A stretch of 64,000 bases of DNA from Roseitalea sp. MMSF_3546 (lineage in GTDB: Bacteria > Pseudomonadota > Alphaproteobacteria > Rhizobiales > Rhizobiaceae): contig NZ_JASHKB010000003.1 in assembly GCF_030732865.1 (NCBI RefSeq), forward strand, positions 1 through 64,000, written 5' to 3'. Positions within the stretch are counted from its first letter, which is position 1. Every line of letters starts with the position of its first letter. The notes beneath the pieces are model-generated. The model was not told the origin of the DNA. It saw nothing but the letters and a program-made list of their open reading frames with translations, and made no database searches. The position numbers and the translations under genes are program-made. This document shows, piece after piece, positions 1 to 64,000 of this stretch.

Positions 1-506
1 GAACCCTTGATCACCGGAATGTCGTCGCCGGGGAAGTCGTAGGACGACAGAAGCTCGCGCACCTCCATCTCGACGAGTTCGAGAAGCTCCTCGTCATCGA
101 CCTGGTCGACCTTGTTCAGGAACACCACGATCGCCGGAACGCCGACCTGGCGGGCCAGCAGAATGTGCTCGCGGGTCTGCGGCATCGGGCCGTCGGCGGC
201 CGAAACGACGAGAATCGCGCCGTCCATCTGCGCAGCGCCCGTGATCATGTTCTTGACGTAGTCGGCATGGCCCGGGCAGTCGACATGCGCATAGTGGCGC
301 GCATCGGTCTCGTATTCGACATGCGCCGTCGAGATGGTGATGCCGCGCGCCTTCTCCTCGGGCGCCGCATCGATCTGGTCATAGGCCTGGAAATCGCCGA
401 AGAACTTGGTGATCGCCGCCGTCAGCGACGTCTTGCCATGGTCAACGTGACCGATCGTGCCAATGTTCACGTGCGGCTTGGTGCGCTCAAACTTTGCCTT
501 GGCCAT
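1..506 (-). CDS. tuf: Elongation factor Tu, N-terminal part (runs off window)
   Basis: EF-Tu is the GTPase that delivers aminoacyl-tRNA to the ribosome. Only the first 168 or so codons lie in the window. The reading begins [14 protein letters not shown] and carries the GTPase motifs in order: GHVDHGKT (P-loop, residues 19-26), the switch I ARGITI region, DCPGHADY (G3) and NKVD (G4). The ATG at 504-506 follows an AGGA-like stretch. A tRNA-Gly gene lies 142 bp upstream on the same strand, so the two may be co-transcribed, as tRNA-tuf operons often are. The C-terminal two thirds are outside the window. Confidence 0.97.
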
Positions 507-648
507 TGATGCGTCCTACTGTTTCAGGAGAGGAAGGGTCGGGTTCGACCGATTATGAGCGCGCGACATAAGCGTTCTGTCCGGCAATCGCAAGTGGCAA
601 GTGCCAGCCATGATGCGGCGGCCGGACGCGGCGCAAGGCGCCCGGATA

Positions 649-722
649 TGGAGCGGGTGAAGGGAATCGAACCCTCGTCTTAAGCTTGGGAAGCTTCTGC
701 TCTACCATTGAGCTACACCCGC
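649..722 (-). tRNA. tRNA-Gly (anticodon CCC)
   Basis: The minus strand folds as a 74-nt cloverleaf with the 3' CCA encoded. The acceptor stem is GCGGGTG/CACCCGC, and the T-arm contains GGTTCGATTCC. The anticodon loop reads TTCCCAA, which places CCC at positions 34-36 with U33 and A37 as expected. The top of the anticodon stem has a G-A mismatch. It sits just upstream of tuf in the same direction. Confidence 0.93.
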
Positions 723-732
723 GCGCGGATCA

Positions 733-760
733 TCATTAGCGGGTGCGGCGCGCGATGCAA
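733..760 (-). promoter_or_regulatory. Candidate sigma-70 promoter for tRNA-Gly(CCC)-tuf
   Basis: Read on the minus strand, TTGCAT (755-760) and TAATGA (733-738) are separated by 16 bp and lie 10 bp upstream of the tRNA 5' end. The match to consensus is modest (3/6 and 4/6), so this is a position-supported guess. Confidence 0.35.
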
Positions 761-818
761 GGCCGGCGAGACGATGACGCGCGTTTGCCTGCCAACCGGC
801 CGGGAAGGACGAGCTCCC

Positions 819-2333
819 ATGTGCGGATTTGTGTGTTTGTGGAATGTCGGCGACGAGGCACTCGCCGGAACGATGATCGCAAGGATCGCCCATCGCGGAC
901 CCGATGCGGTCGAGATCGCCCGGCTGCCCGGCGCACCGGTGGTCATGGCCCATTGCCGGCTATCGATCATCGGCACGCAGGACGGCGCGCAGCCGATCCA
1001 CCAGACCGACGACCTGCTGGTCGTCAATGGCGAGATCTACAATCACGCCGATCTGCGTGCGATCCTGGGCGAGAGCGCGTTCGAGACCGAAAGCGACAGC
1101 GAGACGATCCTGCACCTGTTCCGCTCGGGCGCCTCGCGCTGGATCGCACGGCTCGACGGCATGTTCGCCTTCGTGCTGGCAACGCGCGGCCGCATCATCG
1201 CCGCGCGCGACCCGCTGGGCATCAAGCCGCTTTACATGGCGCGGATCGGCGAAGGACTGGCGTTCGCCTCCGAACTGAAGGCGTTCGACGGCATCGCCGT
1301 CGACGCGGTCGAGGCGATCGGGCCGGGCACGCTGTTCGACAGCCGCGACGGATGGCGCCATTGGTATCGCACGCCGCATGGCGCCGCCGAGATCGACCCC
1401 GATCTCGACATCGAGCGCACCGCGCACGAATTGCGGCTGGTGCTGATCGAGGCGGTCGCCAAATGGATGGTCGCCGATGTCGAGGTCGGCTCGTTCCTTT
1501 CGGGCGGGCTCGACAGCTCGATCATCGCGGCGATCGCGCAGAACGTGCGGCAACAGGCCGGCAAGGGTCCGCTCAAGACCTTCTCGGTGGGCATGGCCGG
1601 CTCGCCCGACCTCATCGCCGCGCGCGCCGTCGCCGAGCATATCGGCTCCGACCACGCCGAATACGCCTTCACCGCCGAAGACGTCGCCGCCAATCTCGGC
1701 CATGTCATCTATCATCTGGAAAGCGCCGACGTCGATCTGGTGCGCAGCGCCATTCCGACCCTGTTCGCTGCGCGGCTTGCCCGCCAGAAGGTCAAGGCGG
1801 TGCTGACCGGCGAAGGGGCGGACGAGCTGTTCGCCGGCTATGCCTATCACCACGGCTATGTGGACGATCCGCGCGCGCTGGCCGACGAACTCACCCGGTC
1901 GCTGGGCACCATGCACAACATCAACCTGCAGCGGGTCGACCGGGTGACCATGGCCGAGGGGCTGGAAGCGCGCACGCCCTTTCTCGATCGCGACTTCATC
2001 GATTTCGCCCAGTCGGTGCCGGCCGCCCTCAAATTGCGGCGCACCGATCCCCGGGCGCGCGAATCGACCGGCGAGACGACGGAGAAATGGATCCTGCGCA
2101 AGGCCTGCGCCGATCTGCTGCCCGCCGAACTGGTATGGCGCAAGAAGGCGCAGTTCGACGAGGGCTCGGGGACCGTCGACGCGCTCGGCCAGGCGCTGCG
2201 TACGCTGACGGGCCAGGGCGCGGTTACGCGCGAGGACGAGGCCCGGCTCTATGAGCGGGTGCTGCGCGAGCGGTTCGTCGATGCCGACCGGATCATCGAC
2301 AATGCCGGGCGGTGGACGGCCGATCGGGTCTAG
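819..2333 (+). CDS. asnB: Asparagine synthase (glutamine-hydrolysing), short form
   Basis: This is an amidotransferase that makes asparagine from aspartate, ATP and glutamine. The start at 819 is chosen because it places the nucleophile Cys2 directly after Met (MCGFVCLW), as in class II glutaminases, and because GGAAGGA precedes it. The N-terminal glutaminase domain covers roughly residues 1-190. The synthetase domain has the PP-loop SGGLDSS near residue 227, GEGADELFAGY and NLQRVDRVTM. At 504 aa it is shorter than most AsnB proteins (about 550-650), so a related specialised amidotransferase is possible. It stands alone, opposite to the tRNA-Gly genes on both sides, and its stop is only 19 bp from the 3' end of tRNA-Gly(TCC). 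Confidence 0.9.
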   Translation: MCGFVCLWNVGDEALAGTMIARIAHRGPDAVEIARLPGAPVVMAHCRLSIIGTQDGAQPIHQTDDLLVVNGEIYNHADLRAILGESAFETESDSETILHLFRSGASRWIARLDGMFAFVLATRGRIIAARDPLGIKPLYMARIGEGLAFASELKAFDGIAVDAVEAIGPGTLFDSRDGWRHWYRTPHGAAEIDPDLDIERTAHELRLVLIEAVAKWMVADVEVGSFLSGGLDSSIIAAIAQNVRQQAGKGPLKTFSVGMAGSPDLIAARAVAEHIGSDHAEYAFTAEDVAANLGHVIYHLESADVDLVRSAIPTLFAARLARQKVKAVLTGEGADELFAGYAYHHGYVDDPRALADELTRSLGTMHNINLQRVDRVTMAEGLEARTPFLDRDFIDFAQSVPAALKLRRTDPRARESTGETTEKWILRKACADLLPAELVWRKKAQFDEGSGTVDALGQALRTLTGQGAVTREDEARLYERVLRERFVDADRIIDNAGRWTADRV

Positions 2334-2352
2334 ATGCGAGCTTTCAGGAGGC

Positions 2353-2426
2353 TGGAGCGGGTAGCGGGAATCGAACCCGCATATTCAGCTTGGAAGGCTG
2401 CTGCTCTACCATTGAGCTATACCCGC
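2353..2426 (-). tRNA. tRNA-Gly (anticodon TCC)
   Basis: A 74-nt cloverleaf with encoded CCA. The acceptor stem is GCGGGTA/TACCCGC. The anticodon stem CAGC/GCTG carries the loop CTTCCAA, giving TCC at 34-36. It lies 40 bp downstream of tRNA-Tyr and is probably cut from the same transcript. Confidence 0.95.
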
Positions 2427-2466
2427 GACGGCGCCGATGGCGCGCTGTGCGAAGCCGGTTCGCCGA

Positions 2467-2551
2467 TGGTGGAGGAGGCTGGATTCGAACCAGCGTAGGC
2501 ATAGCCAACGGATTTACAGTCCGTCTCCTTTAACCACTCGGACACTCCTCC
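2467..2551 (-). tRNA. tRNA-Tyr (anticodon GTA)
   Basis: An 85-nt class II tRNA with a long variable arm and encoded CCA. The acceptor stem is GGAGGAG/CTCCTCC and the anticodon loop contains CTGTAAA, giving GTA. It is the first gene of a tRNA-Tyr to tRNA-Gly(TCC) unit. Confidence 0.96.
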
Positions 2552-2595
2552 ATGCGGCGAATGCCGGTGCGCGGCGCCTTCCTGCGCCGCGCCGC

Positions 2596-2624
2596 CTTAT
2601 GCGGCGGCGAAAATGCCCTGTCAA
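2596..2624 (-). promoter_or_regulatory. Sigma-70 promoter of the tRNA-Tyr/tRNA-Gly(TCC) unit
   Basis: On the minus strand a perfect TTGACA (2619-2624) is followed after 17 bp by CATAAG (2596-2601, 4/6). Start of transcription would fall near 2589, about 38 bp before tRNA-Tyr. A GC-rich segment follows the -10, typical of stringently controlled stable-RNA promoters. Confidence 0.65.
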
Positions 2625-2716
2625 CATCGGCCAGGGCGTCACCGATAATATGGGGGCCAATTCGGTTTTCGCAATCGGCCATTTGCCGAGCAATGCAGAC
2701 CGGCTATAGCGAGCCG

Positions 2717-3550
2717 ATGAGCGATCCGACCGGCAAGCGCACGCGCAAGGACAGCCATTACGCGCGCCTGCGCCGCGACCACCGCGCCCGCAAGGCCGCG
2801 GGCGGGGCGCCGCCGTCGCAGGGTCCGCCCGAGGGCCAGGTCCTCCTTTACGGGCTGCACACCGTGCGTGCGGCGCTCGACAACCGTGCGCGCGTGATCC
2901 ACGACATGCTTGTCACCGAAAACGCCGCCGCCCGGCTCGGTTTGCCCGATCCGGACGCCCTGCCCTTTGCGGTCGAGACCGTTCATCCGCGCCGCATCGA
3001 TGCGCTGCTCGGCGGCGAGGCGGTGCATCAGGGCGTGGTCCTTCGCGCCGATGCGCTCGCGCCCAGGACCCTTGCCGATCTCACCGATGCCCGGCTCGTC
3101 ATCGTGCTCGACCAGGTCACCGATCCGCACAATGTCGGCGCGCTGATGCGCTCGGGCGTGGCCATGGGTGCCGATGCGCTGGTCACCACCGCCCGACACA
3201 GCCCGGCCGAATCGGGCGTGCTGGCCAAGGCCGCATCGGGCGCGCTCGAACATCTGCCGATCGTGCATGTGCGCAATCTGGCCAACGCGCTCACGCAGAT
3301 GGCCGAACGCGGCTTTCAGACGGTCGGGCTCGATTCGCAGGGCCCGCAAACGCTCGAGGAGACGCTGCGCGCAGGCCGAATCGCGCTGGTGCTGGGCGCC
3401 GAGGGCAAGGGCCTGCGCCACAAGACCCGCCAGAGCGTGACCGACCTGGCCAGGCTCGACATACCCGGCCCGATCAAATCGCTCAATGTTTCCAATGCCG
3501 CCGTGCTGTCGCTCTATATCGCGCACCGGCATGTTGGGGACGCCCGGTGA
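2717..3550 (+). CDS. rlmB: 23S rRNA 2'-O-ribose methyltransferase (TrmH/SpoU family)
   Basis: A SPOUT-class SAM methyltransferase, most likely methylating G2251 of 23S rRNA. The start at 2717 gives MSDPTGKRTRKDSHYARLRRDH, a basic low-complexity lead of about 45 residues. An L30e-like RNA-binding domain follows (YGLHTVRAAL onwards). The C-terminal SpoU domain shows VLDQVTDPHNVGALMR, VLGAEGKGLR and IKSLNVSNAAVLSLY, which form the trefoil-knot cofactor site. The length (277 aa) is slightly above E. coli RlmB because of the basic lead. TrmH-type tRNA methylation is the alternative. In-frame upstream codons back to 2552 overlap the tRNA promoter and are unlikely to be coding. Confidence 0.9.
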   Translation: MSDPTGKRTRKDSHYARLRRDHRARKAAGGAPPSQGPPEGQVLLYGLHTVRAALDNRARVIHDMLVTENAAARLGLPDPDALPFAVETVHPRRIDALLGGEAVHQGVVLRADALAPRTLADLTDARLVIVLDQVTDPHNVGALMRSGVAMGADALVTTARHSPAESGVLAKAASGALEHLPIVHVRNLANALTQMAERGFQTVGLDSQGPQTLEETLRAGRIALVLGAEGKGLRHKTRQSVTDLARLDIPGPIKSLNVSNAAVLSLYIAHRHVGDAR

Positions 3551-3729
3551 TGCCGGTTTGACGGGCGCGGCGGGGCACAGCACAATGACCCAGACGGGAA
3601 CGGCGACAGGACCACACGCCCGGGCGGCGCGCTTGCGGCCGGACGCAATTTGGCCTTGATTGGCCGGCAGTGGCGAGCGCGCCTCGCGCAATACTCCCGG
3701 CGGCATCGCAAAATTCATACGGGGACGAC

Positions 3730-4383
3730 ATGAACGTCAAGACCATCACCGCACTGGCCGCAACGGTCGCGTTCACGGCCGCGTGCACCACCATCGACCC
3801 GTTCACGGGTCAGCCGCAGGTCTCGCGCACGGCGGGCGGTGCGGCCATCGGCGCCGGCGTGGGCGCCGGCCTTGGCCTTCTCGCCGGCGGCGACGACCGC
3901 CGCAACGCGCTGATCGGTGCCGGCATCGGCGCGCTGGCGGGCGGTGCCATCGGCAACTACATGGATCAGCAGCAGGCGGCATTGCGCGCCCAGCTCGAGG
4001 GCACGGGCGTCTCGGTGACGCGCGTGGGCAACAACATCATCCTGAACATGCCCTCGAACATCACCTTCGCCACCGATCAGGACCAGGTGATCCCGGCCTT
4101 CTTCCCCACGCTCGATTCGGTGGCCATCGTGCTGCAGCGGTTCAACCAGACGCTGATCGACGTCTATGGGCATACCGATTCGACCGGTTCGCAGGAATAC
4201 AATCAGGCGCTGTCGCAGCGGCGCGCCAGGGCGGTCGCCGACTACCTGGCCGGGCGCGGCGTCAACCGGCAGCGCATGGCGGTGATCGGCTTCGGCGAAA
4301 GCCGGCCGGTGGCCGACAACGCGACCGAGGCGGGCCGGGCCCAGAACCGGCGCGTGGAAATCCAGATCGTGCCGCTGAGCTGA
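3730..4383 (+). CDS. OmpA-family peptidoglycan-associated lipoprotein (YiaD-like)
   Basis: An outer-membrane lipoprotein that probably ties the envelope to peptidoglycan. The 217-aa product starts with a lipoprotein signal ending in the lipobox TAAC (Cys19). Two Gly/Ala-rich glycine-zipper hydrophobic segments follow (about residues 36-80), typical of YiaD-like proteins. The C-terminal OmpA domain (about 110-217) contains YGHTDSTGS and NQALSQRRARAVADYL with the Asp and Arg that bind diaminopimelate. The start follows GGGGACGAC. The gene is monocistronic, between rlmB and tRNA-Thr. Confidence 0.9.
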   Translation: MNVKTITALAATVAFTAACTTIDPFTGQPQVSRTAGGAAIGAGVGAGLGLLAGGDDRRNALIGAGIGALAGGAIGNYMDQQQAALRAQLEGTGVSVTRVGNNIILNMPSNITFATDQDQVIPAFFPTLDSVAIVLQRFNQTLIDVYGHTDSTGSQEYNQALSQRRARAVADYLAGRGVNRQRMAVIGFGESRPVADNATEAGRAQNRRVEIQIVPLS

Positions 4384-4499
4384 GCGGCACCGAGATCGGG
4401 CGCCGCCTCCTTGCGGCGCTGCCGCCTGTCCGCGAAGGGGCCCGGATAGCGGCCCGTTCCGCACCATGTGAACCGCACCGGTCGGGCGTGACGGCGAAT

Positions 4500-4527
4500 G
4501 TGACTTTACACGTGCCGCCGCTATGAT
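4500..4527 (+). promoter_or_regulatory. Candidate sigma-70 promoter of tRNA-Thr
   Basis: GTGACT (4500-4505) and TATGAT (4522-4527, 5/6) are spaced by 16 bp, with the -10 ending 18 bp before the tRNA-Thr 5' end. The spacing and location fit a tRNA promoter. Confidence 0.5.
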
Positions 4528-4545
4528 AATCCCGAGACGGGACAA

Positions 4546-4621
4546 GCCCCTATAGCTCAGTTGGTAGAGCAACTGATTTGTAATCAGTAGGTCCGCGGTT
4601 CGAGTCCGTGTGGGGGCACCA
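4546..4621 (+). tRNA. tRNA-Thr (anticodon TGT)
   Basis: A 76-nt cloverleaf with encoded CCA. The acceptor stem is GCCCCTA/TGGGGGC, the D-arm reads GCTCAGTTGGTAGAGC, the anticodon stem is CTGAT/ATCAG with loop TTGTA giving TGT, and the T-arm contains GGTTCGAGTCC. Confidence 0.97.
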
Positions 4622-4714
4622 CAACCATGCCGGCGGCGGCCGCCGCGATGAACCTGCCATCGGATGCCAGGGTCGGCCGCCCTCGAAACGAGGGCCGATG
4701 CGGCGAAGCGACAG

Positions 4715-5479
4715 ATGACAACCGCCCTCGCCTTCCTGTCCTCGGGCACGCCGGACGCCGACGAGTCGGCGCGTCTGCTCGCGGCAATCTACGGCCAGTG
4801 CGCGATCGAGCAGGCCGACGTGATCGTGCCGCTTGGCGGCGACGGCTTCATGCTGCAGACCATTCACCGGTTCATGAGTTCGGGCAAGCGCATCTACGGG
4901 ATGAACCGCGGCTCGGTCGGCTTTCTGATGAACGATTATCGCGAGCAGGATCTGCACGCGCGCATCGCGGCGGCCGAAGCCGAATCCATCCATCCGCTGC
5001 GCATGGTCGCCCGGGACGCCGAAGGCACCGCTCACGAAGCGCTGGCGATCAACGAGGTATCGCTGTTCCGCCAGTCCTACCAGGCGGCCAAGCTGCGCAT
5101 TTCGGTGGACGGCCATGTCCGCATCGACGAGTTGGTCTGCGACGGCGTGATGGTGGCGACCCCGGCCGGTTCGACGGCCTACAACCTGTCGGCCCACGGG
5201 CCGATCATCCCGATCGACGCGCCTTTGCTGGCGTTGACGCCGGTCAGTGCCTTTCGCCCGCGGCGCTGGCGCGGAGCGCTGCTGCCCAACCGGGTGACGG
5301 TGGACATCACCGTGCTGGAACCGGGCAAGCGCCCGGTCAACGCGGTCGCCGACCACAACGAGGTCAAGTCGGTGCGCCATGTGTGCGTGCGCGAAGAGCG
5401 CGCGGTGACCGCGACGATTCTGTTCGATGCCAGCCATTCGTGGGACGAACGCATTCTCGCCGAGCAATTCCGCTACTGA
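4715..5479 (+). CDS. nadK: NAD kinase
   Basis: Phosphorylates NAD to NADP with ATP in the cytoplasm. The 254-aa protein has the NAD-kinase GGDG motif (PLGGDGFML, about residues 45-53), the NE-containing strand AINEVSLFR, and the [13 protein letters not shown] loop that binds NAD. Length matches the compact proteobacterial type. The ATG at 4715 starts [18 protein letters not shown], as in rhizobial homologues. An in-frame upstream extension to 4664 is possible but would begin only 43 bp after the tRNA. Confidence 0.95.
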
Positions 5480-5482
5480 CAA

Positions 5483-5516
5483 CGAATAAAGGCCGGCGGC
5501 CCAGGGACCACCGGCC
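5483..5516. terminator. Hairpin between convergent nadK and the fasciclin gene
   Basis: GGCCGG (5491-5496) and CCGGCC (5511-5516) form a GC-rich stem. Read on the minus strand it is followed by TTTATT, so it mainly fits termination of the fasciclin gene. There is no T-run for the plus-strand transcript. Confidence 0.5.
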
Positions 5517-5553
5517 ATGCGCGCCCCGGCGGAGCGCTTCCGTCATGCGACGA

Positions 5554-6048
5554 TTACATCGTGCCTTCGGGCATGAGCACGGAGTCGATGACGTGGATGA
5601 CGCCATTGGAGGCCTCGATGTCCGCCGTGACGATATTGGCATCGTTGACCATCGCGCCGTCGTCGAGGCTGATCGTGATGGTCGAGCCCTCCACGGTCTC
5701 GGCGGTCATGCCGTCTTCCAGATCGGAGGACATCACCTTGCCGGGCACCACGTGGTAGGTCAGGATCGAGGTGAGTTGATCGCTGTTCTCTTCCATCAGA
5801 AGGCTGTCGACGGTGCCGTCGGGAAGCGCCTCGAAGGCCGCGTCGGTCGGCGCGAAGACCGTGAACGGGCCGTCGCCCTTGAGCGTGTCGACGAGACCGG
5901 CTGCCTGGACGGCAGCGACGAGGGTCTCGAAGTCGTCATTGCCGGCGGCGGTGTCGACGATGTCCTTCATGTGGCCGTCGGCGAGCGCGGCGCCGGTCAT
6001 GAAGCCAGCGGTGGCGACCGCTGCGATCGTCGTCTTGATGAAATTCAT
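5554..6048 (-). CDS. Secreted fasciclin (FAS1) domain protein
   Basis: A 164-aa exported protein, probably periplasmic or surface adhesive. A clear signal peptide ([20 protein letters not shown], cleavage near ALA-DG, residues 21-25) is followed by one FAS1 domain. The conserved boxes are visible: the H1 region [14 protein letters not shown] and the H2 region YHVVPG, followed by [13 protein letters not shown] at the C-terminus. One FAS1 domain and little else is the usual size for this bacterial group. It is divergent from the DEAD-box gene, with a shared upstream region of about 270 bp. Confidence 0.93.
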
Positions 6049-6231
6049 GAGTAGAACTCCCTGTGAGGAAAATGGGATGTGTCTGCGATGCTCGCGGCAT
6101 CGAAAGGCATTACGCGTCTGGGGGCGATCGGTTTTCGCGGAACGCCGCGAAGAAGGCCGCCGGTCTTTTCCGCCACAGGGCTTTAAAGCCACAATTGGTG
6201 ACACAAGCGGTCGGGTCATTGCGGGCGGTTG

Positions 6232-6260
6232 TTGACAAGCGGCCGCTTTTTTCCTAGGCG
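6232..6260 (+). promoter_or_regulatory. Sigma-70 promoter of the DEAD-box helicase gene
   Basis: A perfect TTGACA (6232-6237) and TAGGCG (6255-6260) are spaced by 17 bp. Transcription would begin near 6267. This excludes the upstream in-frame TTG at 6229 as a start codon and supports the TTG at 6322. Confidence 0.6.
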
Positions 6261-6321
6261 CGGGCCAAAGCGCCGCCCGTACGGGGCGCAGCGCGTACGC
6301 CAAAACCCAACGGACACACGC

Positions 6322-7722
6322 TTGGTATCCTTTGCCGAACTTCCCTTGTCGCCGAAGGTGATCAAGGCCGTCGAAGACGCCGGTTACACGGTGCCGACGC
6401 CCATTCAGGAACAGGCCATTCCCCATGTCGTTGCCGGCAAGGACGTGCTTGGCATCGCACAGACGGGAACGGGCAAGACGGCCTCCTTCGTTCTGCCGAT
6501 GATCACGCGGCTCGAAAAGGGCCGCGCACGGGCGCGCATGCCGCGCACGCTGATCCTGGAGCCGACGCGCGAGCTCGCCGCCCAGGTCGACGAGAACTTC
6601 CAGAAATATGGCAGGCACCACAAGCTGTCGGTCGCATTGCTGATCGGCGGCGTCTCGTTCGAGGACCAGGATCGCAAGCTGGAGCGCGGCGCCGACGTGC
6701 TGATTGCGACGCCGGGCCGGCTGCTCGACCATTCCGAGCGCGGCAAGCTCCTGCTCAATGGCGTCGACATTTTGGTCATCGACGAAGCCGACCGCATGCT
6801 CGACATGGGTTTCATTCCCGATATCGAGCGCATCGCCTCGCTGATCCCGTTCACGCGCCAGACGCTGTTCTTTTCGGCGACCATGCCGCCGGAGATCGCC
6901 CGGCTCGCCGACCAGTTCCTGTCGGCGCCGGTGCGCATCGAGGTGGCCAAGGCGGCGACCACGGCGGCCACCGTCGAGCAGAAGGTGCTCAAGACCGGCC
7001 CGAAGGACTACGACAAGCGTGCCGCGCTTCGGGCGCTGCTGCAGTCGCAGGACGATCTGAAGAACGGCATCATCTTCTGCAATCGCAAGCGTGACGTGGC
7101 AACCTTGTTCCGGTCGCTCGAAAAGCACGGCTTTTCGGTCGGCGCGCTGCATGGCGACATGGACCAGCATTCGCGCACCCAGATGCTGGAAGGGTTCCGC
7201 AAGAACAAGATCCAGTTGCTCGTTGCCTCCGATGTCGCCGCGCGGGGCCTGGACATCCCCGATGTCAGCCACGTGTTCAATTTCGACGTGCCGATCCACG
7301 CCGAGGACTATGTGCACCGCATCGGCCGCACCGGCCGCGCGGGGCGCACGGGCAAGGCGTTCACACTGTTCGACAAGAGCACCGCGAAATATCTCGAGGC
7401 GGTCGAAAAGCTGATCGACAAGCAGTTGCCGCATGTCGAAGGCGTCGAGATCGAGGGCGAGGCGGACACCGGCGGCGGCGCGGGCGAGGAACGCAAGACG
7501 CGGCGCGACCGGATCCGCCAGGACAATGCCAAGCGCGCCGAAAAGGGCGGCCCGCCGCCCAGAGAAGATGGCGCGCCCGAATCGTCGCCGACGGAAAGAA
7601 ACGGGTCCGACGAGCACAAGCCGCGCCAGAGCCGCGGCCGCGGTGGCCGGCGCAAACGCGACGAGGACACGCCGGTGGGCTTTGGCGAGGACATCCCCGC
7701 ATTCATGATGAACGGCCGGTAA
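6322..7722 (+). CDS. DEAD-box ATP-dependent RNA helicase
   Basis: Unwinds structured RNA, likely in ribosome assembly or RNA decay (RhlE-like). All helicase motifs are present in order: TPIQEQAI (Q motif), AQTGTGKT (I), PTRELAAQ (Ia), DEAD (II), FSATM (III), ARGLDIP (V) and [10 protein letters not shown] (VI). The last 100 residues are a charged, basic, low-complexity tail rich in Arg/Lys/Gly, as in RhlE-type proteins. The start is a TTG ([10 protein letters not shown]), chosen because a promoter overlaps the only upstream alternative. No strong Shine-Dalgarno is visible, so the exact start is uncertain. Confidence 0.93.
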
Positions 7723-7764
7723 GCCGTACGACCGTCTCAAGGGACGGCGCGCCCGCGCCGGGAC

Positions 7765-8100
7765 CTATCCCGCGCTTGCCGGCTGCGCGCGCTCGGCGGT
7801 TTCCATTGCAAGTCTTGCCCAGGGCGCCATCGCTTCGGGGCTGTCGAGCGCCTCGTCGGGCACCTGCCAATAGGGCATCGAGGAGTGCCGGCCCGTCCTG
7901 GGTGTGGTGTAGGTCCAGCGCGTCATGCCGGCGGCCTCGTATCGCGGCGCGGAGACATCGTCGCCCTTGACGTGGAGCGCGCCGTCGACGACCACCGCGC
8001 AGATGCCGGCCGGGCAATAGATCCCCTGGCCGCCGAACATGCGTCGGACCGTCACCGGGCAGACCGGGGCGAACAACTCGATCAGGAAAGCGTCATCCAT
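7765..8100 (-). CDS. TfoX N-terminal domain protein
   Basis: A 111-aa protein consisting of just the TfoX/Sxy N-terminal domain. Visible signatures are FAPVCPVTVRRMFGGQGIYC and the later WTYTTPRTGR and SMPYWQVPDEAL. In gammaproteobacteria TfoX acts with CRP in competence. The role of this stand-alone domain in alphaproteobacteria is unknown. The ATG at 8100 is chosen; a TTG at 8127 would add nine residues. It follows a 58-aa small gene by about 40 bp, and the two could be one transcript. Confidence 0.85.
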   Translation of the reverse strand: MDDAFLIELFAPVCPVTVRRMFGGQGIYCPAGICAVVVDGALHVKGDDVSAPRYEAAGMTRWTYTTPRTGRHSSMPYWQVPDEALDSPEAMAPWARLAMETAERAQPASAG

Positions 8101-8139
8101 GCCGTCATGGCCGCCGGCAAACGCCAAGCGGCGGCGATT

Positions 8140-8316
8140 TCACATCTTGTCGATGCCATACCACACGATGCTGGCCAGCACAGCAGCAAGCTGGATCGCA
8201 AACATGTGACGGACCATGAAACCGCCGACGCGCCCGGCGATCGTGCCGGTGAGGCTGGCCGCGGCCAGGGAAGGAATTTCGGTCCGGGAGAAGCCTGTGG
8301 CCTGAAGCGTTGTCAT
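8140..8316 (-). CDS. Small membrane-associated protein, 58 aa
   Basis: Not recognised as a named family. The product begins MTTLQATGFSRTEIPSLA and has one hydrophobic C-terminal segment (roughly residues 38-54, FAIQLAAVLASIVWYGI). GGAG lies eight bases before the ATG at 8316. A perfect 7-bp inverted repeat, TCCTGTC/GACAGGA (8326-8345), lies in its leader and could be a hairpin or operator. The coding potential rests on the ribosome-binding site and the clean membrane segment. Confidence 0.55.
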   Translation of the reverse strand: MTTLQATGFSRTEIPSLAAASLTGTIAGRVGGFMVRHMFAIQLAAVLASIVWYGIDKM

Positions 8317-8411
8317 GTCTGCGTCTCCTGTCGTTGTTGACAGGATCAAAGCAGATGGCGCGCAGTGGCGATGTGCGGATCGTCACAGGGCGCTCGACCC
8401 CGGCCGCCCGG

Positions 8412-8795
8412 TCAGAGTTCGCCGCGCGCTTCGGCCAGTTCCTTCAGATCGGCGGGCTTGAGTTCGACCGACTCGCCGCAGCCGCAGGCCGAGGACTGGT
8501 TGGGATTGTTGAACACGAACCCCGTGCGCAGCTTGGTGACCTCGAAATCCATCTGTGTGCCCAGAAGGTACAGCATGGCCGCCGGGTCGACCCAGACATG
8601 GGCGCCGGCATGATTGATGTGGTCGTCCTTCGGATCGGGCTCGGTGACCAGGTCGACCGTGTATTCCATGCCCGCGCAGCCGCCCTTCTTGATGCCGACG
8701 CGCACGCCCTGCGCGCCCTGGTCGGCACGCGAGGTGACGATTTCCCTGACGCGGTCGGCGGCCGCATCGGTCATGGTCATGATGGCAAAGGCCAT
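8412..8795 (-). CDS. sufA: Fe-S cluster assembly scaffold/carrier, SufA/IscA type
   Basis: An A-type carrier that accepts Fe-S clusters from SufBCD and passes them to apoproteins. The 127-aa HesB-like domain has the three invariant cysteines: one in KKGGCAGMEY and two in the C-terminal SACGCGES. It is the last gene of the suf cluster and is separated from sufT by a 154-bp palindromic repeat, so it could be expressed partly independently. Confidence 0.95.
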   Translation of the reverse strand: MAFAIMTMTDAAADRVREIVTSRADQGAQGVRVGIKKGGCAGMEYTVDLVTEPDPKDDHINHAGAHVWVDPAAMLYLLGTQMDFEVTKLRTGFVFNNPNQSSACGCGESVELKPADLKELAEARGEL

Positions 8796-8861
8796 ATTGA
8801 AACTCCGTGTCTTCCCATCAAGGTAGGCAGGGTGGCGGCGTGGCGCAAGGCAAAGCGGGCG

Positions 8862-9015
8862 TGCCCCTCATCCTTACCTTCTCCCCGCGAGCGGGGAGAA
8901 GGGGGCCTCGACCATCGCGGCTATCGTTTACCGCCGGCTGTATGCCGACACAAAGGCCGCTACAGTCCAAGTCTCCTTCTCCCCGCGAGCGGGGAGAAGG
9001 TGAGGATGAGGGGCA
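8862..9015. repeat. Palindromic intergenic repeat, family A copy 1 (MITE-like)
   Basis: A 154-bp element bounded by about 41-bp inverted arms (8862-8902 and 8975-9015). Each arm starts TGCCCCTCATCCT and itself contains the hairpin CTTCTCCCCGC..GCGGGGAGAAG. It sits between sufT and sufA. A second copy in opposite internal orientation lies at 10719-10874. It has no coding capacity and no obvious target-site duplication. Transcribed, it would form a very stable double-hairpin RNA. Confidence 0.9.
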
Positions 9016-9026
9016 ATGCACTGGTG

Positions 9027-9428
9027 TCAGTAGAGCCCCACCGCGATCTGCGCTTCCTCGCTCATGCGGTCGGGCGTCCAGGGCGGGTCGAAGGTCATCT
9101 CGACCTCGACATCCATGACGCCCTCGACGCCGCGCACGGCGTTCTCCACCCAGCCCGGCATCTCGCCGGCCACCGGACAGCCTGGCGCGGTCAGCGTCAT
9201 CTCGATCTTGACCGTCCTGTCGTCCTCGATGTCGACCCGGTAGATCAGGCCGAGTTCGTAGATGTCGGCCGGGATCTCCGGATCGTAGACCGTCTTCAGT
9301 GCGGCGACGATGTCGTCGGTCAGGCGCGCGAGTTCCTCGCGCGGAATGGCGGATTGTGCGCCCGGCGCGGCCGTGTCGGCCGGGGCCGGCTCGGCAACCG
9401 TGTTCGGTGTGGCTTGATCGTCCATCAT
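9027..9428 (-). CDS. sufT: SUF system assembly protein SufT (DUF59/MIP18 family)
   Basis: Fe-S cluster maturation factor encoded in many suf operons. An N-terminal Ala/Pro-rich lead (about 25 residues) precedes the DUF59 domain with VYDPEIPADIYELGLIY and TLTAPGCPVAGEMP. The conserved Cys is in the APGCP loop. The C-terminus TFDPPWTPDRMSEEA is characteristic of SufT. It lies 23 bp downstream of the sufS stop, which supports co-transcription. Confidence 0.94.
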   Translation of the reverse strand: MMDDQATPNTVAEPAPADTAAPGAQSAIPREELARLTDDIVAALKTVYDPEIPADIYELGLIYRVDIEDDRTVKIEMTLTAPGCPVAGEMPGWVENAVRGVEGVMDVEVEMTFDPPWTPDRMSEEAQIAVGLY

Positions 9429-9451
9429 GGCCCTACCCTATCAGAAAACCG

Positions 9452-10696
9452 TCATGCGAAAAACGTCTGCGCCTTCTCGAGCGCTTCGGCCAGCGCCTCG
9501 ATCTCGGCATGGGTGTTGTAGATGCCGAACGAGGCGCGGCAGGTGGAGGTTGCGCCAAAGCGCGTCAGCAGCGGCTGGGCGCAATGGGTGCCGGCGCGCA
9601 CGGCAACGCCCGACCGGTCGATGACCATCGAAATGTCATGCGCGTGCAGTCCCTCGATCTCGAAGGAGACGATGGCCGCCTTGTCCGGCGCATCGCCGAT
9701 GATGCGCAGCCCTTCAATGGCGCCCAGGCGCTCATGGGCATGGGCGCGCAGGTCGGCCTCATGGGCGGCGATGGCCGGGCGGCCGACGCGGTCCATGTAG
9801 TCGAGCGCCGCGCCAAGGCCGATCGCCTGGACGATGGGCGGCGTGCCGGCCTCGAAGCGGTGCGGCGGATCGGCATAGGTGACGCTGTCCTCGGTGACAT
9901 CGAGGATCATCTCGCCGCCGCCCTGAAACGGGCGCATCTCGGCGAGCCTGTCCTTGCTGCCGTAAAGCACGCCGATGCCCGAGGGACCATAGGTCTTGTG
10001 GCCGGTGAACACATACCAGTCGCAACCGAGCGCCTGGACGTCGACCGGCAGGTGCACCGCGCCCTGGCTGCCGTCGACCAGAACCGGAATGCCGTGGCGG
10101 TGCGCGATCTCGCAAACCTGCCGGATCGGCACGACCGTGCCCAGCACGTTCGAGACATGGGTGATCGCGACGAGCCTGGTGCGCTCGGTCAGCCGTTTCT
10201 CGAACTCGGCGATGTCGAACCGCCCTTCATCGTCGACCGGCACCCAGACCAGTTTCGCGCCGTGACGCTCGCGCAGGAAGTGCCAGGGCACGATGTTGGA
10301 ATGGTGTTCCATGATGGTCAGGACGATCTCGTCGCCCTCGCCGATGTTCGGAACGCCATAACCATGGGCGACCGTGTTGATCGCCTCGGTCGCCGATTTG
10401 GTGAAGACGATCTCGTCGACCGAGCCCGCGTTGAGAAAGTGCCGCACCTTCTCGCGCGCGCCCTCATAGGCCGCTGTCGCGGCGTCCGACAGGAAATGCA
10501 GGCCGCGATGGACGTTGGCATATTCGTTTTCATAGGCGTTTGTGAGCGCATCGATCACCGCGCGCGGCTTTTGCGCCGATGCGCCATTGTCCAGATAGAC
10601 CAGCGGCTTGCCATAGACCTGGCGATGCAGGATTGGAAAGTCGGCGCGGATGGCGTCGACATCGTAGCCGGCGTTGGAGATCGGGTCAGCGCTCAT
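9452..10696 (-). CDS. sufS: Cysteine desulfurase SufS (group II)
   Basis: PLP enzyme that takes sulfur from cysteine for SufBCD. The 414-aa protein has the PLP lysine in TGHKTYGPSGIG, the DGSQGAVH aspartate segment and the active Cys in RAGTHCAQPL. The short Cys loop is the group II (SufS/CsdA) form. No SufE is visible in the window, so the sulfur-transfer partner must be elsewhere. A family A repeat separates it from sufD. Confidence 0.96.
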   Translation of the reverse strand: MSADPISNAGYDVDAIRADFPILHRQVYGKPLVYLDNGASAQKPRAVIDALTNAYENEYANVHRGLHFLSDAATAAYEGAREKVRHFLNAGSVDEIVFTKSATEAINTVAHGYGVPNIGEGDEIVLTIMEHHSNIVPWHFLRERHGAKLVWVPVDDEGRFDIAEFEKRLTERTRLVAITHVSNVLGTVVPIRQVCEIAHRHGIPVLVDGSQGAVHLPVDVQALGCDWYVFTGHKTYGPSGIGVLYGSKDRLAEMRPFQGGGEMILDVTEDSVTYADPPHRFEAGTPPIVQAIGLGAALDYMDRVGRPAIAAHEADLRAHAHERLGAIEGLRIIGDAPDKAAIVSFEIEGLHAHDISMVIDRSGVAVRAGTHCAQPLLTRFGATSTCRASFGIYNTHAEIEALAEALEKAQTFFA

Positions 10697-10718
10697 ATCT
10701 GCTTGTCCTTGCGTGCCT

Positions 10719-10874
10719 GCCCCTCATCCTCACCTTCTCCCCGCCTGCGGGGAGAAGGGGTCGCCGAAAACAGTGCGTCGGCATTCGCAGCACGGCGCCC
10801 GGGTCGGGCAGGACGCGAGCCGATCTGGATGTCACCTTCTCCCCGACTGCGGGGAGAAGGTGAGGATGAGGGGC
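10719..10874. repeat. Palindromic intergenic repeat, family A copy 2 (MITE-like)
   Basis: A 156-bp element between sufD and sufS. The left arm (10719-10758) reads GCCCCTCATCCTCACC and then a hairpin CTTCTCCCCGC..GCGGGGAGAAG. The right arm (10833-10874) is its inverted counterpart. The internal part resembles the reverse complement of the copy at 8862-9015 around GTCGGCAT, so the two are the same element in opposite orientation. Confidence 0.9.
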
Positions 10875-10894
10875 GTTGCGAGACGACCGAAGCA

Positions 10895-12169
10895 TCACCC
10901 GTGCGCCTCGAGCCAGGCATCGATGCGCGCTTCGAGCGCATCGACCAGGGCTTCGTCCTTGAGTTCCTCGACGATCTCGGCGACGAACGCCTTGATCAAG
11001 AGGCCGCGGGCGGTCTTTTCGGAGACGCCGCGCGCCATCAGATAGAACAGGTGGTCATGGTCGATCTCGGCGACGGTGGCGCCGTGGGCGCAGACGACAT
11101 CGTCGGCGAAGATCTCCAGTTCCGGCTTGGTCGAAAAGCCGCCATGGTCGGACAGAAGCAGCGTGTTGCATGCCATCTGCGCGTCGGTCTTCTGCGCCGG
11201 CTGGGCGACGCGGATCTGACCCTGAAAGACGCCCTGACCCCTGGCGGTGACGACATTGCGCACGGTCTCGGTGGATGTCGTATGCGGCACGAGATGGTCG
11301 AGTTCCAGCGTGACGTCGCAATGGGCGTCGCCGCCGATCATGTTGACAGCGCGGAACGCCAGTTCGGCCCGTTCGCCGGTCGCCGCCGCATGCACTTCCT
11401 GGCGCACCAGCCGGCCCGACAGGTTGGCGATGAAGACCGTGGCCCTGGCATCCTCCTCGAGCGTCAGCCCGAGGCTTGCCAGATGGCTCGCCTGGGCGCC
11501 CTGCTCCTGCACGATGATCCAGGTGACATCGGCGCCCTTGCGCACGGTCAGTTCGGTGACGTTGGAGGCCAGTACCGCGTCATCGGTGCCAGTATGCCGG
11601 TCGACGAACAGCGCCCTGGCGCCCGCGCCGACCGTCACCTGGCTGCGCGTATGCACCTGCCCGCCGGCGTGCACGGACTGGATCTCGACGGGCGCCGCGA
11701 TCTCGGCATCATCGGCAACGCTCAGGCGCAGGCCATCGGAGACAAAGGCGGTGTTGATCGCGCCAACGGCGTCATCGGCCTCGGCCGGCGCCTCGAGCGT
11801 CACGCCGCCGACATCGGCGCGCAGGCTGTCGGCCATGGCGTCGAACTGAAGGCCATCGACAGCCGGTGTCTCGGCAAGCGCACCGTTGACGAGCGCGAAG
11901 CGCCGCGCGCCGGGCAGGATTGGGTCCACCGGTTTTGCCGGGGCATCGGCGCGCCAGGCCGGCACCGAGCTGAGCAGCCGGCGAAGGTCGGTGTAGTGCC
12001 AGGCCTCGACCTTTCGGGTGGGCAGTCGGTTGGCCTTCAGGGCAGCCACCGCCTTGTCGCGCGCCGAAACGGCGCCGGCATTGCCCGGCAGGTCGTTGCA
12101 GCGCTGGGCGAACAGGTCGATCAGGGCGGTTTCGGCGCCGGTCAGGGGCGCTTGGGCTTGAAGGTTCAT
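10895..12169 (-). CDS. sufD: Fe-S cluster assembly protein SufD
   Basis: Partner of SufB in the SufBC2D scaffold. The 424-aa beta-helix protein shows the conserved C-terminal block GGFSTKPELEIFADDVVCAHGATVAEID and the tail YLMARGVSEKTARGLLI. The His in CAHGAT is a known cluster-assembly residue of the family. It begins 12 bp after the end of sufC, so the two are certainly one transcript. Confidence 0.96.
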   Translation of the reverse strand: MNLQAQAPLTGAETALIDLFAQRCNDLPGNAGAVSARDKAVAALKANRLPTRKVEAWHYTDLRRLLSSVPAWRADAPAKPVDPILPGARRFALVNGALAETPAVDGLQFDAMADSLRADVGGVTLEAPAEADDAVGAINTAFVSDGLRLSVADDAEIAAPVEIQSVHAGGQVHTRSQVTVGAGARALFVDRHTGTDDAVLASNVTELTVRKGADVTWIIVQEQGAQASHLASLGLTLEEDARATVFIANLSGRLVRQEVHAAATGERAELAFRAVNMIGGDAHCDVTLELDHLVPHTTSTETVRNVVTARGQGVFQGQIRVAQPAQKTDAQMACNTLLLSDHGGFSTKPELEIFADDVVCAHGATVAEIDHDHLFYLMARGVSEKTARGLLIKAFVAEIVEELKDEALVDALEARIDAWLEAHG

Positions 12170-12181
12170 GGCGCGCTCCCC

Positions 12182-12937
12182 TCAGGCCGCCTGCTCGATG
12201 ACGCCGGCATAGCCCTGCGCCTCGAGCTGGGCGGCCAGCTCCTTGTCGCCGGTCTTCACGATCTGACCGCGCGAGAGGATGTGCACGGTGTCGGGGACGA
12301 TGTATTGCAGAAGCCGCTGATAGTGCGTGATCACCACGATGGCGCGATCGGGCCCGCGCAGCGCGTTGACGCCGTCGGCGACGATCTTCAAGGCATCGAT
12401 GTCAAGGCCCGAATCGGTTTCGTCGAGCACGCACAGCTTCGGCTCGAGCAGCTTCATCTGCAGGATTTCCGAGCGCTTCTTCTCGCCGCCCGAAAAACCG
12501 ACATTGACCGGCCGCTTGAGCATTTCCATGTCGATGTTCAGCGTCGCGGCGGCCTCGCGCACGCGCTTGATGAAGTCGGGCGTGGTCAGTTCGTCCTGCC
12601 CGCGCGCCTTGCGCTGCTCGTTCATGGCCACCTTGAGGAACTGCATGGTGGCGACGCCGGGGATTTCCATGGGATACTGGAAGGCCAGGAACATGCCGGC
12701 GCTGGCGCGTTCGGCCGGGTCCATCTCGAGGACGGACTCGCCATTGTAGAGGATGTCGCCCTGCGTGACTTCATAGTCCTCGCGTCCGGCGAGGATATAG
12801 GACAGCGTCGACTTGCCCGAACCGTTCGGACCCATGATGGCGGCGACCTCGCCGGCATTGACCGTCAGGTCGAGGCCCTTGATGATCTCGGTGCCATCCT
12901 CGGCGATCCGGGCGTGCAAATTCCTAATTTCTAGCAT
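12182..12937 (-). CDS. sufC: Fe-S assembly ATPase SufC
   Basis: ABC-type cytosolic ATPase that drives conformational change in SufBD. The 251-aa protein has Walker A GPNGSGKST (about 36-44), Q-loop AFQYPMEIPG, the signature SGGEKKRSEI, Walker B LCVLDETDSGLD and the H-loop ITHYQRLL. The gap of 570 bp between it and the small gene/sufB side holds the GIY-YIG cassette, an unusual separation of sufB and sufC. Confidence 0.97.
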   Translation of the reverse strand: MLEIRNLHARIAEDGTEIIKGLDLTVNAGEVAAIMGPNGSGKSTLSYILAGREDYEVTQGDILYNGESVLEMDPAERASAGMFLAFQYPMEIPGVATMQFLKVAMNEQRKARGQDELTTPDFIKRVREAAATLNIDMEMLKRPVNVGFSGGEKKRSEILQMKLLEPKLCVLDETDSGLDIDALKIVADGVNALRGPDRAIVVITHYQRLLQYIVPDTVHILSRGQIVKTGDKELAAQLEAQGYAGVIEQAA

Positions 12938-13059
12938 TTTTCCCTCTATGCGTCATTGCGAGGCATATCGCCCCTTGCCCGTTTTCCGTGCCGCCGGTCT
13001 ATCGCCAATACGGCACCGTTTTCATTCCATCTTTGTTTCGAGCGGGCGGCACTCAGCTC

Positions 13060-13096
13060 GTCATTCCGGGGCCGCGCAGCGGAACCCGGAACCCAG
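13060..13096 (+). repeat. Left inverted repeat of the GIY-YIG cassette
   Basis: This 37-bp arm begins GTCATTCCGGGGCCGCG and pairs with 13467-13503 with two mismatches. It overlaps the last 12 or so codons and stop of the nuclease gene. Confidence 0.9.
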
Positions 13097-13438
13097 ACCG
13101 CCTTCCTTCGCCTTCTCGCCACGATCGCGGATCGCGTCCGATGGATTGTCTCGTTCGTAGCAACTCTCCAGTAAATCCAACCAATCGGGGTTGAAGCCCT
13201 CGATCAGGTAGAGTTTCCATGCCCGCCGCCACTTCTTCAGTTCCTTCTCCCTGGCTATCGCCTCAACGATGTTGTCGTGCCGTTCGTACCAGACCAGTGT
13301 CGTGCAGCCGTACCGGCGCGAAAATCCCGGTGTCAGACCATCCCTGTGCTCCTGCGCACGTCCCTGAAGATCACTCGTCACGCCGGTGTAAATCGTCCCG
13401 TTGCGCTTCGACGCCATGATGTAGACCCAACCGGACAA
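13061..13438 (-). CDS. GIY-YIG domain endonuclease-like protein
   Basis: A 125-aa protein of the small GIY-YIG family (COG2827 type). The GIY-equivalent is WVYIM at residues 4-8 and the YIG-equivalent is IYTGVTSDL. A downstream Arg-X-X-X-His segment and the catalytic Glu in IAREKELKKWRR complete the nuclease core (about residues 1-95). The last 30 residues (EKAKEGGLGSGFRCAAPE) are non-domain sequence encoded partly by the flanking repeat. It is transcribed in the same direction as the suf genes. Substrate unknown. Confidence 0.88.
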   Translation of the reverse strand: MSGWVYIMASKRNGTIYTGVTSDLQGRAQEHRDGLTPGFSRRYGCTTLVWYERHDNIVEAIAREKELKKWRRAWKLYLIEGFNPDWLDLLESCYERDNPSDAIRDRGEKAKEGGLGSGFRCAAPE

Positions 13439-13466
13439 CCGCGTCTCTTACTCCCATTTCTCGGCT

Positions 13467-13503
13467 CTGGTTTCCGGGTTCCGCTACGCGGCCCCGGAAT
13501 GAC
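13467..13503 (-). repeat. Right inverted repeat of the GIY-YIG cassette
   Basis: This 37-bp arm is the reverse complement of the arm at 13060-13096 with two mismatches. It lies 28 bp upstream of the nuclease start and only 6 bp after the end of the small membrane protein gene. Confidence 0.9.
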
Positions 13504-13509
13504 GGCAAA

Positions 13510-13716
13510 TCAGTCTCCTTTCGACCCGAACAGCCCGCGGGCCGCAAAGCTCACGGCGGCGATGCCGCCGAGAATGCCGGCCGAGGTGTAGGGCGAACCG
13601 AACGGCGCCCAGAAATAACCGACGGCCGTGGCAACCAGGATCGAGGCGGCGCCGGCCAGCCGGACAGTGCCCGAAAGGTCGCGATCATCGCCCTTGTCCA
13701 CCATCATGCGCTCCAT
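13510..13716 (-). CDS. Small two-helix membrane protein in the suf operon
   Basis: Not recognised. The 68-aa product has a charged N-terminus (MERMMVDKGDDRDLSGT) and two hydrophobic stretches, about residues 19-38 and 45-60, with a final positively charged GLFGSKGD. It lies 75 bp downstream of sufB and immediately before the nuclease cassette, in suf orientation. The start may be Met1, Met4 or Met5. A role in Fe-S assembly is not indicated by sequence. Confidence 0.6.
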   Translation of the reverse strand: MERMMVDKGDDRDLSGTVRLAGAASILVATAVGYFWAPFGSPYTSAGILGGIAAVSFAARGLFGSKGD

Positions 13717-13791
13717 CAGTGCCAGGCGTGTGGCCTCGCCGTCGCCGCAAAGGGCCTGGCAGGACGGCCAGCAGCGTCCGCTACTGGCGCA

Positions 13792-15261
<1,470 letters not shown>

Positions 15262-15323
15262 GGCGATCTCCCTTCCGAACAATCCCATCGGCGGCGTTGG
15301 GCACCGCTCATTGGAGAATTTAG

Positions 15324-15352
15324 GTCATAGCGCAGTTTTGAAAAGTTCTAAA
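15324..15352 (-). promoter_or_regulatory. Candidate promoter of sufB
   Basis: On the minus strand TTTAGA (15347-15352) and TATGAC (15324-15329) are spaced by 17 bp, about 60 bp upstream of the sufB start. The match is modest, but the overlap with an iron-regulator-like palindrome supports it. Confidence 0.45.
15336..15352 (+). promoter_or_regulatory. Irr-box-like iron control element upstream of sufB
   Basis: TTTTGAAAAGTTCTAAA agrees at 13 of 14 defined positions with the rhizobial Irr box as I recall it (TTTAGAA-N3-TTCTAAA). It overlaps the -35 hexamer of the putative sufB promoter, where Irr would repress under iron limitation or tune the operon with RirA. The suf operon is a known member of the Irr/RirA regulons in alphaproteobacteria. 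Confidence 0.6.
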
Positions 15353-15462
15353 GAGAAAAATCTGACTGTTCTCTGCAAGTTTTGTCGGATGTGGGGACTC
15401 CCCGCCCCCAGACAAGGCCGCCGGCCAGGCCGGAACGGTTGCCGCGCCGGGTTTTTCGGTGG

Positions 15463-16608
15463 TCACGCCGCGCGCATCCGTCCGATCAGCGGTGCAAGCG
15501 CTTCGCCAAGGGCATCAAGATCGTCGGCGGCGCTTGACGGGCCGATCGACACGCGCACCGCGCCCTCCCGGGCATGAGACCCCATGGCCTCGAGCACGTG
15601 GCTCCTGCCGACCTTGCCCGACGAACAGGCCGAGCCCGACGAAACGGCGAAGCCGGCCAGATCGAGGCCGATGGCCAGCGTCTCGGCCTTCACGCCCGGA
15701 ACGGAGAAGAAACTGGTGTTGGCAACGCGCGGCGCGCCCGCTCCGTGGACGATCGCGTCAGGGGCGATGCCGCACAGCGCGTGTTCGAACCGGTCGCGGC
15801 GGTCGGCCAGCGCGGCGAACGCATCGAGCCCTGCCGCGGCCGCCTGGGCCGCCGCACCGAAGCCGGCAATATTCGCGACCGCTTCGGTTCCGGCGCGATG
15901 GCCGCGCTCCTGGCCGCCGCCGCCCATGAGCGGCATCGGCATCATCAGGTCCGAACGGGCGACGATGGCGCCGGCGCCCTTTGGCCCGCCGATCTTGTGC
16001 GAGGAAACGATCAGGAAATCGGCATAACCCTCTGCGACATCGACCGGAATGCGGCCCAGCGCCTGAACCGCATCGAGCACCAGCACGGCGCCGGCCTTGC
16101 GTGCCAGCGCACCGATTTCGGCGACCGGCTGGATGACGCCGGTCTCGTTGTTGACCCAGTGCAGCGCGACGAGCGGCGTGCCATCGCCCCGATCGTGCGC
16201 GGCAAGGGCGCGTTCGAGCGCGGCGAGATCGATCAGCCCGTTTGCGTTTACGCCGATCCGCGTGACGTTTTCGGGGGAGAAGCGACCGCCCGCAAGAAGG
16301 CAGGGATGATCGCTCGCGCCAACGAAAAGCCGGCCCATGGTCAGCGGCGCGCGGCCCATCGACCAGCCGGGGGTCAGAAGCGTGGCGGCCGCCTCGGTCG
16401 CGCCGGAGGTGAACACGACATGGTCGGGCTCGGCGCCGACGAGACCGGCCACCTGCCGGCGCGCCTTTTGCACCATGGCGCGCAGCGCGCGCCCGCTGCG
16501 ATGGACCGAGGACGCATTGCCGTTGACATCGAGCGCGGCAAGCATGGCCGAGCGCGCTTCGGGCAGAAGCGGCGCGGAGGCATTGTGGTCGAGATAGCGC
16601 ATGGTCAT
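15463..16608 (-). CDS. Cysteine desulfurase, NifS/IscS type (second desulfurase of the suf cluster)
   Basis: A PLP-dependent desulfurase of group I. The 381-aa protein starts MTMRYLDHNASAPL, has the PLP lysine in SSHKIGGPKGAG and the active Cys in the long loop SSGSACSSGKVGRSHV. It lies upstream of sufB in the same direction, but 200 bp with a promoter lie between. In rhizobia a gene like this commonly opens the suf locus. No Rrf2-type regulator (IscR) gene accompanies it here. It may supply sulfur to SufBCD or to tRNA thiolation. Confidence 0.93.
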   Translation of the reverse strand: MTMRYLDHNASAPLLPEARSAMLAALDVNGNASSVHRSGRALRAMVQKARRQVAGLVGAEPDHVVFTSGATEAAATLLTPGWSMGRAPLTMGRLFVGASDHPCLLAGGRFSPENVTRIGVNANGLIDLAALERALAAHDRGDGTPLVALHWVNNETGVIQPVAEIGALARKAGAVLVLDAVQALGRIPVDVAEGYADFLIVSSHKIGGPKGAGAIVARSDLMMPMPLMGGGGQERGHRAGTEAVANIAGFGAAAQAAAAGLDAFAALADRRDRFEHALCGIAPDAIVHGAGAPRVANTSFFSVPGVKAETLAIGLDLAGFAVSSGSACSSGKVGRSHVLEAMGSHAREGAVRVSIGPSSAADDLDALGEALAPLIGRMRAA

Positions 16609-16791
16609 GGCCGGCTCGCGCCGCTCGGGCGGCGGGATTTCCTTGATATTTCGGCTTCGTTGGTCATATGACGGCCTCCGCCCGCGCGTTCAACCATACA
16701 AAGCCTTGAATCGAGGCCGCAAAAACGCATTTCACAGGTGGAAACCGGCGCGCAACGGTCGGGCACAGGCCGGTTTTGCCGAGGAGATACA

Positions 16792-17472
16792 ATGCCAGAA
16801 GTGATTTTCAACGGTCCGGCGGGCCGGCTTGAAGGGCGTTACCAGCCCGCCAGCGACAAGACCGCGCCGATCGCGATGATCCTGCATCCGCACCCGCAAT
16901 TCGGCGGGACGATGAACAACCCGATCATCTACAATCTGTTCTACATGTTCCAGAAGCGCGGCTTCACGACGTTGCGCTTCAATTTCCGCTCGATCGGGCG
17001 CAGCCAGGGCGAGTTCGACCATGGCGTGGGCGAGTTGTCCGATGCGGCCGGCGCGCTCGACTGGGTGCAGTCCATGCATCCCGAATCGAAGGCGTGCTGG
17101 ATCGCCGGCTATTCCTTCGGCGCCTGGATCGGCATGCAACTGCTGATGCGCCGGCCGGAGATCGAGGGCTTCATCTCGATCGCGCCGCAGCCCAATACTT
17201 ACGACTTCTCGTTCCTGGCCCCCTGCCCGTCCTCGGGCCTGATCATCCATGGCAGCCAGGACCGGGTGGCGCCGCCCGATGCCGTGCAGGGTCTGGTCGA
17301 CAAGCTGCACACGCAAAAGGGCATCCTGATCACGCAGAAGACCATCGAGGGCGCCAACCACTTCTTCACCGAGCATTCGGACGTGCTGCTCGAGGAATGC
17401 GCGGGCTATCTGGATGCGCGCTTGCGCGGCGAGTTGGTGCCCGACACCGTCAAGAAGATCGCCGGCCGCTGA
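16792..17472 (+). CDS. Alpha/beta hydrolase of the COG2945 type
   Basis: A cytosolic hydrolase of unknown substrate. The 226-aa protein has [12 protein letters not shown] near residue 32, the nucleophile elbow in GYSFGAWIG (Ser near 107), an Asp in [10 protein letters not shown] and the catalytic His in GANHFF. It starts at an ATG preceded by GAGGAGATACA. It is divergent from the nifS-like gene; homologues next to the suf locus are common in rhizobia. Confidence 0.88.
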
Positions 17473-17582
17473 TGGTCGCAGGCCCGGCGGCCGGCGCCGC
17501 GGGCGGCTTGATCTGGGCGCGCGGCCGGGCCAAGAGGAGCGCGCGCCGGCCCGGCGCGGTGATGCAACCGGAAAAGACCCCG

Positions 17583-18833
17583 ATGTCCGCCTTCAAGTCC
17601 GATTTCCTCAACGTTCTGAACGAACGCGGCCTGATCCACCAGATCTCCGATCCCGAGGGCCTCGATGCCCGATGCATGGAAGGGCCGATCACCGGCTATG
17701 TGGGCTATGACGCGACCGCCACGAGCCTGCATATCGGCAATCTGATCACGCTCACCCTGCTGTACTGGCTGCAGCAGACCGGCCACCGGCCGATCACGCT
17801 GATGGGCGGGGGCACCTCCATGGTCGGCGATCCGTCGTTTCGCGACGATCAGCGCAAGCTGCTCACCAACGCCCAGATCGAGCGCAACATCGCCGGCATC
17901 AAGACGATCTTCGGGCGCATCCTGCGCTATGACAGCGGGCCGATGGACGCGATCATGGTCAACAATGCCGACTGGCTGCTGGAGCTGAACTATGTCGACT
18001 TCCTGCGCGAGGTCGGCCGGCATTTCTCGGTCAACCGCATGCTGACCTTCGATTCGGTCAGGCTCAGGCTCGACCGCGAGCAGTCGCTGTCGTTTCTGGA
18101 ATTCAACTACATGATCATGCAGGGCTACGACTTCGTCGAGCTCAACCGCCGCTATGGCTGCGTGCTGCAGATGGGCGGCTCGGACCAGTGGGGCAACATC
18201 GTCAACGGGCTCGACCTGTCGCACCGCATGGGCGGCCCGCAGCTCTATGCGCTGACGACGCCGCTCCTGACGACCGCGTCGGGCGCCAAGATGGGAAAGA
18301 CCGCGCAGGGAGCGATCTGGCTCAATGCCGATCTTTGTTCGCCCTATGACTTCTGGCAGTATTTCCGGAACACCGAGGACGCCGATGTCACGCGGTTCCT
18401 GAAGGTGTTCACGCGCCTGCCGCTCGACGAGATCGCCCGGCTCGGCGCGCTCGGCGGCACCGAGATCAACCAGGCCAAGAAGGTGCTGGCGACCGAGGCC
18501 ACAGCCATCGTGCATGGCCGGCAGGCCGCCGAGGAAGCGGCCGAGACCGCACGCAAGACCTTCGAGGAAGGCGCGCTCGCCGAAAACCTGCCGACGGTCG
18601 ACGTGCCGGCCGCCGAGCTTGGCGCCGGCATGGGCCTGCTGAGCCTGTTCGTCTCCGCCGGGCTTGCCAGTTCGAACGGGGAAGCGCGCCGGCACGTCAA
18701 GGGCGGCGCGGTGCGCGTCAATGACGAACCGGTGAGCGACGAGCGCATGACGCTCGACGACTCGTTCGTGAAAGAAGGCGTGATCAAGCTGTCGCTGGGC
18801 AAGAAGAAGCACGTGCTGGTGCGGCCGGCGTGA
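17583..18833 (+). CDS. tyrS: Tyrosyl-tRNA synthetase
   Basis: Charges tRNA-Tyr. The 416-aa class I enzyme has the HIGH-like HIGN ([11 protein letters not shown], near residue 53), the tyrosine-specificity segment [24 protein letters not shown], and the KMSKS-like KMGKT near 238. A C-terminal S4 RNA-binding domain begins about residue 350 ([19 protein letters not shown]). Start MSAFKSDF at 17583 follows GGAAAAGACCCC. An in-frame ATG seven codons earlier is possible. It lies 110 bp after the hydrolase. Confidence 0.97.
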
Positions 18834-18921
18834 ATGTGTCCCGCGAGTCCGGCCTGTTTGCCCGTCATCCTCCGGCCGACCACTTGATCGTCATCGACGA
18901 ATGAGGGCGTGTCCGGCGCCC

Positions 18922-19099
18922 CACCTCCCCCTTGAGGGGGTCCGAAGGACGGGGAGCGACGCGTGGCGCGAGCCCGGCGAGTGGCGAGCGAAGCGAGACA
19001 GAGCCGGGTGGGGGTTGTCCTCCGCCCGCCTTGCTACCACCCCCACCCGCTCAACCATCGCTGCGCTCGGTTTCGCGTGCCTCCCCTCAAGGGGGAGAC
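18922..19099. repeat. Palindromic intergenic repeat, family B copy 1
   Basis: A 178-bp element between the convergent 3' ends of tyrS and the AsmA-like gene. The outer ends are hairpins CTCCCCCTTGAGGGGG and CTCCCCTCAAGGGGGAG, and the inner arms include GAGCCGGGTGGGGGT and ACCCCCACCCGCTC. The same layout recurs at 35121-35271 in reverse orientation. It is the only candidate terminator for either gene. Confidence 0.88.
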
Positions 19100-19108
19100 G
19101 GGCGCGCG

Positions 19109-22100
19109 TCAACGGAACTCGAAGATCGAGCGGAACAGCCCCGGCGCGATGATCGACAGCGGGTTGATGGTCACCTGCGGCGCGTCGAACGGCCCTTCGA
19201 GCTTGAAGGTCACCCCGATCAGGCCGCGCTCGCGGCCATTGCCCAGGATCAGCCCGACGAGCGGGATGTCGGCAAACAGCGAATTGAGCCCGTAGGCCGG
19301 CATGAACGTGCCCGAAAGGCGCATGTTGCGGTCCTGGTCGAAGACGGTGCCGCGCAGCACGAAACCGACCAGCGGGCCGCGCACCACGCCGTCGGCGAGC
19401 GTCAGGCCGGACGGCGACAGGCTGATCTCGCCCGAGGCGACCTCGAAACGCACGTCCGAGGTGTCGATGTCGCGCTGCACCGCCTCGCGCAGGCTTTCCG
19501 ATCCGTCGCGGGGGCGCGAATTGGCCAGTTGCGACAGGCGCGGCTCGTCGAAGACGCGGAAATCGACCAGTTGCACCGGACCCGACAGCGTGCCGTCCGC
19601 CTCGCCGGCAAGGGCAAGGTTGAGGACGCCGCCGCGCACCTGGCCGTAGAGGTCGGCGAAACGCAGCAACTCGCCCGCATCGAACGCCTCCACCCGCACC
19701 TGGCGCGCCGCACCCTGCCCGCTGATGGCGATCGAAAAGGGCATGCCGCTCGCCGTGGTGCCGGTGATCGACAGGCTCTCGACGCCGCCGCCGGCGATCA
19801 CGAGTTCGGCGCCGACATTGCTCAGCACCTCGCCGCCAAATCCGGTAACGCGTGCGATCTGCGCGTTGACGGTCACCGGCACCGTGTCGCCGCCGGCGTC
19901 CGGACCTGCGCCGATCTGCCGGCGCGCATGGCGGATCAGCGCGCGCACATCGAGCGCGGCACCGTCGACATCGACCCTGTATCCGGCGCCATCGCGGCGG
20001 ATGTCGACGGCGACGTCGTCACCCGGATTGAGCGCCAGCGAGCCGAACCGCGCGCGCGTCAGCCCCGCCGCGCCGACATCGATGCGCCCGCGCGCGGAAA
20101 AGGGCTGGCCGAGCAGGCGGAAGTCCTCGAGTGTGGTCGATCCGTCGCGCATGACGAGTTCGAACGCCGCGCTGGCATCGATGCCCGGCCCCTTGGACCA
20201 GCCGATCCACGGCAGCAGCAACTCGGCCGCCGTCAGGTCGGCCTCCACCGACATCTGGGCGCCATCGCCCTCGACACGCACCGGCGTCGCCCCGCGCAGC
20301 AGGGTATCGAGCCCCGGCGCGAATCTTGCGCGATCGGCGTCATCGAGGCTCAGCGCGATGTCGCGTTCGGCAAGGACGCCGGAATCGCCGAAGGGCAGCA
20401 CCATGTCGATGCGCGCCGGCAGGCCGTCGATCATGCCGGTCAGATCCATCACCGCCCGCGATGGGTCGACGGCGATGGTGCCGTCCAGATCGGCGAGCTG
20501 GCGGCCCTCGAAGGGCGCCGCGCTGGCGCCGTCGGTGATCGTCAGGTCGACGTTCCAGTCCGGCGGCGGGCCGCCCGGCCCGCCATTGAGCGCGAAATCC
20601 ATGGTGATGTGGGCATCGACGTCACCGCTGAGGTCGGCCTCGTCATAGTCGCGATACTGCTTTGCATTGATCGGCCGAAAGGCGATGATCTCGCCGATGG
20701 CGTCCGCCTTTCCTCGAACATGCATGTCGAGGTCGGCACGCACGAGCCCGGTCTCGTCCTCGGGGTTGATCACCAGCAATCCGTCGCTTGCCGTCGCGGT
20801 GCGGCCGCTGGGCAGATAGACGGTGCCCGAGCGCAGCGCGATCTGCGCCGTCTGGTCTATGAACATCACGCGTCCGACGGCATCGCGCACGGGCGGCAGG
20901 TCACCTGCCACGTCAAAGCGCACGCCCTCGACCTGAAGATCGACGATCGTGTCGCCGCGCAGGCGCTCATCGGTCCCGGGTATGCGGCGCCGCAGCGGTT
21001 CGGCGATGTCGAACGTGCCGGAAACGACGCGCCCGCCGGCCAGATTGGACAGCACCCAGCGCCGCGCCGCGCGCGCCACCGGGGCCGGCCAGAACTGCTT
21101 GACCCCGGCGATCGTCATGTCGGTGACTTCGACCTGGAAGACGGCGATCGGCGTGTCCTCGCCGAGCGCCACGTCGCCCTCGGCAACCGCTCCGCCGGCT
21201 TCCGAATGCATCTCGATATTGGTGAAATCGAGGAATTGTCGCGCCGGATCAAAGAATCCCTGCGCCCGGGCGGCATAGCGCACCGGCGGTTCGGGCGAAT
21301 CGGCCGGCGCGAGGTGGCCGCGATTGGCGATCAGATCGAACTCGACCGGCATGAAGGGCAGCGCGCCCCGGCCCGGCCAGTCCTCGAACGGCCGGCCGGC
21401 ATCGCGGATGCGCGCCGAGACCTGCATGGTCGAGCGGCCAAGGCGCCAGTCGTCGCGCTGCATGGTCACGACATCGTCGTTGAACCCGTAATCGAACAAC
21501 ACTCGACCGGAAAACGGCACGAGATCGTCGGCGGAGAGCTTGAAGGCGAGGTCGCGGGGCTCGAGGGCCAGACGCAGCGTGTTGCCGGCGTCACCTTCGC
21601 CGCGATGCGTCATCTGCAGGACGGCGCGCATTGGCACCGGCGGCTGTTCGGCGCCCGGCTCGTGATCGCTCATGTCGTCGGAAAAAAGCGTCGGCAGGCG
21701 TCGGAAGGGCAGCCGCACACCGTCCACGCCAACGACCAGGCGCGCCGGCTCGCCGGCATCCGCGCGGGCCGGCACTGCGAGTTCGGCGCGCAGCGTGACC
21801 GGTGCACCGCCAAGGCGCATGTCGCCGGCCAGTTCCGCCGCGCCGCCGCTCGCCCTGCCCGAAAGGCTTTCGACGATCAGCGGCTCAGCCGCACCGTCCG
21901 GGGCGCCCAGCATCAGGCGCGAATCGGCCAGATCGAGCCTCAGACCGCCGGGCTGGCCATGCAGGTGGGTGGCGCCCCAGCCGCGCAACAGGGCGAACAA
22001 GCGATCGAAATGGTCTGGAATGTCCGACAGGCGGACGGGCTCGACCGGCCCGCCGTCCATTCCCAGCGCCGCGCGCAGCGCCGGAACCTGGGCAACCAGG

Positions 22101-22555
22101 CCACCGAGTTCGATGCCGCCAATGCGCGGGCTGCGCCTCAGCAGCGAGAAGGGATCGATGGCGACGGCGAGGCGATCGGCCTCGACGAGCCGCGCCCCGG
22201 TGTCAGCCTCGGTCAGTGCAACGTCCGAATAGGTGACGGCCAGATTGGGCGGCCAGTGCAGCCGCACGCGGGTGTCGCCGAGCATGGCGACCATGGTCTC
22301 CGGCACCATGCGGCGCAGCGTGTCTTCCGCGGTCCGCTCGAGCACGCCATCGCGGAGCAGCAGGACGAGCGCGCCGACCAACAGCGCGACCAGGCAGACC
22401 AGCACCAGCGCGATGCGGCGCAGGGCACGGCCGATCGGCGGCAGGAGCGGCGCATGAACAGGACCACGGCGACGCTCGCGGTGGGACGGCAGTTCATGCA
22501 GGGCCGGCGCCTGGTGCCGGTCGAAACGGACAAATTCGACGTCGTGCTTGTTCAA
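19109..22555 (-). CDS. Large AsmA-like/DUF3971 envelope protein
   Basis: An inner-membrane-anchored protein of 1148 aa. A basic N-terminus (about 45 residues) precedes one transmembrane helix (ALRRIALVLVCLVALLVGAL, about 44-68). The rest is a long beta-rich periplasmic region with repetitive strands, ending in an AsmA-2-like module (FDAPQVTINPLSIIAPGLFR). It resembles the YhdP/TamB/AsmA group, now viewed as bridge-like phospholipid transporters between the membranes. A TTG at 22555 is the first usable start after a stop and has GAGAG before it. Single gene, convergent with tyrS. Confidence 0.85.
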   Translation of the reverse strand: MNKHDVEFVRFDRHQAPALHELPSHRERRRGPVHAPLLPPIGRALRRIALVLVCLVALLVGALVLLLRDGVLERTAEDTLRRMVPETMVAMLGDTRVRLHWPPNLAVTYSDVALTEADTGARLVEADRLAVAIDPFSLLRRSPRIGGIELGGLVAQVPALRAALGMDGGPVEPVRLSDIPDHFDRLFALLRGWGATHLHGQPGGLRLDLADSRLMLGAPDGAAEPLIVESLSGRASGGAAELAGDMRLGGAPVTLRAELAVPARADAGEPARLVVGVDGVRLPFRRLPTLFSDDMSDHEPGAEQPPVPMRAVLQMTHRGEGDAGNTLRLALEPRDLAFKLSADDLVPFSGRVLFDYGFNDDVVTMQRDDWRLGRSTMQVSARIRDAGRPFEDWPGRGALPFMPVEFDLIANRGHLAPADSPEPPVRYAARAQGFFDPARQFLDFTNIEMHSEAGGAVAEGDVALGEDTPIAVFQVEVTDMTIAGVKQFWPAPVARAARRWVLSNLAGGRVVSGTFDIAEPLRRRIPGTDERLRGDTIVDLQVEGVRFDVAGDLPPVRDAVGRVMFIDQTAQIALRSGTVYLPSGRTATASDGLLVINPEDETGLVRADLDMHVRGKADAIGEIIAFRPINAKQYRDYDEADLSGDVDAHITMDFALNGGPGGPPPDWNVDLTITDGASAAPFEGRQLADLDGTIAVDPSRAVMDLTGMIDGLPARIDMVLPFGDSGVLAERDIALSLDDADRARFAPGLDTLLRGATPVRVEGDGAQMSVEADLTAAELLLPWIGWSKGPGIDASAAFELVMRDGSTTLEDFRLLGQPFSARGRIDVGAAGLTRARFGSLALNPGDDVAVDIRRDGAGYRVDVDGAALDVRALIRHARRQIGAGPDAGGDTVPVTVNAQIARVTGFGGEVLSNVGAELVIAGGGVESLSITGTTASGMPFSIAISGQGAARQVRVEAFDAGELLRFADLYGQVRGGVLNLALAGEADGTLSGPVQLVDFRVFDEPRLSQLANSRPRDGSESLREAVQRDIDTSDVRFEVASGEISLSPSGLTLADGVVRGPLVGFVLRGTVFDQDRNMRLSGTFMPAYGLNSLFADIPLVGLILGNGRERGLIGVTFKLEGPFDAPQVTINPLSIIAPGLFRSIFEFR

Positions 22556-22687
22556 GCCCAGCTCTCGCGATCAACGCCATGGGCGCCCGGGTGCGGAATC
22601 GCGATGGACGCCGGACGCACGGACCTTATATCGTCTTGTGCAACGTTTTTCGATCGTTGACCATCCAACTTGCGAGGGAAACCAGAC

Positions 22688-23161
22688 GTGACCAGTCCCG
22701 ATGCCGGCGCAATGGCGCCCGACTTCAATCTGCCTGCCGACAATGGCGAAACAATGTCGCTGTCCTCACTGAAGGGGAAGCAGGTCGTCCTGTACTTCTA
22801 TCCCAAAGACGACACCAGCGGCTGCACAAAGGAAGCTGTCGAGTTCTCGGGACTGCTGGAGGATTTTGCTGCGGCCAACACCGTCATACTTGGCGTTTCG
22901 CCCGACAGCGTTGCAAAGCACGACAAGTTCAAGGCAAAGCACGATCTGACGGTCACGCTTTTGGCCGATGAAGACAGGCAAGCCATCGAGGCCTATGGCG
23001 TGTGGGTGGAAAAGAGCATGTACGGCAAGAAATATATGGGCGTTGACCGCTCGACCTTCCTGATCGATGCCGATGGCCGGATCGCCAAGGCCTGGCGCAA
23101 GGTGAAGGTGCCCGGCCACGCCGAGGCCGTGCTTGAAGAGGCACGCGCGCTCGCCGGCTGA
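22688..23161 (+). CDS. bcp: Peroxiredoxin of the BCP/PrxQ family, single cysteine
   Basis: A thiol peroxidase that reduces peroxides. The 157-aa protein shows the peroxidatic motif DDTSGCTKEA with Cys46. The usual resolving cysteine five residues later is Val51, and the protein has no other cysteine, so it must be a 1-Cys type needing an external thiol. The start is a GTG at 22688 with GAGGGAAACC upstream. It sits between divergent AsmA-like and downstream M23 peptidase genes. Confidence 0.93.
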   Translation: MTSPDAGAMAPDFNLPADNGETMSLSSLKGKQVVLYFYPKDDTSGCTKEAVEFSGLLEDFAAANTVILGVSPDSVAKHDKFKAKHDLTVTLLADEDRQAIEAYGVWVEKSMYGKKYMGVDRSTFLIDADGRIAKAWRKVKVPGHAEAVLEEARALAG

Positions 23162-23340
23162 CGGTCGGGCCAGGGGGCGGCCGCGCCCCCGCCCTTCCGC
23201 GGACGCCATCGCCGGCACGACTGAACCGGCACTGGCGGCCACGGCCCGCCGCAATCTTCGCGTGTGGGGCGTGACACCGATTGTTAACCCTAACGATTTC
23301 TAATTGCGCCCGAAACGTCGACTGTCGGGGGCATGGGAAC

Positions 23341-24624
23341 GTGAACAAAACGGCCATATTCGGACGCCGCACTGAACCACACACCATCGTTATCGCAAAG
23401 GGCAGCCATATCCGGCATTTCACGCTGCGTCCGTGGGTCGCCGCCCTGGCCGGATCGGTGCTGCTGGCCGCCAGTTGCGGCTATCTGGTCGCCACGGGCT
23501 ATCTGATCATGCGCGACGACATCATCGATGCCGCGCTCATGCGCCAGGCGCGCGTACAGCACACCTATGAGGACCGGATCGCCGCGCTGCGGGTGGAGGT
23601 CGACCGGATCACCTCGCACCGGCTGCTCGACCAGCAGTTCATCGAACGCAAGATCGCCGAACTGGCCAACCGCCAGTCGGCGCTGGCGCAGCGCTCGGGC
23701 GCGCTGATGCCGCTGGTGGAGCGGGCACGGGCGACCGGTGTGATGCCCGGCGCGGTGCCGGACGAGGTGCTGCCCATTCCGGCGCAGCGGCCCGACCGGC
23801 TCGACGGAACGAGCCGGAAGGCATCGCTCGCGCCGTCGATGCGTGGCAGCGCCCGGGTCGATGAAGGGGCCGCGCCCACACAACGGACCGCGCGGCTGCC
23901 CGGGGCCGGTGCGCGCGATGGATTTGCGCGCCTGGGCCAGGTCGACACGACGCTCGATGAACTCGAAACGAACCAGTTCGCCCAGTTGAGCACGCTGACG
24001 CGCGCCGCCCTTGCCAAGCGCAACGAGCTGATCGAGACCGCCCGCGCCAATGGGCTGTCCATCGATGCCGAGCCGGTGCAGGTCGAGGCCGTGGGCGGCC
24101 CGTTCGTGCCCTATGCCGAAGACATGCCCGGCCAGGCTTTCGTCGAAGGGCTGCAATCGCTGCAGGCCGCGCTCGACGCGCTGGACCAAGCGCGCGGGGA
24201 GGTCTCGGCCTATCCGATCGCCCATCCCGTGCCCGGCCAGGCCATCACCAGCGGCTTTGGCAAGCGGCGCGATCCCATCATCGGGCGCAGCGCCTTTCAT
24301 GCGGGCATCGACTTTCGCGCGCCGACCGGCACGCCGATCCGCGCGACGGCGGCGGGCAAGGTCGTCACCGCCGGACGCAATGGCGGCTATGGCAAGATGG
24401 TCGAGATCGATCACGGCAACGGGCTGACGACGCGCTTTGCCCATATGAGCCGGATCGACGTCAAGCGTGGCCAGCGCGTCGTCGCGGGCCAGAAGATCGG
24501 CGCCTCGGGCAATACGGGCCGGTCGACCGGGCCGCATCTGCACTACGAGGTGCGGGCGGGCGAACGGGCGGTCGACCCGATGCGCTATCTGCGCGCGGGC
24601 AACAAGCTGGGTGCCTATCTGTGA
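23341..24624 (+). CDS. Membrane-anchored M23 (LytM-type) metallopeptidase
   Basis: A likely peptidoglycan endopeptidase or amidase activator in the periplasm. The 427-aa protein has a basic cytoplasmic N-terminus, one membrane helix (WVAALAGSVLLAASCGYLVA, about 37-58), a coiled-coil-prone region (about 75-130) and a C-terminal M23 domain. Zinc ligands are visible in HAGIDFRAP (H, D) and HLHYEVR. The start is a GTG at 23341. Its TGA stop abuts the recJ stop codon on the other strand (TGATCA). Confidence 0.93.
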   Translation: MNKTAIFGRRTEPHTIVIAKGSHIRHFTLRPWVAALAGSVLLAASCGYLVATGYLIMRDDIIDAALMRQARVQHTYEDRIAALRVEVDRITSHRLLDQQFIERKIAELANRQSALAQRSGALMPLVERARATGVMPGAVPDEVLPIPAQRPDRLDGTSRKASLAPSMRGSARVDEGAAPTQRTARLPGAGARDGFARLGQVDTTLDELETNQFAQLSTLTRAALAKRNELIETARANGLSIDAEPVQVEAVGGPFVPYAEDMPGQAFVEGLQSLQAALDALDQARGEVSAYPIAHPVPGQAITSGFGKRRDPIIGRSAFHAGIDFRAPTGTPIRATAAGKVVTAGRNGGYGKMVEIDHGNGLTTRFAHMSRIDVKRGQRVVAGQKIGASGNTGRSTGPHLHYEVRAGERAVDPMRYLRAGNKLGAYL

Positions 24625-26406
24625 TCAGGCCGGCGGCGCCGCGTCGATGACGCGAAGCTGCGGCGTGCGCCGCCCGTTCCAGTGATTGATCGAGACCGTG
24701 CCGGCCAGATGCAGCGTCCGGCCGGCATGCTCCGACAACAGGCGGCCCAGGGGCTGATCGGCAACCCGAAAGGCGATCGCATCGAGCGGGCGCAGGCCGA
24801 GCCCGCGCAGGGACAGTTTCAGATGGCCGTTGCCGACCGGCCGGACCGAGGCGACCTGGTGATGGGGAAACGCAAAGATCGGCTCGGAATGGCCCGTCCC
24901 GTAGGGGCCGGCGGCGTGCAGCCGCTCGATCAGTTCCACCGTCACGCCGGCCGATGACAGCGCGCCGTCGATCTTCAGCGTATCGCTGGCGACGAGCGCA
25001 TCCACCGCATTGCCGGTCTGCGCCTCGAAGAAGGCGCGAAGATCGGCGAGCCTGTCGCGCATCACCGTGATGCCGGCCGCCATGGCATGGCCGCCGCCCT
25101 TTTCGAGCAGGCCGGCCTCGACCGCCTGACGCACCAGCCGGCCCAGATCGAACCCGGCGATGGACCGGCCGGAGCCGGTGCCGCGGCCCGCCGCGTCGAA
25201 GGCGATGGCAAAGGCCGGTCGGCGCGTCGTCTCGCGCAGCCGCGCCGCGATCAGCCCGACAATGCCCGGATGCCAGTCGCCGCTGGCGGTGACGATCACG
25301 GCGGGCGGATGCGCCGACCGCATTTCGAGCGCCGCTTCGGCCTTGGCCTCCTCGACCATGGCCGTCTCGATGGCCTGGCGCTCGGTGTTGAGCGCGTCGA
25401 GCCGTGCGGCGAGCGAGTGCGCGGTGTCGGCATCGTCCGTGGCAAGCAGTTGAGCACCGAGCGCGGCATTGCCGATGCGCCCGCCGGCATTGATGCGAGG
25501 GCCGATCAAAAAGCCCAGATGGAACGGGTTCAGCGGCTCGCCGATGCGCGCAACCGCCGTCAGCGCGGCCAGACCGGGATTGCGCATGCGCCGGGCGACG
25601 ACGAGCCCCTTGGTCACGAAGGCCCGGTTCAGCCCGATCAGCGGGACGACATCGCAGACCGTCGCCAGGGCCACGAGGTCGAGCATGCCCATCAGGTCGG
25701 GCAGATCCGTCCGGCCACCCTGCCGGAGCTGGCGAGCGACATCGACCAGTGTCATGAAGACCACGCCGGCCGCGCACAGATGGCCCAGCCCGGACAGATC
25801 GTCCTCGCGATTGGGATTGACCACGGCGCGGACCGCGGGCACAGGCCCGCCCACCTGGTGGTGGTCGATGACGACGATGTCGGTACCGCTGCCGGCGACG
25901 GCCTCGAACGCCTTCGCGCTGTTGGTGCCGCAATCGACCGTGACGATCAGGTCGGCCGTCTCGGCAAGCGCGCGCAGCGCCTCGGGATTGGGACCATAGC
26001 CCTCGAAGATGCGGTCGGGGATATAGACCTGCGCCTGGATGCCCAGCTGACGCAGGAACCTCTGCAGCAGCGCACTGGAGGCGGCGCCGTCGACATCGTA
26101 ATCGCCGAAGATCGCCACGCGCTCGCCATTGGCGATCGCCTGGACGATGCGCGCCGCTGCCGCGTTGAGGTCGGTGACGACGGAAGGGTCGGGCATCAGC
26201 GCCCGGATCGTCGGGTCGAGGAAACCGGGCGCGGCCTCGACGGTCACGTTGCGCCCGGCCAGGACGCGCGCCACGATGTCCTCGATGCCGTGCGTCTGGG
26301 CGATGTCGAGCGCGATATTGGCCTGGCGCGGGGTTAGGCGTTCCACCCAACGGCGCTCGCAGGCCGAAACGCGCACATCGAGGAACGGCCTTTGATGTTC
26401 GGTCAT
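24625..26406 (-). CDS. recJ: Single-stranded-DNA-specific exonuclease RecJ
   Basis: A 5'-3' ssDNA exonuclease for recombination and mismatch repair. The 593-aa protein has the DHH-superfamily motifs: FGDYDVDGAASSALLQ (motif I), VDCGT (II), VIDHHQVGG (III, the DHH) and GLGHLCAAGVV (IV). The DHHA1 domain shows GRGTGSGRSI and KGGGHAMAAGITV. An OB-type C-terminal domain follows. It lies about 50 bp downstream of glpX in the same direction. Confidence 0.96.
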   Translation of the reverse strand: MTEHQRPFLDVRVSACERRWVERLTPRQANIALDIAQTHGIEDIVARVLAGRNVTVEAAPGFLDPTIRALMPDPSVVTDLNAAAARIVQAIANGERVAIFGDYDVDGAASSALLQRFLRQLGIQAQVYIPDRIFEGYGPNPEALRALAETADLIVTVDCGTNSAKAFEAVAGSGTDIVVIDHHQVGGPVPAVRAVVNPNREDDLSGLGHLCAAGVVFMTLVDVARQLRQGGRTDLPDLMGMLDLVALATVCDVVPLIGLNRAFVTKGLVVARRMRNPGLAALTAVARIGEPLNPFHLGFLIGPRINAGGRIGNAALGAQLLATDDADTAHSLAARLDALNTERQAIETAMVEEAKAEAALEMRSAHPPAVIVTASGDWHPGIVGLIAARLRETTRRPAFAIAFDAAGRGTGSGRSIAGFDLGRLVRQAVEAGLLEKGGGHAMAAGITVMRDRLADLRAFFEAQTGNAVDALVASDTLKIDGALSSAGVTVELIERLHAAGPYGTGHSEPIFAFPHHQVASVRPVGNGHLKLSLRGLGLRPLDAIAFRVADQPLGRLLSEHAGRTLHLAGTVSINHWNGRRTPQLRVIDAAPPA

Positions 26407-26455
26407 GGCGTCATCTCGCCCGGCGGCGCGATGGCGTCAAGCAGCGCGCTGCGGC

Positions 26456-27436
26456 TCAGAACTTTTCCATGTCCAGGTGCCGCGCGGTGATTTCGCGGAT
26501 CGTCTTGGACTGCGAGCGCATGACGATGGTCTCGGTCTCGATGAAATTGCGGGCAAAGCGCACCCCGGCCAGCATCTTGCCATCGGTGACGCCGGTCGCG
26601 GCGAACAGTACGTCGCCGCTGGCCATGTCGTGGATCGCGTAGACGCGCCCGGGATCGGCGATGCCCATGCGCTCGGCGCGGGCCCGCTTCTCGTCGGTGT
26701 CGAGGATCAGCCGGCCCTGCATCTGCCCGCCCACGCAGCGCAGCGCGGCGGCGGCGAGCACGCCCTCGGGCGCCCCGCCGGTGCCGATATAGATGTCGAT
26801 GCCGGTGTCCTCGGGGTCGGTCGTGTCGATCACGCCGGCGACATCACCGTCGCCGATCAGGCTGATCGCCGCGCCCGCCTCGCGCACCGCGTCGATCAGC
26901 GCGGCATGGCGCGGCCGGTCGAGGATGCAGGCGGTGATCTCGTTGACCGGCACGTTCTTGGCATTGGCCAGCGCATAGATGTTGTCGGCCGGCGCTGCGT
27001 CCAGGTCGACAAGGCCGTCGGGGTAGCCCGGCCCTATGGCGATCTTTTCCATGTAGACATCGGGCGCGTTGAGCAGGCTGCCCTTCGAGGCGATGGCGAT
27101 CACGGCCAACGAATTGGGCTGGTTCTTGGCGCAGACCGTCGTGCCCTCCAGCGGGTCGAGCGCGATGTCGACCTCGGGCCCGCCGCCGGCGCCGACGTTC
27201 TCGCCGATATAGAGCATGGGCGCCTCGTCGCGCTCGCCCTCGCCGATCACCACCGTGCCGGAGATCGGCAGGCGGTTGAGTTCGGCGCGCATGGCATCGA
27301 CGGCGACCTGATCGGCCGCCTTCTCGTCGCCGCGTCCGCGCAGGCGGGCCGCCGCCACCGCCGCGCGCTCGGACACGCGCGCCAGTTCGATCGACAGTTC
27401 GCGGGTCAGCCCGGGGGTGTGCATGGTCTCGTTCAT
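26456..27436 (-). CDS. glpX: Fructose-1,6-bisphosphatase, class II
   Basis: Hydrolyses fructose-1,6-bisphosphate in gluconeogenesis (some rhizobial forms also act on sedoheptulose bisphosphate). The 326-aa protein carries the GlpX motifs VIGEGERDEAPMLYIGE, DIALDPLEGTTVCA and GTGGAPEGVLAAAALR. The start MNETMHTPGL at 27436 gives the usual length; Met at 27424 is an alternative. It lies 132 bp downstream of hom. Confidence 0.95.
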   Translation of the reverse strand: MNETMHTPGLTRELSIELARVSERAAVAAARLRGRGDEKAADQVAVDAMRAELNRLPISGTVVIGEGERDEAPMLYIGENVGAGGGPEVDIALDPLEGTTVCAKNQPNSLAVIAIASKGSLLNAPDVYMEKIAIGPGYPDGLVDLDAAPADNIYALANAKNVPVNEITACILDRPRHAALIDAVREAGAAISLIGDGDVAGVIDTTDPEDTGIDIYIGTGGAPEGVLAAAALRCVGGQMQGRLILDTDEKRARAERMGIADPGRVYAIHDMASGDVLFAATGVTDGKMLAGVRFARNFIETETIVMRSQSKTIREITARHLDMEKF

Positions 27437-27568
27437 CGGCGGCGCCAAATCCGGTTCATCGTTCTGCAGGTCACAGACCATACAGCGGCCCCATGACAAA
27501 GTCGAAAAGGGCCCTGCCCCAAACAAAATCGATTTAACGTTGATCGTCCAACTGCGCCGGACCGGGCC

Positions 27569-28906
27569 TCATTCGGCCTTCTCGATACGGATGACCTGCG
27601 GCCGGTCGATCAGGTGGCCGTCACGGACCATGGCCTCGATCGCCTTGCGAATCGCCTGCTCGGTCGTCTCGTGGGTGATCAGGATCACCGTCTTGGGCGG
27701 GTTGTCGGCGCCATCATGGGCCGCATGCGCCATGGGCGCGTCGCCGTGCTGGACGATCGATTCCAGCGAGATGTCGTTTTCGGCCATGCGCGTCGCGATC
27801 GCCGCGAACACGCCCTTGCGATCATGGACGGTCAGACGCACGAAATAGCCGCCCGAGTGGGCCCGCATGCGCGCCCGCACGTAAGGGGCGAGCGTTGCCG
27901 CGGGACGACCGAGCGCCGGCGCCTGCTGGCGGCCGGGCTGGGACTTGGCGATGTCGGCGATGTCGCCGATCACCGCCGAGGCGGTCGCATTGCCGCCCGC
28001 GCCGGGCCCGGACATCAGCAGCGAGCCGACGATGTCGGCCTCGACGGCCACCGCATTGGTCACGCCCTCGACCTGGGCGATCACCGAGCCGAGCGGCACC
28101 ATGGTCGGATGCACGCGCTGCTCGATGCCCGTGGCGGTGCGCTGGGCGACGCCGAGCAGCTTGATGCGGTAACCCAGCTCGCGCGCCGCCTGGATATCGG
28201 CTAGCGAGATGTTGGAAATGCCCTCCATGTAGATTTCGTCGGCAGCGATCTGCGTGCCGAAGGCCAGGCTCGTCAGGATGGCCAGCTTGTGCGCGGTGTC
28301 GTGCCCCTCGATGTCGAAGGTCGGATCGGCCTCGGCATAGCCGAGCCGCTGGGCCTCGGCGAGGCAGGTGTTGAAGCCGATCCCGTCGTGCTCCATGCGC
28401 GTGAGGATGTAGTTCGCCGTGCCGTTGAGGATACCGTAGACGCGGGTGACGTCATTGCCCGACAGCGATTCGCGCATCGTCTTGATGATCGGGATGCCGC
28501 CGGCGACCGCCGCCTCGAAATTCAGGATGACGCCCGCCTGCTCGGCCTTTTGGGCGAGCGAGACGCCATGGCGGGCGAGCAACGCCTTGTTGGCGGTGAC
28601 CACGTGCCGGCCGGCATCGAGCGCGGCGTCCACGCTGGCCAGCGCCGGCCCGTCCTCGCCGCCGATCAGTTCGACGAAGACATCGATGTGATTGCTCGCG
28701 GCCAGTTGCACCGGATCGTCAAACCAGTGCATGCCGGCGTGCTCGAAGCCACGGTCCTTTTGCCGGTCGCGGGCGCTGACCGCGGTCACCTCGACGGGCC
28801 GGCCGCATTGCGCGGTCAACACCTCGCTCTTGTGCGCCAGAACGCGCGCCACCGAGGCGCCCACCGTGCCAAGGCCGGCAAGCCCGACGCGCAAACTCTC
28901 ACTCAT
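27569..28906 (-). CDS. hom: Homoserine dehydrogenase
   Basis: Reduces aspartate semialdehyde to homoserine for threonine and methionine. The 445-aa protein has the Rossmann motif GLAGLGTVG (residues 8-16), the catalytic domain with NGTANYILTRME and DPTFDIEGHDTAHKLAIL, and a C-terminal ACT domain (about 355-445, YFVRLTVHDRKGVFAAIA) that mediates threonine feedback. It lies about 40 bp after the aminotransferase gene, so the two are likely co-transcribed. Confidence 0.97.
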   Translation of the reverse strand: MSESLRVGLAGLGTVGASVARVLAHKSEVLTAQCGRPVEVTAVSARDRQKDRGFEHAGMHWFDDPVQLAASNHIDVFVELIGGEDGPALASVDAALDAGRHVVTANKALLARHGVSLAQKAEQAGVILNFEAAVAGGIPIIKTMRESLSGNDVTRVYGILNGTANYILTRMEHDGIGFNTCLAEAQRLGYAEADPTFDIEGHDTAHKLAILTSLAFGTQIAADEIYMEGISNISLADIQAARELGYRIKLLGVAQRTATGIEQRVHPTMVPLGSVIAQVEGVTNAVAVEADIVGSLLMSGPGAGGNATASAVIGDIADIAKSQPGRQQAPALGRPAATLAPYVRARMRAHSGGYFVRLTVHDRKGVFAAIATRMAENDISLESIVQHGDAPMAHAAHDGADNPPKTVILITHETTEQAIRKAIEAMVRDGHLIDRPQVIRIEKAE

Positions 28907-28948
28907 CTCGATCGTCCCTTCAATGGCGCCTGGAATGGTCGGGCGCGC

Positions 28949-30166
28949 TCAGCGCCGCGCGGTCAGAGAGACCACATTGTGCAGATTGCTGTCGGCGCTC
29001 GAAACGAAGCGCCGGATGTTGCGCGCGGCCTGCCGGATTCGGTGCTCGTTTTCGACAAGAGCGATGCGCACATGGTCGTCGCCATGCTCGCCGAAGCCGA
29101 CGCCGGGCGCGACGGCCACATCGGCCCTTTCGATCAGCAGCTTGGAAAACTCCAGCGAGCCCAGATGCCGGAACGGCTCGGGCACCGGCGCCCAGGCGAA
29201 CATGGTCGCCTCGGGCGCGGGCACGGCGAAGCCGGCATTGGAAAAGCCCGACACCAGCACGTCGCGGCGGCGCCGGTAGGTGTCGCGCACCTGGGCGATG
29301 TCAGAACCGTCGCCATTGAGCGCGGCGGTGGCGGCGACCTGGATCGGGGTGAAGGCGCCGTAGTCGAGATAGGACTTGACCCGGGTCAGCGCGCCGATCA
29401 GCCGCTCGTTGCCGACCGCGAAACCCATGCGCCAGCCCGGCATGGAAAAGGTCTTGGACATGGAGGTGAACTCGACGCACAGATCCATCGCGCCGGGCAC
29501 CTCGAGCACCGAGGGCGGCGGCGTCGCGCCGAAATAGATCTCCGCATAGGCCAGATCCGACAGGATGATCAGATCGTGCCGGCGGGCGAACGCGACCACG
29601 TCCCGGTAGAAATCCAGCGTAGCCACATAGGCGGTCGGGTTGGACGGGAAGTTGAGAATCACGGCCAGCGGCTTGGGTATGGAGTGCTTGATGGCGCGCT
29701 CGAGCGCGGCCATGAAGGTCTCGTCGGGCGCGGCCGGCACGGAGCGGATCACCCCGCCCGACATGATGAAGCCGAAGGCGTGGATCGGATAGGTCGGATC
29801 GGGGCACAGCACCACATCGCCCGGCGCGGTGATCGCCTGGGCCATGTTGGCGAAGCCCTCCTTGGAGCCCAGCGTGGCGACGATCTGCGTTTCCGGGTCG
29901 AGCTTGATGCCGAACCGGCGCGCGTAATAGGCGGCCTGCGCCTTTCTCAGCCCCGGAATGCCCCTTGAGGAGGAATAGCGGTGCGTGCGCGGATCGCGCA
30001 CCGTCTCGCACAGCTTGTCGACGATCGTTTGCGGGGTCGGCAGATCGGGATTGCCCATGCCCAGGTCGATGATGTCGCGGCCGGCCGCGCGCGCATCCGC
30101 CTTCAGGCGGTTGACCTGTTCGAACACATAGGGCGGCAGGCGCCTTGTCTTGTGGAACTCTTGCAT
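28949..30166 (-). CDS. Class I/II PLP aminotransferase (AlaC / LL-DAP-aminotransferase-like)
   Basis: A fold-type I aminotransferase of 405 aa. It has IIDLGMGNPDLPTP, the SSRGIPGLRKA substrate loop, NFPSNPTA and the PLP-lysine motif SMSKTFSMPGWRMGF. It belongs to the group often annotated as LL-diaminopimelate aminotransferase in rhizobia, but glutamate-pyruvate or methionine-related activity is equally possible. Its place directly before hom suggests a link with aspartate-family amino acids. Start Met at 30166 is used. Confidence 0.88.
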   Translation of the reverse strand: MQEFHKTRRLPPYVFEQVNRLKADARAAGRDIIDLGMGNPDLPTPQTIVDKLCETVRDPRTHRYSSSRGIPGLRKAQAAYYARRFGIKLDPETQIVATLGSKEGFANMAQAITAPGDVVLCPDPTYPIHAFGFIMSGGVIRSVPAAPDETFMAALERAIKHSIPKPLAVILNFPSNPTAYVATLDFYRDVVAFARRHDLIILSDLAYAEIYFGATPPPSVLEVPGAMDLCVEFTSMSKTFSMPGWRMGFAVGNERLIGALTRVKSYLDYGAFTPIQVAATAALNGDGSDIAQVRDTYRRRRDVLVSGFSNAGFAVPAPEATMFAWAPVPEPFRHLGSLEFSKLLIERADVAVAPGVGFGEHGDDHVRIALVENEHRIRQAARNIRRFVSSADSNLHNVVSLTARR

Positions 30167-30222
30167 GGCGGGCATCCGGTTTGCTCACATGCTATAGCTC
30201 GCACCGGCGCAGAAATCGAGTG

Positions 30223-30615
30223 TCAGCGTTGCTCGATCCGTGCCAGCGTTTCGTCCGAGTGCGTGGCGGCGAGCCGCTGCAACTCCGCCAGCCGGGCCCG
30301 GTAGGCCTGCGTCGAGATCCGTCCGGCCGCCCTGGCGGCGGCGAGCGCCTGCATCTGGGCGAAGAGCGCGGTTCGCGTGCGCGGATCGCCGGCCTGCAAT
30401 CGTGACTGCGGCTCGCGATTGAGGTTGGGATAGGTGCCCGTATTGCGAATCGCGACCTGAGGGACCAGATCGGACCCGTGAGCGGCCGGCGGTGCGGTCG
30501 GCGCAAGATCGGCGAATGCGGTGTCGATGGACGAACTCGACGTGCAGCCGGCCAGCGCGCCTCCGAAAAGCGGGCCAAGCGCAATGGCGACAAGGGCGGA
30601 TCGTGTCAGGGCCAA
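30223..30615 (-). CDS. Small hypothetical lipoprotein
   Basis: An exported lipoprotein of about 130 aa with no recognised domain. From the TTG at 30615 the N-terminus is LALTRSALVAIALGPLFGG, ending in lipobox ALAGC (Cys near 24). A TTG at 30657 would add 14 residues. The mature part is Ala/Arg-rich, and its C-terminal half is predicted helical (LFAQMQALAAARAAGRIS). It ends about 55 bp upstream of the aminotransferase start. Confidence 0.7.
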   Translation of the reverse strand: MALTRSALVAIALGPLFGGALAGCTSSSSIDTAFADLAPTAPPAAHGSDLVPQVAIRNTGTYPNLNREPQSRLQAGDPRTRTALFAQMQALAAARAAGRISTQAYRARLAELQRLAATHSDETLARIEQR

Positions 30616-30751
30616 GGCGTTGGGCCTTCGTTCTGCTTGATGGTCATCGAACTGCAACGCTAGTATGGCCTGAGCAAGGCCGCCGCAAGCCCGGGCCGCG
30701 TCGTGCGGCCCTCCGGATGCGGCAGTCCGGACGATTTGGGATGAACAGTCA

Positions 30752-32593
30752 ATGAGCGCAAAGGCAAAAGACCCCGATCAAACCGGGGCCCATGACGGTC
30801 AGGCCGATGCGCTCGATGCCTATGTGATCAAGGATCCCGAGGCATTCGCCCGCAACCTTGCGCGGATGATCGAGGCGGCCGGTCACGCCGCGGCGAACTG
30901 GGTGGCCCCGCGCGAGCGCGGGGAAACGCACGATACCATCTCCGAGCCGGCCGCCGAGATGGCCAAGACCTTCTCCAAGGTCACCGAATACTGGCTGTCG
31001 GACCCGCAGCGGGCGATCGAGGCGCAGACCAGGCTGTTCTCGGGCTACATGAACATCTGGGCCAACTCGATCAAGCGGATGGGCGACCCCTCCATTGCCG
31101 AGGCGGTGAGCACGGACCCGCGCGACAAGCGATTCGCCGACGAGGACTGGAAGGACAATGCCTTCTTCTCCTTCCTCAAACAGGCCTATCTGGTGACCTC
31201 GAACTGGGCGAGCGAGCTTGTCGACGAGGCCGAGGGACTGGACCCGCACACCAAGCACAAGGCGCAATTCTACATGCGCCAGTTCACCAGTGCGCTGTCG
31301 CCGTCGAATTTCATGGTTTCCAACCCGGAGATCTTCAAGGAGACGGTGGCCACGAACGGCGCCAATCTGGTGCGCGGCATGGAGATGCTGGCCGACGACA
31401 TCAAGTCCGGCAAGGGCGAGGTGCGCCTGCGCCAGGCGGACTATTCCAAGTTCGAGATCGGCAAGAACCTGGCCACCACGCCGGGCAAGGTGATCGCGCG
31501 CAGCGATCTGGTCGAGGTGATCCAGTACGCGCCGACGACCGATACCGTTCTCAAGCGGCCGCTTCTGATCTGCCCGCCATGGATCAACAAGTTCTACATC
31601 CTCGATCTGAACCCGGACAAATCCTTCATCAGATGGGCGGTCGGCCAGGGCCACACCGTGTTCGTGATGTCCTGGGTCAACCCGGATGAACGCCACGCCA
31701 CGATGGACTGGAACGCCTATGTCGAGGACGGGCTGTTCTTTGCGCTCGATGCGGTCCGGCAGGCCACCGGCGAGACGCGCGTCAACGCCATCGGCTACTG
31801 CGTGGGCGGCACGCTGCTGGCCGCGGCGCTGGCACTGATGGCGCGCAATGGCGACGAACGCATCGCCACGGCAACCCTATTCACCACGCAGGTCGACTTC
31901 ACCCATGCGGGCGATCTGAAGGTGTTCGTCGACGACGAACAGCTCGAGGCGCTGGAAGCGCGCATGAAGCGCAGCGGCTATCTGGACGGCTCGAAGATGG
32001 CGACCGCCTTCAACATGCTGCGCGCGGGCGACCTGATCTGGCCGTATGTCGTCAACAACTACATGAAGGGCAAGGATCCCCTGCCCTTCGATCTGCTTTA
32101 CTGGAACGCCGATTCCACGCGCATGGCTGCGGCCAACCACATCTTCTATCTGCGCAACTGCTATCACGAGAACAATCTCGCCCGCGGGATGATGCGGCTT
32201 TCGGGCAAGCGCATCAATCTGGGCGACGTCACCGTTCCGGTCTACAACCTGGCCACGCGCGAGGACCATATCGCGCCGGCCCTGTCGGTGTTCGAGGGTT
32301 CCAAGCTGTTCGGCGGCGCGGTCACCTACGTGCTCGGAGGCTCGGGTCATATTGCCGGCGTCGTCAACCCGCCGCATCGCAACAAGTACCAGTTCTGGTC
32401 GGGCCCGAAGGTCGAGGGCACGTTCGCCGAGTGGCTGGAAAAGGCCGAAATGACGCAAGGCTCGTGGTGGCCCCATTGGGACGGCTGGATCCGCGAGCAC
32501 GACGATGCCGAGGTCAAGGCGCGCAAGCCGGGGATCGGCCGCAAGAAGCCCCTGGCCGACGCGCCGGGAGACTATGTGCGCGTCAGGGTGTGA
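30752..32593 (+). CDS. phaC: Class I poly(3-hydroxyalkanoate) synthase
   Basis: Polymerises (R)-3-hydroxybutyryl-CoA into storage granules. The 613-aa protein has the lipase-like box GYCVGGTLLA with the active cysteine near residue 350, the conserved PPWINKFYILDL and SWVNPDERH segments, the catalytic Asp in REDHIAPA and the His in GGSGHIAGVVNPP. Length fits class I (phaC alone, no phaE). No phaA, phaB or phasin gene is adjacent. Confidence 0.97.
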   Translation: MSAKAKDPDQTGAHDGQADALDAYVIKDPEAFARNLARMIEAAGHAAANWVAPRERGETHDTISEPAAEMAKTFSKVTEYWLSDPQRAIEAQTRLFSGYMNIWANSIKRMGDPSIAEAVSTDPRDKRFADEDWKDNAFFSFLKQAYLVTSNWASELVDEAEGLDPHTKHKAQFYMRQFTSALSPSNFMVSNPEIFKETVATNGANLVRGMEMLADDIKSGKGEVRLRQADYSKFEIGKNLATTPGKVIARSDLVEVIQYAPTTDTVLKRPLLICPPWINKFYILDLNPDKSFIRWAVGQGHTVFVMSWVNPDERHATMDWNAYVEDGLFFALDAVRQATGETRVNAIGYCVGGTLLAAALALMARNGDERIATATLFTTQVDFTHAGDLKVFVDDEQLEALEARMKRSGYLDGSKMATAFNMLRAGDLIWPYVVNNYMKGKDPLPFDLLYWNADSTRMAAANHIFYLRNCYHENNLARGMMRLSGKRINLGDVTVPVYNLATREDHIAPALSVFEGSKLFGGAVTYVLGGSGHIAGVVNPPHRNKYQFWSGPKVEGTFAEWLEKAEMTQGSWWPHWDGWIREHDDAEVKARKPGIGRKKPLADAPGDYVRVRV

Positions 32594-32704
32594 CGGGCGG
32601 GGTCGCCCAGACGTGGCCCATCGCAACGCGTTCGCATCCGCCCCCCTCTGTCCCTGGGGTACAGGGTGGGGTGTTTCATGCCGTGCCGATCCGGATTGTC
32701 TGAC

Positions 32705-33427
32705 ATGATCTTCGACCCGCCGCTGATCGAGGCGCGGCTGATCCGCCGCTACAAGCGCTTTCTGGCCGACGTCACCCTGGCCGATGGCGGCGAGGCGACC
32801 GTCTCGGTGCCCAATACCGGCTCGATGATGGGCCTGACCGCGCCGGGCGCGCGCGTCCTGCTGTCGCGGTCGTGCGACCCCAAGCGCAAATATCCGCACC
32901 GGCTGGAGATCGTCGAGGCCGACGGTACGCTGGTCGGCATCAATACCGGCCTGCCCAACCGGCTCGTCGAGGAGGCGATCGACGCCGGCATGATCGGCGA
33001 TCTGGGCGAATATGCGAGCCTTGCCCGCGAGCGCAAATACGGCGCCAATTCGCGCATCGACATCCTGCTCGAGGATCCCGCGCGCGGGCGCGCCTATGTC
33101 GAGGTCAAGAACGTGCATCTGCGGCGCCGGGCCGGCCTCGCCGAGTTTCCCGATACCAAAACGGCGCGCGGCGCCAAGCATCTGCGCGAACTGGCGGCGA
33201 TGGCGCAGGGCGGGCATCGCGCGATCATGGTCTATCTGATCCAGCGCGCAGACTGCGAAAGCCTGCGCCTTTGCCGCGATCTCGACCCCGACTACGCGGC
33301 GCAATTCGACCGGGCGGTGGGGCTCGGACTTGAAGCTTTCGCCGTTCGATGCCAAATCTCGCGGAGTGCGATCGTGCCCGAAGCGGTCATTCCCATCGAT
33401 GAACCCATCATGACGGCGGCGCAATGA
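32705..33427 (+). CDS. sfsA: Sugar fermentation stimulation protein SfsA
   Basis: A 240-aa SfsA-family protein, a predicted DNA-binding or nuclease-fold protein of unclear role. Signature stretches are [46 protein letters not shown] and [16 protein letters not shown]. The D..EVK arrangement is that of a restriction-endonuclease fold. The ATG at 32705 is preferred over an upstream codon at 32666. Its stop overlaps an ATG of the following reading (ATGA at 33424). Confidence 0.94.
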
Positions 33428-33462
33428 CGCGCGGGGTCGCCCGGCAGGAACGGACGGACAAC

Positions 33463-34296
33463 ATGGTCAGCTATCTGGACGCAGCCATCGCACCGGTCAA
33501 GAACACCGGCCAGATCCGGCTTCATGGCGAAGCCGGCTTCGCCGGCATGCGCAAGGCCGGCGCGCTCGTGGCAAGGGCACTCGACGAAGTGGCCCCGCTC
33601 GTCGTGCCGGGCACGACCACCAGCCGCATCGACCGGTTCCTGTTCGAGTTCGGCATGGACCACGACGCCGTGCCGGCGACGCTCAACTATCGCGGCTATA
33701 CCAAGAGTTCGTGCACCTCGATCAACCATGTCGTCTGCCACGGCATTCCCAACGACAAGCCGCTGCGCAATGGCGATATCGTCAATGTCGACGTGACCTA
33801 TGTGCTCGATGGCTGGCATGGCGACTCCTCGCGCATGTATCCGGTCGGCCAGCCCAAGCGCGCCGCAGAGCGGCTGCTCGAGGTCACCCATGAATGCCTG
33901 ATGCGCGGCATCGCGGCGGTCAGGCCCGGTGCGCGCATGGGCGCGATCGGCGCGGCCATCCAGGCTCATGCCGAGGGCGAGCGCTGCTCGGTGGTGCGCG
34001 ACTTCTGCGGACACGGCATCGGCCAGTTGTTCCACGACGCACCCAACGTGCTGCATTACGGCCGCGCCGACGAGGGTGCCGAGATGAAGCCGGGCATGAT
34101 CTTCACCATCGAGCCGATGATCAATCTGGGCCGGGCGCACGTCAAGGTACTGGGCGATGGCTGGACGGCGGTCACGCGCGACCGCTCGCTTTCGGCGCAG
34201 TACGAGCACACGGTCGGGGTGACCGAGACCGGCTGCGAGGTCTTCACCCTGTCGCCCGGCGGTCTTGACCGACCGGGGCTTCCGATCACACGGTAA
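33463..34296 (+). CDS. map: Methionine aminopeptidase, type I
   Basis: Removes the initiator Met from nascent proteins. The 277-aa enzyme has [12 protein letters not shown], the metal ligands in [17 protein letters not shown] (two Asp), [14 protein letters not shown] (His), IFTIEPMI (Glu) and the last Glu in SAQYEHTV. Start Met at 33463 matches homologues. An ATG at 33424, overlapping the sfsA stop (ATGA), would add 13 residues and give translational coupling. Confidence 0.96.
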
Positions 34297-34336
34297 GGCG
34301 AGCGGCCGGGCACAGCGCCGGCACAGCGGGGCGGTG

Positions 34337-35101
34337 ATGGGCGGAGACGATGACGAGCGGCAGGCATTCTTTTCCGAATCGCAAGGGTCCCGCCCGAAGC
34401 CGCAACCTCCGGACGAAAAGGTGCCCCGGCCCTCGCCCAATGCCGGCCACAGGGACCGGCTGAGGGCGCGCTTCGCGCGCGCGGGCAGCGAGGCGCTCGC
34501 CGACTACGAACTGCTCGAAATGGTGCTGTACCGGTCGATCCCGCGCCGGGACACGAAGCCGATCGCCAAGGCGCTGATCGCCAGGTTCGGATCGTTCGGC
34601 GCGGTGCTCGGCGCCGACGCAAGGCGGCTGGCCGAGGTGCCCGGCATGGGCGAGGCGAGCGCGCTCGATCTGAAGATCGTCGCCGCCGCCGGCCGGCTGA
34701 TGGCGCGCCAGGGAATTGACGACAGGCGGGTGCTCAGTTCGTGGTCGGCGGTCATCGACTATTGCACCGCCGCCATGGCGCATGAGAGCCGCGAGCAGTT
34801 CCGGGTGCTTTATCTTGACAAGAAGAACGGGCTGATCGCCGACGAGGTGCAGCAGACCGGCACGGTCGACCACACCCCGGTCTATCCGCGCGAGGTGCTG
34901 CGCCGGTCGGTCGAACTGCACGCCACCGCGGTGGTGCTGGTCCACAACCATCCGTCGGGCGATCCCACGCCCTCGCGGGCCGACATCCAGATGACCAAGA
35001 CGATCGTCGATGTGCTCGCCCCGCTCGGCATCCTCGTTCACGACCATGTGATCATCGGCAAGTCCGGCCATGCCAGCCTGAAGGGGCTGGGGCTGATGTG
35101 A
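34337..35101 (+). CDS. radC: RadC/JAB-domain protein
   Basis: A 254-aa RadC-family protein. A helix-hairpin-helix-like UPF0758 N-terminal domain ([26 protein letters not shown], then [13 protein letters not shown]) precedes a JAB/MPN+ metalloprotease-like domain with [14 protein letters not shown] (zinc ligands His, His, Asp). The original DNA-repair assignment of RadC is disputed and its function is unknown. It follows map by 40 bp. Start at 34337 is one of several possible. Confidence 0.93.
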
Positions 35102-35120
35102 CGGGCGGGTGTGCGCGTCT

Positions 35121-35271
35121 CGCCTCCCCCTTGAGGGGAGGCACGCGAGACCGAGCGTGCGATGGTCGAGCGGGTGGGGGTAACAAATGACCGCGATGTC
35201 AGCACCGGCACCCCCACCCGGCTCTGCCTCGTTTCACTCGGCACTCGCCGACCTCCCCTCAAGGGGGAGGT
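35121..35271. repeat. Palindromic intergenic repeat, family B copy 2
   Basis: A 151-bp element between the convergent 3' ends of radC and pccB. It reads CGCCTCCCCCTTGAGGGGAG at one end and ACCTCCCCTCAAGGGGGAGG at the other, with inner GAGCGGGTGGGGGTAAC and ACCCCCACCCGGCTCTG. Its reverse complement matches the element at 18922-19099 along both flanks. Confidence 0.88.
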
Positions 35272-35284
35272 TTGACCGCGCACC

Positions 35285-36817
35285 TCACAACGGAATGTTG
35301 TCGTGCTTCTTCCAGGGGTTTTGCAGATCCTTGTTCCTGAGCAGCCGCAGCGCCCGGGCCACCCGCGGCCGCGTATCGCGCGGCATGATCACCTCGTCGA
35401 CATAGCCGCGCTCGGCGGCGACGAAGGGCGACAGGAACCGATCCTCATAGGACCGGGTATGGGCCTCGATCCTGTTGGGATCGCCCAGGTCCTTGCGGTG
35501 GATGATCTCGACCGCCCCCTTGGCGCCCATCACGGCGATCTGCGCCGAAGGCCAGGCATAGTTGATGTCGCCGCGCAGATGCTTGGAGGCCATCACGTCA
35601 TAGGCCCCGCCGAACGCCTTGCGCGTGATCACGGTCACCTTGGGCACGGTCGCCTCGCCATAGGCGAACAGAAGCTTCGCGCCGTGCTTGATCAGCCCGC
35701 CATATTCCTGGCTGGTGCCCGGCAGGAAGCCCGGCACGTCGACGAAGGTGACGATCGGGATCGAGAACGCGTCGCAGAACCGAACGAAACGCGCCGCCTT
35801 GCGGCTGGCATCGGAATCGAGCACGCCCGCCAGCACCAGCGGCTGATTGGCGACGAAACCGGTGGTGCGGCCTTCCATGCGGCCGAATCCGGTGACGATG
35901 TTTCTGGCGAATTCGGCCTGGATCTCGAAGAAGTCGCCCTCATCGACCGTCTTCTCGATCAGTTCGGTGATGTCGTAGGGCTTGTTGGCGTTGTCGGGCA
36001 CCAATGTGTCCAAGGACGGGTCGGGGACGGCCGAGGATTGGTGATGGGCGAGTTCGGGCACCGGCGCGGTGTTGGAAGCGGGCAGGAAATCGACCAGCCG
36101 GCGCATCTGCAAGAGCGCGTCGACATCGTCGTCATAGGCGCCATCGGCGATCGACGAGCGCGTGGTGTGCACCCTGGCTCCGCCCAGTTCCTCGGCGGTG
36201 ACGGACTCGTTGGTGACGGTCCTGACCACGTCCGGTCCGGTGACGAACATGTAGGAGCGCTCGCGCACCATGAAGACGAAGTCGGTCATCGCCGGCGAAT
36301 AGACATCGCCCCCCGCGCACGGGCCCATGATCACCGAAATCTGCGGGATGACGCCCGAGGCCAGGATATTGCGCTGGAAGACCTCGGCATAGCCGCCGAG
36401 CGCGGCCACGCCCTCCTGGATGCGCGCGCCGCCGGCATCGTAGAGCCCGATGATCGGCGCCCGGTTCCTGAGCGCCATGTCCTGGACCTTCATGATCTTG
36501 CCGGCGTGCGTTTCCGAAAGCGAGCCGCCAAAGACGGTGAAGTCCTTGGCGAAGACGAAGACCGTGCGGCCGTTGATCGTGCCCCAGCCGGTGACGACGC
36601 CGTCGCCGGGGATCCTGGTTTCGTCCATGGAAAAGTCGGTGCAGCGGTGTTCGACGAACATGTCGAACTCCTCGAAACTGCCCTCGTCCAGCAGCACGGC
36701 CAGCCGTTCGCGCGCGGTCAGCTTGCCGCGGGCGTGTTGGGCCTCGATGCGCTTTTGCCCGCCGCCGAGCATCGCCACGGCGCGGCGCCGGTGCAGTTCC
36801 TCGATCACCTCTTTCAT
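35285..36817 (-). CDS. pccB: Propionyl-CoA carboxylase beta (carboxyltransferase) subunit
   Basis: Carboxyltransferase half of the biotin enzyme that converts propionyl-CoA to methylmalonyl-CoA. The 510-aa protein has both crotonase-fold lobes, with [47 protein letters not shown] and [13 protein letters not shown]. The Asp/Tyr segment is of the propionyl rather than acetyl type. The start [12 protein letters not shown] at 36817 is used. Its partner pccA lies 13 kb away on the same strand. Confidence 0.96.
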
Positions 36818-36898
36818 GAAACGTCCCCTCGCAGATCGGTTCTGTCCTGCGATAGCAGGGTCTGCGGGCAAGACAATACGGCGTACGGACGAGGCGGG

Positions 36899-37681
36899 CT
36901 ATGTGCGAAGCGCGTCGATCATCCGCGCGGCGGCATCCATCTCGCGCCGGCGGCGCTGCCGGACGGCGCGCGCCTGGGCGTCCTCGCCCCATTGGGCGAT
37001 GTTGAAATCCTCGTCGACATGGGCAGCGGCCCAGGCGTCGTCGGCGCCCCATGCGGCGCGGTAGACGCCATAAGCAAGGACCGCCGAGCCGGTGAGCGTG
37101 GTCATCGAATGCAGCGCGGCGAGGGCGACCGGATCGGTCACCTGAGCGACCAGCGCGGCCATGGCCCTGAGCGTCTCGCGCGGCTGGGCGACATGGATGA
37201 CCCCTTCGGCGAGATGAAACCGTCCGCCGGCCTGGCGCTCGGCCCATTCGAGCGGGCCGTCCCAACTGTCGCGCTGGAGGGCGACGAGCGTTTCGGGCCC
37301 CTCGGCCCGGTAGCACACGAGGTCGGAGCCGAAGAAACGCACGATGTCTTCATGCACCGCCTGGGGGTCGGCCGCCACGCCGTCGATTGCCGTGTTGACA
37401 AGCCGGAAGGCCGGCATGGTCGACGGATCGATCGTCTCTTCCTGGGCGCCGAATTCGTCGGCGACGATGCGCGCGGCCGGCGCGGTTCCGAGCGCGACGA
37501 TCGCCTTGCCGGGCGTGCGGGCCGGCCGGCCGTCGAGTTCGACGGCAAAGCCGCCGTCATGTTCGCCGACGGCCACCTTGTCGTAAAACCGCCGGGGCAG
37601 GTCGGGTCGCATATTGGCCCGTGCCGCGCCCATCGGATCGGCGGGCTGGTCGGTGTGCAATTGCGCCAGCAGGTCGCGCAC
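36899..37681 (-). CDS. ATP12-family F1-ATPase assembly chaperone
   Basis: Homologue of mitochondrial Atp12, which binds the F1 alpha subunit before assembly. The 260-aa protein contains RRFYDKVAVGEHDGGFAVELDGR, the conserved DRDSWDGP-like QRDSWDGPLEWA and HSMTTLTGSAVLAYG. The start is a GTG at 37681 with GGGAG nine bases upstream. It lies about 80 bp upstream of pccB in the same direction and is divergent from parE. Confidence 0.92.
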   Translation of the reverse strand: MRDLLAQLHTDQPADPMGAARANMRPDLPRRFYDKVAVGEHDGGFAVELDGRPARTPGKAIVALGTAPAARIVADEFGAQEETIDPSTMPAFRLVNTAIDGVAADPQAVHEDIVRFFGSDLVCYRAEGPETLVALQRDSWDGPLEWAERQAGGRFHLAEGVIHVAQPRETLRAMAALVAQVTDPVALAALHSMTTLTGSAVLAYGVYRAAWGADDAWAAAHVDEDFNIAQWGEDAQARAVRQRRRREMDAAARMIDALRT

Positions 37682-37826
37682 GATCGTAACTCCCAAGATG
37701 CAGCTTGCGCGATAGCCGATCGGTGGCCCATGCGGCAAGAGCGGTGGCCGTGGCGTTTCGCCACCGGCGCGCCCATATGCGATAGTGCGGCCTGATTCGG
37801 CCCGAATTCTCGGACAATGGATGGTC

Positions 37827-39875
37827 ATGGACGACACAGGCGATCTCTTCGGCAATGCGCAGCCGGCCCCCTCGCCCGCCGCGCACGGAAAACCTTCAGC
37901 GCGCGGCCGCGCCGGCAAGGCGCAGGCGGCCACGAACGGAAGCGATTACGATGCCGCCTCGATCGAGGTGCTGGAGGGGCTGGAGCCGGTGCGGCGCCGG
38001 CCGGGCATGTATATCGGCGGCACGGACGCCAAGGCGCTGCATCACCTGTTCGCCGAGGTGATCGACAATTCCATGGACGAGGCGGTGGCCGGCCACGCCA
38101 GCTTCATCGAGGTGTCGCTCGACGCTGACGGGGCGCTGACCGTTTCCGACAACGGGCGCGGCATCCCGGTCGATGCGCATCCGAAGTACAAGGACAAGTC
38201 GGCGCTCGAAGTGATCATGACCACGCTGCATGCGGGCGGCAAGTTCGACGGCAAGGCCTATGAGACGTCGGGCGGGCTGCACGGCGTCGGCGTGTCGGTC
38301 GTCAATGCGCTGTCGGAGAGCCTCGAGGTCGAGGTGGCACGCAATCGGCGGCTCTACCGTCAGCGCTTCAGCCGCGGCGTGCCGCTCGGCCCGATCGAGG
38401 ATCTGGGCGAGGTGCACAACCGGCGCGGCACGCGGGTGCGCTTTCGTCCCGATGCGGCGATCTTCGGCGCCAATGTCAGCTTCGATCCGGCGCGGCTGGC
38501 GCGCATGGCGCGCTCGAAGGCCTATCTGTTCGGCGGCGTGGAAATCCGCTGGGAATGCGCCGAGGCGCTCGTCGCACCCAAGGATCGCGACAAGACCCCG
38601 CTCAAGGCGACCTTTCACTTCCCGGGCGGGCTCAAGGACTATCTCGAAGCCTCGCTGCCTGGCGATCATCGCGTCACCGATCAGGTGTTCGCCGGGCGCA
38701 CCGAAAAGGCGAGCGGGCATGGCGCGCTCGAATGGGCGATCACCTGGCACACGGGAGACGGATTCGTTCATTCCTACTGCAACACCATCCCAACGCCCGA
38801 GGGCGGCACCCATGAGGCCGGGCTTCGCCAGGCGATCACGCGCGGGCTGAAGGCCTATGGCGAGATGGTCGGCAACAAGCGCGCCGCGATCATCACCACC
38901 GACGATGTCATGCTGTCGGCGGCGGCGATGCTGTCGGTGTTCGTGCGCGAGCCCGAATTCGTCGGCCAGACCAAGGACCGGCTGGCGACCACCGAGGCCC
39001 AGCGCATCGTCGACACCGCCCTGCGCGATCCGTTCGACCACTGGCTGACCGCCTCGCCGCAACAGGCCAACCAGTTGCTCGACTGGGTGATCGAGCGCGC
39101 CGACGAGCGCGTGCGCCGTCGCAAGGAAAAGGAGGTCAGCCGCAAGAGCGCGGTGCGCAAGCTGCGGCTGCCGGGCAAGCTCGCCGACTGCTCGCAGAAC
39201 GCGGCGGCGGGCGCGGAGATCTTCATCGTCGAGGGCGATTCGGCGGGCGGATCGGCCAAGCAGGCGCGCGACCGGGCGACGCAAGCCATCCTGCCGCTGC
39301 GCGGCAAGATCCTCAACGTCGCCGCGGCGGGCCGCGACAAGCTCGGCGCCAACCAGCAGCTCGCCGACATCGTCCAGGCGCTGGGCTGCGGCACGCGGTC
39401 AAAGTACCGACAGGACGATCTGCGCTACGAGCGGGTGATCATCATGACCGACGCCGATGTGGACGGCGCGCATATCGCTTCGCTGCTGATCACCTTCTTC
39501 TTCTCGGAGATGCCGGAGCTGATCCGCAACGGGCACCTGTTCCTTGCGGTGCCGCCGCTGTACAAGCTCAGCCAGGGCGGGCGCACCGCCTATGCGCGCG
39601 ACGACGCGCACCGCGCCGAGCTTCTGGCCCGCGAATTCAATGACAGCAAAAAGGTCGAGATCAGTCGCTTCAAGGGCCTGGGCGAGATGCTGCCCAAGCA
39701 GCTCAAGGAGACCACCATGGATCCGGCCAAGCGGATGCTGCTGCGCGTGGAGATCGACGAGATCGACCCGGCCGGCACGCGGAAGACCGTCGATTCGCTG
39801 ATGGGCACCAAGCCCGAGGCGCGCTTTCGCTTCATCCAGGACAACGCGGCGTTTGCCAGGGATCTGGACATCTGA
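37827..39875 (+). CDS. parE: DNA topoisomerase IV subunit B
   Basis: ATPase subunit of the decatenating topoisomerase. The 682-aa protein has the GHKL ATP site (EVIDNSMDEA, DNGRGIPVD, GGLHGVGVSVVNAL), the transducer domain, the TOPRIM motif EGDSAGGSAKQARDR and the metal-binding DADVDGAHI. The C-terminus RFRFIQDNAAFARDLDI is of the ParE/GyrB type. A 40-residue Ala/Gly/Pro-rich N-terminal lead precedes the ATPase domain. It overlaps nothing and ends 30 bp from the DUF2336 gene. Confidence 0.96.
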   Translation: MDDTGDLFGNAQPAPSPAAHGKPSARGRAGKAQAATNGSDYDAASIEVLEGLEPVRRRPGMYIGGTDAKALHHLFAEVIDNSMDEAVAGHASFIEVSLDADGALTVSDNGRGIPVDAHPKYKDKSALEVIMTTLHAGGKFDGKAYETSGGLHGVGVSVVNALSESLEVEVARNRRLYRQRFSRGVPLGPIEDLGEVHNRRGTRVRFRPDAAIFGANVSFDPARLARMARSKAYLFGGVEIRWECAEALVAPKDRDKTPLKATFHFPGGLKDYLEASLPGDHRVTDQVFAGRTEKASGHGALEWAITWHTGDGFVHSYCNTIPTPEGGTHEAGLRQAITRGLKAYGEMVGNKRAAIITTDDVMLSAAAMLSVFVREPEFVGQTKDRLATTEAQRIVDTALRDPFDHWLTASPQQANQLLDWVIERADERVRRRKEKEVSRKSAVRKLRLPGKLADCSQNAAAGAEIFIVEGDSAGGSAKQARDRATQAILPLRGKILNVAAAGRDKLGANQQLADIVQALGCGTRSKYRQDDLRYERVIIMTDADVDGAHIASLLITFFFSEMPELIRNGHLFLAVPPLYKLSQGGRTAYARDDAHRAELLAREFNDSKKVEISRFKGLGEMLPKQLKETTMDPAKRMLLRVEIDEIDPAGTRKTVDSLMGTKPEARFRFIQDNAAFARDLDI

Positions 39876-39904
39876 GCGCCGCGGCGGGGTACGGGCCGTC
39901 GCGC

Positions 39905-41041
39905 TCAGGCCGCCGCCAGTTCGCGGGCGTGCGCGCGGGCATTGTCGCGCATGGCATCGAGGTGGATCGCGCGCAACAGGTCGACGATGTCGTCATTGGC
40001 CGCGTGCGGCGAGCCGCGCCGCTCCTCGTCCATGGTCTCGATCAGCCGGCGCGTGACCTCCTGGACGCCGGCGACAAGCCGGCCGATGGCGATCTCGCGC
40101 CACAGCGCCACGGCATGGACCAGCACCGTCTGGACCGGCTCGACCAGTCCGGCCCGGCCGAGCAGCGCGCGCAACTGGTTGGGCCGATGATTGACCATGA
40201 TCGCGGTCACACGCCCCGTGGGCACCTCGGTGAGCACGGACAGGAGTTCGGCGAGGAAGTCGATCTGGCCCTCGCAGGCCGCGCGCACCATCATCACGGG
40301 CGTCAGATCGCCGGTGTCGCCGAGCGCGTCGATCAGCTTTTCGCAGGGCGCGCCGTCCAGCGTCCTCAAAAGCGCGCACAGCGCCTTCTGGCGCGTGTCG
40401 CGAATCAGTTCGGGCGCCGCCTCGCCCACCGCATGCCGGTAGAGCGCGCTTTCGCCGAGCGCGGTGCCGGCCGCGCGCATCAGCGCGTAGCGCAGCTCGG
40501 GTTCGAGGTCGCCGCGCTGCAAAAGCGCGCCCCGGACACCGGCGTGACCGGCATGGCGTTCGACGATGATCGCCCGGCACCGGGCGCAGATGCGGGCATT
40601 GGCATTGGACAGGAGCGCCACCGCGCTGTCGGCCGACCCATGGCGGGCCAGAGCGAGGGCGAGACGCGGCGGGACTTCGGGTCGCGCGGCGATCAGGCCC
40701 TGCAGCCGGCCGGAGGCGCCACGCGCTCGCTCGACCAGATCGCTTTCGGCGATCACCGGCGACCGCGCCAGGATCATCGCGGCGATCTCGGTCTGGTCAT
40801 GGGCCAGCGCGGTCACGATCTGGGCCGGAGCCCGCGGGCTCGTCGACAGCGCCTCGGCGAGCGCCAGGCGCACTTTCGGGGACGGATCGTCGAGCAGCAG
40901 CGTGAGCGCCGCCTCGGCGGCGACGCGCTCGTCGATATCGAGAGCGGCGGTCAGATAGGCGCGCGCCAGCGCGGCCGCCGCGGCGGCGCGCCGCGTGACG
41001 TCCGCCGATTCCTTCCACTTGAGAAACTGCCGTACGATCAA
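39905..41041 (-). CDS. DUF2336 family protein
   Basis: A 378-aa all-helical protein of the DUF2336 family, common in alphaproteobacteria and without a known function. The N-terminal half has HEAT-like repeats with DDPSPKVRLALAEALS. The second half carries a repeated SNANARICARCRAIIVERHA-like motif, and the C-terminus is ANDDIVDLLRAIHLDAMR. No signal peptide or membrane segment is visible. It is convergent with parE. Confidence 0.8.
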   Translation of the reverse strand: MIVRQFLKWKESADVTRRAAAAAALARAYLTAALDIDERVAAEAALTLLLDDPSPKVRLALAEALSTSPRAPAQIVTALAHDQTEIAAMILARSPVIAESDLVERARGASGRLQGLIAARPEVPPRLALALARHGSADSAVALLSNANARICARCRAIIVERHAGHAGVRGALLQRGDLEPELRYALMRAAGTALGESALYRHAVGEAAPELIRDTRQKALCALLRTLDGAPCEKLIDALGDTGDLTPVMMVRAACEGQIDFLAELLSVLTEVPTGRVTAIMVNHRPNQLRALLGRAGLVEPVQTVLVHAVALWREIAIGRLVAGVQEVTRRLIETMDEERRGSPHAANDDIVDLLRAIHLDAMRDNARAHARELAAA

Positions 41042-41206
41042 CGCATTGCACCCCGGCTCACCATGCGGCCGACGCTAGGCGCAAATGGTTTACGTTTGGT
41101 TCACCATCACCGGCAAGGGCCCGTTAACCCTGGTGTTCCACGCCCGACATTCGTTGACGCGCGTGCCGCCAGCAATGTGCCGCACGTCAAGTCCGCCACG
41201 CCGGCT

Positions 41207-41824
41207 TCAAGCGGCCGGTTCGCCGGCCGGCGCCTTTGCCTGCGTGATCAGCGCGTCGACATCGGGCCGCGGACGGTCCGGGATGACGGCGTTGCAGTGG
41301 CCGATATGGACGATCGCCGCCATCCGCTCATGCGGCGCAAGGCCGATGATCGCCCTGCCCTGGGCATCGTCGCAGAACCAGCCGGTCACCCAATTGGCGG
41401 CAAGGCCCTGGGCGGTGGCGGCGGTGACAAGGTTCATCGCCACCGCGCCGGCCGACAGGAACTGCTCCCATTGCGGGATCCGGTCATGCTCGGCGGCGGT
41501 GGAGACCACGCCAACGGCCACGGGCGCGCGGGCCAGCCGGTTGCGCTCGCGTTCGCGCTCGTCCTCGCGCATCGGCCCGTTGCGACGCTCGGCGAGCGCA
41601 GCGAGCCTTTCGCCGATGGCGCGGCCCGCTTCCGGCCGGTAGACGATGAACCGCCATGGCTCGAGACGCCCATGGTCGGGCGCACGGGCCGCGATCCCCA
41701 GGAGCCGGCGCAACTCGGCCTCGGTCGGGCCGGGACCGGTGATCTGCGTCAGCGGCACCGAGCGGCGGCGCTCGAGAAAGGCAAGGACGGTTTCATCGGC
41801 GGTGCGAGCGGTTTCGGCAGACAT
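41207..41824 (-). CDS. Nitroreductase family protein (YdjA-like)
   Basis: A 205-aa FMN-dependent oxidoreductase. It shows FLERRRSVPLTQI near the N-terminus (FMN phosphate site), RAPDHGRLEPWRFIVY and GLAANWVTGW. The short length fits the YdjA subgroup. The ATG at 41824 is preceded by AGGAGGG, so the longer upstream frame to 41953 is not used. Substrate unknown. Confidence 0.92.
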   Translation of the reverse strand: MSAETARTADETVLAFLERRRSVPLTQITGPGPTEAELRRLLGIAARAPDHGRLEPWRFIVYRPEAGRAIGERLAALAERRNGPMREDERERERNRLARAPVAVGVVSTAAEHDRIPQWEQFLSAGAVAMNLVTAATAQGLAANWVTGWFCDDAQGRAIIGLAPHERMAAIVHIGHCNAVIPDRPRPDVDALITQAKAPAGEPAA

Positions 41825-41912
41825 GGGCCCTCCTGTGATTTGTCTCCGATATGCGACAGCGGCCTTGAAATTGCCACCCGATTGGGCTTTCAGTTCGGCA
41901 CCGGAGGGTTTC

Positions 41913-42863
41913 GTGACGACATTTTCGCGTGTTTCACGTTGTGCGCGCGCCATGGTGGTGGCGGGGATGGCCGGACTGGTCGCGGCCGGGCCGACGCAGG
42001 CGCAGGATGAGCAGGAACAGCAACAGGCGGTCGAGCCGCTGAGCTATGCGCCGGCCGAACGCGTTGCGCCGCTGTTCGGCGTCACATCGGGCGAGTTGCT
42101 GCTCGATGCACGCCTGACCGAGCAGAGCGCACCGCTTGCCGACGGTATGGTGTGGCGCATCTTCGGCGCCCAGAGTGGCCCCGATGGCAAATTGCCGCTG
42201 ATCGCCGTCGCCCGCGGCGGGCCGGCGCGCTTCCAGCTCGAGACGGGCAGCTATCTCATCCATGGCGCCTTCGGCCGGGCGGCGGCCAGCGCGCGGATCG
42301 ATCTGGGCGCGGAAACGGTGCAGAAATCCATGGTTCTGAACGCCGGCGGGCTCAAGCTCGAAGCCATGCTGCCCGATGGCGGCGAAGTGCGGCGCTCCAA
42401 GCTCAGCTTTGACATCTTTACCGCCGGCGACAGCGGCGAGCGCGAACTGATCCTGCCCGACGTGCCGCCAGGGCGGACGATCCGGCTGCACGCGGGCACC
42501 TATCACGTGGTTTCCGACTACGGCGAGGTCAATGCGACGATCCGGGCCGACCTGCTCGTGGAGGCCGGACAGTTGACCGAGGCGTCGATCGAGCACCGGG
42601 CCGCGCAGGTGACGCTGAACCTGGTGCGCTCGGAGGACGGCTATCCGCTGGCGGACACGGCATGGTCGGTGGTCGGCGTGTCCGGCGAGGTCATCGCCGA
42701 GCATGTGGGCGCCTATCCGGAAATGGTGCTGGCCGCCGGCGACTACACGGTCATCGCCAAGAATCGCGACAACATATATCAGCGCGACATCACCGTGGAA
42801 GCGGGCAAGGACGTCACCGTGCGCGTCATCGCCAACGGCGAAAACGCGACGGCGGCGCGATGA
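41913..42863 (+). CDS. Exported protein with three beta-sandwich-like repeats
   Basis: Not a named family that I recognise. The start is a GTG at 41913 with GGAGGG before it. A signal peptide (VTTFSRVSRCARAMVVAGMA, cleavage near TQA-QD at 30) leads to a mature protein of about 285 aa. Three similar segments each end in L.-G-[TSD]-Y and a strand: ETGSYLIHG, HAGTYHVVSD and AAGDYTVIAK, each followed by an 'aG' turn (LGAE, VEAGQ, VEAGKD). This suggests three Ig-like or SpaA-like beta repeats in the periplasm or outer membrane. Homologues occur in rhizobia without assigned function. Confidence 0.8.
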   Translation: MTTFSRVSRCARAMVVAGMAGLVAAGPTQAQDEQEQQQAVEPLSYAPAERVAPLFGVTSGELLLDARLTEQSAPLADGMVWRIFGAQSGPDGKLPLIAVARGGPARFQLETGSYLIHGAFGRAAASARIDLGAETVQKSMVLNAGGLKLEAMLPDGGEVRRSKLSFDIFTAGDSGERELILPDVPPGRTIRLHAGTYHVVSDYGEVNATIRADLLVEAGQLTEASIEHRAAQVTLNLVRSEDGYPLADTAWSVVGVSGEVIAEHVGAYPEMVLAAGDYTVIAKNRDNIYQRDITVEAGKDVTVRVIANGENATAAR

Positions 42864-42866
42864 CCG

Positions 42867-43739
42867 CTAGCCACACGGGGCGTTGCGCGCTTGCTCGCCA
42901 TGGGCGCGGGAGGCGCGGCGCGGGTCGAGCCGGAACACGCTGTCATGCAGGTGCTGCAGCAGATCCTTGCGGTCGGTGTATCCGGCCAGTTGATCCCAGG
43001 GCATGACTTCGCCGATCCAGGCCTTGATCTGCTTGCCGTAAAGGCGCTGGAATTCGCGGATGAGCAGCGAGGTTCGCAATGTCAGCGAGAACTGGCTGAC
43101 AAGATGGAACAGGCGGCCGTTCTGACCCTCGAAATAGACCGGTATGACCGAGGCCTTCGCCGCCTGCACGAGCCGAGCCACGAACATCTTCCACGGCAGG
43201 TCCTGTGCACGGCCGAGCCCCTTGGGGGCGGTCGCCACCCCGCCGGAGGGAAAGATGATGATCGTCACCCCTTCCTTGAGCAGGCGCAACGCTTCCTGGC
43301 GCGTCTTCAGGTTCAGCGCGAGCGCCTCCTTGGTCTCCTCGAAGGAGACCGGCAGCGAATAGGGCCGGAGTTCGGGCACCTTGAGCAGATCGTTGTTGAT
43401 GATCACGCGGAACGGCCGGCCGAGCCGTTCGGCCAGCGACAGGAACGCAATGCCGTCTCCGATGCCATAGGGATGATTGGCAATCATCACCAGCGGCGTA
43501 TCGGGCAGATCGCGCGGCGGCCACGGCCCGCCGGCATCGAGCCTGACCTCGATCAGGTTGAGCATCTCGGTGAAGACGCCGTCCTGCTTGCCGAAGATCT
43601 CGCTGCGCCAGAACTCGTAAAGATCGGCGAGGCGGTCGCGGCCCGACATGGTTTCGACGGTCCGGATCACCCAGCGCTTGATCGGCGGGTCCGTCGGCCG
43701 CGCATAGGTCAGTTCGGCGAATCTTACATTGCGTGTCAT
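42867..43739 (-). CDS. Lysophospholipid acyltransferase family protein
   Basis: A PlsC-like acyltransferase of 290 aa. The acceptor motif is NHPYGIGDG (His and Asp), followed by VINNDLL, and the second motif is FPSGGVATAPKGLG, a variant of FPEG. This 'hemolysin-like' form of the family is used for ornithine-lipid or phospholipid acylation in some alphaproteobacteria. Its acyl acceptor here is unknown. It ends only three bases from the exported protein gene on the other strand. Confidence 0.85.
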   Translation of the reverse strand: MTRNVRFAELTYARPTDPPIKRWVIRTVETMSGRDRLADLYEFWRSEIFGKQDGVFTEMLNLIEVRLDAGGPWPPRDLPDTPLVMIANHPYGIGDGIAFLSLAERLGRPFRVIINNDLLKVPELRPYSLPVSFEETKEALALNLKTRQEALRLLKEGVTIIIFPSGGVATAPKGLGRAQDLPWKMFVARLVQAAKASVIPVYFEGQNGRLFHLVSQFSLTLRTSLLIREFQRLYGKQIKAWIGEVMPWDQLAGYTDRKDLLQHLHDSVFRLDPRRASRAHGEQARNAPCG

Positions 43740-43835
43740 CGTCGTCGCTGGCCCGGACATTGCTTGCCGTGAGGGGACATTAGCAAGTTGCGCAACGCCT
43801 GTCTGCCCAGACAGGTTCAAGCCCAACCGACCGGA

Positions 43836-45851
43836 CTACGCAGCGGCCGGGCGGCCGGATCGCTCGGCCCGGCGGCGAAGATCGGGCGGCAGCGCCTCCT
43901 GCTGGAGCGCGGCGAGCGCTTCGTCAAAGCCCAGCACGGTCTGGTCGCGCGAGCCCAGCCGACGCATCGACACCGTGCGTTCTTCGGCCTCGCGCTTGCC
44001 GCAGACCAGGATCACCGGCACCTTGGTGACCGAGTGTTCGCGCACCTTGTAGTTGATCTTCTCGTTGCGCAGATCGGTTTCGACCTTCAGCCCCGCCCCG
44101 CGCAGGGCCTGTGCGATCCGCTCGGCATAGGCGTCCGCCTCCGAGGTGATGGTGGCGACCACGACCTGCACCGGCGACAGCCATAGCGGCAGATGGCCGG
44201 CATGGTTTTCCAGAACGATGCCCAGAAAGCGCTCGATCGACCCGCAGATCGCACGGTGGATCATGACGGGCTGCTTCTTTTCGGAATCGGAGTCGATATA
44301 GAACGCGCCGAAGCGTTCGGGCAGGTTGAAGTCGATCTGCGTGGTGCCGCATTGCCATTGCCGGCCGATCGCATCGCGCAGGGTGTACTCGAACTTCGGA
44401 CCGTAAAAGGTGCCCTCGCCCTCGTTGATCCCAGTGGTGATGCGCCCGCCCGATTCGGCCTGCATGCGGCCGAGCACGCGGCGCAGGATCTCCTCGGCAT
44501 GGTCCCACATGGCGTCGGTGCCCACGCGCTTTTCGGGCCGCGTGGCGAGCTTGACCAGCACCTCGTCAAAGCCGAAATCGCGATAGACCGACAGCATCAG
44601 CTCGTTGATCTTCAGGCATTCGGCCTCGAGCTGGTCTTCGGTGCAGAAGATGTGCGCATCGTCCTGGGTGAAGCCGCGCACGCGCATCAGCCCGTGAAGC
44701 GCGCCGGACGGCTCGTAGCGGTGCACATTGCCGAACTCGGCCATGCGGATGGGCAGGTCGCGATAGGATTTCAGCCCGTGCTTGAAGATCTGCACGTGAC
44801 CGGGGCAGTTCATCGGCTTGAGCGCGAACACGCGCTGATCGGCAGCGGGGTCGTCGGGATTGGTCAGCGCATGGGCCGATTTCACCGCGAACATGTTCTC
44901 CTGGTACCAGCCCCAGTGCCCAGAGGTCTCCCACAGGGCGGTGTCGAGCACCTGCGGGGCGTTGACCTCCTCGTAGCTGCCTTCGAGGCGGCGGCGCATA
45001 TAGGCGATGATCGCCTGAAAGACGCGCCAGCCCTTGCCGTGCCAGAACACGGTGCCCGGACCCTCCTCCTGGAAGTGGAACAGGTCCATCTCGCGACCCA
45101 GGCGCCGGTGGTCGCGCTTTTCGGCCTCCTCGATCATGTGCAGATAGGCATCGAGCTGCTCGCGGCTCGCCCAGGCGGTGCCGTAGATGCGCGAGAGCAT
45201 GGCGTTGTCGGCATCGCCGCGCCAATAGGCGCCGGCCACCTTGGTCAGCTTGAAGGCATTGCCGATCTGGCCGGTGGAGACCATGTGCGGTCCGCGACAC
45301 AGGTCGAACCATTCGCCCTGGCGGTAGATCTTGACGTCCTCGCCCTCCGGGATCGCATCGACGAGTTCGACCTTGTAGTGCTCGCCCATCTCGCCGAACA
45401 CCTGCCGGGCCTTGTCGCGCGGCCAGACCTCCTTCTCGAAGCGTTCGTTGCGCCTGATGATCTCGGCCATCTTCTTTTCGATCTTCGGCAGATCGTCGGT
45501 GGTGAACGGTTCGTTCTTGGCGAAATCGTAGTAAAAGCCGTTTTCGATCACCGGCCCGATGGTGACCTGGGTGCCGGGCCAGAGCTCCTGCACGGCCTGG
45601 GCCATGACATGGGCGGCGTCGTGCCGGATCAGCTCGAGCGCACGCGGGTCCTCGCGCGTGACGATCTCGACGGCACCGTCCTCCACCGGATCGGACAGGT
45701 CGCGCACGCTTCCGTCGATCGCGATGGCAACGGCCTTCCTGGCGAGCGACTTGGAAATCGAGGCGGCGACCTCGGCGCCCGTCGTGCCGGCGCGATAGCC
45801 GCGTTTGGAGCCATCTGGGAATTGCAGGGAAATCTCGCCGGAAGCGGCCAT
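43836..45851 (-). CDS. thrS: Threonyl-tRNA synthetase
   Basis: Charges tRNA-Thr. The 671-aa class II enzyme has an N-terminal TGS domain ([20 protein letters not shown]), the editing domain with [11 protein letters not shown] and GIRE-like region, the catalytic core with [35 protein letters not shown] and TQDDAHIFC, and a C-terminal anticodon-binding domain ([13 protein letters not shown] onwards). The ATG at 45851 (MAASGEIS) is chosen; the frame extends upstream to 46283 but lacks family sequence there. Confidence 0.97.
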
Positions 45852-45995
45852 GATCGTCTCTCCTTTCCAGTCCCGCCAACACATGCGGGTGGTTCTGTTG
45901 CACCGCGCAGATAGGGGTTTCGGGCCAGGGCGTAAAGATGCTTGATGAGGCCAATGGCGCCGTGCGCGAGACCCATGGCGGGCAAGGGAGGGACA

Positions 45996-46382
45996 ATGGA
46001 ACAGGCAATCGAGCAGACCGTGGACAATGGCCTGTCGCCGATGTGGTTCGAGGCGATCCTGCATCGGGTGGCCCTTGGCGCCGAAATCGCGGGCGTCACC
46101 GCGATCATCCTGGGCGCGTTGTGGGCGTTCGTCCGCGCCGGCCGGGACTGGGCCGACGCCGATCGCAGGGCGCAGGCCTATCACACCTTCCGGCTCACTC
46201 TGGCGCGCGGTATCCTGCTCGGTCTGGAATTCCTGGTCGCCGCGGACATCATCGGGACGGTGGCGTTCGACCCGACGCTTCAAAACCTCTCCGTGCTCGC
46301 CGTGATCGTGCTGATCCGGACCTTCCTGAGCTTCTCGCTGACCATGGAGATCGAGGGCCGGCTGCCCTGGCGGGAAAAGTGA
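45996..46382 (+). CDS. DUF1622-family membrane protein
   Basis: A 128-aa protein with three hydrophobic helices: about residues 31-50 ([19 protein letters not shown]), 72-92 ([20 protein letters not shown]) and 101-117 ([17 protein letters not shown]). The order and the [14 protein letters not shown] end fit DUF1622. GGGAGGGAC precedes the ATG at 45996. Function unknown. It is transcribed divergently from thrS. Confidence 0.8.
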
Positions 46383-46472
46383 GCATCGAGACCGCGGCCG
46401 AACGCATTAACGCGGGAACGAAGCGGGATCGCCAGCCGTTGGCCGACGGTGGAAACCGCAAGGAGGTTCGAC

Positions 46473-46715
46473 ATGGTGGACGAGGCGACCGAACATATGG
46501 GCGAGACCAAGCCCATGGCCAACCACGATCACGACATGGTTCATGAAGTGAGCAAGCGGCTCGATGCGGTCTGGCGCTACGACCAGTACATCGCCAATGC
46601 CGAAGGACAGGACCGGCTGCGGCAATACTGGATGGACGTCAAGAACCAGGACCTGAAGAACATCGAGACGCTCAAGGAACTGATCAAGGCGCATGCCAAC
46701 AAGGGCTGCTTCTGA
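46473..46715 (+). CDS. Small helical hypothetical protein, 80 aa
   Basis: No family recognised. The ATG at 46473 has a strong AAGGAGG nine bases upstream. The product is acidic at the N-terminus, then helical (HEVSKRLDAVWRYDQYIAN, DRLRQYWMDVKNQDLKNIE), ending in KGCF. It has no signal or membrane segment. It lies 90 bp downstream of the DUF1622 gene in the same direction and might be co-transcribed with it. Confidence 0.7.
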   Translation: MVDEATEHMGETKPMANHDHDMVHEVSKRLDAVWRYDQYIANAEGQDRLRQYWMDVKNQDLKNIETLKELIKAHANKGCF

Positions 46716-46765
46716 GCGGCGTGCCCGCGCCGGCATCGGCCGGCCCGCCGCGGCCGGCGAGCCGG

Positions 46766-47110
46766 TCAGGCCCGCATCACCAGCAGCACCGCCGCCAGCG
46801 CCGCGAGGATGAGGACAGCGACGATCGCGGCGATGATCGCGACCGGGGCAATGGCGTCGTAACGCCTCTTGCGTGCCGGTTCGCGGCGATTGCGGTCGCT
46901 GCCCGGGTCCGCAACGGCTTCGGGGCGTTGCCGGGTTTCGGCCCGGTGGGCCATGTCGACCTGGCTCGGCGTCGGCGGCGCGCCGGCGGCCTCGGCGTCG
47001 GTTCCGAGCGGGGCGGCGGCTGGATCGGGATAACTGACCTTGTCCCCGGTCCTGCCGGTGTCGATGTCGTGCCGCAGCCGGTCGGCGGTTGGCTTGTCGT
47101 CGGTCACCAT
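46766..47110 (-). CDS. Hypothetical tail-anchored small protein
   Basis: A 114-aa protein with a hydrophilic Pro/Ala/Arg-rich N-terminal part (about 1-82) and one C-terminal membrane helix (AIAPVAIIAAIVAVLILAAL, about 86-112), so it is probably tail-anchored in the inner membrane. GGGAGCACC precedes the ATG at 47110. No homology recognised. It is convergent with the 80-aa gene. Confidence 0.7.
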   Translation of the reverse strand: MVTDDKPTADRLRHDIDTGRTGDKVSYPDPAAAPLGTDAEAAGAPPTPSQVDMAHRAETRQRPEAVADPGSDRNRREPARKRRYDAIAPVAIIAAIVAVLILAALAAVLLVMRA

Positions 47111-47253
47111 GGTGCTCCCTGCGCGATCGATCCGAAGCAGGAACCCGGCGCATGGCGCACCGTTCCATCGGCCTCATGGGCAGTCCGGCGGCCAGCAGTT
47201 CGGCCCGCCCCCAGACATGGCTTGAGCGCCGCGATCAGAAAATGAGCTAAAAA

Positions 47254-47338
47254 TGGTGCGGCCGAGAAGACTCGAACTTCCACGGGTTGCCCCACAGCGA
47301 CCTCAACGCTGCGCGTCTACCAATTCCGCCACGGCCGC
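47254..47338 (-). tRNA. tRNA-Leu (anticodon GAG)
   Basis: An 85-nt class II tRNA with encoded CCA. The acceptor stem is GCGGCCG/CGGCCGC, the D-arm reads GGCGGAATTGGTAGACGC, and the anticodon loop TTGAGGT gives GAG. The long variable arm and the T-arm GTTCGAGTC are present. Confidence 0.96.
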
Positions 47339-47472
47339 ACGCCTTGGCAAACCGGCTCTCGCCGACCCGGTGCCGATAGCAAAGGCGGATTCAAACCACA
47401 AGGGCCAAGCGGGGCGAATCGCTTCATGAAGGCCGACTTGCATCGGTCGGCGCGATGGGCCATCTGGCAGCG

Positions 47473-48210
47473 ATGAGCCAGGCACCCAGCATGGAAGGAC
47501 CCCGAACGCGCGGCGATCTGCCGGGCCTGTTTCATCCCGTGCCCGGCGCGCCGCCGGTGCAATGGCGGATCGCCGAAGGGCTGACCGGCTACCAGCAGGC
47601 GCTCGCCGTCATGGAAGCGCGCGTTGCCGCCATTCATGGGGGCTACGCGCCCGAACTGGTCTGGCTCGTCGAGCACCCCCCGCTCTACACGGCCGGCACG
47701 AGCGCCGATTCCTCCGACCTGACCGATCCGGAACGGTTTCCGGTCTACCGGACCGGACGCGGCGGCCAGTACACCTATCACGGGCCGGGCCAGCGCGTGG
47801 CCTATGTCATGGTCGACCTCAAGCGCCGCCGGCAGGACGTTCGTGCCTTCGTTGCGGCGCTGGAAGCCTGGGTGATCGGCACGCTCGACCGGTTCAACGT
47901 GCATGGCGAGCGACGCGAGGACCGCGTCGGCGTGTGGGTGCGGCGGCCCGAGCGCGCCGGCCCCGTGCCCGGCACGGCCGCCGAAGACAAGATCGCCGCC
48001 ATCGGCATCCGGCTGCGCAAATGGGTGTCGTTCCACGGCGTTTCGATCAATGTGGAACCCGACCTCGATCACTATTCGGGCATCGTGCCGTGCGGGGTGA
48101 GCGATTATGGCGTCACCAGCCTGGTCGATCTCGGCCTGCCCGTCACGATGGCCGATCTCGACCTGGCGCTCAAAGCCGAATTCGAAACCCGTTTCGGACC
48201 GGTCGGCTGA
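47473..48210 (+). CDS. lipB: Octanoyltransferase (lipoate biosynthesis)
   Basis: Transfers octanoyl groups from acyl carrier protein to lipoyl domains. The 245-aa protein shows [30 protein letters not shown], the catalytic Lys region [15 protein letters not shown] and the acyl-binding Cys in [15 protein letters not shown]. The start at 47473 (MSQAPS) is used; Met at 47491 is an alternative. It ends two bases before the stop of the M50-fusion gene on the other strand. Confidence 0.96.
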
Positions 48211-48212
48211 GG

Positions 48213-49463
48213 TCAGGCGAAGAGCAGGCCGACGCTCCAGACCAGCACCGCGGCGTGCGTGAGGGACACCGCCGCAAGACCTGCGGCAATGGCCACGCGT
48301 TCGGCGCCGCTCATCGCCGTCAGCGGGCGCTTCGGCCTGACGCCATTGCCGGCGGTCATCACGCTGAGCACCGCGATGACGAGGCCTGCGACCAGCATCA
48401 GATGCAGCGGCACGCCGAGCGCGATGCCCGTGGCGACCATGCAGATGAGCAGGGTCGAGGCGGCCACGCCCTGGCCGAGCCTTGAGGCAAAGAGTTGGCG
48501 GATCACCTGCCCGCCATCGAATTTCCACACCGGCGCCAGGTTGCCCAGGTTGAACAGCGCGCAGATGAGCGCGATGACGACCAATGCCCGGGCATGGAGC
48601 GGTTCGAGCCCCGCGGCAAGGAGGCTGTGCGCGGCCATCAGCGTGGCGGCCAGGAAGGCCGAGAAGCCCGCGCCCATGAGCGCGGCGAAACCGACCTCGA
48701 AACGCGTGTCATAGGGCCGGCCGCCGAGCGCCAGCCCGCCGAGCACGGGAATGAAGATCATCCGCGCGCTGCGATGGCCCATCAGGCGGAAGGCGGCCAT
48801 GTGGCCCAGTTCGTGCAGCGCGACAACCGCGGTAAGCGTCGCCGACAGGAACAGGCCGAACGCATCGAGCCCGAACAGTGGCCACAACAGAAGCGCCGAC
48901 ACGCCGGCCATGGCCAGTTGGGTCGACGGACGCTCGAAGACGCCGCCCTTGACGAAGCGGCCCGTTTCGGCCCAGATCTTCAGCTTGCCGGCCATGCGCC
49001 GCAGCGCGAAGAAGCGAAACACGAAGAAGGCGGCACCCCGGTAGGTGTCGGTCTCGCACAGCATGACGCGGCAGCGCCCGCCCGGCAGCGGCGCGATCGC
49101 CACCTCGTAGCGATGGTTGCGCCAGTGGCTCTGGTCGAGGGCGCTGTCGGCGGTATAACGCATCCGGAACCCATGCGGCGCCACGACGTCTTCAAGGGCG
49201 AAATCACGTTCGATCGGCTTGCCGTCGCGGCCCTCATGGGCGGTGACGATCCGGCCGGTTCGCGCATCGCCGTCCAGCGGCCGGACATGGGCGATGGCCC
49301 CGTTCCAGCCCGCATCGGCGCCGAAGGGGTAAAGCGCCCGCCAGACGCGTTCGGCGGCGCAATCGACGAGCACGCTCGCGCCCACCGAGCGCCGGCCGAG
49401 CGGCGCCGCCATGACGAACCAGATCAGGCCAACGGTCAGGGCAAGACCGAAAAGGATGAACAC
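48213..49463 (-). CDS. SRPBCC domain fused to an M50-type membrane metalloprotease
   Basis: A 416-aa fusion. After an N-terminal helix (about 2-20), residues 26-140 read like a START/SRPBCC ligand-binding domain (VLVDCAAERVWRALYPF, then strand-rich sequence ending GRCRVMLCETDTYRG). The C-terminal half has several membrane helices, the protease motif HELGH at 217-221 and a third-ligand motif KFDGGQV with Asp near 316, as in site-2-protease-like peptidases. The lipid- or ligand-binding domain may gate proteolysis. Convergent with lipB. Confidence 0.75.
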   Translation of the reverse strand: MFILFGLALTVGLIWFVMAAPLGRRSVGASVLVDCAAERVWRALYPFGADAGWNGAIAHVRPLDGDARTGRIVTAHEGRDGKPIERDFALEDVVAPHGFRMRYTADSALDQSHWRNHRYEVAIAPLPGGRCRVMLCETDTYRGAAFFVFRFFALRRMAGKLKIWAETGRFVKGGVFERPSTQLAMAGVSALLLWPLFGLDAFGLFLSATLTAVVALHELGHMAAFRLMGHRSARMIFIPVLGGLALGGRPYDTRFEVGFAALMGAGFSAFLAATLMAAHSLLAAGLEPLHARALVVIALICALFNLGNLAPVWKFDGGQVIRQLFASRLGQGVAASTLLICMVATGIALGVPLHLMLVAGLVIAVLSVMTAGNGVRPKRPLTAMSGAERVAIAAGLAAVSLTHAAVLVWSVGLLFA

Positions 49464-49538
49464 GGCGGGCTCCGCTTGCAGGGGGCCAATCCTAACCCCG
49501 AACCGTTGCGAGAGTGTTGCCGGCCCACGGTGCGGCGG

Positions 49539-51551
<2,013 letters not shown>

Positions 51552-51682
51552 GGCCGGCTCGCCCGTCTTGCTATGGTTCTTGTCCCGGCCTTGTTAGCGA
51601 AAACGCGTGGCAGGGCAATCACCTGTTCGGCCTATGGGCCGCACGGCGGCACCGGGCGCGGGCGCGGGTCCGGCCACGCGGA

Positions 51683-52684
51683 TCAGGCGACCTTGTCCAT
51701 CAATGGCGCCAGCGAGGGATGCAGGTCGGGCGATTCGGCCTTCAGAAAGCGCAGCAGCGCCTTTTCGTTCTCGTGCAGGATGCCGTCGCGACCGATCCGC
51801 TCGGCGATCCACTCGGCCTCCCGGGCATCGATCACCTCGGCGGCGGCGTTCGCCGCTTCGAAGGCCTCGTTCGACCGGCGCCAGCCTTCCTCCAGGCCGC
51901 CCTTGCCGGTGACGGCGTCGACATAGCCGCGAAGACCGCCGGCGAAGACGCGCGAGAAGAAGCCGGCGACATCGACCGAAGTGTCGTCGAGCCAGGCCTG
52001 GCGGCGCAGTGCCTGCTTGCGGTCCACCGGCACGTGCCGCGTGGCGGCCATCAGCGAAAAGCCGATCGCCTTGACGAACAGATCCGACCAGGCCGGATCG
52101 TTGTCGGCTTCGACGGTCGCATCGTTGATCTCGAACAGCACCTCGGCCTCCTGGCGCGAAATGCCGGCATGGCCGTCGCCGCCAAAGGCGTAGAGAATGC
52201 GGCGCAGCATCGCCACGTCGTCGGCGGTGACCACGCCCGGCCGCGCCATCCGGCCGCCGGCCAGCGGGCCCTGGCCGGTGACGACCACATGGGCGATCTG
52301 GCGCAGCGCGAAGGCGCTCAGTTCGGCCGGCATGGAGCGCGCCTTTTCCATCACATTGACCAGCAATTCGACCTCGGTGCGCGTATCGACCACGCCGTCG
52401 GTCGCGATCGCCCTGATCAACCAGTCGGCATTGTGCTCGGAAATATAGCCCCGAGGCGGCTCCTGATTGACGAGATAGTCGGTCAAGGCCTCGACGAAGA
52501 ACGTAACCCATTCGGGCGCCCGGTCGCGGCAGGACCGGTCGAGCGCGAACAGGGCCTCGGCCTCGGCCCGGCTGACGACGCCGTCGCCGAAGACCTCAAG
52601 GCGCAGGGTCAGCACGTCCGCCTCGGTGATGCGATTGCGCGCGACCATTCCGGACATCGGCGCCTTCAGGACCAGTTCACCCAT
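51683..52684 (-). CDS. Duplicated-domain protein with EF-hand/TerB-like acidic loops
   Basis: A soluble 333-aa protein with no named family that I can assign. It contains a twofold internal duplication: residues 18-72 (ITEADVLTLRLEVFGDGVVS) and 151-211 (VTADDVAMLRRILYAFGGDG) share DV..LR, a GDG loop, SR.EAE.LF and P.W..lFV.A. Each copy is followed by a second acidic loop (ATDGVVDTRTEVELL at 93-107; GRDGILHENEKALL at 298-311). The loops recall EF-hands or TerB metal sites. The start at 52684 is fixed by MGELVLKAP. It lies upstream of pccA. Confidence 0.78.
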   Translation of the reverse strand: MGELVLKAPMSGMVARNRITEADVLTLRLEVFGDGVVSRAEAEALFALDRSCRDRAPEWVTFFVEALTDYLVNQEPPRGYISEHNADWLIRAIATDGVVDTRTEVELLVNVMEKARSMPAELSAFALRQIAHVVVTGQGPLAGGRMARPGVVTADDVAMLRRILYAFGGDGHAGISRQEAEVLFEINDATVEADNDPAWSDLFVKAIGFSLMAATRHVPVDRKQALRRQAWLDDTSVDVAGFFSRVFAGGLRGYVDAVTGKGGLEEGWRRSNEAFEAANAAAEVIDAREAEWIAERIGRDGILHENEKALLRFLKAESPDLHPSLAPLMDKVA

Positions 52685-52822
52685 CGTCTTTCTCCGCACC
52701 GTGGGGCATATGCGTGCCCGTTGAACCGTGCCAGAATAGGCCGGCCGGCTTGAATTTGCCCTAAACGGCATGGTTAAGGCCGGGTTGCCCGCTTTCCCGC
52801 CGCCACAGGAAGGACACAGCCG

Positions 52823-53647
52823 ATGGCCGACGCATTGGCCCAGGCCTATGAGGCCGCCCTCCGGCACGAAAAGGCCGGCCGCATCGATCAGGCCGCCCGG
52901 CTCTACCGGCGCTGTCTGGCCCTCGATGCCGAAGATCGGTGCGGCGCGGCGATGCGCCTGGCCTCGATGGGCGCGGCACAAGCGCCCGACAAGGCGCCTG
53001 ACGCCTATGTCGCCACGCTGTTCGACCAGCATGCCGAACGCTTCGACGACATCCTGACCGGCGCGCTCGGCTATGCGGTGCCGATGCAGGCGGCGCAATG
53101 GCTGGCCGACAACGCGCCCGGCCCCTATCGCCGCATGCTCGATCTGGGCTGCGGCACCGGGCTTGCGGGGCTGATGCTGATGGAGATGTGCGCGCATGCC
53201 ACGGGCGTCGACATCTCGCCGGAGATGGTCGACAAGGCCGACGAACGCGCGGCTTATGACGCGCTCTATGTCAACGAGGCGGTGCATTTCCTAACCGAAT
53301 GGGCGCGCGGCGACGATCGGGAACATGCGCCGTTCGACCTGATCGTCGCCACCGACGTTCTGCCCTATTTCGGCGCGCTCGAGCCGCTGTTCGACGGCGT
53401 CGGCGCCAATGCGGCAGCGGACGCGCGGCTGGTCTTTTCCGCCGAGACGCTGCCCGGCCTTGACCATGAGAGCGCGGCATGGGCCATCACGCCGCATCAG
53501 CGGTTCGCGCATGGGCCGCACTATCTTCAGGCGATGTGCGCGCGCGCCGGCTTCGCCTCGATTGAGCACCTGGCGCCGATCACCGTGCGCAGCGAGCAGG
53601 GCGCGCCGATTGCCGGCTATCTGGTGGTCGCCGCGCGCGGTCGGTAG
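52823..53647 (+). CDS. TPR-like/class I SAM methyltransferase
   Basis: A 274-aa protein. The first 40 residues form one TPR-like helix pair (AYEAALRHEKAGRIDQAARLYRR). A class I methyltransferase fold follows, with motif I LDLGCGTGLAGL near residue 109 and ATGVDISPEMVDKA. The substrate is unknown; homologues are annotated as NodS/TPR methyltransferases. GGAAGGAC precedes the ATG. It overlaps the end of mnmD by 31 bp tail-to-tail. Confidence 0.88.
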   Translation: MADALAQAYEAALRHEKAGRIDQAARLYRRCLALDAEDRCGAAMRLASMGAAQAPDKAPDAYVATLFDQHAERFDDILTGALGYAVPMQAAQWLADNAPGPYRRMLDLGCGTGLAGLMLMEMCAHATGVDISPEMVDKADERAAYDALYVNEAVHFLTEWARGDDREHAPFDLIVATDVLPYFGALEPLFDGVGANAAADARLVFSAETLPGLDHESAAWAITPHQRFAHGPHYLQAMCARAGFASIEHLAPITVRSEQGAPIAGYLVVAARGR

Positions 53648-54330
53648 CCGCGCAGCATGGCGCGCTTGGCGCCGTGGCCGGGGACCTTCTCCACGGCAAA
53701 GCCGGCGCCCTCAAGGTTGCGACGCACCCAGCCCGCGGCCGTGTAGGTCGCGAACGTGCCGCCCGGGCGGGTGCGCCCGAACACCGCGCTCATCAGTTCG
53801 GCCGACCACATTTCGGGATTGCGTGCCGGCGCGAAGCCGTCAAGATACCAGGCATCGGCCCTGTCCCGCCAGGCCGGCACGGTCCTCCCCGCTTCGCCGG
53901 TGAGGAGCGTCAGTTCGGTCCACGCGTCCAGCGCAAGTGTGTGCGGTTGGTCCGAAAGGGGCGGCCAGTGTGACAGCAGCACCTCGCACAGCGGCGCAAG
54001 GTCCGGCCAGCGGCCGATGGCGCGGCGGATGTCGCCGGCCGCCATGGGATAGGCTTCAAAGGAGACAAAGCGCAGGCGCTGGCCGGCCCGGCGCGCAATC
54101 CGCCATTGGCGCCAGGTCTCCAGCAGGTTGAGCCCGGTGCCGAATCCCAGTTCGGCGATCACGAAATCGCCGCCAACCGCCCAGCGTTCGGCCAGCCGGT
54201 TGTGACCGACGAACACATGGGCGGTCTCGGCGCGGCCGTCCTCGCGCGCATAAAAATGGTCGCCAAAGCGCGTCGAAAACGGCATATCGCCGTCGATCCA
54301 GTCCAGTCCGTCTTCCGTGGGTTCGTCCAT
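53617..54330 (-). CDS. mnmD: tRNA 5-methylaminomethyl-2-thiouridine methyltransferase, MnmD type
   Basis: SAM-dependent enzyme of the MnmC N-terminal-domain family, which methylates nm5s2U34 to mnm5s2U34. The 237-aa protein has DGDMPFSTRFGDHFY, the SAM motif AELGFGTGLNLLE, and WYLDGFAPARNPEMW, all typical of the family. Unlike E. coli MnmC it lacks the oxidase half. That half seems to be encoded divergently from position 54330 (FAD oxidoreductase). The two start codons share one base. Confidence 0.9.
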   Translation of the reverse strand: MDEPTEDGLDWIDGDMPFSTRFGDHFYAREDGRAETAHVFVGHNRLAERWAVGGDFVIAELGFGTGLNLLETWRQWRIARRAGQRLRFVSFEAYPMAAGDIRRAIGRWPDLAPLCEVLLSHWPPLSDQPHTLALDAWTELTLLTGEAGRTVPAWRDRADAWYLDGFAPARNPEMWSAELMSAVFGRTRPGGTFATYTAAGWVRRNLEGAGFAVEKVPGHGAKRAMLRGYRPRAATTR

Positions 54331-55487
54331 TGTCCGCCCTTCGCCCGCATACGCCCGATATCGCCGTCATCGGCGCCGGCGTGGTCGGGCTGTGGTGCGC
54401 GCTGATCGCCGCCCGGCGCGGCGCCACCGTGACGCTGATCGAAAAGCGCAAATGCGGCGCGGGCGCAAGCGGCGGCGTGCTCGGCGCCCTCATGCCGCAC
54501 CAGCCGGTCGGCTGGAACGCCAAGAAGCAATTCCAGCTCGACGGCCTGTTGTCGCTGCCCGGTCGGATCGCCGACCTCGAGCGCGCAACCGGTGTTGACT
54601 GCGGCTATCGCCGCGTCGGCCGGCTGATGCCGATCGCGCATGCCGAAAAACGGCGCCAGAGCGCGCAATGGGCCTATGGGGCGCGCCGGAACTGGCCGGA
54701 GGGCCTCGACTGGACCGTCCTGGAGGGCAATCCGGCACCGGGCTGGCTGGCCGACACGGTGCCCGTCCATGGCTGCAACCGCGATACGCTGGCGGCACGC
54801 CTGTACCCGCGCGGGCTCGTCGGCGCGCTCGGCGCGGCGGTCTCCGCCATGCCGAAGATCCGAATCAAGGAACAGGCCGAAGCGATTGATGTCGCCGATG
54901 AAATCGGGCTTTTCGATGGCGCTGTGCTCGCCCCGGGCGCGACGATCCTGGCCGCCGGCACGGGCAGCTTCCCACTGGTCGATCCGGCCGATCCGCACCG
55001 CATCGGGCGCGGCGTCAAGGGCCAGGGGGCGCTGCTGGCGCCGGCTGCGCCGGTCGATCCGGGCCTGCCGATCCTGTTCGACCGGGGCGTTTACGTGATC
55101 GCCCACGACAGCGGGCATGTGGCGGTGGGCTCGACGTCCGAGGACAGCTACGCCGCGCCGGAGACGACCGACAGCCAGCTCGACGCGCTGATCGACAAGG
55201 CCAGCGCGTTGTGCCCGGCGCTGGACGGGGCGCGCATCGCCGAGCGCTGGGCCGGCGTCAGGCCGCGCGCGGCGGGCCGCGAGCCGCTTGTCGGCCCCCT
55301 GCCCGGCCGCGCGCGCCTCGTGCTCGCGACGGGCGGGTTCAAGATCACATTCGCCATCGCCCATCTGATGGCCGAGGCGGCCGTCGCCCTTGCCGCCGGC
55401 GAGCCGCCCCCGCAGGCTCTGCCCGCGGCGTTCCTGCCCGAAAGCCGGCTGAGGGAGACGTCACTCACGCCTCCTCGATCCGCTTGA
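54330..55487 (+). CDS. FAD-dependent oxidoreductase, possible MnmC oxidase half
   Basis: A 385-aa DAO-family flavoprotein. It has the dinucleotide site DIAVIGAGVVGLWCALIAARR (read as GAGVVG), GASGG, and a C-terminal GLRP-like WAGVRPRAAGREPLVGP followed by ATGGFKITFAIAHLMAE. The start appears to be a TTG at 54330. Divergent adjacency to mnmD suggests it is the oxidase that removes carboxymethyl from cmnm5U, but a glycine/amino-acid oxidase role is equally open. It overlaps the photolyase gene by 23 bp tail-to-tail. Confidence 0.85.
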   Translation: MSALRPHTPDIAVIGAGVVGLWCALIAARRGATVTLIEKRKCGAGASGGVLGALMPHQPVGWNAKKQFQLDGLLSLPGRIADLERATGVDCGYRRVGRLMPIAHAEKRRQSAQWAYGARRNWPEGLDWTVLEGNPAPGWLADTVPVHGCNRDTLAARLYPRGLVGALGAAVSAMPKIRIKEQAEAIDVADEIGLFDGAVLAPGATILAAGTGSFPLVDPADPHRIGRGVKGQGALLAPAAPVDPGLPILFDRGVYVIAHDSGHVAVGSTSEDSYAAPETTDSQLDALIDKASALCPALDGARIAERWAGVRPRAAGREPLVGPLPGRARLVLATGGFKITFAIAHLMAEAAVALAAGEPPPQALPAAFLPESRLRETSLTPPRSA

Positions 55488-57000
55488 AGAAGCGCGCACT
55501 ATCGGCCCGTATCGCGTCCTTTCTTTCGTCCTTCATCCGGTCGAGCGTGCCGTACATCATGGCCATGCGCCGATTGCCGGCAAAGCGCTGGCGGTTCTCG
55601 ATCAGGAAGTTCCAGTAAAGGTAATTGAACGGGCACGCTTTCGGCCCGGCCTTCCTGTTGACGCTGTACCGACAGCCGCCGCAATAATCGGACATGCGGT
55701 CTATGTAAGCGCCCGACGACGCATAGGGCTTGGTGGCGAAAAGGCCGCCGTCGGCGAACAGTGCCATGCCGACCACATTGGGCATTTCCACCCATTCATA
55801 GGCATCGTGATAGACGATCAGAAACCACTCCTGGACCTGGCGCGGATCGAGGCCGGCCAGGAGCGCGAAATTGCCGATCACCATGAGCCGCTGGATGTGG
55901 TGGGCATAGGCGTTTTGTCGCGTTTGCCCAATGGCCTGGCGCAAACACTTCATGTGCGTCTGGCCGGTCCAGAACCATTGCGGCAGTTCGCGCGTCGCCG
56001 CAAGCGCGTTGGCCTCGCCATAGCCGGGCATGTTCAGCCAGTAGATGCCGCGCACAAACTCGCGCCAGCCAATGATCTGGCGGATGAACCCCTCGACCGA
56101 GTTGAGCGGCGCGGCGCCCGCGCGCCAGGCGGCCTCGGCCTTGTCGCAGCATTCGCGCGGATCGAGCAGGCCGACATTGAGGAGCGCGGACAGATGCGAG
56201 TGATACATCAAGGCCTCATCGCTCATCATCGCGTCCTGATAGGCGCCGAAATCGGCCAGCGCATGGGTGACGAACCAGTTGAGATAGCGCGTCGCCTGCC
56301 GGCGCGTGACCGGATAGGCAAAGGGCTCAAGGTCGCCGAAGTGATCGCCAAAGCGCGCTGCGACCAGATCGAGGACCTGCTGCGTGGTCTCGTCGACCGA
56401 CCAGTGGGGCCGGTCCGGAAAAGACAGGCCGTCGGCCGGCGGCGCCCGGTTGTCCCGATCGAAATTCCAGCGGCTTCCGGCGGGCTCCCCGCCTTCCATC
56501 AGAAAGCCGGTACGGCGGCGCATCCGACGATAGAAGGTCTCCATGCGCAGCGACTTGCGGCCCTTTGCCCATGCGGCGAAATCGTCGCGCGTCGCGATGA
56601 AGCGGTCGTCGGTGCGGATTTCGACGTCGACGTCGAGTTCGCGCTGCCAGTCCTTCATCATCTGCAGAACGCGCCATTCGCCCGGCTCCGTGACGACCAC
56701 GCGGTCGGGCCCATGGCGCTCGACCGCCTGCCGCAGCGCCTGTGTGAACGAGCTGACGCGATGATCGGGATCGTCGAGCTGCCGGTAGTCGACCTCGAAA
56801 CCGTCATTGCGCAGATCGTCCGCATAATGGCGCATGGCCGCAAAGATGAAGGCGATCTTCTTCTTGTGATGGCGCACATAGGTCGCCTCGTCGTCGACCT
56901 CGCACATCAACACGATATCGCCGTCGCGATCGGCATCGCGCAGCGTGGCGATGTCGCGCGAGAGCTGATCGCCCAGAATGAAGCGCAGCGCGCGCGCCAT
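55465..57000 (-). CDS. phrB: Fe-S bacterial cryptochrome/(6-4) photolyase, PhrB type
   Basis: Light-driven repair of (6-4) photoproducts. The 511-aa protein fits the FeS-BCP class: N-terminal antenna domain (LRFILGDQLSRDIATLRDAD), FAD-binding helical domain (NSVEGFIRQIIGWREFVRGIYW, MVIGNFALLAGL) and four cysteines at 352, 440, 443 and 456, the exact spacing of the [4Fe-4S] ligands of Agrobacterium PhrB (350, 438, 441, 454). The SDR gene upstream is 8 bp away in the same direction, so they form an operon. Confidence 0.95.
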   Translation of the reverse strand: MARALRFILGDQLSRDIATLRDADRDGDIVLMCEVDDEATYVRHHKKKIAFIFAAMRHYADDLRNDGFEVDYRQLDDPDHRVSSFTQALRQAVERHGPDRVVVTEPGEWRVLQMMKDWQRELDVDVEIRTDDRFIATRDDFAAWAKGRKSLRMETFYRRMRRRTGFLMEGGEPAGSRWNFDRDNRAPPADGLSFPDRPHWSVDETTQQVLDLVAARFGDHFGDLEPFAYPVTRRQATRYLNWFVTHALADFGAYQDAMMSDEALMYHSHLSALLNVGLLDPRECCDKAEAAWRAGAAPLNSVEGFIRQIIGWREFVRGIYWLNMPGYGEANALAATRELPQWFWTGQTHMKCLRQAIGQTRQNAYAHHIQRLMVIGNFALLAGLDPRQVQEWFLIVYHDAYEWVEMPNVVGMALFADGGLFATKPYASSGAYIDRMSDYCGGCRYSVNRKAGPKACPFNYLYWNFLIENRQRFAGNRRMAMMYGTLDRMKDERKDAIRADSARFFKRIEEA

Positions 57001-57008
57001 GACCGCGC

Positions 57009-57725
57009 TCAGCCCTTGGTGCGCAGCGTCGACCGGCCGCCATCGACACCGATCACCTGGCCGGTGATCCAGGCGCCCTGGTCGGTCAGCAGCAGGCGGG
57101 CCAGTCCGGCAATGTCGGCGGGCGCGCCAAGGCGCGGAATGGCATGCATGCCGGCGATCGCTTCGGCCATCTGGCCCGACCGTGTCATCGGCTTGGCAAG
57201 CGGCGTGTCGGTCAGGCTCGGCGCGATGGCGTTCACGCGCACATGGGGGGCAAGCTCGGCCCCCAGCGAGCGCGTCAGCCCCTCGACCGCGCCCTTGGCC
57301 ATGGCGACCGAAGCGTGGGCCGCGAAACCCTGGGCGACCGCGACGGTCGAGAACAGCACGACCGAACCGCCCTCGCCGGCCTTCAGCGCGTCGACCGACG
57401 CCCGAATGACGCGCGCGGCGCCGAGCGCGTTCAACCCAAAGTCTGCCAGGTAGTCGTCATCGGTGAGCCGGCCGAACGGCTTGAGATTGATCGTGCCGAC
57501 GGCATAGACCAGCCCGGCAATGTCATCGCCGCCCGCGGCCGCCGCCGTGGCGACAGCCGAGGGGTCGTTGACGTCGGCGACGCTGTGCGCGACCCCCAGT
57601 TCGGCCGCGAGCTCCTGCAGAGCCTGGCCGTTGCGCCCGACCAGATGCACCGCGTGGCCGGAGCGAACGAGCTCGCGGGCGATGGCGGAGCCGATGCCGC
57701 CATTGGCGCCGTAGATCAAATACAT
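57009..57725 (-). CDS. SDR-family oxidoreductase lacking the catalytic tyrosine
   Basis: A 238-aa Rossmann protein starting MYLIYGANGGIGSA (cofactor loop at 6-12) with GGAAGGA before the ATG at 57725. The NAG-like AVGTIN, Ser126 and the C-terminal APSLTDTPLA/ITGQVIGVDGG are present. In the YxxxK motif the tyrosine is Val140 while Lys144 remains, so classical dehydrogenase chemistry is doubtful. It is co-transcribed with the photolyase; SDRs next to photolyases are frequent in bacteria. Confidence 0.88.
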   Translation of the reverse strand: MYLIYGANGGIGSAIARELVRSGHAVHLVGRNGQALQELAAELGVAHSVADVNDPSAVATAAAAGGDDIAGLVYAVGTINLKPFGRLTDDDYLADFGLNALGAARVIRASVDALKAGEGGSVVLFSTVAVAQGFAAHASVAMAKGAVEGLTRSLGAELAPHVRVNAIAPSLTDTPLAKPMTRSGQMAEAIAGMHAIPRLGAPADIAGLARLLLTDQGAWITGQVIGVDGGRSTLRTKG

Positions 57726-57947
57726 GCCCAAATTCCTTCCTTCTTGCTCGGGCGCCGGGTCGGGGACGATCCGACGAACCGCGCACTCCGGTGCGACCTA
57801 GCGGGCGATGCGGAAGGTCAAGGCAAAGATCGGCGCGCGGTTTGCGCGCGGCGATGCGGCCGAACCTGGTTCGGGTCACGGCGCATTGCCGAAACCAAGG
57901 CCGCAATGATGGGTCTGTCCATACCCAGGATCAGCCAGCGCGCGGCG

Positions 57948-58109
57948 ATGCCCATCGACTCTCAAACGCTCTTGTCGCTCGCCGTCGCCACGGTGGTCTA
58001 CATCGCGTTGACATGGGTGCGCGAGCGGCGCTTTCCGAGCACGAGACTGCTGGCGGTGTTCATGGTCACGGTGCTCGCCGCGCTCATTGTCGTCGACCTC
58101 GTCTTGTGA
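57948..58109 (+). CDS. Small membrane protein, 53 aa
   Basis: A short protein MPIDSQTLLSLAVATVVYIA with two hydrophobic segments (about 8-20 and 34-52) separated by a charged VRERRFPSTR loop, ending AALIVVDLVL. An in-frame ATG at 57906 or 57909 is an alternative start. It is followed at once by a hairpin terminator. No family recognised, so the gene is supported by composition and context only. Confidence 0.5.
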   Translation: MPIDSQTLLSLAVATVVYIALTWVRERRFPSTRLLAVFMVTVLAALIVVDLVL

Positions 58110-58118
58110 GCCCGCAAA

Positions 58119-58154
58119 CGAAAAGGCCGGCGCTGGGCACCGGCCTCCTTTTCG
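58119..58154. terminator. Bidirectional hairpin terminator between the small membrane gene and tig
   Basis: CGAAAAGGCCGG and CCGGCC-TC-CTTTTCG pair into a stem with one 3-nt asymmetry around the loop CGCTGGGCA. T-rich flanks on both sides (CTTTT; on the minus strand CTTTTCGTTT) make it plausible for both converging genes. Confidence 0.75.
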
Positions 58155-58172
58155 GTTCGCCGAACGGGTCGT

Positions 58173-59657
58173 TCAGCCGGCCTTGTCGGTCTGATCCTTG
58201 TCGGTGACTTCCTCGTCGGTCTTGCCCTTGGCGGAAGCCGTCGCCTTCTTGCCCGCCTGCTTCTTCGGGGCGGCCTTCTTCTCTTCGGACGTGTTCGAAT
58301 CCGCCTTGGCCGCCTCGTCCTCCTCGTCATCGGCCATCAGCTCTTCCTTGCTGACGGTCTTGTCGGTGACGTCCACCTCGGTGAGCAGGTGATCGACGGT
58401 CTTCTCCTCGAAGATCGGGGCGCGCAGATTGGCCACCGCATCGGGGTTGTTCTGGAAGAACTCGTAGATCTGGCGCTCCTGGCCGGGATACTGGCGCACA
58501 TGGGACATGACCGCCTGCTGCATCTCGGTTTCGGTTACCTCGACGCCGGCTTCCTCGCCGATCCGCGACAGCACCAGCCCGAGCCGCACGCGCCGCTCGG
58601 CGAGCTTGCGGTATTCCTGCCGCGCCTGGTCCTCGGTGGTGTCCTCGTCCTCGAAGGTCCGGCCGGCCTGCTCGAGTTCGCGCGTGATCTGCGACCAGAT
58701 GTTGTTGAACTCGGTCTCGACCAGCTTTTCGGGGCTTTCGAACCGGTACATCTCGTCGAGCGCATCGAGCAGCTGGCGCTTGACCTTCTGACGGGTCATG
58801 TTGCCGTACTGGCCCTCGATCTGCTCGCGGATGATGGTGCGCAGGCGCTCGATGCTCTCGATGCCGAGCTTTTCGGCCAGTTCGTCATTGAGCTCGATCG
58901 GCTCCGCCTTCTCGACCTTGACGACATTGACCTCGAAGACCGCTTGCTTGCCGGCCAGGTGGGCGGCCTGGTAATCTTCGGGAAAGCTGACGGTCACGGT
59001 CACGTCGTCACCGGCCTTGACGCCGACGAGCTGTTCCTCGAAGCCGGGAATGAACTGGCCCGAGCCGAGCACGATCTGCGCGCCCTCGTCGGCGCCGCCC
59101 TCGAACGCCTCGCCGTCGATCTTGCCCAGATAGTTCATGGTCACGCGGTCGCCATCGGCCGCCTTGCCGTCCTTTTCGGACCATTCGGCCGCCGACTGGG
59201 CGACGCGCATGACCTGCTCCTCGACCTCCTCGTCGGCGATCTCGACGACCGGGCGGGTGATCTTGATCGACGAATAGTCCTTGATCTCGATCGGCGGCAT
59301 CACCTCGTATTTCAGCGAGAACTCGAAATCGCTCTCGCCCTCGAGCACCTTTTCGGCCTCGCTCTCGTCCTCGGTCATGTCGATTTCGGGCGGGGTGGCC
59401 GAACGTTCGCCTCGGTCGGCGAGCACCGAACCGGGCGTGTCCTTGATGATCTCGTTGACGATCTCGGCCATGAACGACTTGCCATACATCCGCCGCAGAT
59501 GGCTGACCGGCACCTTGCCCGGGCGGAAGCCGTTCAGGCGCACGCGCGGCTTGGCGTCGTGCAGCCGGTCGGTCAGCTTCGCCTGAAGGTCGGTCCTGGG
59601 AACGACGACCTTGATTTCGCGCTTGAGCCCTTCATTGAGGGTTTCGGTGACCTGCAT
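58173..59657 (-). CDS. tig: Trigger factor
   Basis: Ribosome-bound chaperone and peptidyl-prolyl isomerase. The 494-aa protein starts [19 protein letters not shown] and has the ribosome-binding loop GFRPGKVP, a FKBP-like PPIase domain ([30 protein letters not shown]) and the helical C-terminal domain. A 45-residue Lys/Ala/Glu-rich tail ([20 protein letters not shown]) ends it, which is common in alphaproteobacterial forms. tRNA-Leu(TAG) lies 84 bp upstream in the same direction. Confidence 0.97.
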
Positions 59658-59741
59658 GTTCAAACCTTCATGTCTGCCGGCGCGGGGCCCGTCATGGCCA
59701 ACCGATCGCGCCCTTGATCTCGACCTCGCTGGATGGCGAAT

Positions 59742-59826
59742 TGGTGCGGATAGAGGGAGTCGAACCCCCACGCCTTGCGGCACCGGAACCTAAATCCGGC
59801 GCGTCTACCAGTTCCGCCATATCCGC
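59742..59826 (-). tRNA. tRNA-Leu (anticodon TAG)
   Basis: An 85-nt class II tRNA with encoded CCA. The acceptor stem is GCGGATA/TATCCGC, the anticodon stem CCGGA/TCCGG carries loop TTTAGGT giving TAG, and the T-arm contains GTTCGACTC. Confidence 0.97.
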
Positions 59827-59863
59827 ACGCGGGACATACCGGAGCATGCCGCCAGTGGCGCGC

Positions 59864-59891
59864 TCTATACCACCCTGACCGGGCGGTTCAA
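59864..59891 (-). promoter_or_regulatory. Sigma-70 promoter of tRNA-Leu(TAG), possibly also tig
   Basis: On the minus strand TTGAAC (59886-59891) and TATAGA (59864-59869) are spaced 16 bp and lie 37 bp upstream of the tRNA. Read-through could supply trigger factor. Confidence 0.6.
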
Positions 59892-59915
59892 ACGAAAAAG
59901 CACCGCGCTCACCGG

Positions 59916-60503
59916 TCAATAGAGCGGTTCGGTGACGATCACCTCGCCGCCCTGGCGCAGCGCCTTGATCTGGGCGGTGCCGGTCGCGTCGACGGCGAGC
60001 ACCACTTCGGTAAGCTGGCCATCGCGCATGTTCGTTTCAAGCTCGGGCGCGCGATGCTCGTTGGTGTAGAACCGGTCGATGCCGTAATCGACGGACAAAT
60101 TGACCGTCTGCGCGCTGGCATAGTTCGCGGTGCCCCGCAAGAAGACACCGCCCGGCGGCGGTTCGAGCGATACGCGCACCGGTTCGAATACGCCATCCGG
60201 CCCCGCCTCGACGCTGACATAGACCGTCAGGTCGCGTTGCGCATCCACGCCCTCGAGCGCCGCACGCAGCGGGTCGAGCGCCGGGCCCTCGATGCTGGCG
60301 GCCTCATAGCCGAGCCGGACATAGCGCCCGCGCAGCAGGTCGCGCGGGTCGACCGGCGCGGTCCTGAGCACGACCTCCTGCCCCTGGCGAAGAATGCGGG
60401 CGCGATCCGCGATCATCCATGCCAGCATGGCGCACAGGGCGAGCGTGGCGATCAGTGCGCCGGGCAGCACGAAGCGTTTGGTGGATGCGGCACGCTCAGC
60501 CAT
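59916..60503 (-). CDS. GDYXXLXY domain protein
   Basis: A membrane-anchored protein of 195 aa. One N-terminal helix (FVLPGALIATLALCAMLAWM, about 12-30) precedes a periplasmic beta domain with the family signature DPRDLLRGRYVRLGYE (GDYxxLxY variant) and FYTNEHRAPELE. It partners with DUF2157 proteins and is always encoded next to them. GGGAG seven bases upstream fixes the ATG at 60503, so it overlaps the DUF2157 stop by 8 bp (translational coupling). Confidence 0.9.
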   Translation of the reverse strand: MAERAASTKRFVLPGALIATLALCAMLAWMIADRARILRQGQEVVLRTAPVDPRDLLRGRYVRLGYEAASIEGPALDPLRAALEGVDAQRDLTVYVSVEAGPDGVFEPVRVSLEPPPGGVFLRGTANYASAQTVNLSVDYGIDRFYTNEHRAPELETNMRDGQLTEVVLAVDATGTAQIKALRQGGEVIVTEPLY

Positions 60504-61665
60504 GGTCATGCTCCCGGCGGGCGGAACGGAAGCGCCGTTCGGCGACATAGATCACAAGCGCGATCGCCGTCAGCGTCAGGCCGACGGCGAAGAAGAAGCC
60601 GGCGGTGCCGAGCAGCGTGGCGACCGTTTCGGCATAAAGGAACAGGGTCTCGCCCACGAACAGCACATAGCCGGCATAGCGGATCGGCCGCGAACGGGCG
60701 CCATGGGCGAAAAGGGCAAACAGGGCGAAGGCCAGCGTCATCGGGCCGACGACGATCAGCGGCAGCAGGTCGCCGGCCTCGGTATGCAGCGCGAAAAGGG
60801 CGAAGACGCCGAGGCCGAACGCGGCACCGGCACGCGGCCGGCGCAGGCCCGGCACGCCGCGAAGGCGGCCAGGGGCGACCCGTTCGGCCCACAGCACCGC
60901 CACCGCGAGCGCCAGCGCGATCAGCCAGATCGCCAGCCGGATCGCATCGGGCAGGCCGTCATAGGCGTCGATGACGGCCTCGATCACCGCGCCGGCAAAG
61001 GGCAGAAGTCCGACCACGAAGGCGGCAATGGCGGCCCACCTGACCCACCGCGCGGCCATCAGCGTGCCGAGCCCGTAGCCGGCCGCGCAGAACAGCGCAA
61101 ACCCGGCGAAGACCGGCGTGAGCAGATTGTCGGGCTCCGGCGTTTCCAGATACCACCAGGCGGCCGCGCCCAGCGCGAAAAGGGCGAGCACATGGCTGCG
61201 CACGCACAGCGCGGCAAGGCCCAGCCCGGCGGCGAAGCCAAGCATGGCCTGGCCGACATCGCCGGGCAAATGGTACATCTGGCCGACCAGGGCGACACCG
61301 CCGACATAGGCCGCGCCGCCGACGAAATAGAATGCCTCCTCAAGGCGCAGATGCCGGCCATGATCGCGCAGGCGCACCACCGCCCCGCCAACCAGACCGG
61401 CGCCGATCAGCACCATGACGCCAGCCACGCGTGCAAGCCGCGGGATGGCCTCCCAGTTGGCCGAGATGAACATCAGGATCGCCGCGGCAAACGAAAGCGC
61501 GGCGAAACCGGCCACGATCCGCAGAAAGGAAAAGCGCCGGGCCGGCCTTTCGGTCGCCACCGAGAGCGAACCGCGCACGTCGTCAAGAAGGGTTTGCGCG
61601 ACGTCATCGGAAACGACGCCGCGGCGCTGCCAGTCCTTGATCTGGTTTTCCAGATAGCTCGCCAT
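60496..61665 (-). CDS. DUF2157 polytopic membrane protein
   Basis: A 389-aa protein with a short cytosolic N-terminus (MASYLENQIKDWQRRGVVSD) that forms the DUF2157 helix pair, then about 10-12 hydrophobic helices. Its function is unknown. It is the first gene of a two-gene unit with the GDYXXLXY protein, and is divergent from the DUF1127 gene. The ATG at 61665 is used. Confidence 0.9.
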   Translation of the reverse strand: MASYLENQIKDWQRRGVVSDDVAQTLLDDVRGSLSVATERPARRFSFLRIVAGFAALSFAAAILMFISANWEAIPRLARVAGVMVLIGAGLVGGAVVRLRDHGRHLRLEEAFYFVGGAAYVGGVALVGQMYHLPGDVGQAMLGFAAGLGLAALCVRSHVLALFALGAAAWWYLETPEPDNLLTPVFAGFALFCAAGYGLGTLMAARWVRWAAIAAFVVGLLPFAGAVIEAVIDAYDGLPDAIRLAIWLIALALAVAVLWAERVAPGRLRGVPGLRRPRAGAAFGLGVFALFALHTEAGDLLPLIVVGPMTLAFALFALFAHGARSRPIRYAGYVLFVGETLFLYAETVATLLGTAGFFFAVGLTLTAIALVIYVAERRFRSARREHDHG

Positions 61666-61744
61666 GCCGGACCGGATTAATGCCTTTTTCTCAACGGTTT
61701 ACGCAATCACGCCATGTTACGGACCGGTTACCAACAGGGCGGAA

Positions 61745-61781
61745 TTGTGCAATGCAAAATATGCATGGATGCCATGCACAA
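61745..61781. promoter_or_regulatory. Palindromic operator-like sequence upstream of the DUF1127 gene
   Basis: TTGTGCA (61745-61751) and TGCACAA (61775-61781) are perfect inverted arms, and three more bases (GCA/TGC) pair two positions further in. The centre lies at about -61 from the predicted DUF1127 transcription start, a usual activator position. Which regulator binds is not known. Confidence 0.5.
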
Positions 61782-61788
61782 ATCGCGG

Positions 61789-61817
61789 TTATCAGCGGCA
61801 CCGGGCGGGCCTATATC
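61789..61817 (+). promoter_or_regulatory. Candidate promoter of the DUF1127 gene
   Basis: TTATCA (61789-61794) and TATATC (61812-61817) are spaced 17 bp. Both match consensus at 4/6. It would give a leader of about 52 nt. Confidence 0.5.
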
Positions 61818-61875
61818 GGGCTCGCAACGAACAACAAACCGGATCACACCGGAAGTCAACGGAAAGGACAACGCC

Positions 61876-62019
61876 ATGAACCTGACACGCTCGTTCGCCC
61901 AGTGGCGCAAGGCACGCAAGACCTACAACGAGTTGAGCCGTCTTTCGACGCGCGAGCTCGACGATCTGGGTATTGCACGCGGCGACATCGCCGAAATCGC
62001 CCGCCGCTCGGTGCGCTGA
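61876..62019 (+). CDS. DUF1127 small arginine-rich protein
   Basis: A 47-aa basic protein beginning MNLTRSFAQWRKARKTYNEL with the family core LSRLSTRELDDLGI and ending RGDIAEIARRSVR. DUF1127 proteins are frequent in alphaproteobacteria; members in Agrobacterium and Rhodobacter affect phosphate and carbon metabolism or bind RNA. GGAAAGGAC precedes the ATG. It forms a compact monocistronic unit with its own promoter and a strong terminator. Confidence 0.9.
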   Translation: MNLTRSFAQWRKARKTYNELSRLSTRELDDLGIARGDIAEIARRSVR

Positions 62020-62112
62020 ATACCGATGGAATTCGTCCGCCGGCCTTCCTCCTCCCGGGCCGGCGCGACGATGAAGGGGAGCGGCTTCCTCCCGGCCGCA
62101 CCTTCTCATGGA

Positions 62113-62145
62113 ACACCTGCCGTCCTCCCCGGCAGGTGTTTTTTT
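62113..62145 (+). terminator. Rho-independent terminator after the DUF1127 gene
   Basis: ACACCTGCC (62113-62121) and GGCAGGTGT (62131-62139) form a perfect 9-bp stem with a 9-nt loop, followed by a run of seven T. It ends the DUF1127 transcript about 95 nt after the stop codon and separates it from trmFO. Confidence 0.93.
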
Positions 62146-62207
62146 GTGTCCGACAGGGGCGCGGGAGACGTGTTGCCGGCCTCCGGGCCGTGCGCTAGTT
62201 TCGCGCC

Positions 62208-63629
62208 ATGAGCGATGCTCCCATTCATGTTGTCGGCGGCGGCCTGGCCGGTTCGGAAGCGGCCTGGCAGATCGCGCGCCAGGGCGTACCGGTGGTGCTG
62301 CACGAAATGCGCGGGGTTCGCGGCACCCAGGTGCACAAGACCGACGCGCTGGCCGAACTGGTGTGCTCGAATTCGTTTCGCTCCGACGATGCCGAACTGA
62401 ACGCGGTGGGCCTTCTGCATGCCGAATTGCGGCTGGCCGGCTCGCTGATCATGGCGAGCGGGGACGCCAACCAGGTGCCGGCCGGCTCGGCGCTGGCCGT
62501 CGACCGCGACGGCTTCGCCCGGCAGGTGACCGAGGCCATTGCGGCCCACCCGCTCATCACCGTGGTCCGCGAAGAGGTGACCGGCCTGCCGCCAGCGCAA
62601 TGGGGCTCGACGATCATCGCCACCGGTCCGCTGACCGCGCCGGCGCTGGCCGAGGCCATCGCCGCAGAAACCGGCCAGGACGCACTGGCATTCTTCGATG
62701 CGATCGCGCCGATCGTTTATGCCGACACGGTCGACACCGACATCGCCTGGTTCCAGTCGCGCTACGACAAGACGGGGCCCGGCGGCACCGGCAAGGATTA
62801 CCTGAACTGCCCGATGGACAAGGCGCAGTACGAGGCCTTCATCGACGCGCTGCTCGGCGGCGAGACGACCGATTTCAAGGACTTCGAGGGCACGCCCTAT
62901 TTCGACGGCTGCCTGCCGATCGAGGTGATGGCCGCGCGCGGGCGCGAGACGCTGCGCCACGGCCCGATGAAGCCGATGGGACTGACGAACGCGCACAAGC
63001 CCGACGAAAAGCCTTATGCCGTCGTGCAGCTGCGCCAGGACAACGCGCTGGGCACGCTCTACAACATGGTCGGCTTCCAGACCAAGCTGCGCTATGGCGC
63101 GCAAAAGGACATCTTCCGGCGCATACCGGGGCTGGAAAACGCCGAATTCGCCCGGCTGGGCGGGCTGCACCGCAACACCTATCTGAACTCGCCGGTCCTG
63201 CTCGGGCCCGACCTTTCGCTGCGATCGCGGCCCGATATCCGCTTTGCCGGACAGATCACCGGCTGCGAGGGCTATGTGGAATCGGCGGCGATCGGACTTC
63301 TTGCCGGGCGCTTCGCGGCGGCGCAGAAGACGGGCCAGCCGGTCGAACCGCCGCCCCAGACGACGGCCTTCGGCGCGCTGCTGGCGCATATCACGGGCGG
63401 CCATCTGGTCGCCGAGGACGAGCCGGGCAAGCGCTCCTTTCAGCCCATGAACATCAATTTCGGCCTGTTTCCGCCGCCGCCCGAGGGGGCGATGCGCAAG
63501 CCCGACGGCTTTACCGGCCGGTTCCGCGGCAAGGACAAGGCGCTGGCCAAGAAACGCGCGCTGACAGCGCGGGCGCTTGCCGATTGCCGCGCCTGGCTGG
63601 GAACCGGCGCGCTGGAAGCGGCGGAGTAG
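62208..63629 (+). CDS. trmFO: Folate-dependent tRNA m5U54 methyltransferase TrmFO
   Basis: Makes m5U54 in the T-loop using methylenetetrahydrofolate and FADH2. The 473-aa protein has the FAD site [14 protein letters not shown], the cysteine motif [12 protein letters not shown] (Cys53), [11 protein letters not shown] with the second functional cysteine near 205, the block [14 protein letters not shown] and the C-terminal [10 protein letters not shown]. Its presence replaces E. coli TrmA. It is transcribed alone after the DUF1127 terminator. Confidence 0.97.
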
Positions 63630-63644
63630 CCGGTCCGCGGCGCC

Positions 63645-64000
63645 TCATTCGGGTGAAGGACGGGCGGCCTGTGCGCGGTTCGACAGGTGCAGCTTGGCCC
63701 GCATGTCGGCGGCGAAGGCCTGGCCGACCACGTTGCGCAGTTCACGGTCGCGCCCGGTCAGCCGGCGCAGGCGATCCGCATCGATGGCAAAGACGGTCGC
63801 GGCGGTCGCGGCGACGACGGTCGCGGTGGCCGGCGTGCCGGTCAGTGCGGTTACCTCGCCAATGAAGGTCCCGGGCAGGCATTCGCCGATGCGCTTGCCC
63901 CCCGAAATGACGTCGGCGCGCCCCTGTTTGAGGTACAACAGGTTCGCCACCGGCTGGTCCTCGGTCGCCAGCACGCTGCCCGGTTCGACATCGATCCAGT
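63645..64000 (-). CDS. Cyclic-nucleotide-binding domain protein, C-terminal part (runs off window)
   Basis: A minus-strand frame that enters from the right edge and shows a Crp-type cNMP-binding fold: EPGSVLATEDQPVANLLYLKQGRADV, GTFIGEVTALTG and the acidic VFAIDADRLRRL. It ends with a helical tail and stop at 63645 and lacks a helix-turn-helix, so it looks like a cNMP-sensor domain alone or at the end of a larger protein. The N-terminus is outside the window. Confidence 0.85.
   Translation of the reverse strand, partial: WIDVEPGSVLATEDQPVANLLYLKQGRADVISGGKRIGECLPGTFIGEVTALTGTPATATVVAATAATVFAIDADRLRRLTGRDRELRNVVGQAFAADMRAKLHLSNRAQAARPSPE

Follow-up and report, generated by a model that had tools for sequence, protein, structure and literature searches.

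REPs are widespread bacterial repeats for which, as presented in the part of Di Nocera 2013 drawn on here (PMC3733652), an enzyme, RAYT, is known for the GTAG half and is apparently lacking for the CGTC half. In the REPtrons, which combine GTAG REPs with a RAYT (TnpA_REP, of the HUH/Y1 type), the repeats are short, palindromic and tagged, occur both solo and as inverted pairs, and frame the gene of their own enzyme; where several repeat types coexist, the enzymes are repeat-specific (same part of PMC3733652). The CGTC REPs consist, in that account, of a CGTC tag followed by AT, a palindromic stem and a CCA tail, typically with loops of 4–5 nt, other loop lengths being described for some families. 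They include the neisserial dRS3 and the rickettsial RPE-4 and RPE-6, and "apparently lack a dedicated transposase", their spreading mechanism being left open. No tyrosine transposase gene flanked by CGTC sequences was found in the species examined there, and REPs were described as favouring the 3' ends of genes (same part of PMC3733652).

GIY-YIG homing endonucleases, either of the I-TevI type or free-standing in phages, combine a nuclease fold of relevance here with selfish spread. Insertion sequences (IS elements) with MITE derivatives provide the precedent of terminal inverted repeats around one gene together with some internally deleted relatives, and to our knowledge no insertion-sequence family uses a GIY-YIG enzyme. 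The small single-domain GIY-YIG proteins of the UPF0213 type are, in the section of PMC1564403 that deals with them, filed with Slx1 and given predicted repair functions, and REP framing is not mentioned in that section; Slx1 itself is described there as a nuclease for branched DNA. No printed link between GIY-YIG enzymes and REPs was found among the matches listed for open-licence PMC papers, a report elsewhere being possible, and neither GIY nor RAYT occurs in the main text of a 2025 REP survey (PMC12306157).

Within the window, as we call the whole 64,000-nt stretch of Roseitalea sp. MMSF_3546 analysed here, the gap between sufB and sufC holds a unit in which two inverted arms enclose one GIY-YIG nuclease gene (Table 1). 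The arms are 39 nt long, 95% complementary and separated by 368 nt; the initial annotation, which had reported arms matching at 35 of 37 bases, described the same repeat less 1 bp at each end. It had also placed the stop codon of the gene within one arm, and the TGA is indeed found inside arm 1, at its GGAATGACG end, the ORF starting with TTG. With ≤3 mismatches allowed, the arm pattern matches twice in the window versus not once in 100 dinucleotide-preserving shuffles. A Pfam scan of the gene product returned GIY-YIG (PF01541, 60 bits versus a cut-off of 22.6 bits) and nothing else, in agreement with the earlier remark that the unit carries no visible transposase. Against the annotated proteins of Azospirillum lipoferum, the translations of the neighbouring genes match at 65% (SufC) and 73% (SufB), and the unit does separate the two, with the nuance that a 68-aa ORF also lies between it and sufB; sequence homologous to this ORF is present in both unit-less congeners, and a search of the ORF for an NCBIfam match gave none.

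Table 1. Coordinates of the unit and of its neighbours in the window.
Feature	Coordinates	Strand	Basis and remarks
Whole REP-GIY-REP unit, 446 bp	13059..13504		Inverted arms; boundaries as in sphingomonad units, whose alignments run from one REP end to the other and no farther
Arm 1, CGTC-tagged REP hairpin	13059..13097	+	Holds nuclease stop codon; CGTC tag outermost; inverted-repeat search, folding, REP description in the part of PMC3733652 drawn on
Arm 2, second CGTC-tagged REP hairpin, inverted	13466..13504	-	Upstream of nuclease start; CGTC tag outermost; inverted-repeat search, folding
GIY-YIG nuclease ORF, 125 aa	13061..13438	-	Conserved domain 13145-13438 (98 aa); final residues encoded by arm 1; PF01541 60 bits; AF2 pLDDT 93.7; nearest solved folds UPF0213, Slx1
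68-aa ORF between sufB and unit	13510..13716	-	ORF list; homologous sequence in congeners with and without unit; no NCBIfam match
sufB, left neighbour of unit in operon order	13792..15288	-	ORF; match to Azospirillum lipoferum SufB
sufC, right neighbour of unit in operon order	12182..12937	-	ORF; match to Azospirillum lipoferum SufC

Each arm forms a hairpin when folded separately (as DNA, -12.2 and -12.3 kcal/mol; z -3.2 and -3.4). This property, absent from the initial annotation, is the reason why we identify the arms as REPs. They read CGTCATTCCGGGG...CCCGGAAC/A CCA and thus carry the tag, the stem and the tail of CGTC REPs. One base interrupts the AT pair in both window arms, whereas most congener arms have it intact (GGAATCCA). 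Instead of measuring 4–5 nt, the loop of the window arms is long and contains an inner stem. The arms belong to the CGTC REP superfamily and are not private TIRs: tag, hairpin, CCA tail and inverted pairing are the same, the difference being that this superfamily was published without an associated enzyme gene (in the part of PMC3733652 drawn on), whereas an enzyme gene is found here.

As to whether the arms might occur only at this locus, which the initial annotation had named as a result that would speak against it, this holds for the 4.05-Mb genome of the strain itself (G000), where this arm type is matched twice, both times at the unit. It does not hold for the congeners: G002 has the type at a single site, and G001, G003 and G004 each have it at several. 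G000 itself also contains dispersed CGTC REPs of another type (CGTCATTCCGGAACTTGATTCCGGAATCCA). A pair of this other type lies directly after the 3' end of a second stand-alone GIY-YIG gene of this kind in the same genome. As in REPtrons, the REP type goes with the gene where several types coexist: the single-contig genome G003 has three nuclease genes, each with a different REP type. The locus departs from REPtrons in that its gene carries only PF01541, without an HUH or Y1 domain, in that its arms are tagged CGTC and not GTAG, and in that whole repeat–gene–repeat units occupy unrelated sites; a search of G000 for PF01797 gave no match. Compared with IS elements, inverted repeats are present, but the gene is by Pfam neither a DDE or other transposase nor a recombinase, target duplication is not evident and the ends are self-folding REPs.

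To follow the association across genomes, a profile of the two G000 proteins was used and matched 33 of 61 related genomes, and a 29-row profile matched 148 of 387 genomes class-wide (Alphaproteobacteria) and 122 of 397 phylum-wide. A REP was called as [CT]GTC followed by AT and an 8-bp stem with ≤1 mismatch and a loop of 3–18. Among near relatives, a REP lies ≤300 bp from the nuclease gene in 25 of 30 loci (20 on both sides, 5 on one, 5 with none). Class-wide the count is 50/60 (31 both, 19 one, 10 none) for loci taken from 60 of the 148 positive genomes down the score-ranked list, one per genome and with long contigs preferred, a choice made before REP scanning and not a random draw. In other classes of the phylum, 16 of 20 loci, likewise picked from among the matches listed phylum-wide, have a REP near the gene (13 both, 3 one, 4 none), and so do 48 of 65 loci in named genomes (37 both, 11 one, 17 none), at least 4 of which duplicate loci of the relatives set. 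Extra copies in multi-copy genomes have one near 9 of 20 genes. The scan is conservative, as the Ahrensia locus (L263) was scored as having none although, judged by eye, CGTC arms with long loops flank the gene on either side.

Short palindromes are easily found in GC-rich DNA, and it could be argued that these counts are a chance product or an artefact of a loose hairpin search. ParE loci served as control, and only 1 of 30 has a REP ≤300 bp from the gene; the gene was assumed to be mid-locus, which is wrong for L165, a locus with no REP call, and accepting a hairpin that overlaps the gene end would raise the number of ParE loci to 2. Four REP calls were made overall in these 30 loci, one of which looks a true REP and three of which look like chance hairpins. 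REP density falls from 6.5 per kb at 0–100 bp of the nuclease gene to 0.07 per kb at 1.5–6 kb (~90-fold). Because much of the far DNA is coding, the fairer figure is that for intergenic DNA only, which in three annotated 49-kb stretches is 6.25 versus 0.26 REPs per intergenic kb (~24-fold). In the annotated stretches, all 6 intergenic junctions beside a nuclease gene have a REP versus 3 of 65 others. A reversed-pattern control gave 0 hits in 57 of 61 genomes and 1 in each of the other 4. A motif-free test, scoring inverted matches between the two flanks, reached ≥20 in 54 of 110 loci versus 0/30 ParE loci and 4/399 mismatched pairs. Together, the low density far from the genes, the ParE loci, the reversed pattern and the motif-free test rule out chance palindromes, and we give this explanation a negligible probability.

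The repeats on the two sides are also matched to one another. REPs stand on both sides in 57 of 110 loci, where 46 pairs are inverted and 35 of these have their tags outward, and the variable part of the left and right arms is 0.91 identical within a locus versus 0.60 between loci (n=101; 50 identical pairs). In three genomes (G003, G026, G017), 7/46, 5/30 and 11/27 REP hits lie ≤600 bp from a nuclease gene (0.06, 0.02 and 0.04 expected), and each of their 7 nuclease genes has such a hit. REP hits per genome have a median of 20 in the 33 genomes with the nuclease versus 4.5 in the 28 without it (Mann–Whitney p 5e-4). Taken together, these comparisons indicate, about as certainly as comparative data allow, that the nuclease genes are systematically framed by matched CGTC REPs.

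Whether the framed gene moves was addressed with 14 sphingomonad loci, aligned pairwise by blastn (plus strand, E 1e-10). Each of the 91 pairs yields an alignment across the unit, and in 88 pairs no other alignment exceeds 60 bp; the alignments usually span ~53 bp before to ~45 bp after the conserved domain, which corresponds to the CGTC ends of the two REPs. The exceptions are L273/L292, which is syntenic, and L287/L318 and L290/L318, which have some common neighbours at other offsets. L287 and L290 lie ~45 kb apart on one contig as two copies of 95.4% identity, a recent within-genome pair. Units with their tags outward measure 346–568 bp (median 397, n=73).

Empty sites complement these alignments. 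Within the genus of the window, the sufB–sufC gap holds the unit in G000, G001 and G003 and is empty in G002 and G004, so that the case in which all relatives carry the same gene between sufB and sufC without arms, raised initially as evidence of vertical inheritance, does not apply: the unit is there in 3 of 5 genomes. G004 has a related unit elsewhere, 1 bp past a stop codon, and G001, G002 and G003 have no unit at that site. In Azospirillum lipoferum 4B, sufB and sufC are separated by a unit whose first REP starts 21 bp past the sufB stop; 11 other Azospirillum records gave 84–86% query cover at 84.6–94.6% identity, as expected without the unit, and the 4 of them that were aligned are all empty. 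A unit present in Shinella HZN7 and WSC3-e is missing from S. sumterensis and PSBB067. A search allowing 2 stem mismatches found no CGTC REP at the aligned empty sites of the window's genus and Azospirillum, and the same loose scan of the Shinella empty sites found one hairpin, in PSBB067. As the empty sites of the former two groups have no CGTC REP, the REPs and the gene seem to have come together, and movement of nuclease and REPs as one unit is strongly supported by these sequence comparisons.

These data bear directly on the view that the nuclease is an immobile resident repair enzyme in whose flanks REPs gathered, either by insertion preference or as terminators. That view can draw on the predicted repair role of the Slx1-like family (section cited of PMC1564403), on the preference of REPs for gene 3' ends (part of PMC3733652 drawn on) and on vertical inheritance, which at several sites, as in the Jiella group, is old. 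It is largely refuted by the sphingomonad pairs, which align over the unit and have unrelated flanks in 88 of 91 cases, and it is further opposed by the empty orthologous sites, the matched left and right arms and the nearly REP-free control genes, leaving it very improbable. For the related proposal of the initial annotation, a repeat domesticated around a resident nuclease, the outlook is likewise poorer because whole units sit in unrelated places.

The gap between sufB and sufC is used repeatedly: 12 distinct loci of 205, plus the window, lie there. A single origin of these insertions is rejected on a 32-row tree (p-AU 0.0019; a quick tree of 98 columns and hence a limited test). On a FastTree of 197 rows the sufB–sufC label changes 6 times, but a single origin is compatible with its well-supported branches taken alone. 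The latter tree was built from the 205 loci plus the window, leaving out rows with stop codons or <75 residues, four loci on the same contigs as others (L259, L260, L268 and L270, with L019, L020, L021 and L022, respectively) and the partial L321. The unit at this site is probably old among the near relatives of the window (L261–L263), and that of Azospirillum looks recent. A purely vertical resident of the sufB–sufC gap was rejected as a full account given the empty sites and the p-AU value, vertical inheritance explaining some loci.

At the ends of 26 printed units of 28, no target duplication was evident by eye, as had been noted for the window. The changes at the sufB–sufC gap of G001 (L259), considered as a target duplication, were reduced to a 24-bp direct repeat that derives from the end of the small ORF and stands on both sides, ~40 bp outside the arms; this repeat may be a footprint of insertion. 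Recent bursts within one genome were also considered and set aside: 11 nuclease copies are reported for G165, the 8 compared are divergent and L287/L290 is the one recent pair observed. Since the G165 paralogues are divergent, bursts of copying appear to be rare. At L328, on plasmid e of Rhizobium sp. CIAT894, a neighbourhood search found relatives of one flank in other plasmids. In G002 and G003 (L334, L336), where the G004 unit is missing, a different long hairpin repeat (CCTCATCCTGAGGTG... with GCCTCGAAGG) occupies the gap, so that repeats of different families use one gap.

The predicted enzyme has kept its catalytic positions. Y6, Y17, G19, R27 and E64 are invariant in 29 of 29 aligned proteins; these were read against the GIY-YIG residues described as catalytic in the cited section of PMC1564403, supplemented by general knowledge of the fold. 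Values of dN/dS lie between 0.04 and 0.13 in the 7 named pairs, of 8, that allowed the computation (window/L019, 0.06; window/L018, 0.09; L287/L290, 0.13), and in sphingomonads the median is 0.12 over the 24 of 45 pairs, from 10 of the 14 loci, that gave a value, with dS near saturation in some. Judged by these ratios, the gene is kept under purifying selection. The AF2 model is a compact single domain (pLDDT 93.7), and its fold search returned the UPF0213 protein 1zg2 first (E 1e-4), followed by Slx1 of Slx1–Slx4 (E 0.03, TM about 0.5). With its stand-alone GIY-YIG domain, its catalytic Tyr, Arg and Glu and its length and fold, the nuclease is, by sequence and model, Slx1-like with an intact active site. 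As Slx1 cuts branched DNA (same section of PMC1564403), the likeness suggests a REP hairpin or cruciform as substrate. Family members are annotated as 'GIY-YIG nuclease family protein' or 'excinuclease ABC subunit C'. A phage origin of the nuclease was rejected, the family search returning 1 weak match among 50,697 phage records at E 1e-5.

The fold is that of homing nucleases, and a homing endonuclease could account for the arrangement if it cut solo REPs and had its gene copied in by repair via REP homology, the REPs then being targets and not ends. Homing into a REP or REPIN would leave the gene with REPs on either side, some units are found between two complete REPINs (Azospirillum; Shinella HZN7), and the Neisseria gene is embedded in a REP array. 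This account is at odds with the aligned empty sites of the window's genus and Azospirillum, which have no CGTC REP, and with the Pfam result of one domain, no NUMOD or other C-terminal DNA-binding domain being found. The gene also differs from homing endonucleases in its REP framing, in having no intron and in being hardly present in phages. We regard homing as possible but rather unlikely.

A further alternative is that the nuclease is a passenger, as cargo or for a benefit to the host, of a REP-bounded unit moved by another enzyme, be it an IS transposase, a RAYT or host recombination between REPs. Paired REPs offer stretches of homology to the recombination machinery of the host, many REPs lie away from any nuclease, and some REP-rich genomes have no such gene at the cut-off used (G008 and G058, with 81 and 42 REP hits). 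Against this account, one and the same cargo class recurs within REPs of many types, both in alpha- and in non-alpha Proteobacteria. Y1 transposases were found in 9 of the 61 relatives; the 5 genomes of the genus have none. No CGTC REP lies ≤300 bp from any of the 11 Y1 loci, 2 of which have a REP call farther off (~410 and ~630 bp); on these counts RAYT was rejected as the mover in the window's genus. The published survey, in its part drawn on above, likewise found no tyrosine transposase gene between CGTC sequences (PMC3733652). Overall, we deem the passenger account improbable.

We therefore consider it likely that the unit is a mobile REP–GIY-YIG nuclease–REP cassette and that its nuclease family is the enzyme partner of CGTC-tagged REPs, association and mobility being shown by comparison while we infer cleavage and copying. 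This reading matches the initial suggestion of a minimal self-spreading unit of a nuclease plus its own repeats, likened to REP/RAYT, and fits the comparative evidence; a part of the nuclease in moving its own unit is the leading inference from that evidence. The best reading is that the nuclease processes REP hairpins and that the cassette is a RAYT/REPtron analogue with an unrelated enzyme.

In the mechanism that we propose, read-through transcription of the host operon would yield the nuclease; because only a short leader (median 35 bp, n=73) separates the REP from the nuclease domain, expression probably relies on such read-through. Acting on DNA structure, the enzyme would nick or cut REP hairpins near their CGTC end, the hairpins being either extruded or folded on single-stranded DNA at the fork, and the freed or broken segment would then be copied elsewhere by host break repair. 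GIY-YIG nucleases act by hydrolysing DNA; strand joining is not known from them, and host repair would therefore be needed. Solo REPs and inverted REP pairs (REPIN-like) would represent non-autonomous products, the REPINs possibly arising as internal deletion products of the cassette; the spacer ends of REPINs close by match inner cassette ends in 3 of 10 testable loci (L328, L022 and L256), where such a deletion is visible, and do not in the other 7. Of the insertions for which an empty site was aligned, two are located within ~20 bp past a stop codon. Downstream of the unit at L328, two REPIN-like dimers are seen with a period of 271 bp.

We lean slightly towards the broader proposition that small Slx1-like GIY-YIG nucleases drive the CGTC REP superfamily across Proteobacteria, including neisserial dRS3, and that the REP-GIY-REP unit (~350–570 bp) constitutes a new class of autonomous element spreading without a transposase, by structure-directed cleavage at its own hairpin ends and host repair. 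If true, a simple nuclease without transposase chemistry could sustain a mobile element, and a function would be found for proteins labelled as above. A tiny conserved enzyme between matched REPs also renders the question of CGTC spreading testable with one purified protein and synthetic hairpins.

Several minor observations were made alongside. A gonococcal family member (L324; NZ_CP119140.1, 1879275-1885541) lies inside an array of dRS3-type CGTC repeats, where 6.3 kb hold 16 REP calls; although classed as a 2.17-Mb plasmid, the record looks like a chromosome. A cyanobacterial member on plasmid p1 of Planktothrix agardhii (L326), with no CGTC REP calls, has an MmeI-type restriction enzyme gene on one side and DISARM drmA on the other and apparently belongs to a defence island. 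In G050, a REP pair that combines unlike halves (one of the CCCGGACTTG type, one of the TTCCAGCGAAAG type) is repeated some ten times with almost unchanging spacing, and the profile search of related genomes gave no nuclease match there. In the window itself, GCGTCATTGCGAGG at 12950-12963, between sufC and the unit, resembles half of another CGTC-tagged repeat; the stretch is present also in G003 and absent from G001, G002 and G004. Other gaps of the suf region (~8815-9015 and 10690-10900) seemingly hold a second palindromic repeat family, ORF translations there repeating SPSPRERGEGEDEG-like strings, and we take these repeats to resemble a CTC-rich intergenic repeat.
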